Of a stretch of DNA of 24,085 nucleotides, positions 1-24,085 are shown piece by piece (position 1 is the stretch's first letter; each line of letters begins with the position of its first letter). Origin of the DNA: a virus. The stretch covers positions 1 through 24,085 of the IMG/VR virus record IMGVR_UViG_3300023442_000027, one strand, 5' to 3'. The position numbers were made by a program, and so were the translations under genes. A model generated the notes under the pieces. It was not told the origin of the DNA, did no database searches, and saw only the letters and a program-made list of their open reading frames with translations.

Positions 1-318
1 AAAAAAGGAAAGTTACTAGGAACGTTCTACATTTTACACTTCGTGCATATTTTAGGGTTTGAGTTTCTGAAAATTGGAGTAACTTCAGTTGGGGTTAGTA
101 CCAGGTACAAGTCAAAATACAAAGACTTCAAGTGGGTTGAGTTGTTAAGTTTAAAAATGACAAATTTACAAACCGCTGAGTTAGAACGAAACGTGTTGAA
201 TGAATTCTGTCCAGATTTCAAAATGCCGCAAGGTGTTGATTTTCAAGGACGCACTGAGTGTTACCAAACGAACAGATTGTCTGAAATAACAGAGTTCGTT
301 GAAAAAACACTTAATTAA
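1..318 (+). CDS. GIY-YIG (T5orf172/MUG113-like) nuclease, C-terminal part; gene runs off the window start
   Basis: The frame is open from base 1 and ends at TAA 316-318. The protein is the same C-terminal nuclease domain found in the three large zinc-ribbon nucleases of this window: GTFYIL, then FEFLKIGVTS (the GIY and YIG-type strands), an Arg in the STRYKSKY segment, a Glu in TAELERNVL and the terminal GRTECYQ motif. The internal ATG at 43 would cut away the first catalytic strand, so it is not the real start. The upstream part, expected to carry C-x2-H...C-x2-C repeats, lies outside the window. By analogy with related proteins it is a homing-type endonuclease. Only the identity of the domain is certain; activity is inferred. 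Confidence 0.8.
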   Translation, partial: KKGKLLGTFYILHFVHILGFEFLKIGVTSVGVSTRYKSKYKDFKWVELLSLKMTNLQTAELERNVLNEFCPDFKMPQGVDFQGRTECYQTNRLSEITEFVEKTLN

Positions 319-322
319 ACTG

Positions 323-351
323 TTCACTTTTGGTTTAAAAACGTGTACAGT
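323..351 (+). promoter_or_regulatory. Phage sigma70-like promoter (TTCACT-17-TACAGT)
   Basis: TTCACT at 323-328 and TACAGT at 346-351 are 17 bp apart, and the -35 is followed by TTT, as in at least six similar sites in this window. It lies between the stop of the upstream nuclease and the Shine-Dalgarno sequence of the next small gene. Confidence 0.5.
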
Positions 352-377
352 TCATATTATCAAAAAAGGAGACGATC

Positions 378-632
378 CTGGATCAGAACGTAACACAAAC
401 AACTCTTAAAGTTGACTTTTTAACCGAATTGTCAGCCTTGTCGAAAAGACACAACGTAACTTTAGAAATGGACGTGATTACTAGGGTGGAAGGAGGTTTG
501 GGATCTTTAACGTACGACATCGACCACGAAACTTGTAGTTCTTACTTGAACACGATCGTTAAAGATGTTGAATTTTCGACCAAATTGTCTTATGAAGAGA
601 TAGATAAACTCAGAGATTTTGAAACTGCGTGA
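378..632 (+). CDS. Small hypothetical protein, probable CTG start; frameshifted relative to its neighbour
   Basis: A strong Shine-Dalgarno AAAAAAGGAGA (about 362-372) is followed not by ATG but by ATC CTG (375-380), both in frame. The next usable starts, TTG 429 onwards, are far from the ribosome site. I therefore place the start at CTG 378 (84 residues; ATC 375 is the alternative). The product begins MDQNVTQTT and ends LRDFETA. No family is recognised. The reading frame ends at TGA 630-632, but a second frame just behind it (604-705) encodes a C-terminus matching the end of the next gene (791-1048). This gene may therefore be a paralogue that lost its natural end through a +1 shift. Confidence 0.55.
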   Translation: MDQNVTQTTLKVDFLTELSALSKRHNVTLEMDVITRVEGGLGSLTYDIDHETCSSYLNTIVKDVEFSTKLSYEEIDKLRDFETA

Positions 633-705
633 AAACAGCCGGTTAGGGTTGTGTGTCACTGTTGACACTTCAACCAAAGATGTTGAATTCATAATTCGTA
701 ATTGA
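604..705 (+). pseudogene. Out-of-frame C-terminal remnant of the 378-632 gene
   Basis: Frame 604-705 reads SEILKLRENSRLGL then VTVDTSTKDVEFIIRN and stops at TGA 703-705. The end of the 791-1048 protein reads LIEQLRMNDLFDL then VMVDTGTQEMEFIIDEI. The match covers the last ~30 residues and is also visible in the DNA. Between the shared CTCAGA and GTCA(T/C) landmarks there are 40 bases here and 24 in the intact gene. The net difference of 16 bases explains the loss of frame. I read this as a decayed paralogue end, not a separate gene. Programmed +1 frameshifting is possible but no slip signal is obvious. Confidence 0.55.
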
Positions 706-721
706 TGAAATTTGACTGTTT

Positions 722-781
722 TTAACTGTTTACTTTCTGATAAAAAATGTATATGATAAACGTTAATAAACACACTAGGAG
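722..781 (+). repeat. 60-bp promoter/leader module, copy 1
   Basis: Bases 722-781 and 1061-1121 are identical except for one extra A in the second copy. The repeat contains the -35, the -10, the start of the mRNA leader and the AGGAG ribosome site. It therefore duplicates the complete expression signal of two successive small genes. Confidence 0.9.
729..757 (+). promoter_or_regulatory. Phage sigma70-like promoter (TTTACT-17-TATGAT)
   Basis: TTTACT 729-734 and TATGAT 752-757 are separated by 17 bp. The site is placed 34 bp before the start codon at 791 and is duplicated almost exactly at 1068-1097. Confidence 0.65.
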
Positions 782-790
782 TCTAAAACA

Positions 791-1048
791 ATGAAAGTAA
801 TATTGATGACCAAACTTCAACTGAATAAAACTGAACAGCTCATAAACGCCTTGGATGAATTTCAAATTGAGTTTGTTACATCGGATAGTGAAATTACAGT
901 TCAAAAAGACCAAACAACCCATTCAGTTACAGATGCTGGTATGGTTAAAAATTTAATAGAACAACTCAGAATGAACGATTTATTCGACTTGAACGTCATG
1001 GTAGACACAGGAACTCAAGAAATGGAATTTATAATCGACGAGATTTGA
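791..1048 (+). CDS. Small acidic hypothetical protein (85 aa)
   Basis: ATG 791 follows AGGAG (777-781) at a good distance and the gene has its own promoter. The 85-residue product starts MKVILMTKLQLNK and ends VDTGTQEMEFIIDEI. It is rich in Glu, Asp and Gln, with no membrane segment and no Cys pair. I recognise no family. Its C-terminal 30 residues match the out-of-frame remnant at 604-705, and the promoter module before it is copied before the next gene. The two genes and their control regions therefore seem to have arisen by tandem duplication. A short early gene of this kind is typical of phage host-takeover or accessory regions, but that role is inference. Confidence 0.75.
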   Translation: MKVILMTKLQLNKTEQLINALDEFQIEFVTSDSEITVQKDQTTHSVTDAGMVKNLIEQLRMNDLFDLNVMVDTGTQEMEFIIDEI

Positions 1049-1060
1049 AGTAAACAGAAA

Positions 1061-1121
1061 TTAACTGTTTACTTTCTGATAAAAAAATGTATATGATAAA
1101 CGTTAATAAACACACTAGGAG
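1061..1121 (+). repeat. 61-bp promoter/leader module, copy 2
   Basis: Second copy of the 722-781 module, with one additional A in the A-run of the spacer. It ends in the AGGAG before the ATG at 1132. Confidence 0.9.
1068..1097 (+). promoter_or_regulatory. Phage sigma70-like promoter (TTTACT-18-TATGAT)
   Basis: TTTACT 1068-1073 and TATGAT 1092-1097 with an 18-bp spacer, one base longer than in copy 1. The length change could alter its strength relative to the first copy. Confidence 0.6.
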
Positions 1122-1131
1122 ACGTATAAAA

Positions 1132-1296
1132 ATGAGCTCAATCGATAATTTAGACGAAATTACAAAATCAACAATGTTGGTTGAAATCTTGATTGAAATT
1201 GAAGAACTGTGCGAGTTGCGCAAAGATGCTTCCAACGAGTTAGTTCTTGAAGAAATTGAAGAACTGTGTGACCGGGCTTTCAACATCATTCGCTAA
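1132..1296 (+). CDS. Small helical acidic protein (54 aa)
   Basis: I choose ATG 1132 because AGGAG (1117-1121) stands before it and because the in-frame ATG at 1087 lies inside the duplicated promoter. The 54-residue product contains two similar helical segments, IEIEELCELRKDAS and LEEIEELCDRAFNI, suggesting a helical hairpin or short coiled coil. Each segment has one Cys at the same position. No family is recognised. It shares promoter and leader with the preceding gene but not obvious protein similarity. Confidence 0.65.
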   Translation: MSSIDNLDEITKSTMLVEILIEIEELCELRKDASNELVLEEIEELCDRAFNIIR

Positions 1297-1319
1297 AAAA
1301 TTGGAATGGAAAACAGGAG

Positions 1320-1940
1320 ATGTACGAATTGCAAAACGAGCAAGAAACTAAACGAAAAGTCACAGCTCAAGAGTTAAGAGATATAGTCTTGTGTGGTTGC
1401 ACTCAAGAAGAAATGGACTCATTGGATTTGTCAGAAATTACCGACTGTTCTGGACTATTCCGAAATTGTTGGCATTTAAAAGAAGCCCCTGATTTAAACA
1501 TGCCTAATGTTACGTGTACATTTAGTATGTTTTACGGATGCGAGAATTTAACTTCAGTTGGTGATTTGAACTTACCAAAATGTACAAGTTCATACACTAT
1601 GTTTTACCGCTGCGAGAATTTAACTTCAGTTGGTAGTTTGAACTTGCCAAAATGTACAACTTCGAGTAGTATGTTTTACGGATGTAAGAATTTAACTTCA
1701 GTTGGTAGTTTGAACCTCCTGAATTGCACTGAGTTGTACTCTATGTTTTACGGATGTAAGAATTTAACTTCGATTGGTTTTTTAAACTTAACTAGCTGTA
1801 GTACTTTAAACAGTATGTTTGAGAATTGTACATCTTTAGAGTTTATAAAAACACTAATTTTACCACAAAAATTAAGCACATCTAGTCTGTTCAAAGATGC
1901 AAACCTGTTATCACATACACGTCCAGAGTTGTTCATTTGA
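1320..1940 (+). CDS. BspA-like leucine-rich repeat protein (DUF285-type)
   Basis: The 206-residue protein is built of 24-residue repeats of the pattern MFxxCxxLTSVGxLNLxxCTxxxx, with at least four clear copies between residues ~63 and 160 and divergent ones at both ends. This is the BspA/Mycoplasma-type leucine-rich repeat fold, usually involved in binding or adhesion. There is no signal peptide or membrane segment. The repeats are near-identical in DNA with a 72-bp period, so copy number may change by recombination. The start is uncertain: AGGAG (1315-1319) touches ATG 1320, whereas TTG 1329 has ideal spacing. Whether it is a virion decoration or an intracellular binder cannot be told from sequence. 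Confidence 0.8.
   Translation: MYELQNEQETKRKVTAQELRDIVLCGCTQEEMDSLDLSEITDCSGLFRNCWHLKEAPDLNMPNVTCTFSMFYGCENLTSVGDLNLPKCTSSYTMFYRCENLTSVGSLNLPKCTTSSSMFYGCKNLTSVGSLNLLNCTELYSMFYGCKNLTSIGFLNLTSCSTLNSMFENCTSLEFIKTLILPQKLSTSSLFKDANLLSHTRPELFI
1527..1815 (+). repeat. 72-bp tandem coding repeats
   Basis: Four successive units begin at each ATGTTTTACGG-type motif (about 1527, 1599, 1671 and 1743) and encode the 24-residue leucine-rich units. The first three are nearly identical in the segment reading AATTTAACTTCAGTTGGT, while the last has started to diverge. Confidence 0.8.
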
Positions 1941-1967
1941 AATGAAACCAGTAAACAATCAATATAA

Positions 1968-3344
1968 ATGAAACTCAAAACACGAACTGAATTCATCCAA
2001 GAAGCTCAGGGGGTTCACGGGTTAAAGTACGACTACTCGGAAGCTGTTTATTCAGGTGGTCGTGTTAAATTAACTATAATCTGTCCAGAACACGGGAGTT
2101 TTGAACAAACACCTACTGCACATTTAAACAGTCACGGTTGTTTGAAGTGTTACAGCTGTAGTAGAATTAAGAAAACACTAACTGAATTCGTCCAAGAAGC
2201 TCAGGGGGTTCACGGGTTAAAGTACGACTACTCGGAAGCTGTTTATAAAGGCGTCGATGTTAAACTGAATATAATTTGTACAGAACACGGTCCGTTCCAT
2301 CAAACTCCAGCCAGTCATGTAAAAAATAAATCTGGATGTCCTAGATGTTATGGTAATGCTAAGAAAACACTCCCTGAGTTCATCAAAGAAGCTCAGAGCG
2401 TTCACGGAACTAAATATGACTACTCAAAAGCTATTTACTCAGGTAATATGGGCAAACTAACTATAATCTGCCCAGAACACGGTCCGTTCCAGCAAACTCC
2501 AGCCAGTCATGTAAAAAACAAATCTGGATGTCCTAGATGTTACAAGAACAGACCCAAACAACACTTGAGTACCGATGAATTTGTCGAAAAGTTAAAGTGC
2601 ATTCACTCAAATATGTTAATTTATGACGACGTTGTGTACACAGGCGCTGATTGTTCTGTAAATATAACTTGTAAACAACACGGGAAGTTCAAAAGGACTG
2701 CTAAAAATCTAATACAAGGATTGGGGTGTAAACGGTGCGCTAAAGAACGTGTTTTAAGCAAAGTAACAAAAACAACCGAGGAGTTTTTAGCTGAATGTGA
2801 AGCGTTAAACACTGGGTATGATTATAGTTTAGCTAAGTACACACGGTGTCAAAATAAAGTTAAAATAATCTGCCCAACACACGGAGTTTTTGAACAAACA
2901 CCAAACCAACACTTGTCCAAACGTTCAAAATGTCCCAAATGCTTTGACGAAATTAGGTCTAATTGTTATATTGGAAGATACACTCTGAACGAAAAATTGG
3001 GTTCAAAAATTGGTATATTTTACGTAGTAGAGTTCAACTATGAAAAGTCAAACGATTTCAGAGCTTTTAGTTTTATAAAAGTCGGAATCACTTCCAAAAC
3101 CATCAAAGAGCGCTACTCACGTAGTAAACGTGGTGGCAAAAACGATGAAAAATTAAGTTACAAAGTCCACCTAGATTTGAAAATGAGCAACCTCTCAACG
3201 GCTTTGCTAGAAAGATCTTTTTTCAAAGAACACCCACCAGATTTTATATTCCCAGAAGGGTTCAAATTCGGCGGCAAAACGGAATGTTACAAAATCGAAA
3301 ATTTCAACTTCAACTGGTTGAAAGGCTTAGAGTTTTTAAAATAA
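1968..3344 (+). CDS. Zinc-ribbon repeat (DUF723-like) GIY-YIG nuclease, 5 repeats
   Basis: The protein has 458 residues. Residues ~6-335 are five repeats of ~61-65 residues with the pattern FxxxAxxVHGxKYDYS, then C-x2-HGxFxQTPxxH, then GCxxC. The C-x2-H and C-x2-C pairs predict one bound zinc per repeat. Repeats 4 and 5 are more divergent. Residues ~345-455 form a GIY-YIG domain: GIFYVVEF, FSFIKVGITS, ERYSRS, ALLERSFF and GGKTECYK. DUF723-type repeats occur in phage and bacterial homing-type nucleases and probably read DNA. The ATG at 1968 has no good Shine-Dalgarno sequence. The gene lies directly before the actin gene, a typical free-standing homing endonuclease position. Specific target and activity are inferred. 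Confidence 0.8.
   Translation: MKLKTRTEFIQEAQGVHGLKYDYSEAVYSGGRVKLTIICPEHGSFEQTPTAHLNSHGCLKCYSCSRIKKTLTEFVQEAQGVHGLKYDYSEAVYKGVDVKLNIICTEHGPFHQTPASHVKNKSGCPRCYGNAKKTLPEFIKEAQSVHGTKYDYSKAIYSGNMGKLTIICPEHGPFQQTPASHVKNKSGCPRCYKNRPKQHLSTDEFVEKLKCIHSNMLIYDDVVYTGADCSVNITCKQHGKFKRTAKNLIQGLGCKRCAKERVLSKVTKTTEEFLAECEALNTGYDYSLAKYTRCQNKVKIICPTHGVFEQTPNQHLSKRSKCPKCFDEIRSNCYIGRYTLNEKLGSKIGIFYVVEFNYEKSNDFRAFSFIKVGITSKTIKERYSRSKRGGKNDEKLSYKVHLDLKMSNLSTALLERSFFKEHPPDFIFPEGFKFGGKTECYKIENFNFNWLKGLEFLK
1986..2246 (+). repeat. Near-identical 66-bp repeats at 1986-2051 and 2181-2246
   Basis: The two segments are 195 bp apart and differ at a single base. They encode the first half of zinc-ribbon repeats 1 and 2. 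The following 2290-2348 and 2485-2543 segments (second half of repeats 2 and 3) are also near-identical, showing recent internal duplication or gene conversion. Confidence 0.85.
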
Positions 3345-3356
3345 GGAGATAAAAAT

Positions 3357-4319
3357 ATGAAACCAATTTTAGGTATTGATGTCGGTTACGCCCACGTCAA
3401 GTGTACCCTGATGGAAAAAGACGGAAGCATTTTACAACAGTTTAAATTCCCAAGTGTTATTGGGATTACTAAGAAAAATGAACACATTCAAGATAAACGA
3501 ATTTATGATTTTAAAGAAAATTCATACAACGTTGGAGAAAACGCTCTTCACTTGCCAAGCGAACAGATTGTTGACATTACTTCGTATACTAACCTAGAAT
3601 ACTTTTCGCCTTTGTTCCTCCGGCATGCTTTGCAAATTATGGACTTAACTGAAGATGAAACACCGGAAACCGTGGTTACTGGTTTAAGCGTAGCACAACT
3701 GGAAAACTCAGGGTATTTCAAATCAGTCCTTGAAAATATCGAAGTTCAAGGGGTTAAACAATCTTTCAACGTTTTCGTGTTACCTCAAGGTTCTGGATCT
3801 AAAATCACCTTAGACACTTATGGGAATGATTTCCCAAACAAACAAATCAACTTCACCGGTGACCAAACTTACGTAGGTATTGATGTGGGTGGAAATACTC
3901 TTGATATGTTCCTAGTCACAGATGGACGGACTAGTCCCTCGCTGTTCGAAGGTATTGAAAACCAAGGTGTTGTTAAAATTTGTGCTGAAATCGCCAAAGA
4001 AGTAAAATCATCCCACAACCGTGGAATTTCAATCCAAGAAGCTAGGGAAGTTTTAGACACTAACTTTTACTCGTTGAGAGGAGTTAAGCACGATTTCACC
4101 GAGTTTAACAAAACAGCTAAGAAGGTGTATTTGAAAAATCTATTGGAGCTAGTTGAGACCAAATATGGGAAAATTTTAGACAAGTGTGATTTTATCTCTT
4201 TGAGTGGTGGTGGTGCTGGAATTTTCAACGGTTCTGACGACGGGTTTATAAAAGTTCCTAAGAATAAACCAGAGTACTATAACAGCATTGGGTTTGCGAT
4301 CTGGGGAACTAAACGTTAA
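3357..4319 (+). CDS. ParM/Alp-like actin-family ATPase
   Basis: The 320-residue protein has the actin-fold nucleotide signatures in order: phosphate-1 loop GIDVGYAHVK near the N-terminus, phosphate-2 loop VGIDVGGNTLDM in the middle (from about residue 172), and the adenosine-binding LSGGGAGIF near residue 285. Size and order fit the plasmid-segregation ParM/StbA and Alp group rather than MreB or FtsA. Such proteins form dynamic filaments that move DNA. The start follows AAGGAGA with good spacing. No ParR-like adaptor is evident, but three 11-bp repeats lie directly after the stop codon. In a lytic phage it may position or segregate phage DNA; an ATPase of another role is possible. Confidence 0.8.
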   Translation: MKPILGIDVGYAHVKCTLMEKDGSILQQFKFPSVIGITKKNEHIQDKRIYDFKENSYNVGENALHLPSEQIVDITSYTNLEYFSPLFLRHALQIMDLTEDETPETVVTGLSVAQLENSGYFKSVLENIEVQGVKQSFNVFVLPQGSGSKITLDTYGNDFPNKQINFTGDQTYVGIDVGGNTLDMFLVTDGRTSPSLFEGIENQGVVKICAEIAKEVKSSHNRGISIQEAREVLDTNFYSLRGVKHDFTEFNKTAKKVYLKNLLELVETKYGKILDKCDFISLSGGGAGIFNGSDDGFIKVPKNKPEYYNSIGFAIWGTKR

Positions 4320-4326
4320 TACTAAT

Positions 4327-4359
4327 TTAATCAAACCTTAATCAAACGTTAATCAAAAT
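4327..4359 (+). repeat. Three 11-bp direct repeats after the actin gene
   Basis: Three head-to-tail copies of TTAATCAAAC(C/G) at 4327-4337, 4338-4348 and 4349-4359, the last with AT at its end. Spacing is one helical turn. They begin eight bases after the actin stop codon and run into the terminator stem. Confidence 0.8.
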
Positions 4360-4398
4360 AGCCAACTTATGCATTTAATGTGTTTGTTGGCTATTTTT
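4357..4398 (+). terminator. Rho-independent terminator after the actin gene
   Basis: AATAGCCAAC (4357-4366) pairs perfectly with GTTGGCTATT (4386-4395). The loop is 19 bases and the T run is TTTTT at 4394-4398. Confidence 0.85.
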
Positions 4399-4419
4399 AT
4401 GTTATGATGCTATGATATT

Positions 4420-5019
4420 ATGATATTCATTAAGTTTAAAGAGCTTGCGGATGAAAAGTTTAACTGTAAATATAGTTATGTAGAATCTTCTTTTGAAGGA
4501 CGGTTCGTTGATATAATATGCAAAGAGCATGGACGTTTTAGGAAAGACATACACTCTCATTTATCAGGTGTTGGGTGTAAAAAATGCAATTCTTTCAAAG
4601 TTAAAATAATTGAAAACGCGAAGTTGTTCGTGGATAAAAACGCTGGATACAAATTCATTGGATTGGAAACGGTTAAACGAAAAACTTACATGAAATTTGA
4701 GTGTCCCAAAGGACACAGTTTGAAATTTATGCGTGGTTGTGAAAAAACTTGCTTTAAGTGTTCAAGATTAGCTGAGAGAAAAAAGAAACTACAAATTTTA
4801 GCAGATGAGAACGACACCAAAGTGAGTATCGGTGATTGCTCAATAACTACAATTTGTCCAACACACGGCGAAAATACAGTGTCTTTTAATTCGTTCAAAC
4901 GCAGTAAAAAATGCAAAAATATTTTTTCGACGAACGACGTGGTTGGAGCGTTGTATAAGCCAGTCCGAGCATGTCCAAGTGAAATATCAAACAACGACTT
5001 GGGTGTAGTATATGTATAA
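4420..5019 (+). CDS. Zinc-ribbon (DUF723-like) protein without nuclease domain; probable truncated homing nuclease
   Basis: The protein has 199 residues. The first ~55 form a zinc-ribbon repeat related to those of the big nucleases: YSYVESSF, CKEHGRF, HSHLSGVGCKKC. More divergent Cys/His motifs follow (CPKGH, CFKC, CPTHGE). The last residues, NNDLGVVYV, correspond to the start of the GIY-YIG domain of the relatives (for example ESLGQSVGLFYVL), and then the frame stops at TAA 5017-5019. The nuclease domain is thus missing from its first strand onward. The gene begins just after a terminator among clustered ATGs, with no clear Shine-Dalgarno sequence. It may be a remnant or a free DNA-binding repressor; the first seems more likely. 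Confidence 0.6.
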   Translation: MIFIKFKELADEKFNCKYSYVESSFEGRFVDIICKEHGRFRKDIHSHLSGVGCKKCNSFKVKIIENAKLFVDKNAGYKFIGLETVKRKTYMKFECPKGHSLKFMRGCEKTCFKCSRLAERKKKLQILADENDTKVSIGDCSITTICPTHGENTVSFNSFKRSKKCKNIFSTNDVVGALYKPVRACPSEISNNDLGVVYV

Positions 5020-5110
5020 TTTGAAAAACGCACAAAACGCAAGAAACGCAAGAAAAGTACACGTTGTTACTAAAACAAAATATGACAAACACGTTGATGA
5101 TTTTGTTTAA
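5012..5110 (+). CDS. Very short basic open frame, first part of a stop-interrupted gene
   Basis: ATG 5012 overlaps the end of the zinc-ribbon gene by 8 bases. The 32-residue product starts MYNLKNAQNARNARK and ends DDFV before TAA 5108-5110. The same frame continues open to 5328 without another stop, and codon use past the stop is coding-like. I therefore read 5012-5326 as one gene broken by a nonsense codon, or two coupled genes. The function is unknown. Confidence 0.35.
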   Translation: MYNLKNAQNARNARKVHVVTKTKYDKHVDDFV

Positions 5111-5119
5111 ATTAACGGT

Positions 5120-5326
5120 TTGTTAATACCGTTCGGTGTTAATTTTTACGAAGTTCACAAATCGCCGAAGGACAAGGAGCTGTTCACTGACAAAGTAGAT
5201 GCGTTGTTTTCGAGATTGTTGTTCAGTATAAAATCTGGAGTGCCTTTGTCTAACTACGTAACGTCTAAATATTATAAAATTTACCTAGAACAGTTACAAA
5301 AAGACTACCCAGAATTGTTGGTATAA
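5120..5326 (+). CDS. Small hypothetical protein (second part of a stop-interrupted frame)
   Basis: The frame encodes LLIPFGVNFYEVHKSP, continuing to QLQKDYPELLV, 68 residues from TTG 5120. There is no Shine-Dalgarno sequence before the TTG or before ATT 5111, which follows the previous stop directly. In-frame continuity with 5012-5110 (nine bases between stop and TTG) suggests a single ~104-residue ancestral protein. The sequence is helical and lysine-rich. No family is recognised. Confidence 0.45.
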   Translation: MLIPFGVNFYEVHKSPKDKELFTDKVDALFSRLLFSIKSGVPLSNYVTSKYYKIYLEQLQKDYPELLV

Positions 5327-5346
5327 CGTTGGCTGCAAATTAACTG

Positions 5347-5375
5347 TTTACTTTTAGCTTCGTTTGGTGTACAAT
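5347..5375 (+). promoter_or_regulatory. Phage sigma70-like promoter of the clamp gene (TTTACT-17-TACAAT)
   Basis: TTTACT 5347-5352, 17-bp spacer, TACAAT 5370-5375. It is followed by a leader of ~80 bases that starts with a hairpin and ends with AAAAAGGAG before the clamp ATG. Confidence 0.65.
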
Positions 5376-5378
5376 TCA

Positions 5379-5393
5379 CGTTCTGAAAGAACG
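5379..5393 (+). promoter_or_regulatory. 5'-end RNA hairpin of the clamp transcript
   Basis: CGTTCT (5379-5384) and AGAACG (5388-5393) form a perfect 6-bp stem with a GAA loop, only a few bases after the -10. A hairpin at the extreme 5' end is a usual way to protect phage mRNA; that role is inferred. Confidence 0.45.
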
Positions 5394-5460
5394 CTCGTTA
5401 CTGAGATACAATGAACTGCTTTTTTAGTAGAATCATTCGAGTAAAAAGGAGTATTTATAA

Positions 5461-6165
5461 ATGTTAAACAAACAAACTGTTGAAGTTTTACAACAAGTGA
5501 ACAAGATGACTAATTCGGTGATTTTGAAGTTTCCAGAGACTGTGGCAGTTTCAGAAGCTCAAGATATGATGATTATGTTCAACGTCGAAGAGTTGGACGG
5601 AGACTCTTTTGAAGATATTGGGTTGAAGAATTCGTTGGGTGAATTTTTGAATTTAGTTAAGTTGTTCGGGGATGAACGTGTTGTTGATGTTAGTAACGGC
5701 GTTATTAACATCTCCGAAGAAGACACATCTTCAGTTTTCATAACTGACAACATTCAACTTATGAACGCTGAGGAAGTGAAAGTCAGTCACTTTACAAAGA
5801 CTGAGTCTGTTCCGTCAGTAGCTGAGTTTACGTTAACAACGCAAGATATTAAAAAGATCAAATCAAGCTCTGGTGTTTTTAAAGATTTAACAGAGGTTAT
5901 TTTTTCAAGTGTCGATGGTGGCGTTTCTGTTTCTCTAGGTGCTACTAACCGGTTCAACGCCAAGAGTAACAAATTCAGCATTAAGAAATCTTCAAATTGT
6001 ACTAAGCAATTTGAAATTAAAATCCCAGTTGATAATTTTAAAATGTTACCAGAAGCTGACTACACCATGTTCGTTAAATATAACTCAGCTCGCGACACTT
6101 ATCGTATTTTGCTAACTAGCGACTCGTTAGAATCCTTTAAGATTTTAATGACTGTTAAAACTTGA
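5461..6165 (+). CDS. 45: DNA polymerase sliding clamp, gp45-like
   Basis: The 234-residue product is close to the 228 residues of T4 gp45. The N-terminus MLNKQTVEVLQQVNKMTNSV matches the first helix and strand of gp45 (T4: KDTTALLKNFATINSGI). The C-terminal half has the matching strand pattern, including FKMLPEADYTMFVKY where T4 has MKMQPGNYKLLLW. gp45 is a trimeric ring that tethers the replicative polymerase to DNA and, in T4, activates late transcription through gp33/gp55. The gene has its own promoter and a strong AAAAAGGAG site. The clamp loader genes 44/62, next to 45 in T4, are absent here. Assignment is from remembered family sequence and size. Confidence 0.8.
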   Translation: MLNKQTVEVLQQVNKMTNSVILKFPETVAVSEAQDMMIMFNVEELDGDSFEDIGLKNSLGEFLNLVKLFGDERVVDVSNGVINISEEDTSSVFITDNIQLMNAEEVKVSHFTKTESVPSVAEFTLTTQDIKKIKSSSGVFKDLTEVIFSSVDGGVSVSLGATNRFNAKSNKFSIKKSSNCTKQFEIKIPVDNFKMLPEADYTMFVKYNSARDTYRILLTSDSLESFKILMTVKT

Positions 6166-6185
6166 ATGAAACTGTGAGTAATGAT

Positions 6186-6518
6186 ATGAGTGAAACTGTG
6201 AGTGTTGATTGTTTGTCGAAGTCTTCTATTAACTGTTTGTACATTCCTAAATTAAGCATCATGGATTTGTACAAAATTGGGTTGAAAGTAAAAACTGATG
6301 AAATTACATTCTTAATTTGTGATGAACTTTCAAGACCTGATGTTGTTAAGTTTTACGGTCGTAGATACGAAGCTGGGATGTACATTTCTGTTTATTTAAC
6401 AAATGGTATTAAATTACAAGATATTAAAAACACGCTTGAATCTCACTTCAACACAGAATCTCGGTTCAACGCAAAATCGAATAAATTAGCAAATTTGGAT
6501 TTTTGGCACGCACCTTGA
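6186..6518 (+). CDS. Hypothetical protein downstream of the clamp
   Basis: The frame is open from TTG 6162, which overlaps the clamp stop codon. The first in-frame ATG is 6186 (110 residues), and no clear Shine-Dalgarno sequence decides between them. The N-terminal region contains a DNA direct repeat (TGAAACTGTGAGT twice, 6168-6199). The product is MSETVSVDCLSKS to ANLDFWHAP. In T4 the RNA polymerase-binding protein RpbA follows the clamp, but I see no convincing similarity. The segment RFNAKSNKL near its end is nearly identical to RFNAKSNKF inside the clamp. That may be a shared peptide from duplication, or chance. Confidence 0.6.
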   Translation: MSETVSVDCLSKSSINCLYIPKLSIMDLYKIGLKVKTDEITFLICDELSRPDVVKFYGRRYEAGMYISVYLTNGIKLQDIKNTLESHFNTESRFNAKSNKLANLDFWHAP

Positions 6519-6539
6519 CTAAAACGGAGACTTGGCAAA

Positions 6540-6854
6540 ATGAAACACGCAACTTTAGATTTTCTAACTGGTACTGACTGTGTGGTTATTGGGTCAGCTG
6601 GGTTGAGATTGAGTGAATATAACGACATCGATGTAGCTGTTTGTGCTGAGGATTTACCAACTGGCAAACTACCAGGGGAAATCAGGAGAACTGACCTTCG
6701 TACGTATTTCTCAGTATTTCCTTTGGGAAACAACGTTTTGATCAAACTTCCAAAAACAGATGTGATTGTTTACGAAAAGCGAGAATCTTTGGAAATTGTC
6801 AAAAGGGCAATGTGTGATATTAAAAACGTACCAAAATACATATTAAAGGACTAA
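6540..6854 (+). CDS. Minimal nucleotidyltransferase-like protein
   Basis: The 104-residue product contains VVIGSAGLRLSEYNDIDVAV, the GS-x(n)-DhD signature of the Pol-beta-type nucleotidyltransferase fold, and a later acidic strand TDVIVYEKRE that may supply the third carboxylate. ATG 6540 follows CGGAGA at 6526-6531. The protein is shorter than usual and stops at YILKD, where full-length relatives continue with helices. The open sequence that follows (6855-7060) may be the remains of that continuation in another frame. The substrate is unknown. Some tailed phages carry similar proteins; the role here is not inferable. Confidence 0.55.
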   Translation: MKHATLDFLTGTDCVVIGSAGLRLSEYNDIDVAVCAEDLPTGKLPGEIRRTDLRTYFSVFPLGNNVLIKLPKTDVIVYEKRESLEIVKRAMCDIKNVPKYILKD

Positions 6855-7240
6855 TCACTTCGAATCGTGCTGTTCGAATAAGCTATGATTTACCACGGTA
6901 TGACTCAAGGTTAATAAGAACGAAACAAAGTGTTGTGCAATTTTTGAATATGAACGTAGTTCTTTCACTCAGCGACGGAAAATCATCTAGGTTGAGAAAA
7001 CATTTAGAAGCTAAAGATTGTTTCATAAGAGCTAGTTTACTTTTGGTAAGTTTTGGTATATAGTTCACTGTATTGAAGATACGCAAATTAAAGAAGGAGA
7101 ATAATGTTGATTTCTTATTAGGTAAGAATATAAACAACGTTCGCAAACTAGCTACTGTGAATGGATACGTAGATTTGCGGTTTTACGGAGAAAGTAACGG
7201 ATATTGTTCAGAAACTGCTGATTTTTACAAGGTTAACTAA
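6855..7240 (+). pseudogene. Coding-like stretch broken by one in-frame TAG, overlapping a promoter
   Basis: One frame is open from 6824 to 7240 except for TAG 7061-7063. Upstream of the stop it reads ISYDLPRYDSRLIRTKQ, then LSDGKSSRLRKHLEAKDCF. Downstream it reads LLGKNINNVRKLATVNG, then YGESNGYCSETADFYKVN, ending in TAA 7238-7240. Both halves have coding-like composition. There is no good start: ATG 6950 and TTG 7073 have no Shine-Dalgarno sequence. AAGGAG at 7094-7099 precedes ATG 7104, which is in another frame and meets TAG after five codons; a one-base change there would join it to the downstream frame. I read the region as one or two decayed small genes into which a promoter (7036-7064) has formed. 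The function is unknown. Confidence 0.4.
7036..7064 (+). promoter_or_regulatory. Phage sigma70-like promoter (TTTACT-17-TATAGT)
   Basis: TTTACT 7036-7041 and TATAGT 7059-7064, spacer 17 bp. The sequence TTTTGGTAAGTTTTGGTATATA resembles the site at 7247, so the two may be copies. Confidence 0.55.
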
Positions 7241-7246
7241 TAAATG

Positions 7247-7276
7247 TTTACCTTTTTGGTAAGTTTTTGGTATATA
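7247..7276 (+). promoter_or_regulatory. Phage promoter upstream of gp32
   Basis: TTTACC 7247-7252 and TATATA 7271-7276 with an 18-bp spacer. The -10 runs into TATAAATC, close to the late-type box, so this site may serve more than one polymerase form. Confidence 0.5.
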
Positions 7277-7288
7277 AATCAATTGAAT

Positions 7289-7296
7289 TATAAATA
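7289..7296 (+). promoter_or_regulatory. T4-late-like promoter box TATAAATA upstream of gp32
   Basis: An exact TATAAATA octamer at 7289-7296, the T4 late promoter consensus, lies 160 bp before the gp32 start. T4 gene 32 is likewise expressed from more than one promoter class. Confidence 0.55.
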
Positions 7297-7298
7297 AT

Positions 7299-7314
7299 AA
7301 CGTATCGATACGTT
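7299..7314. promoter_or_regulatory. 16-bp perfect palindrome in the gp32 leader
   Basis: AACGTATCGATACGTT is its own reverse complement. It begins two bases after the late-type box, so it overlaps the expected transcription start and could be an operator. Confidence 0.5.
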
Positions 7315-7335
7315 TGATGTAATTTTGATTGGTTT

Positions 7336-7371
7336 TTCGAAGAAAGTCTAATGGACTATAAACAGTTCGAA
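7336..7371 (+). promoter_or_regulatory. Possible structured RNA in the gp32 leader
   Basis: TTCGAA at 7336-7341 and 7366-7371 can pair, enclosing AGTC/GACT (7346-7349/7353-7356). A 12-codon frame from ATG 7351 to TGA 7387-7389 overlaps it. In T4 the gp32 leader folds into a pseudoknot that gp32 binds to repress itself. The same role here is a guess from position. Confidence 0.3.
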
Positions 7372-7457
7372 TTGGGCTCATATTGTTGAGTTCCAAAATT
7401 TTTAATCGAAGCACGAAGACTAGAGTTTCTGAGTGCAAAATATGAGGAAGAAAAAAG

Positions 7458-8426
7458 ATGACAGATTTTAACACAGTACAAGGTGCAGATGCGTTTAATT
7501 TTTCAGCTATGAAAGCTGAGATTGGAAAGGACCCATTCGCAACCCCTAAAACATCTTATAAACGCGACGAGCGTTTTTACGTGTTGCAAAAAGACAAAGA
7601 AGGTAACGGAGCTGCTTTAATTCGTTTTTTGCCAGATTCTGAGCGTGGTATGATTCAGCGTATGTATAAAATCAGCACTACGATTACTAAGAATGGTAAG
7701 AAGCGTTTTGTAAGTGAATTCTCACCCTCAACTATTAACCAGCCCTGTATTTTTCAAGAAAAATGGCAAATGCTGTGGAACAGCAACTTAAAGGAAGAAG
7801 CACGTCAATTTTCACGAGGTGTTCGTTTTGTTAGTAACATTAAAGTTCTAAAAGACCCAGCCAATCCAGAGAACGAAGGTAAAATTTTCTTATATGAAAT
7901 GTCTGGATCTATGAAAGACAAGTTGCAAGCTGCGATTGATCCAAGTGAACAAGATCGTTCGTTGGGAGCTAAACCTAAAGAGTTGTTCAATCCACTGCAA
8001 GGTAATTCGTTTCGTCTAGTTGCTAAGAAAGGAGCTAATAACCAAATCAACTACGATTCTTCTGAAGTTTTAAACGACATTTCTTCAATTTACGACTCTG
8101 TTGATGAAGCTCTAACAGATATTAAAGAAAACGCTTATAAATTGAGTGATTTGTTGAAACCTGAATCGTTCTTGAGCTATGAAGAGTTGAAGGAAAAAAT
8201 GGCATGGGTTACTTTCGAAGACGTACAAACTCAACCTTTGACTGCTCAAGTTGCTGAACCTGTTGAAATTCAAGAAGTTCGACCCGTTCAAACAGTTCAA
8301 CCCGTTCAAACAGCTCAAACAGCTCAACCTGTTGAAGTTGCTCAAACAGCTCAACCTGTTCAAACACCAAAGGAAGAGGTCAAGAATGACGTTTCTTTAG
8401 ATTCTCTGTTGTCTGGTTTAGTTTAA
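7458..8426 (+). CDS. 32: Single-stranded DNA-binding protein, gp32-like
   Basis: The 322-residue product matches T4 gp32 over its core. DKEGNGAALIRFLPDS corresponds to the T4 segment around NGQAVIRFLP, and KVLKDPANPENEGKIFLYE corresponds to VVKDPAAPENEGKVFKY. It coats ssDNA in replication and recombination. The zinc ligands of T4 gp32 (His plus three Cys) are not present: only one Cys remains in STINQPCIFQEKW. The C-terminal region (about residues 255-305) is a Pro/Val/Gln/Thr low-complexity linker of PVQT- and AQTAQ-type repeats. It ends in VSLDSLLSGLV, which resembles the LDDLLNDL tip that contacts partner proteins. ATG 7458 is preceded by GAGGAAG. A terminator follows. Confidence 0.85.
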   Translation: MTDFNTVQGADAFNFSAMKAEIGKDPFATPKTSYKRDERFYVLQKDKEGNGAALIRFLPDSERGMIQRMYKISTTITKNGKKRFVSEFSPSTINQPCIFQEKWQMLWNSNLKEEARQFSRGVRFVSNIKVLKDPANPENEGKIFLYEMSGSMKDKLQAAIDPSEQDRSLGAKPKELFNPLQGNSFRLVAKKGANNQINYDSSEVLNDISSIYDSVDEALTDIKENAYKLSDLLKPESFLSYEELKEKMAWVTFEDVQTQPLTAQVAEPVEIQEVRPVQTVQPVQTAQTAQPVEVAQTAQPVQTPKEEVKNDVSLDSLLSGLV

Positions 8427-8450
8427 AAGTTTTGAACTAGGTTAAATTTT

Positions 8451-8483
8451 AAAGGGCGTTTGTTAGTTCAAGCGCCCTTTTTT
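8451..8483 (+). terminator. Rho-independent terminator after gp32
   Basis: AAAGGGCG (8451-8458) pairs with CGCCCTTT (8473-8480), followed by TTT. The loop is 14 bases with further pairing possible. The next gene starts only 8 bases later. Confidence 0.85.
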
Positions 8484-8490
8484 AATTTGT

Positions 8491-10347
8491 ATGAGTAAAC
8501 CATTAACAACTCCCCAATTTACAGAACGAGCTCAGGAAGTTCACGGTTCGAGGTACGATTATTCTTTAGTTGAGTACGTCAACTCAAAAGCAAAAGTAAA
8601 AATCATCTGTCAAGAACATGGTGTTTTTGAACAAATGCCAACTAACCATCTCAATTCAGCTGGGTGTCAGAAGTGTGGGTTCATAAGCATAAAGACCAAA
8701 ATAAGAAAGACTACTGGCGAATTTATAGAACGAGCTCAGGAAGTTCACGGTTCGAGGTACGATTATTCTTTAGTTGAGTACGTCGATTCAAAAACAAAAG
8801 TTAAAATCATCTGTCAAGAACATGGTGTTTTTGAACAATTGCCAACCAATCATCTCAAATCAGGGGGATGTCACATGTGTGGGTATGAAAGTAGGGCTGT
8901 TAGTAGAAGAAAGAGTGAAAAAGAATTCATAGAACAATCTCAGGAAGTTCACGGTTCGAAGTACAATTATTCTTTAGTTGAGTACACACACAGTAAAACA
9001 AAAGTAAAAATCATCTGTCCAGAACATGGTGTTTTTGAACAAACCCCGTCGTTACACATTAGCGGTTCCAATTGTCCAAAATGTAGTTACGAACACCGAG
9101 GGTTGAACTTGTTGGGAACTACAGATAAATTTATATCTGAATCTAATTCCGTTCACGGTTCGAAGTACGATTATTCTTTAGTTGAGTACGTTGGATCTCA
9201 CACTAAAGTTAAAATAATATGTCCCGAGCACGGTATTTTCAAACAAACACCAACAAACCACGTGAATCAAAACGGTTGTCCAAAATGTAGTTATGAAGAT
9301 AACGGAGTAAGAAGAAGTTTAACCACAGAGGATTTTATAAAACGAGCTCGGGAAGTTCACGGAGATAAGTACGATTATTCTTTAGTTGATTACATCCATA
9401 ACACAAAATGTGTTAAAATAATCTGTCCTGAACACGGTGTTTTTGAACAAACGCTCAACGATCACATAAACAGCAGCTGTCCAATTTGCACAACTGAAAA
9501 ACACAAACAGAACCAGTATATAAAATTCATCAACAAAGCTCGGGAAGTTCACGGAGATAAGTACGATTATTATTTAGTTGATTACACTCATAGCAAAACA
9601 AAAGTTAAAATAATCTGTCCCGAACATGGCGTTTTTGAACAAAATCCAAACGTACACTTGTTGCAAAAAGGTTGTTTAGAGTGTTTAGCCAACAGTCAAC
9701 GTGACGCAAACTTTACAAACTTCATCAACAAAGCTCGGGAAGTTCACGGAGATAAGTACGATTATTCTTTAATTGATTACATTAGCTGTACAGTAAAAGT
9801 AGAGATTATCTGCCCTCAACACGGATCGTTTTTACAAACTCCATCAAGTCACTTAAAAGGGTCAAACTGTAGAGATTGTTGGACTGAGGGGTTATCGTTG
9901 GATTTTGTAAAAAAATACACGAACAACGAATCGTTGGGGCAATCTGTTGGGTTGTTTTATGTTTTAAAATTCAAACACGTAGGTGGTTTTGAGTTCATTA
10001 AAGTTGGAATTACTTCAAGGAATGTAGAATCTAGATTCAAACGCGGGTATGAAGAATTCACATATGAAATCATACACACTGTAGAACTTACCAACTTAGA
10101 GGTTGCTTTGTTAGAGCAGCGAGTGTTGAGTATGTTGAAAGAATCAAAAAAACCGTTCAAATTTCCAAAAGGTGTTGTTTTTTCAGGGAGGACTGAGTGT
10201 TTTGATCTCAACGAAACAGATTTGAACGAATTGTTGCAAAAAGCGAACGAAACGCTGAGATGTTTTAATGATTCACAGTCCAACAGTCCAACAGTCCAAC
10301 AGTCCACTAAACGACACGCAGCAGTTTCGTTTGAGTTAAAAAAATGA
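8491..10347 (+). CDS. Zinc-ribbon repeat (DUF723-like) GIY-YIG nuclease, 7 repeats
   Basis: The 618-residue protein has seven repeats of ~57-68 residues (about residues 1-470), each with VHGxxYDYSLVxY, C-x2-HGxFxQ and a final C-x2-C. The GIY-YIG domain occupies ~485-580: VGLFYVLKF, FEFIKVGITS, ESRFKRG, ALLEQRVL and GRTECFDL. A short Ser/Gln-rich tail is encoded by an 8-bp tandem repeat. Start ATG 8491 lies just after the gp32 terminator and has no Shine-Dalgarno sequence, so expression probably depends on readthrough. Its stop overlaps the next gene as ATGA. It is likely a free-standing homing nuclease whose repeats read a long DNA target; the target is unknown. Confidence 0.8.
   Translation: MSKPLTTPQFTERAQEVHGSRYDYSLVEYVNSKAKVKIICQEHGVFEQMPTNHLNSAGCQKCGFISIKTKIRKTTGEFIERAQEVHGSRYDYSLVEYVDSKTKVKIICQEHGVFEQLPTNHLKSGGCHMCGYESRAVSRRKSEKEFIEQSQEVHGSKYNYSLVEYTHSKTKVKIICPEHGVFEQTPSLHISGSNCPKCSYEHRGLNLLGTTDKFISESNSVHGSKYDYSLVEYVGSHTKVKIICPEHGIFKQTPTNHVNQNGCPKCSYEDNGVRRSLTTEDFIKRAREVHGDKYDYSLVDYIHNTKCVKIICPEHGVFEQTLNDHINSSCPICTTEKHKQNQYIKFINKAREVHGDKYDYYLVDYTHSKTKVKIICPEHGVFEQNPNVHLLQKGCLECLANSQRDANFTNFINKAREVHGDKYDYSLIDYISCTVKVEIICPQHGSFLQTPSSHLKGSNCRDCWTEGLSLDFVKKYTNNESLGQSVGLFYVLKFKHVGGFEFIKVGITSRNVESRFKRGYEEFTYEIIHTVELTNLEVALLEQRVLSMLKESKKPFKFPKGVVFSGRTECFDLNETDLNELLQKANETLRCFNDSQSNSPTVQQSTKRHAAVSFELKK
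10276..10307 (+). repeat. 8-bp tandem repeat, four copies, within coding sequence
   Basis: CAGTCCAA three times (10276-10299) and CAGTCCAC once (10300-10307). The unit is not a multiple of three, so gain or loss of a copy would change the reading frame of the nuclease tail. Confidence 0.9.
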
Positions 10348-11756
10348 GTAAAACACTAACAAATACACAATTCATCAACAAAGCTCGGGAAGTTCACGGA
10401 GATAAGTACGATTATTCTTTAGTTGAGTACGTCAACACCAACACTAAAGTTAAGATAACATGTCCTGAGCACGGTATTTTCGAACAAATGCCTAGAAACC
10501 ACACCAAAGGTCGTGGATGTCAAAAATGTGCAAATCGATGCATGACTACTTTTGAATTCATAAAACGAGCTCAGGAAGTTCACGGAGACAAGTACGATTA
10601 TTCTCTAGTTGATTCCAAAAACAACAAAACAAAAGTAAAAATCACATGCAAAGAACACGGGTGGTTTAATCAAATTCCAAACGCCCATTTAAACAACAAC
10701 GGTTGCCCAGAATGTGCTCGTTTGAGTTCAGGCAGCACGTTGGTAAAATCCGTTGAAATGTTCATAGAACAGTCTAGGGAAGTTCACGGAGATAAGTACG
10801 ATTATTCTCTAGTTGAGTACGTCAACACCAACACTAAAGTAAAAATAATCTGCAAAGAACACGGTCAATTTGAACAAATTCCCAAACTTCACACTAAAAA
10901 TTCAGGGTGTACAAAATGTTCCCGGATTAGAACAGGTTCTAAATTATCCAGCAGTACTGCTGAGTTTGTTGAAAAGGCTCACAAAGTTCACGGAGATAAG
11001 TACGATTATTCCAAAGTTGAGTACGTCAACACCAACACTAAAGTAAAAATAATGTGTAAAAAACACGGACAATTCACTCAACGAGTAAATGACCATTTGA
11101 GTGGTAACGGGTGTACAAAATGTTCCCGGATTAGAACTGCGTTTAAATTATCCAGCAGTACTGCTGAGTTTGTTGAAAAGGCTCACAAAGTTCACGGAGA
11201 TAAGTACAGTTATTCTAAAGTTGAGTACAAAAACAACAAAACCAACGTTGATATATTGTGCAAAAAGCACGGATCTTTTTTTCAAACACCCAATTCACAT
11301 TTGGGTGGTAGCGGGTGTTCGATGTGCTTTAGGACTAGGGTTAGAACCCAAAAACGAAGTTCTATATTGGGTTCGAATCACGGAGTAGATTTCATACACC
11401 GATACCAACTAAACTCAGACAAAGGGCTAAAACCTGGAGTGTTCTACAGGTTGGAGTTTAAACACGTAAGCGGTTTTGAGTTTATCAAAGTAGGAATTAC
11501 TTCAGTTGGAGTCAAGAGACGTTTTAAGGGCAAACAGTACAAAGATTTTTCATGGAAAGTGTTGGAGTTGGTACAGTGTAACAACTTGCAAAGTGCTATT
11601 TTGGAAAGAACTTATTTGAATAAATTAAGAGAGTTTGAATATCGTGTTTTTCAATTTCCTCAAAGTATAAGTTTTACAGGTTGGAGCGAGTGTTTTCACA
11701 CAGAGATTAGAGAATTAAAAGCAAAGGAGTTACTGCATGATTTTAGTAGATTATAG
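10344..11756 (+). CDS. Zinc-ribbon repeat (DUF723-like) GIY-YIG nuclease, 5 repeats
   Basis: The 470-residue protein has five zinc-ribbon repeats (residues ~5-340) with the same VHGDKYDYS, C-x2-HG and GC-x2-C signature, then GIY-YIG (~355-460): PGVFYRLEF, FEFIKVGITS, KRRFKGK, AILERTYL and GWSECFHT. It starts at ATG 10344, overlapping the previous stop by four bases (ATGA), and ends at TAG 11754-11756, 20 bases inside the rnh gene. It is thus coupled to genes on both sides. Repeats 4 and 5 contain a 63-bp segment identical in DNA. It is similar to the preceding gene, which suggests tandem duplication followed by repeat exchange. Confidence 0.8.
   Translation: MSKTLTNTQFINKAREVHGDKYDYSLVEYVNTNTKVKITCPEHGIFEQMPRNHTKGRGCQKCANRCMTTFEFIKRAQEVHGDKYDYSLVDSKNNKTKVKITCKEHGWFNQIPNAHLNNNGCPECARLSSGSTLVKSVEMFIEQSREVHGDKYDYSLVEYVNTNTKVKIICKEHGQFEQIPKLHTKNSGCTKCSRIRTGSKLSSSTAEFVEKAHKVHGDKYDYSKVEYVNTNTKVKIMCKKHGQFTQRVNDHLSGNGCTKCSRIRTAFKLSSSTAEFVEKAHKVHGDKYSYSKVEYKNNKTNVDILCKKHGSFFQTPNSHLGGSGCSMCFRTRVRTQKRSSILGSNHGVDFIHRYQLNSDKGLKPGVFYRLEFKHVSGFEFIKVGITSVGVKRRFKGKQYKDFSWKVLELVQCNNLQSAILERTYLNKLREFEYRVFQFPQSISFTGWSECFHTEIRELKAKELLHDFSRL
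10941..11207 (+). repeat. Identical 63-bp segments at 10941-11003 and 11145-11207
   Basis: The two segments, 204 bp apart, are identical and encode the helix and VHGDKY strand of zinc-ribbon repeats 4 and 5. This is a sign of recent duplication or gene conversion. Confidence 0.85.
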
Positions 11757-12837
11757 TTCAATATTACACAGGAAGATACACACAGCAGTTAAACAGACAA
11801 ACCCAAAAACAACAGACGGACAATATAACACATCTGAGTATGTTGATTACGTAAAACACTGCATTATGGAAGAACTTATTGAAATTCAAACCACCTACTC
11901 TGGTAAGTTTGGAGATTTGGTGATTTGTCTTGACAACGCAACTGGCGGTTATTGGCGAAGAGATTTTTACCCAGGTTATAAGATGCAAAGAAAAGACACT
12001 AGAGACCAATCTCCAATCAACTTCAAAGAACTGTTTGCTGAATTGCAAGGATTAATCGAAGCGATTCGTAATTTCACTCCTTGGAAAGTTGTAGAAGTCG
12101 AAAAAGCAGAAGCGGACGATTTGATTCTTGTGCTGAGTGACCTGTACAACAAACACGAGCCTATTTTAATACACTCACCCGATAAAGACATGCTTCAAGC
12201 TGCAAAACCAGGAGCGAACGTCAAACAGTGGAGTTCTCTGACCCACAAATGGTTAACGCCCGAGTCGAAATCCGGTTCGTTGCAGGAATGGATAGACGAA
12301 CATTGTATTTTAGGAGACTTTTCCGATGGGGTTCCTAAGATAGTTCACGGAACTGAATTCAGCGAAGACTTTTTAACATATTTGAAAGAACACGGACACG
12401 ACTGTAAAACCCCACAACTTTTCAAAACATCCATACCAAAAGACGAAAAAATAGGACTGTTGAACGAGTTCAGTGTTTATGAAACTAACAGGAATGGCGA
12501 ATCTACTGGAGTCAAAGCTATTTACAAACCGATCAGATTCGGACCAAGTGGGTTGAAGAAAGTAATCAAAGAGCACGGAAGTGTTGAAAATTGGTTAAAG
12601 ACTGATAAAACTCTCCAAGAGAACTACGACCGGAATTACATTTTGGTTATGAGAGAGGGGATTCCAGAATATATAGAAGAAAATGTTTTAACCGCCTACA
12701 ACGAAGCTAAAACTGAATATAAAAACCAAGAACTTGAAGAATATTTAAGAGCTAACAACATGAATATGATTTTAACAACATTGCCGATAGTTTTCAAACT
12801 AGACCGAGAAATAACGGCTTCTGATTTTGGATGGTAA
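11737..12837 (+). CDS. rnh: RNase H / 5'-3' exonuclease, T4 Rnh-like (FEN family)
   Basis: The 366-residue protein matches T4 RNase H along its length. LVDYSS carries the first metal Asp (D5). CLDNATGGYWRRDFYPGYK (D66) compares with CIDNAKSGYWRRDF in T4. Acidic EADD lies at 125-128 and SPDKDM at ~148-152. GANVKQWSSLTHKW compares with PNVKQWSPMHKKW. GDFSDGVPKI supplies the last metal ligands and helix-hairpin-helix. It removes RNA primers from lagging-strand fragments. The N-terminus lacks the ~15 residues before this point in T4. ATG 11737 follows AAAGGAG and lies inside the end of the nuclease gene, so the two are translationally coupled. Confidence 0.9.
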   Translation: MILVDYSSILHRKIHTAVKQTNPKTTDGQYNTSEYVDYVKHCIMEELIEIQTTYSGKFGDLVICLDNATGGYWRRDFYPGYKMQRKDTRDQSPINFKELFAELQGLIEAIRNFTPWKVVEVEKAEADDLILVLSDLYNKHEPILIHSPDKDMLQAAKPGANVKQWSSLTHKWLTPESKSGSLQEWIDEHCILGDFSDGVPKIVHGTEFSEDFLTYLKEHGHDCKTPQLFKTSIPKDEKIGLLNEFSVYETNRNGESTGVKAIYKPIRFGPSGLKKVIKEHGSVENWLKTDKTLQENYDRNYILVMREGIPEYIEENVLTAYNEAKTEYKNQELEEYLRANNMNMILTTLPIVFKLDREITASDFGW

Positions 12838-12839
12838 AC

Positions 12840-12868
12840 TTCAGTTAATGTTCAGTTAATGTTCAGTT
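12840..12868 (+). repeat. 11-bp direct repeats before the primase gene
   Basis: TTCAGTTAATG occurs at 12840-12850 and 12851-12861, with a partial third copy TTCAGTTT at 12862-12869. They fill the gap between rnh and primase. A weak -10-like TAAAAT at 12871-12876 follows. Confidence 0.7.
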
Positions 12869-12897
12869 TGTAAAATACAGAGAAGGAGAGTGCAATT

Positions 12898-13971
12898 ATG
12901 GGATTAGTTTCGGTAGATGTTAAGTATTTCAAGATGGCGGTTGGTTTGGAACGAATTGGTAGGGAGACTACTGAAGATGTCCAAGCCAAGTGTCCAGTTT
13001 GTGGAGATTCTAAAACTAAAACAAGTGCCAAGCGTTTGCATTTGTACAATAAAGGAACTGTAACTAACGTCAACTGTTTCAACGGAGACTGTCTAGTTCA
13101 CAACAAGACGGTTTATGGTTTCTTGAACGAGTTTTTCCCAAACTTACTAAGTCAATATAAACGAGAAACTTTCCAAAACACGCTAACTGAGCTTTCAAAC
13201 GGCGGAGATGTGTTCGCTTCTTTTAAAAAAACTACAAAAACTACAAATAAACACGAAACAGCACCCACGTCTGAACCAAAAGATAGTTTATTGGATAGTT
13301 GGGAACCTAATGATGTATTTTTACAGATACCTAAGCCTCCAGTTCAAGTTCAAGATTTAACCATGTACATGCAACCGATCGAAGAATCCAAACACGGGAT
13401 TGACTATTTAAAAACCCGCGGTATTGAACCAAATACAAAATTTGGAAAGTGGTTCTTCGGAGATAGAGATTTGAAAATCGGTGAAACTTTGTATAGAATA
13501 ACCGATTCTGTAGTAGTTCCTTTGTATTATAAAGACGTGATGTATGGTTTTTACTCAAGAAGTACAGAAACTAAAAACTTCACAACTTACATGAACAACA
13601 CGAACATCGGGTATAAAATTTTCAACTGGTTCAACGTCGATTTAGAAGAGCCTGTTTATATTTTCGAAGGCGTTTTTGACGCGATTGCTTCAGGGTTGCC
13701 GAACTCGATAGCTTTATTAGGAGCTAAACTCCCAGATGAAAGACTCAAAGAAATCAAAAAACCAATATTCTGCTTAGATAACGACAGGACTGGAATCATT
13801 AACTCTGTACAGTATGCTAAAAAAGGACATAGCATATTTATACAACCGAAACAATTCAAAGAAAAAGACATGAATGAGTTGATGTTGAATTATGGTTCTG
13901 TTTGTGATTTGGTTAAGAATAATATAAAATGTGGAATTATAGCTGAAGTTGAACTAACGTCTAGGTTGTGA
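12898..13971 (+). CDS. 61: DNA primase, gp61-like
   Basis: The 357-residue product has an N-terminal zinc finger with C32, C35 (CPVCGDSKT) and C60, C65 (NCFNGDC). It is followed by TVYGFLNEFFPNLLSQY, matching the equivalent YLKEFEPDLYREY of T4 gp61. The Toprim domain has IFEGVFDAI (E257, D261), CLDNDRTG (D294, D296) and later KDMNELM. The enzyme makes RNA primers for lagging-strand synthesis together with the gp41 helicase, whose gene is not in the window. The start has GAAGGAGAG at good spacing. The residue 100-135 linker is Thr/Lys-rich. Its position just after rnh groups two lagging-strand functions. Confidence 0.9.
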   Translation: MGLVSVDVKYFKMAVGLERIGRETTEDVQAKCPVCGDSKTKTSAKRLHLYNKGTVTNVNCFNGDCLVHNKTVYGFLNEFFPNLLSQYKRETFQNTLTELSNGGDVFASFKKTTKTTNKHETAPTSEPKDSLLDSWEPNDVFLQIPKPPVQVQDLTMYMQPIEESKHGIDYLKTRGIEPNTKFGKWFFGDRDLKIGETLYRITDSVVVPLYYKDVMYGFYSRSTETKNFTTYMNNTNIGYKIFNWFNVDLEEPVYIFEGVFDAIASGLPNSIALLGAKLPDERLKEIKKPIFCLDNDRTGIINSVQYAKKGHSIFIQPKQFKEKDMNELMLNYGSVCDLVKNNIKCGIIAEVELTSRL

Positions 13972-13979
13972 TTCTTTTG

Positions 13980-14008
13980 TTTACTTTTAGTTAATTTCGT
14001 TGTATAAT
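13980..14008 (+). promoter_or_regulatory. Phage sigma70-like promoter (TTTACT-17-TATAAT)
   Basis: TTTACT 13980-13985 and perfect TATAAT 14003-14008, spacer 17 bp. It serves the small basic gene at 14036. Confidence 0.75.
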
Positions 14009-14035
14009 TAACAACATATCATACAGGAGATTTAT

Positions 14036-14194
14036 ATGTTGAACAAACCGTTTGAATTCAAGCGTAAGAAAACAGTAGTTATGAAAACTAGAGATTTATA
14101 TCATAGCCGTCCGATTAATTCTATGATGTGGTTGATTAGGACTAATAGTTTAAGTGAAATTAGATCAAAAATGAGTAAAAAACGAACTCGTTAA
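14036..14194 (+). CDS. Small very basic protein (52 aa)
   Basis: ATG 14036 follows ACAGGAGA (14023-14030) and a strong promoter. The product starts MLNKPFEFKRKKTVVMKTRD and ends RSKMSKKRTR, with Lys/Arg making up roughly a quarter of residues and few acidic ones. That suggests nucleic-acid binding or an inhibitor of a host protein, as with many early phage genes. No family is recognised. Confidence 0.6.
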   Translation: MLNKPFEFKRKKTVVMKTRDLYHSRPINSMMWLIRTNSLSEIRSKMSKKRTR

Positions 14195-14228
14195 AACAGA
14201 TAATAACTAACAGATTGTTTAACGACAT

Positions 14229-14267
14229 GTTGTTGTTTGGAGTTGTTGTTTGGAGTTGTTGTTTGGA
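14229..14267 (+). repeat. 13-bp tandem repeat, three perfect copies
   Basis: GTTGTTGTTTGGA at 14229-14241, 14242-14254 and 14255-14267. It lies in the ~170-bp gap between the small basic gene and the next gene, before the promoter at 14302. It could be an iteron-like protein-binding site or simple slippage. Confidence 0.85.
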
Positions 14268-14301
14268 TAGGTATATTTGTATCATTAGCAGAATAAATAT
14301 G

Positions 14302-14330
14302 TTTACTTTTGACTAAAAACTAAGTATAAT
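14302..14330 (+). promoter_or_regulatory. Phage sigma70-like promoter (TTTACT-17-TATAAT)
   Basis: TTTACT 14302-14307 and TATAAT 14325-14330, spacer 17 bp, 36 bp before ATG 14366. Confidence 0.75.
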
Positions 14331-14365
14331 ACGTTATACAAAAATGTTACAGGAGAATTAAGAGA

Positions 14366-14830
14366 ATGTTTATTGAAATAAACAACAAGGTTATCAATTT
14401 AAAAAACGTGAGCAATGTTCATATTTTGGAACGCAAGAACCGAATTATTTTCAACATGAACTATTCGGTTCAGATTAAAACAAACCAAGGCATTCAACGA
14501 AATGTTAGTGATTATGTTTATTGGGACGCTCAGAACGACGAAGATATGAATAGAAATATTCAACGCTTGAAAAACAACGAAGCATTTTCCAGTATGTTTT
14601 TATCTGGTGTTGACGATAATGTTTGGATCAACATCCACGAAGTTAGCACAGTTAAATTCATTGATGGAAAAAACCGTGTTATTTTCAACTTGAGTCATCC
14701 AATTACATATAACGACAAAGACAGCGTCCAGCGAATTACATCAGATTTTGTGTACGTGGATTGTGCGACACCTGTTAAATATAGAAAATACGTTGAATGT
14801 GTAGTTAATAGTTTGGGCGTGTCATTATGA
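14366..14830 (+). CDS. Protein with an internally duplicated beta-rich domain
   Basis: The 154-residue product consists of two similar halves. Residues ~5-56 contain INLKNVSNVHILERKNRIIFN and end in QRNVSDYVYWD. Residues ~80-133 contain INIHEVSTVKFIDGKNRVIFN and end in QRITSDFVYVD. The pattern of short strands around KNR(I/V)IFN resembles a small beta-barrel or PH/Sm-like unit, which would make a pseudo-dimer. No family is recognised. It has its own promoter, a GGAGAATTAAGAG ribosome site, and a 4-base ATGA overlap with the DsbA-like gene, so the two are coupled. Confidence 0.7.
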   Translation: MFIEINNKVINLKNVSNVHILERKNRIIFNMNYSVQIKTNQGIQRNVSDYVYWDAQNDEDMNRNIQRLKNNEAFSSMFLSGVDDNVWINIHEVSTVKFIDGKNRVIFNLSHPITYNDKDSVQRITSDFVYVDCATPVKYRKYVECVVNSLGVSL

Positions 14831-15120
14831 GTGGTGTAGCCCCTGGTTCAGTTCAAGAAGCCCAAGCTAATGTTGAAGAGTTTGCAATTCAACTGTTGAT
14901 TAAATTACAAGAGAGAAAAGCAATCGACAACGATATTAAAGAACTAAAACAAACCTTCAAAGAGGAGGGTGTTCCGGTTCAAATAGTCGCTGGTATTATC
15001 AACCGAATCAAAGCTGATAAGAAAAAGTCAGAATCTGAAATTTTCGAAGCTGAAACTATCCGTGAGTGGTTAGAGCTTAATACTAAAATTGACGACTCCA
15101 TCGGTATGTTAGTAGATTAA
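14827..15120 (+). CDS. dsbA: dsDNA-binding protein, T4 DsbA-like / GapR-DUF2312-like
   Basis: The 97-residue helical protein includes IDNDIKELKQTFKEEG, VAGIINRIKADKKK and IFEAETIREWLELN. The last part matches the end of T4 DsbA (DVFEAETEEVVELYD), and the middle resembles the GapR/DUF2312 arrangement of helices. T4 DsbA binds double-stranded DNA and aids late transcription. In T4 it lies beside rnh; here it is two kilobases downstream of rnh and primase. The start overlaps the upstream stop (ATGA). The assignment rests on a short motif and size, so it is moderate. Confidence 0.55.
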   Translation: MSGVAPGSVQEAQANVEEFAIQLLIKLQERKAIDNDIKELKQTFKEEGVPVQIVAGIINRIKADKKKSESEIFEAETIREWLELNTKIDDSIGMLVD

Positions 15121-15198
15121 ACGTGACGTACGTTGGATTATATTTACAGTTGTTTAATCTATGGTCGTGTGTGTATAAATGTTCAAAGGAGGTTCTCA

Positions 15199-15492
15199 TT
15201 GGAAAATAACAGTGAGAGCCGCTTTTGTGTGGATTGTGAATTTTTTCAAAATCGACCTTCGTACGAAATTAGGGGTCCCCTGTGTTTGAATGACCGTTAT
15301 GTATCTTTGAAATTGACAAATCTAGTAATGGGTGACAGTGTGAGCAGGACATATTGTAGAAGTGCTAGAGGTACAGGTGGAAAATGTCAAGATGGGTTGT
15401 TTTTTCAAGCGCGTGTTAGTTTTTTTAAACGAATCAAGTTGATGTTTAGTAAACGAATAAAAAAAAAGGAGACTCAACAACATGTTGTATAA
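15199..15492 (+). CDS. Small cysteine-rich, probably zinc-binding protein (TTG start)
   Basis: AAAGGAGG (15186-15193) stands five bases before TTG 15199, so I place the start there rather than at an upstream TTG (15133) without ribosome site. The 97-residue product begins MENNSESRFCVDCEFFQ and has further Cys in GPLCLND, SRTYCRSA and GGKCQDGLFFQ. Five Cys within ~60 residues in C-x2-C and spaced single positions suggest one or two zinc sites. The C-terminal ~25 residues are basic. A TATAAATG box at 15174-15181 could be a weak late-type promoter. No family is recognised. Confidence 0.6.
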   Translation: MENNSESRFCVDCEFFQNRPSYEIRGPLCLNDRYVSLKLTNLVMGDSVSRTYCRSARGTGGKCQDGLFFQARVSFFKRIKLMFSKRIKKKETQQHVV

Positions 15493-15631
15493 AAACGAAA
15501 CTGAAGTAAAAATTGGTGATATGTGCATGTTGGAGAACGGGAAAGTAGTAGAATGTAACAATCAATTGTTCCAAAAAGGTAAACATGAAATGACTAAAAT
15601 CGTGGACAGAACTTTGATTAAATTATCTTGA
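15482..15631 (+). CDS. Small hypothetical protein (49 aa)
   Basis: ATG 15482 follows AAAAGGAGA at a good distance inside the end of the previous gene. The 49-residue product starts MLYKNETEVKIGDMCMLENG and ends DRTLIKLS. It looks like a small beta-barrel (GDMCMLENGKVVECNNQL). The stop overlaps the start of the next gene (TTGA), so the two are coupled. No family is recognised. Confidence 0.6.
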   Translation: MLYKNETEVKIGDMCMLENGKVVECNNQLFQKGKHEMTKIVDRTLIKLS

Positions 15632-16317
15632 AGAAATATTTAAAACACACACCTTATTCTTTCTCTAAATTAAACACCCACCACCAATGCAACCGTAGGT
15701 TTAAATACCAATATTTGCTAAAGTTACCTCAGGAGAAAACAGACAGAACTTCCTTGTTAAAAGGGTCTGCGATACATTCAATACTTGAACATTATCCGTC
15801 AAAAAGCACACACAAACTAGCTTCGAAGTACCAGCACATCGTCGATTTATTCGTACAAACTAAAATTGGGAAAAAATACCTAAATGCGACATCGACACGC
15901 GAGTTAAAATTAGCGTTTAGCAATGATTTGAACTCAGTAAGTTATTTTGACAAAACAGCTTTATTTCGCGGAGCTGTTGATTTGTTAACTGTGATTGATG
16001 AAATTTTACACATATGTGATTATAAAACTGGTAAGTATAAAGAACAAAAGTGGCAAAATTACGACCAACTGATGTTTTACGCTATTTATTTCTTCAACGT
16101 GTATCCTAAAATCAACACGATTAAACTAAGTTACATATACGTAGAACATGACCTGGAAAATGAACTAACATTAACCAGAGAACACTTGGTCAACTACACT
16201 TCCGAACTGTTTAGTAAAATCAAAGCCGCTGAAACTGACGAAACCTTTGAAAAAAATATTTCTAAATTGTGCGACTGGTGTCCTTATCGAACAGCCTGTT
16301 CTGAAAATGTAAAATAA
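15628..16317 (+). CDS. Cas4/RecB-like PD-(D/E)XK nuclease with probable Fe-S cluster
   Basis: The 229-residue protein starts at TTG 15628, overlapping the preceding stop. It has the motifs of the Cas4/AddB-type exonuclease group: SFSKLNTHHQCNRRFKYQY (C21), GSAIHSILEHY, GAVDLL (D118), CDYKTGK (D131, K133), and an NYDQLMFYAIYFF helix with Gln and Tyr. C215, C218 and C224 (C-x2-C-x5-C) together with C21 match the four Cys that hold the 4Fe-4S cluster in Cas4. Such enzymes resect DNA ends. In a T4-like genome the role may lie in recombination-dependent replication or host DNA degradation. No CRISPR array or other cas gene is present in the window. Confidence 0.8.
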   Translation: MKKYLKHTPYSFSKLNTHHQCNRRFKYQYLLKLPQEKTDRTSLLKGSAIHSILEHYPSKSTHKLASKYQHIVDLFVQTKIGKKYLNATSTRELKLAFSNDLNSVSYFDKTALFRGAVDLLTVIDEILHICDYKTGKYKEQKWQNYDQLMFYAIYFFNVYPKINTIKLSYIYVEHDLENELTLTREHLVNYTSELFSKIKAAETDETFEKNISKLCDWCPYRTACSENVK

Positions 16318-16351
16318 ATCTTTGTTGTTTTTAATTCATTGACTTAGTTGT

Positions 16352-16359
16352 TATAAATA
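16352..16359 (+). promoter_or_regulatory. T4-late-like promoter box TATAAATA before the capsid gene
   Basis: An exact TATAAATA at 16352-16359, 41 bases before the capsid start and separated from it by AGGA-type leader sequence. Late structural genes of T4-like phages are expressed from this box. Confidence 0.7.
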
Positions 16360-16400
16360 CATAATAAATATGTATTTTTATATACACAACGAGGAAATCA

Positions 16401-17297
16401 ATGGTTAAAATTGTAGAAAACACGGTAGGTCCTGCTGATATTAACATAGCTACTACTGACGAGAACTTGACAGTTGAGCAGATGTTTCAACAAGTTAAGT
16501 TACCTTCTTTAGGACGTGAGATTTTCTCAGTTCAACAAATGCACGGACCTACAGCTGCTTTGTTCAATGTTAGAAACAGAGTTGCTCAACCTGGTAACCC
16601 AGTAACTCTAACAAACGCTAATGATTTCCAACTATTCAGAAGCGAAGTTGCTTGTTACCCAAGCGTTGCTATTTCAACAGGCGTGACTCAAGAAATGATC
16701 CAAGATTTGAGAGCTCAGTATGGATTAGAAGCTAATAAAATTATCGGTTCTTTGTTAAGAGGGTTGGCAAACGAAGCAGAAAATGCACACACTTTGGCTT
16801 TTTTAACGTCGAACTCTTTAGTAGGGCCTAGTTTAACATTATCTCCAGCAGTTCGAGCTAACGCTGAGTTGACTTTGTTCACAGTGACTAAAAGAGTACA
16901 AGAGCTAGTTTTGAAAATAAACTCGATTGGGTTGAGAACATTTGAGGCGTTTGCAGTTTTACCGGCTCAAGAATTAGCAGGTGTTATGTCTTTGGCTAAT
17001 TACGCACAAGGTGAAGTTCGAGAAAATAATTCTAGTCTTTTTGTAGCTAAAATTGGAAAAACTAAGTTTTACTTAAATCCAGACCCTTTGAGTACCACAG
17101 CTTATGTAGGTCTGTTAGACCCTTTGAATATGAGCAAATCAAGTGGTGTGTTCTCCCCTTACGAAGAAACTGTGGTTAACGGGGTTAATCCAGACACAGG
17201 TGCCGAACATTACCACATTTACAACCGTTACGCAATCACAGCTTCTCCTTTGCATATACCAGGTGAAGAAATGTTCCATCAGTTTAACATAGTATAA
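16401..17297 (+). CDS. Compact capsid protein of the T4 gp23/gp24 group
   Basis: The 298-residue protein has gp23 landmarks in order. FSVQQMHGPTAALFNVRN corresponds to the QPMxGPxGxVFxxR segment of gp23, and TQEMIQDLRAQYGLEAN to LAQDLRAVHGMDAD. IGKTKFYLNPDPLSTTAYVG corresponds to the GGKYRVYIDQ strand, and SSGVFSPYEETVVNGVNPDTG to GIYYAPYVALTPLRGSDP. These are HK97-fold parts. T4 gp23 has 521 and gp24 427 residues, so this version lacks the N-terminal propeptide region and an insertion. It may be the major capsid protein, a vertex protein or a paralogue. The late promoter and GAGGAAATCAATG start support strong late expression. Confidence 0.75.
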   Translation: MVKIVENTVGPADINIATTDENLTVEQMFQQVKLPSLGREIFSVQQMHGPTAALFNVRNRVAQPGNPVTLTNANDFQLFRSEVACYPSVAISTGVTQEMIQDLRAQYGLEANKIIGSLLRGLANEAENAHTLAFLTSNSLVGPSLTLSPAVRANAELTLFTVTKRVQELVLKINSIGLRTFEAFAVLPAQELAGVMSLANYAQGEVRENNSSLFVAKIGKTKFYLNPDPLSTTAYVGLLDPLNMSKSSGVFSPYEETVVNGVNPDTGAEHYHIYNRYAITASPLHIPGEEMFHQFNIV

Positions 17298-17313
17298 AAC
17301 AGGATTAAAACAT

Positions 17314-17583
17314 ATGAACTTTTCATCGATGTTATCAGAAACTTCAAAAGTCCCATTAGAGGGGATTAGCGAGGTTAGAATGATCGAAGCTTCCGAAACT
17401 AACGTTCGAGAATCACCAAAAGACTTGTTAAGAGCTGCTGGGTTTAAAATCAAAACGGTTACGCCGACTAGCTTTGGAGTTGAAATTGAATTTGCAACTA
17501 AATACACAGATGAAGACATCCAAGACGTGCTTGCAGATTTTAACATTAAACTAAAAGGTAAATCTGTATTCATAGTTGATTAA
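17314..17583 (+). CDS. Small hypothetical protein downstream of the capsid gene
   Basis: The 89-residue product begins MNFSSMLSETSKVPLEG and ends KLKGKSVFIVD. It sits 16 bases after the capsid stop and is probably co-transcribed from the late promoter. The ACAGGA ribosome site is weak. The C-terminal half has an alpha/beta pattern (SFGVEIEFATKYTDEDI, DVLADFNIKLKGKS). No family is recognised. A head-related role would fit the position, but nothing in the sequence proves it. Confidence 0.6.
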   Translation: MNFSSMLSETSKVPLEGISEVRMIEASETNVRESPKDLLRAAGFKIKTVTPTSFGVEIEFATKYTDEDIQDVLADFNIKLKGKSVFIVD

Positions 17584-17588
17584 ACGTT

Positions 17589-17616
17589 TTGCTTAATTGA
17601 ATTATTATTGTATAAT
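17589..17616 (+). promoter_or_regulatory. Sigma70-like promoter (TTGCTT-16-TATAAT) of the large helicase gene
   Basis: TTGCTT 17589-17594 and perfect TATAAT 17611-17616 with a 16-bp spacer. A ~50-base leader with AGAAGGAG follows. Confidence 0.6.
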
Positions 17617-17675
17617 ACCGACTTAGGATTCATCACGGCGTAATATCTCGTCAGAAGGAGCTTTTAATTTCACAC

Positions 17676-20372
17676 ATGAACGGCACACAACGTGACAAAA
17701 CTACAAAAATAACAATATTCCACGCAGACACTAAGAAAAAAATTCCATACTCTCCCTTTGGAGATAAGACTTTTGTTTTTGAAACGGTTGAAGTTAAAAG
17801 TAATTTGGAATTTTTCAACGTGTTAGCTAGCCGGTTCATTTTGAACATCCCTTTGGATTTACAAGAACCAATTCGCACATACAGACGGAAGAAAAACCTA
17901 GATGAATTTTACTCCAGTTGTGTTGATTATTTAATTTTAGACATAGATGATGTGTTTACCAAAAAAGGTAAAGATTCAGTAGTTGATTTTTTCAGAGAGT
18001 TCAAAGTAATTTTAGGAGCTTCTAGGTCTTACAACGGAATCGATAATTTCAGAATGAAAGGCGTTTTGTTCACAGAACAGATGTCTTTTTTAGAATGTAA
18101 GCGTGTTTTAAAAAACATCCACTTGAAGTTGAGAGATTTTTGCACAATCGACGAACATGTAGGTAGGAAGACTACTTTAAACGCTCCGATGTTGAGAAAT
18201 GATGTGTTTTTTAACAACGAAATTGGATCTTTGTACTCACCTGCGGAAACCCCCGAAGTTTCTAAAATAGACAAAGTTAAATCTAGCTATTCTAAAGGTG
18301 TCAACGGGACTCAAGTACACACAACTAAGCTAAACGTGCAGAATTTAAAAGGTGTTAAAGTTAACACTATCAACCAGTTGTGTTTGAAAGCTTTTGAATC
18401 TATGGGATATACCGCCGTTAAAACTAACGAAAATGGATCTATAACTTTCAAACACACAAGTGAAGTTAAATCAATAGGCGGGTATTTTTGGTTTAAAGAA
18501 TCTCCTTACACTATGCATCACTTCAACTCTTTAAAAACTGTCGAAATATACGACACCATTCGAAAACTACCAAAAGCCAAAGAGTTGATGAAAACCAACC
18601 TAAACTACTCAGATGAGTTTGAAAACTTCAACACTTCCACTAAAGTAATTCAAGTAAATCAAAAATATCTGTCCTTAACTCCAGACGTTAAATCAGCCTG
18701 TTCTGAATTTATAAGTGCTGAAGGAGGTCTGTTCAGTGTTCGTTCTCCTATGGGGACTGGAAAATCAACGATCATCCACCACTTGATTAAAGAAGCTAAC
18801 AATCAAGATATGAGTGTTTTGATAATAACTAACCGAATTTCAGTAGCTAACGACTTTAGTGAAAAATACAACGTTAAAGTTTACAACCGAGACCAATACA
18901 ACATCGGAGATTCTTTAATTTGTCAATTCGACTCGCTCTGGAAGTACAATATTAGATTGTTCGACGTTGTTATTATGGATGAGTTCATAAGCCTTATGAT
19001 GCACTCTAGAAGTAACTTGAATAATTCAAATTTAAACATTAGTAAATTTTTCGGTTCTTTTAATAAAAAGTTAATAATAGCAGATGCTTTTTTAACAGGG
19101 TATGAAAATTTCCTACTAAGCAACAAAACCGAAAACGTCCATATGGTTGATAATCTATACAGGGATTGTGTCGGGTTGAACTTATATGAAGATTTTAACA
19201 ACTTCGTTAAAGATTTGGTTGAAAAATGCAAGGTTGAAAAATGCACAGTTTCGTGTACCTCTTTGGGTTTTTTAAACTCACTTCAATTGTTGTTGCAAAA
19301 CAAAGGCGTAAAGGTAGTCACTTTAACTGCACAAACCCCAAAAAGCACAAAACATTTGTTGTATGAATCGTTCAAACAGCCGACTGCCAAATACGACGTT
19401 TTAATATACAGCCCAACTTTAACGGTTGGAGTTTCTAACCTAAACACAGTTAACACACATTGGCACTTTGACAGTTCTATGAGCACGGACGCGGTTAGTT
19501 CAATTCAGATGATTAAACGAACTAGGAAAGTTAAACAAATCAACGTGTTTATTAAAGAAAGAATGAACTATATCAAAACTACATATAACACCATCAAAGA
19601 TGAATATATGAACAACATCAGTAAAAACATAGACCAAAACTTCCTCTATGAAATCGACGACTATGGTGAAACTGTCCTTTCTAAAAATGGCAAAAAAGCT
19701 ATCAAAATAGACGTTTTTAAAAATGTACTGGAGTTTAACCACAAAGCAGCTACCGTTTGGCTTATGAAATACCACTTTGCTAAAAATCCAAACATAAACA
19801 AACAGACGTTTGAAAGCAACATCCTTAGCAAATATACAAAAATGATAAAAGCTAACTCAAAACTCGTTAAAAATTCAGCAATCACTGAATATTTAACTTT
19901 GAACAACCTGCAAAGAACTCAACTAATCGACGACACCTCAGCTGATAGAACTTTGCAAATATTAGCCGATATGGACGATAAAATTAAACTAACCTGCCCA
20001 GATGAAATAAGACAAAAAATCATAGAACAGTCCATTAAAGATTATATGTTTTTGGACAAATGCAGAATATTCAAACACGTCAAACAATACACAAATAAAG
20101 AAATAAACTCAGAAGATGTAAAATACCTAATTCAAGAATCTGTAATCAACAACAAAGATGTACTTGGAACCTACAACAACTTGCTGAAATTCGGACAAAA
20201 TCCAATATTACCCTGGTATCAACAAAAATACATTAATAAAAACAAACGACTAAAATCAATCCTCAACGAATGTGGGTATAAAGTGCAAACTAAAAATAAC
20301 TTCAAAACTATCGGATACCGAGCCTACGTTGTTGACGAAAATGTAAACGTGTATTTTGAATATATCAAATAG
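17676..20372 (+). CDS. UL9/origin-binding-type SF2 helicase with possible primase-like N-terminus
   Basis: The protein has 898 residues. The middle part matches the herpes-type origin-binding helicase family: SPMGTGKSTIIHHLI (Walker A, ~357-371), ITNRISVANDF, QFDSLWKY, VVIMDEFISLMMH (DE of motif II at ~434), YDVLIYSPTLTVGVSNL, then SSIQMIKRTRKVKQINVF (motif VI). The N-terminal ~200 residues contain YLILDIDDVF, SRSYNGIDNFRMKGVLF and IDEHVGRKTTLNAPMLRN, reminiscent of archaeo-eukaryotic primases, though the usual His is absent. A role in starting or unwinding replication is inferred. The start is odd: AAGGAG (17655-17660) is 15 bases from ATG 17676 but only 6 from in-frame ATT 17667, so ATT may be the true start (three residues longer). 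Confidence 0.7.
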   Translation: MNGTQRDKTTKITIFHADTKKKIPYSPFGDKTFVFETVEVKSNLEFFNVLASRFILNIPLDLQEPIRTYRRKKNLDEFYSSCVDYLILDIDDVFTKKGKDSVVDFFREFKVILGASRSYNGIDNFRMKGVLFTEQMSFLECKRVLKNIHLKLRDFCTIDEHVGRKTTLNAPMLRNDVFFNNEIGSLYSPAETPEVSKIDKVKSSYSKGVNGTQVHTTKLNVQNLKGVKVNTINQLCLKAFESMGYTAVKTNENGSITFKHTSEVKSIGGYFWFKESPYTMHHFNSLKTVEIYDTIRKLPKAKELMKTNLNYSDEFENFNTSTKVIQVNQKYLSLTPDVKSACSEFISAEGGLFSVRSPMGTGKSTIIHHLIKEANNQDMSVLIITNRISVANDFSEKYNVKVYNRDQYNIGDSLICQFDSLWKYNIRLFDVVIMDEFISLMMHSRSNLNNSNLNISKFFGSFNKKLIIADAFLTGYENFLLSNKTENVHMVDNLYRDCVGLNLYEDFNNFVKDLVEKCKVEKCTVSCTSLGFLNSLQLLLQNKGVKVVTLTAQTPKSTKHLLYESFKQPTAKYDVLIYSPTLTVGVSNLNTVNTHWHFDSSMSTDAVSSIQMIKRTRKVKQINVFIKERMNYIKTTYNTIKDEYMNNISKNIDQNFLYEIDDYGETVLSKNGKKAIKIDVFKNVLEFNHKAATVWLMKYHFAKNPNINKQTFESNILSKYTKMIKANSKLVKNSAITEYLTLNNLQRTQLIDDTSADRTLQILADMDDKIKLTCPDEIRQKIIEQSIKDYMFLDKCRIFKHVKQYTNKEINSEDVKYLIQESVINNKDVLGTYNNLLKFGQNPILPWYQQKYINKNKRLKSILNECGYKVQTKNNFKTIGYRAYVVDENVNVYFEYIK

Positions 20373-20380
20373 GAAACTAC

Positions 20381-20479
20381 GTGGATAACTCAAGAGCGTT
20401 TATAGTAGAAATAACTGTTAAAAACCAACAAAACAAACCTTTAGCCGTTGAGATTAACGAACTAGAACCAGACTTGTAA
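20381..20479 (+). CDS. Very small acidic protein (32 aa, GTG start)
   Basis: GTG 20381 follows AGGA (20371-20374), which overlaps the stop of the helicase gene. The product starts MDNSRAFIVEITVKNQQNKP and ends EINELEPDL, stopping at TAA 20477. Spacing and codon use look real, but nothing identifies a function. Confidence 0.4.
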   Translation: MDNSRAFIVEITVKNQQNKPLAVEINELEPDL

Positions 20480-20539
20480 CTAAGCTTGGAGTTTTTAAAA
20501 TACAAAAATTGTTTTAAACAAGCATACATGATATCTAAC

Positions 20540-20547
20540 TATAAATC
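20540..20547 (+). promoter_or_regulatory. Possible late-type promoter box (TATAAATC) before uvsW
   Basis: Seven of eight bases match the T4 late box, 27 bases before ATG 20574. T4 uvsW is a late gene, so the position makes sense. Confidence 0.4.
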
Positions 20548-20573
20548 AACCATTCATTTTAATTTTTTAGACT

Positions 20574-22013
20574 ATGGTTGTTGTTATGGATTTTGAAGAA
20601 TTCCAAATTTTAATATGTACGTTTTACAATGGGGTGGACTATATGAATACAGCAAATTTAACTGTTAGACGATTGGACGAGTCTTTCTCACTAATTTCTG
20701 GACCTTTGGAATTGCTGAACTCAATTCAAGATTATTTGAAAGTTGAACGAGCTGGAGCATTTTTTGACCCGTTAGTGAAAGCTGGGTTTAAATCTAAATT
20801 TGACTACTTCACGACTATTAAAAACGAAAAACTTTTAGTTATGAACGGACACTTGAACTTGTTGGGTAATTTTAACATAAGTCCACACGATTTCACTCAA
20901 GAATTTTCAAACCAAGAGTTAGAAAGATTCCTAAACGAAATGTGTGAAATTCTACCTTTTGAACCTTACGATTTTCAAAAAAATGCATTCATAGAGTGTA
21001 TTAAAAGTGGCAAGCTGTTAGTTAAAGCTTGCACTGGGTCTGGTAAATCAGTTATAATCTCTCTGATTTGTGAATTCTTCCGCAGAAAGGGTAAGAAAGG
21101 TCTGTTGATAGTTCCCAATATTAACCTACTGACCCAGTTCCGAAATGACATCGGCAGTTACAACCTAGGAGAACTTTACGAAAACACAAGATTGATTGGT
21201 GGTGGAGAAACAGAACGAAAATTTGACAAATCTTTGACTATTTCAACCTGGCAGTCTTTGGCTGGTTATCAAGACAAATTACACGAAATAGATTATATAA
21301 TAGCAGATGAAGCTCACAAATCCAGCGCTGACGTTTTTAAAGATATAATCAACAACAGCCAAAACTGCAAGTACAAGTTGGGGTTAACTGGGACAATCCC
21401 TGATGATTTATGTGCTAAAATGCAAGTCGTCGGTTTGTTTGGACTTCCTAGAACTTTCATAACTACCAAACAACTAATCGACCGAAAGTTAGCAACTCCT
21501 ATTAAAATCAACTCTTTAATTTTGAACTACACAAAAGAAGACAAACGTGAGTTTAACTTGCAAAAAACATACCCAAAACAAATGATATTCGTCAAAGAAC
21601 ATGAACCGAGAACTAAATTCGTAGTTAAACTCATGTCTAAGTTGAAATCAACAGGGAATACACTCGGGTTGTACCAACACACAATTCACGGAAAGCTGTT
21701 GTTTACTGAAATTATGAAATCGCTACACCCAGAAGTTGAAGTTCTCAACAAACACATAACTGGTAAAAAATCATTCGAGTTTCAACGAAAACACGGGGTT
21801 TATTTTCTAAACGGGGAAGACGACAAGCTAACTAGAGAAAGAACTAGAAAGATTTTAGAAGAAGATTTGTTCAAAATTACTCTTGAAAACGGAGATATTG
21901 TCAGGTTACACAGCGATGAAAAGGTGCTTTTGTCGAATGGCGACGAAATTACAGCTGGTGAATTAACTGAAGATTCTGATATTTGTGACGAATGGTTAAA
22001 AAACCGACGGTGA
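20574..22013 (+). CDS. uvsW: UvsW-like helicase, N-terminal part (gene interrupted), with intein-like tail
   Basis: The protein has 479 residues. Residues 1-429 match the T4 UvsW recombination helicase: PYDFQKNAF (Q-like motif), KACTGSGKSVII (Walker A, ~151-162), LLIVPNINLLTQF, ISTWQSL, IIADEAHKSS (DEAH ~245), KLGLTGTIPDD and the VGLFG segment. NTLGLYQHTIHGKLLF and FLNGEDDKLTRERTRKILEE then begin the second RecA domain. At residue ~430 the helicase breaks off. The last 50 residues contain FKITLENGDIVRL, EKVLLSNGDE and AGELTEDSDI, like block B of inteins. Motifs V and VI are on the separate gene 22910-23227. No strong Shine-Dalgarno sequence precedes ATG 20574; ATG 20586 is an alternative. UvsW unwinds branched DNA and R-loops in T4. 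Confidence 0.85.
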   Translation: MVVVMDFEEFQILICTFYNGVDYMNTANLTVRRLDESFSLISGPLELLNSIQDYLKVERAGAFFDPLVKAGFKSKFDYFTTIKNEKLLVMNGHLNLLGNFNISPHDFTQEFSNQELERFLNEMCEILPFEPYDFQKNAFIECIKSGKLLVKACTGSGKSVIISLICEFFRRKGKKGLLIVPNINLLTQFRNDIGSYNLGELYENTRLIGGGETERKFDKSLTISTWQSLAGYQDKLHEIDYIIADEAHKSSADVFKDIINNSQNCKYKLGLTGTIPDDLCAKMQVVGLFGLPRTFITTKQLIDRKLATPIKINSLILNYTKEDKREFNLQKTYPKQMIFVKEHEPRTKFVVKLMSKLKSTGNTLGLYQHTIHGKLLFTEIMKSLHPEVEVLNKHITGKKSFEFQRKHGVYFLNGEDDKLTRERTRKILEEDLFKITLENGDIVRLHSDEKVLLSNGDEITAGELTEDSDICDEWLKNRR

Positions 22014-22023
22014 GTAGTTGTTT

Positions 22024-22929
22024 ATGAAATTTCATTACGTGTACAGGATTACAAACACAGAGCTCAACAAACATTACTACGGCTGTAGAAGTTCAAACGT
22101 TGAACCGGTGACAGATCTGGGTAAAACGTACTTTAGCTCAAGCACAGATAAACAATTCATACTAGACCAGCGTGAAAACCCAAAGCGTTACAAATATAAA
22201 GTTGTCAGGACGTTCAATAGTAGAAAAACAGCAGAGTTGTTCGAAACTATGCTTCATGAAAAATTCCAAGTACAAGTTCATAGATCGTTTTACAACAAAG
22301 CTATCAACACACGTATGGGGTTTAGTGTAGTTGGCGTTCCAAAGACACAAGAACACAAAGATAAAATACGCCAGTTCGCTAAAGGTAAAACATACGAAGA
22401 GTTGTACGGTGTTGACGCAGCAAATGAGAAGAAAACTAAATTAAAGAAAGGTATGGAAAAACGAGGCAAAAAATGGAAAAACAACATACGAACTGCAAAA
22501 ACCGGAGTAAAATTATCAAAACTGCACAAAACAGCCATAAGTAATGGGCTAGTACAACGATACAAAGATGAATCGTTCTACAAGTCGTTTTGCGAAACTA
22601 TGCGAGATGTCAATAAACGGACAGAAAAACGAAAAGCTGCGAGTGAAAAAATCACTGCTAAATGGAAAGACCCTGTATATTTAGAAAAAATGAAAAAAAG
22701 AGCACACAAACCGAAAAAAATTATAAAAATTACCTTCCGTGACAGAACTGACGAAACGTTTACTGGATTTGACGATATGATAAAACATTATAATTTTAAC
22801 GCAACGTTAGTGCGCAAGTTCATCAATACTGGAAAACCTTGTTACCCTAAACGCAACACGAACAGCGAAAAGACTAAAAACACACTAGGTGTAATGTTTG
22901 AGGAAATTAATGAAAATAAAAAAAATTGA
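22024..22929 (+). CDS. Free-standing GIY-YIG homing endonuclease (NUMOD type) inside uvsW
   Basis: The protein has 301 residues from ATG 22024, with GGTGAG overlapping the stop of the upstream half as ribosome site. GIY-YIG domain: HYVYRITN and HYYGCRSS strands, AELFETMLHEKF with the catalytic Glu, and YNKAIN with the Asn. After it, PKTQEHKDKIRQFAKGKTYEELYG is NUMOD3-like. Several Lys-rich helices follow, then FTGFDDMIKHYNFNATLVRKF, an IENR1/NUMOD1-like DNA-binding helix-turn-helix. The architecture is that of I-TevI/Seg-type enzymes and differs from the zinc-ribbon nucleases elsewhere here. The gene separates two helicase halves and overlaps the second by 20 bases, so all three are one transcription unit. 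Confidence 0.85.
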   Translation: MKFHYVYRITNTELNKHYYGCRSSNVEPVTDLGKTYFSSSTDKQFILDQRENPKRYKYKVVRTFNSRKTAELFETMLHEKFQVQVHRSFYNKAINTRMGFSVVGVPKTQEHKDKIRQFAKGKTYEELYGVDAANEKKTKLKKGMEKRGKKWKNNIRTAKTGVKLSKLHKTAISNGLVQRYKDESFYKSFCETMRDVNKRTEKRKAASEKITAKWKDPVYLEKMKKRAHKPKKIIKITFRDRTDETFTGFDDMIKHYNFNATLVRKFINTGKPCYPKRNTNSEKTKNTLGVMFEEINENKKN

Positions 22930-23227
22930 AACACAAAACCAAATTTTAGTAGCCAACTATATGTTATTATCAACAGGAGTTAACATTCGAAAACTCCACA
23001 ACTTGGTATTTGCATCTCCTTTGAAATCATTCACAACGGTTACGCAAAGCATCGGGAGAATTTTAAGACTTCACCCAAGTAAGAAAATAGCAAACGTGTA
23101 CGACTTAGTTGATAACTTCGGACTTAGAAAACCAGGAGGAATTTTCTTTAAACAATACCAACACCGACTTTCCCTAAGCTACTACCCAGAAGAATTCCCA
23201 ATCCAAGAAGCGCAAATTCAACTTTGA
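22910..23227 (+). CDS. uvsW: UvsW-like helicase, C-terminal part
   Basis: I choose ATG 22910 because GAGGAA lies just before it (22900-22905); TTG 22898 would be earlier. The 105-residue product MKIKKIETQNQILVANYM, LLSTGVNIRKLHNLVFASP and QSIGRILRLHPSKKIANVYD corresponds to helicase motifs V and VI of T4 UvsW (VASYGVFSTGISVKNLHH and QTIGRVLRKHGSKTIATVWD). It continues exactly where the upstream half stops (KILEE, then IETQNQ). It cannot be a helicase alone and presumably joins the N-terminal half as a second subunit. There is no intein-type C-terminal segment or essential Asn before the extein, and a TAA (22892) closes the frame upstream. Confidence 0.85.
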   Translation: MKIKKIETQNQILVANYMLLSTGVNIRKLHNLVFASPLKSFTTVTQSIGRILRLHPSKKIANVYDLVDNFGLRKPGGIFFKQYQHRLSLSYYPEEFPIQEAQIQL

Positions 23228-23255
23228 ACTTCTTAGGGATTTGGGGATTTTTATT
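23196..23255 (+). terminator. Possible terminator after uvsW
   Basis: TCCCAATCCAAGAAG (23196-23210) can pair, with bulges, with CTTCTTAGGGATTTGGGGA (23229-23247), followed by TTTTT. The stem encloses the stop codon. Imperfect but well placed. Confidence 0.45.
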
Positions 23256-23285
23256 TCGCGCGGTCAACTATAACTGAAAATTAGT

Positions 23286-23359
23286 AAGAGCTGTCAGTTC
23301 CATATCTCTACATATAAATTGTTATGCAGTAGTTCCACTTCTAAGTTGTAGCTCTTTTT
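23286..23359 (+). other. Inverted repeat with T-run, possible terminator or small RNA
   Basis: AAGAGCT (23286-23292) is complementary to AGCTCTT (23350-23356), which is followed by further T. The 57-base loop contains two similar GTTCC boxes. No frame with a start is credible in 23228-23397. It may be a long-loop terminator or a small RNA; weak evidence. Confidence 0.25.
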
Positions 23360-23384
23360 CAATTATCTATAACTTTCGGCAGGT

Positions 23385-23392
23385 TATAAATA
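23385..23392 (+). promoter_or_regulatory. T4-late-like promoter box TATAAATA before the second BspA-like gene
   Basis: An exact TATAAATA ends five bases before ATG 23398, so the transcript would start at or very near the start codon. Confidence 0.6.
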
Positions 23393-23397
23393 AAAAC

Positions 23398-23994
23398 ATG
23401 AATCCTAAAATCACAGTTAACACGAAAAAGGAACTTAAAGATATAATCAACAACTCACCTAAAACCGCCGATTTGAACCACTTAGATGTTTCTCAAATAA
23501 CGAACTTGGATAGGTTGTTCATAAACACAGATTTTCAAGGAAATATATCAGAATGGAACGTTGAAAATGTCACAAGCGCAGGTCGTGCGTTCGATGGTTG
23601 TGTAAACTTCAACTCCAATCTGTCAAAGTGGAAACCCAAAAAACTGCGTTTCGCAGAATATATGTTCGTTGGGTGTGAGAGTTTTAATTCAGATTTGACA
23701 AATTTCAACTTATCCTACATGTCAGACATGAGTCATATGTTCGACGGTTGTACCAAGTTCAACGGGGATGTTTCGAGTTTTGATTTAGAACATACTGAAA
23801 ACGTGTTGTACATGTTCGCTGGGTGTGAGAGTTTCAACAGAGATCTTTCCGGGTGGCATTTGAGCAAACAAAGTAATAAAATGGCTATATTCACAAATGG
23901 TTTTTTTAAAGATGTCAAAACTTTAGAACAATACGTAGAAGCTCATAAATCGTTCAAAACTTTAGGACCGTTGTTTAAATTATTATATTTGTAA
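23398..23994 (+). CDS. BspA/DUF285-type repeat protein
   Basis: The 198-residue product has DUF285 units: LDVSQITNLDRLF, ISEWNVENVTSAGRAFDGC, FNSNLSKW, MFVGCESFNSDL, MSHMFDGCTKFNGDVSSF and MFAGCESFNRDLSGWHL. Such repeats form leucine-rich-type surfaces for binding, common in surface proteins of Mycoplasma and other bacteria and also in phages. There is no signal peptide. The repeats differ from those of the BspA-like protein at 1320 (WNVxNVTxxxxMFxxCxxFNxDLSxW here, LNLPKCTxxxxMFYGCxxLTSVG there). The last ~45 residues are not repeat. A late promoter without leader or Shine-Dalgarno sequence precedes the ATG. A late-expressed virion or adhesion component is a reasonable guess. Confidence 0.75.
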   Translation: MNPKITVNTKKELKDIINNSPKTADLNHLDVSQITNLDRLFINTDFQGNISEWNVENVTSAGRAFDGCVNFNSNLSKWKPKKLRFAEYMFVGCESFNSDLTNFNLSYMSDMSHMFDGCTKFNGDVSSFDLEHTENVLYMFAGCESFNRDLSGWHLSKQSNKMAIFTNGFFKDVKTLEQYVEAHKSFKTLGPLFKLLYL

Positions 23995-24002
23995 ACCAAA
24001 TG

Positions 24003-24031
24003 TTTACTTTCGGTTCCAAATAGTATACGAT
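24003..24031 (+). promoter_or_regulatory. Phage sigma70-like promoter (TTTACT-17-TACGAT)
   Basis: TTTACT 24003-24008 and TACGAT 24026-24031, spacer 17 bp, preceding the last gene start. Confidence 0.6.
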
Positions 24032-24063
24032 TCGAGTTATAGGAATTACACAGGAGCTCAACT

Positions 24064-24085
24064 ATGATGATACATACTGACGAAA
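24064..24085 (+). CDS. Start of a gene that runs off the window
   Basis: ATG 24064 follows ACAGGAG at good spacing and a promoter. Only MMIHTDE is visible, so nothing can be said about its function. Confidence 0.5.

Follow-up and report, generated by a model that had tools for sequence, protein, structure and literature searches.

A putative splicing-dead half-intein at the break of a split phage UvsW helicase

In the 24,085-nt stretch of viral DNA analyzed here (the window), the gene for UvsW, the phage ATP-dependent branch-migration repair helicase, is split over two ORFs, and an endonuclease gene lies between the halves. The N-half ends in a tail that resembles part of an intein. Where does this tail come from, and how might two separate chains make one helicase? 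The features of the locus are as follows.

20574-22013, plus strand: whole ORF of the UvsW N-half (479 aa, stop codon at 22011-22013)
20574-21863, plus strand: helicase body of the N-half (430 aa; PHROG 16, E = 3.5e-49; ResIII, E = 5.7e-20)
21864-22013, plus strand: 49-aa C-terminal tail of the N-half plus the stop codon, a putative splicing-dead block-B half of an N-intein
22018-22929, plus strand: homing-endonuclease-like gene of the GIY-YIG type between the halves (PHROG 314, homing endonuclease, E = 4e-13)
22910-22930, plus strand: N-terminal tail of the C-half, MKIKKIE, overlapping the end of the endonuclease gene and resembling the first strand of a C-intein
22931-23227, plus strand: UvsW C-half with helicase motifs V and VI (PHROG 9690, E = 5.5e-23; PHROG 16, E = 2e-19)

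Two UvsW ORFs with an endonuclease gene between them constitute the layout of a fractured gene. The break falls just before helicase motif V. The N-half body holds the RecA1 domain with motifs I–III and the start of RecA2; the C-half (ORF 22910-23227, with a GAGGA Shine-Dalgarno sequence upstream of ATG 22910) aligns with intact UvsW proteins and holds motifs V–VI, so neither chain is a complete helicase. The nuclease gene starts at TTG 22018 or at ATG 22024, the latter having a Shine-Dalgarno-like GGTGAG upstream. Its GIY-YIG motif was read from the sequence, and over 108 aa the product is 52% identical to an ORF of the GIY-YIG type in Vibrio phage phiKT1024.

The nearest intact relative is the UvsW of Vibrio phage SRILMA (54.6% identical to the window N-half), which runs uninterrupted across the break site (...TRQILENHEDAILIANYAILSTG...). 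In the window, the N-half reads ...TRKILEE, followed by DLFKITLENGDIVRLHSDEKVLLSNGDEITAGELTEDSDICDEWLKNRR and a stop, and the C-half reads MKIKKIE, followed by TQNQILVANYMLLSTG. According to a 12-protein UvsW alignment, about 56 residues have been added at the break, divided over both chains, with no visible loss of UvsW sequence. Both additions, the 49-aa C-terminal tail and the MKIKKIE start, are absent from intact UvsW. The original prediction had described intein-like residues forming an extra tail on the N-half. The residues were found where it had placed them, the tail proper comprising residues 431–479 (21864-22010), and the intact homologues lack it.

The same prediction had seen the pattern of intein block B in this tail, and profile–profile comparison with inteins gave a significant match. 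Fifty-one distinct phage sequences went into the N-intein profile (Salmonella S16, Proteus PM2, Campylobacter WX1, IBB_35, and viral contigs); the complete NrdA, UvsW, and PhoH inteins of Campylobacter, Salmonella, and Proteus phages served as a reference set and are not taken as relatives of the stump. The window tail alone reached an hhalign score of 35.2 (P = 6.6e-7), while column shuffles had a mean of 10.3 (sd 2.3) and none of the 200 scored as high. Held-out true block-B pieces of inteins covered 23.7–61.5 on the same scale. The alignment was full-length and in register, tail residues 1–46 pairing with IntN 53–98, through the end of IntN. Among 317 real phage protein C-termini, the window tail ranked first, the best unrelated one scoring 21.0. 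Profiles of tails from other phages (described below) behaved similarly: the four-tail profile scored 30.4 and the five-member profile 34.9 (0 of 400 shuffles as high in each case), the profile with the window left out 28.5, and the Vibrio-only profile 22.5 (0 of 200 in each case). The tail of Vibrio phage D506 alone was weak (14.7, with 9 of 200 shuffles as high), which counts against an intein origin. We also scanned 6,502 ORFs blindly with a block-B HMM that had no tails in its training set. Outside inteins and intein-carrying proteins, it matched only the window tail (E = 0.035) and the tail of Dickeya phage LIMEstone1 (E = 0.38). The homology to the N-intein splicing domain thus covers the block-B half only.

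General libraries did not call the tail an intein. Pfam and NCBIfam scans of the tails were not significant, the best hit being TIGR01445 in another register (E = 0.009, below the cut-off). We do not count these failures as counter-evidence, because several isolated block-B pieces taken from true inteins were likewise missed, or only just detected, by the curated libraries. A PDB sequence search with the window tail alone ranked a DnaE intein first, but with E = 0.26. The four-tail profile matched no intein among PDB sequences, a point against the intein reading, although we regard these PDB sequence searches as uninformative overall. A tail-profile search of viral contigs returned LIMEstone again and no other match.

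The predicted fold points in the same direction as the profile comparison. An AlphaFold model of the tail, built from two sequences (the tail and one homologue), showed four strands and a C-terminal helix with a pLDDT of 78. In a Foldseek search of the PDB, the first 14 rows were inteins, the best being Npu DnaE IntN (probability 1.00, TMq 0.66, E-value 0.044). VIA-align listed 42 entries with Z ≥ 2, all of them inteins or intein-like domains; in the best of these, the tail model covered residues 49–99 of Npu DnaE IntN (Z = 5.5). The modeled tail is thus predicted to have half of the Hint fold, and its structural matches are confined to inteins and intein-like domains. The model of the full N-half was poor (pLDDT 52), because its alignment had four rows. 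It reproduced the strands of the tail-only model; it was too poor to place the tail on the helicase, which weighs against the docking proposed below.

Splicing by the known mechanism requires parts that this locus lacks, as had been foreseen in each particular. The tail directly follows ILEE, with no Cys or Ser of block A upstream, and its alignment with IntN starts at positions 53–55. At the T-x-x-H of block B, the window reads HSDEK. In the C-half, MKIKKIE is followed directly by UvsW, leaving no room for blocks F and G. We found no His-Asn followed by Cys, Ser, or Thr in the window C-half, and neither a nucleophile nor HN at the junctions. No complete IntN and IntC are present at the junction, only the IntN block-B half and about seven IntC-like residues. 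As block A with Cys1, the T and H of block B, and the F and G blocks are all missing, the tail cannot splice by the known mechanism; judged from its residues, it is splicing-dead. The block B T and H positions are also lost in the related phages LIMEstone, D506, K469, and Vibrio 1.244.

The original prediction had overlooked the start of the C-half, where MKIKKIE resembles the opening strand of a C-intein. The closest phage C-intein start is MKVTKIE, from the split PhoH C-intein of Campylobacter phage WX1, and other split UvsW C-halves (LIMEstone, D506, K469) begin with MKPTKI or MKPTKV. Among the 1,771 ORFs of all the loci compared, a start of the form MK.[TK]K[IV], a pattern chosen post hoc, occurred only in these UvsW C-halves and in the WX1 C-intein. 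MKIKKIE is probably intein-derived, seven residues being too few to prove descent.

Alignment of tails in other split genes showed that this one recurs at exactly this position in UvsW. Dickeya phage LIMEstone1 and its relatives have tailed UvsW halves on either side of ORF123, an HNH endonuclease in the RefSeq record. In Vibrio phages D506 and K469, the same tail is present, the UvsW halves are adjacent with a 4-nt ORF overlap, and there is no endonuclease. Vibrio phage 1.244 has an unbroken UvsW of 581 aa with a related in-frame insert of 53 aa at the same site: KKRISLDFGSDFIEVDFDDIFTTKSGDKRAIDLKVGDVTEEHGKVCKTKELRG. This insert (UvsW of MG592609; locus 1801-3546) is block-B-like and may have arisen by re-fusion of a fracture or may represent an ancestral, unsplit state; it had no match among PDB sequences. 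Between the window and LIMEstone, the tails are 46% identical and the helicase bodies 28%. Since the nuclease is of the GIY-YIG type in the window, HNH-type in LIMEstone, and absent in D506, the tails are not the by-product of one endonuclease. The insert was absent by alignment from the UvsW of SRILMA, Det7, KN2-1, S-SM2, S-CREM1, one T4-like phage, and S16, as well as from 80 environmental-virus UvsW C-regions, a few of which were cut by contig ends. Its absence from other UvsWs marks it as an acquired insert, one that either entered two or more lineages separately or passed from one lineage to another. The same tail was expected on Aeromonas 25/44RR gp43A, LIMEstone gp43, and Aeh1 NrdA-a, and was not found there.

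The intein profile match, a predicted fold shared only with inteins and Hint domains, and the recurrence in other split genes support the proposal that the tail is a relic of a Hint domain, and its descent from an intein is well supported. The two outcomes that the original prediction had named as fatal to it, a lack of similarity to Hint domains in profile comparison and a lack of recurrence in further split genes, are both contradicted by these results. Our preferred reading, to which we assign a probability of about 60%, is that the tail is a splicing-dead half-intein, common to unrelated phages and kept by selection, which most likely docks the two UvsW chains. The tail would be the second half (the block-B subdomain) of an N-intein and the C-half start the matching first strand of the C-intein, both being remnants of one intein at a single UvsW site just before motif V. 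Having lost block A with Cys1 as well as F and G, and with the T and H of block B replaced, the intein would no longer splice, and UvsW would be permanently two chains. Hint structures show that the last IntN strand and the first IntC strand adjoin at the split point of a split intein. The pieces kept here would be those that flank the natural split point, together with the half-domain behind one of them. By strand pairing, the chains would dock and bring motifs V and VI to the ATPase site of the N-half. A clamp may be the simplest function for the retained pair, and it is plausible that the tail and the MKxxK start dock the two halves.

The history is harder to reconstruct. Many related phages have true split inteins of similar design in their UvsW. 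These sit at motif I and motif II, and endonuclease genes separate their parts. The natural source would be an intein that occupied a third position in UvsW and was trimmed of its two catalytic ends; alternatively, an endonuclease gene could have moved to a new site and taken along the inner flanks of the split intein to which it once belonged. Because no active intein was found at this exact UvsW site among the first 80 intein loci or the 80 UvsW C-regions, we infer the path from intein to stump: an active split intein would have come first, and splicing would have been lost later. Losing both catalytic ends with the flanking UvsW intact requires two separate trims, which counts against the preferred reading. 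Different homing-endonuclease genes would then have come and gone at the break. Our broader suggestion is tentative, with the odds slightly against it: the clamp may outlive the endonucleases, recur in unrelated phages, and be able to re-fuse as an insert, as in 1.244, marking a passage from protein splicing to two-subunit assembly.

The main rival to docking is that the dead half-intein has no assembly role. The RecA2 fold itself would bring the two pieces together, and the tail would persist because the break is frozen and the tail harmless. Selection on the tail bears on this directly. Between D506 and K469, the tails have pS 0.88 and pN 0.22, with no indel and identical length and stop; this pattern indicates that the tail is under purifying selection in phages with no endonuclease at the site, and the exact retention of length and stop is not what a harmless leftover would predict. 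An acidic-aromatic motif near the tail end, D-[VI]-x-D-x-W-[IL], is kept across distant split-case phages, and the paired MKxxK start is kept on the C-half in every split case. The helicase bodies of the two Vibrio phages have pS 0.63 and pN 0.08, so the tail is less constrained than the body; identity is 64% in the tail and 88% in the body, a weaker constraint than expected of a tight interface. The nonsynonymous rate of the Vibrio tail is about three times that of the body, the reverse of the window–LIMEstone comparison, where the tail is more conserved. We count this faster evolution of the Vibrio tail against docking through a tight interface and in favor of a relic, and the paired conservation and purifying selection in favor of the clamp. 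A tail with no role would also fit two further observations, namely that other split phage proteins (44RR/25 gp43A/B) have no recognizable intein tail, and that Vibrio 1.244 retains a related insert in a single chain, which needs no docking. On balance, we regard a passive relic as unlikely, at roughly one chance in four.

It is far less probable that the tail has nothing to do with inteins and was created by the endonuclease insertion, as proposed for Aeh1 NrdA-a/b, its likeness to Hint domains being convergent. The tail indeed lacks every catalytic intein residue, the library searches were not significant, and Aeh1 is a known precedent for unrelated tails. Such an origin is at odds with the full-length, in-register match to N-inteins, which was significant against both shuffles and real decoys, and with a predicted fold that matches inteins only. 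The tail lies beside a GIY-YIG gene, an HNH-type gene, or none, and so is not the by-product of one insertion; the Aeh1 tails, for their part, fail the intein profile.

The least credible proposal, that RNA splicing (a group I intron) or an unusual protein reaction yields one UvsW chain, has behind it the listing of the LIMEstone uvsW element (ORF123, ‘I-LimI’) as a putative intron by the authors of that genome (PMC3296691), and is highly improbable because the site spans only ~170 nt in D506 and K469, where the two ORFs share 4 nt, which leaves too little room for a group I intron, because Vibrio 1.244 translates straight through the site, because the tail is conserved as protein under purifying selection, and because the junctions hold no nucleophile or HN for a protein reaction. 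Rfam matched no group I intron at these loci; since it also matched none in the author-called LIMEstone polymerase introns, this is a weak test. At the LIMEstone1 uvsW site (ORF123, locus 3658-4557, the intron named I-LimI), we saw the putative half-intein protein tails and no sign of an intron. The breaks of the LIMEstone polymerase (I-LimII/III) have no half-intein tails.

How the UvsW tail relates to known systems depends on which feature is compared. Fractured genes whose halves carry the parts of a split intein and are separated by an endonuclease gene were reportedly described by Dassa et al. in 2009. The fractured genes in our set (UvsW of S16 and PM2, PhoH of Campylobacter phages) share with the window the two ORFs, the endonuclease gene between them, and an intein-like end of the N-half and start of the C-half. 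They differ in that the window retains only the IntN block-B half and about seven IntC residues, with no catalytic residue; in addition, the active split inteins in UvsW sit at motif I and motif II, whereas the window site lies before motif V. In Aeromonas phage Aeh1 NrdA, a homing-endonuclease gene likewise splits the enzyme, each half bears a non-native tail, and there is no splicing; studies by Friedrich in 2007 and Crona in 2011 are said to have found these tails to be needed for activity. The tail of Aeh1 NrdA-a, in contrast to that of UvsW, failed to match the N-intein profile, and the two tails are dissimilar by eye. A further difference is that the UvsW tail is found across several groups of phages, that the accompanying nuclease varies or is missing, and that a related insert exists in an unbroken UvsW. 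The UvsW tail stands between the fractured genes with split inteins and the interaction tails of Aeh1 NrdA.

Two published cases offer more distant parallels. The replication enzyme of phage 25 consists of two chains, gp43A/B, with an endonuclease gene at the break, and the halves co-purify and are active (PMC2988022); it resembles split UvsW in this layout, and the 25/44RR gp43A/B pair differs in having no intein-like tail at the break. Arth_1007 of Arthrobacter FB24, an example of an intein pseudogene (PMC3196547), is likewise an inactivated intein; there, however, the inactive intein is entire and has no real host gene around it, whereas the present case is a half-intein at the fracture of a phage enzyme. 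What appears to be new is that different phage groups retain a catalytically dead half-intein where the same gene is broken, and that an unbroken counterpart exists: we found no published description of such a half-intein in a literature search that covered the Aeh1 tails and fractured genes incompletely. Very few genes broken by mobile elements are known to be functional without RNA or protein splicing, and the origin of their joining tails is obscure. Because the present tail is traceable to an intein and occurs in several lineages, with or without endonucleases and with an unsplit counterpart, its origin, spread, and function are testable. If true, docking by a clamp would show how protein splicing can give way to the non-covalent assembly of two subunits. 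The pair of 49 and about 7 residues, which has no catalytic residues, could also serve as a small non-splicing dimerization tag.

Some of the compared viruses carry split inteins of their own. In Salmonella phage S16 (locus 2314-5040) and Proteus phage PM2 (2314-5046), UvsW is interrupted at motif II by a complete split intein, whose halves are separated by an endonuclease gene; the annotations list two genes and a hypothetical protein and do not mention the intein. In four viral contigs, UvsW is in three pieces with two nuclease-like genes; one break, at the P-loop, holds an atypically split intein whose C-part is long, and the other, at motif II, holds a canonical one. The PhoH of Campylobacter phages WX1 (locus 2726-5701) and CPt10 is divided by a split intein that is complete, and an endonuclease gene lies between the two parts; the CPt10 gene is annotated as a pseudogene disrupted by an insertion.

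The window itself contains further genes of note. ORFs at 1968-3344, 8491-10347, and 10344-11756 consist of tandem DUF723/DUF4379 treble-clef zinc repeats (pattern YDYS..Y....KVKIICPEHG.FEQ.P..H....GC.KC) with an end that, by eye, is GIY-YIG/T5orf172-like. Shorter DUF723/DUF4379 pieces occur at 1-318 and 4420-5019, so that several large nuclease-like genes fall within 24 kb. DUF285 (BspA-like) repeat proteins, unusual for a T4-like replication gene block, are found at 1320-1940, where the assignment was confirmed by Pfam, and at 23398-23994, where it was judged by eye. A phage-encoded actin-like protein of the ALP/ParM type lies at 3357-4319.
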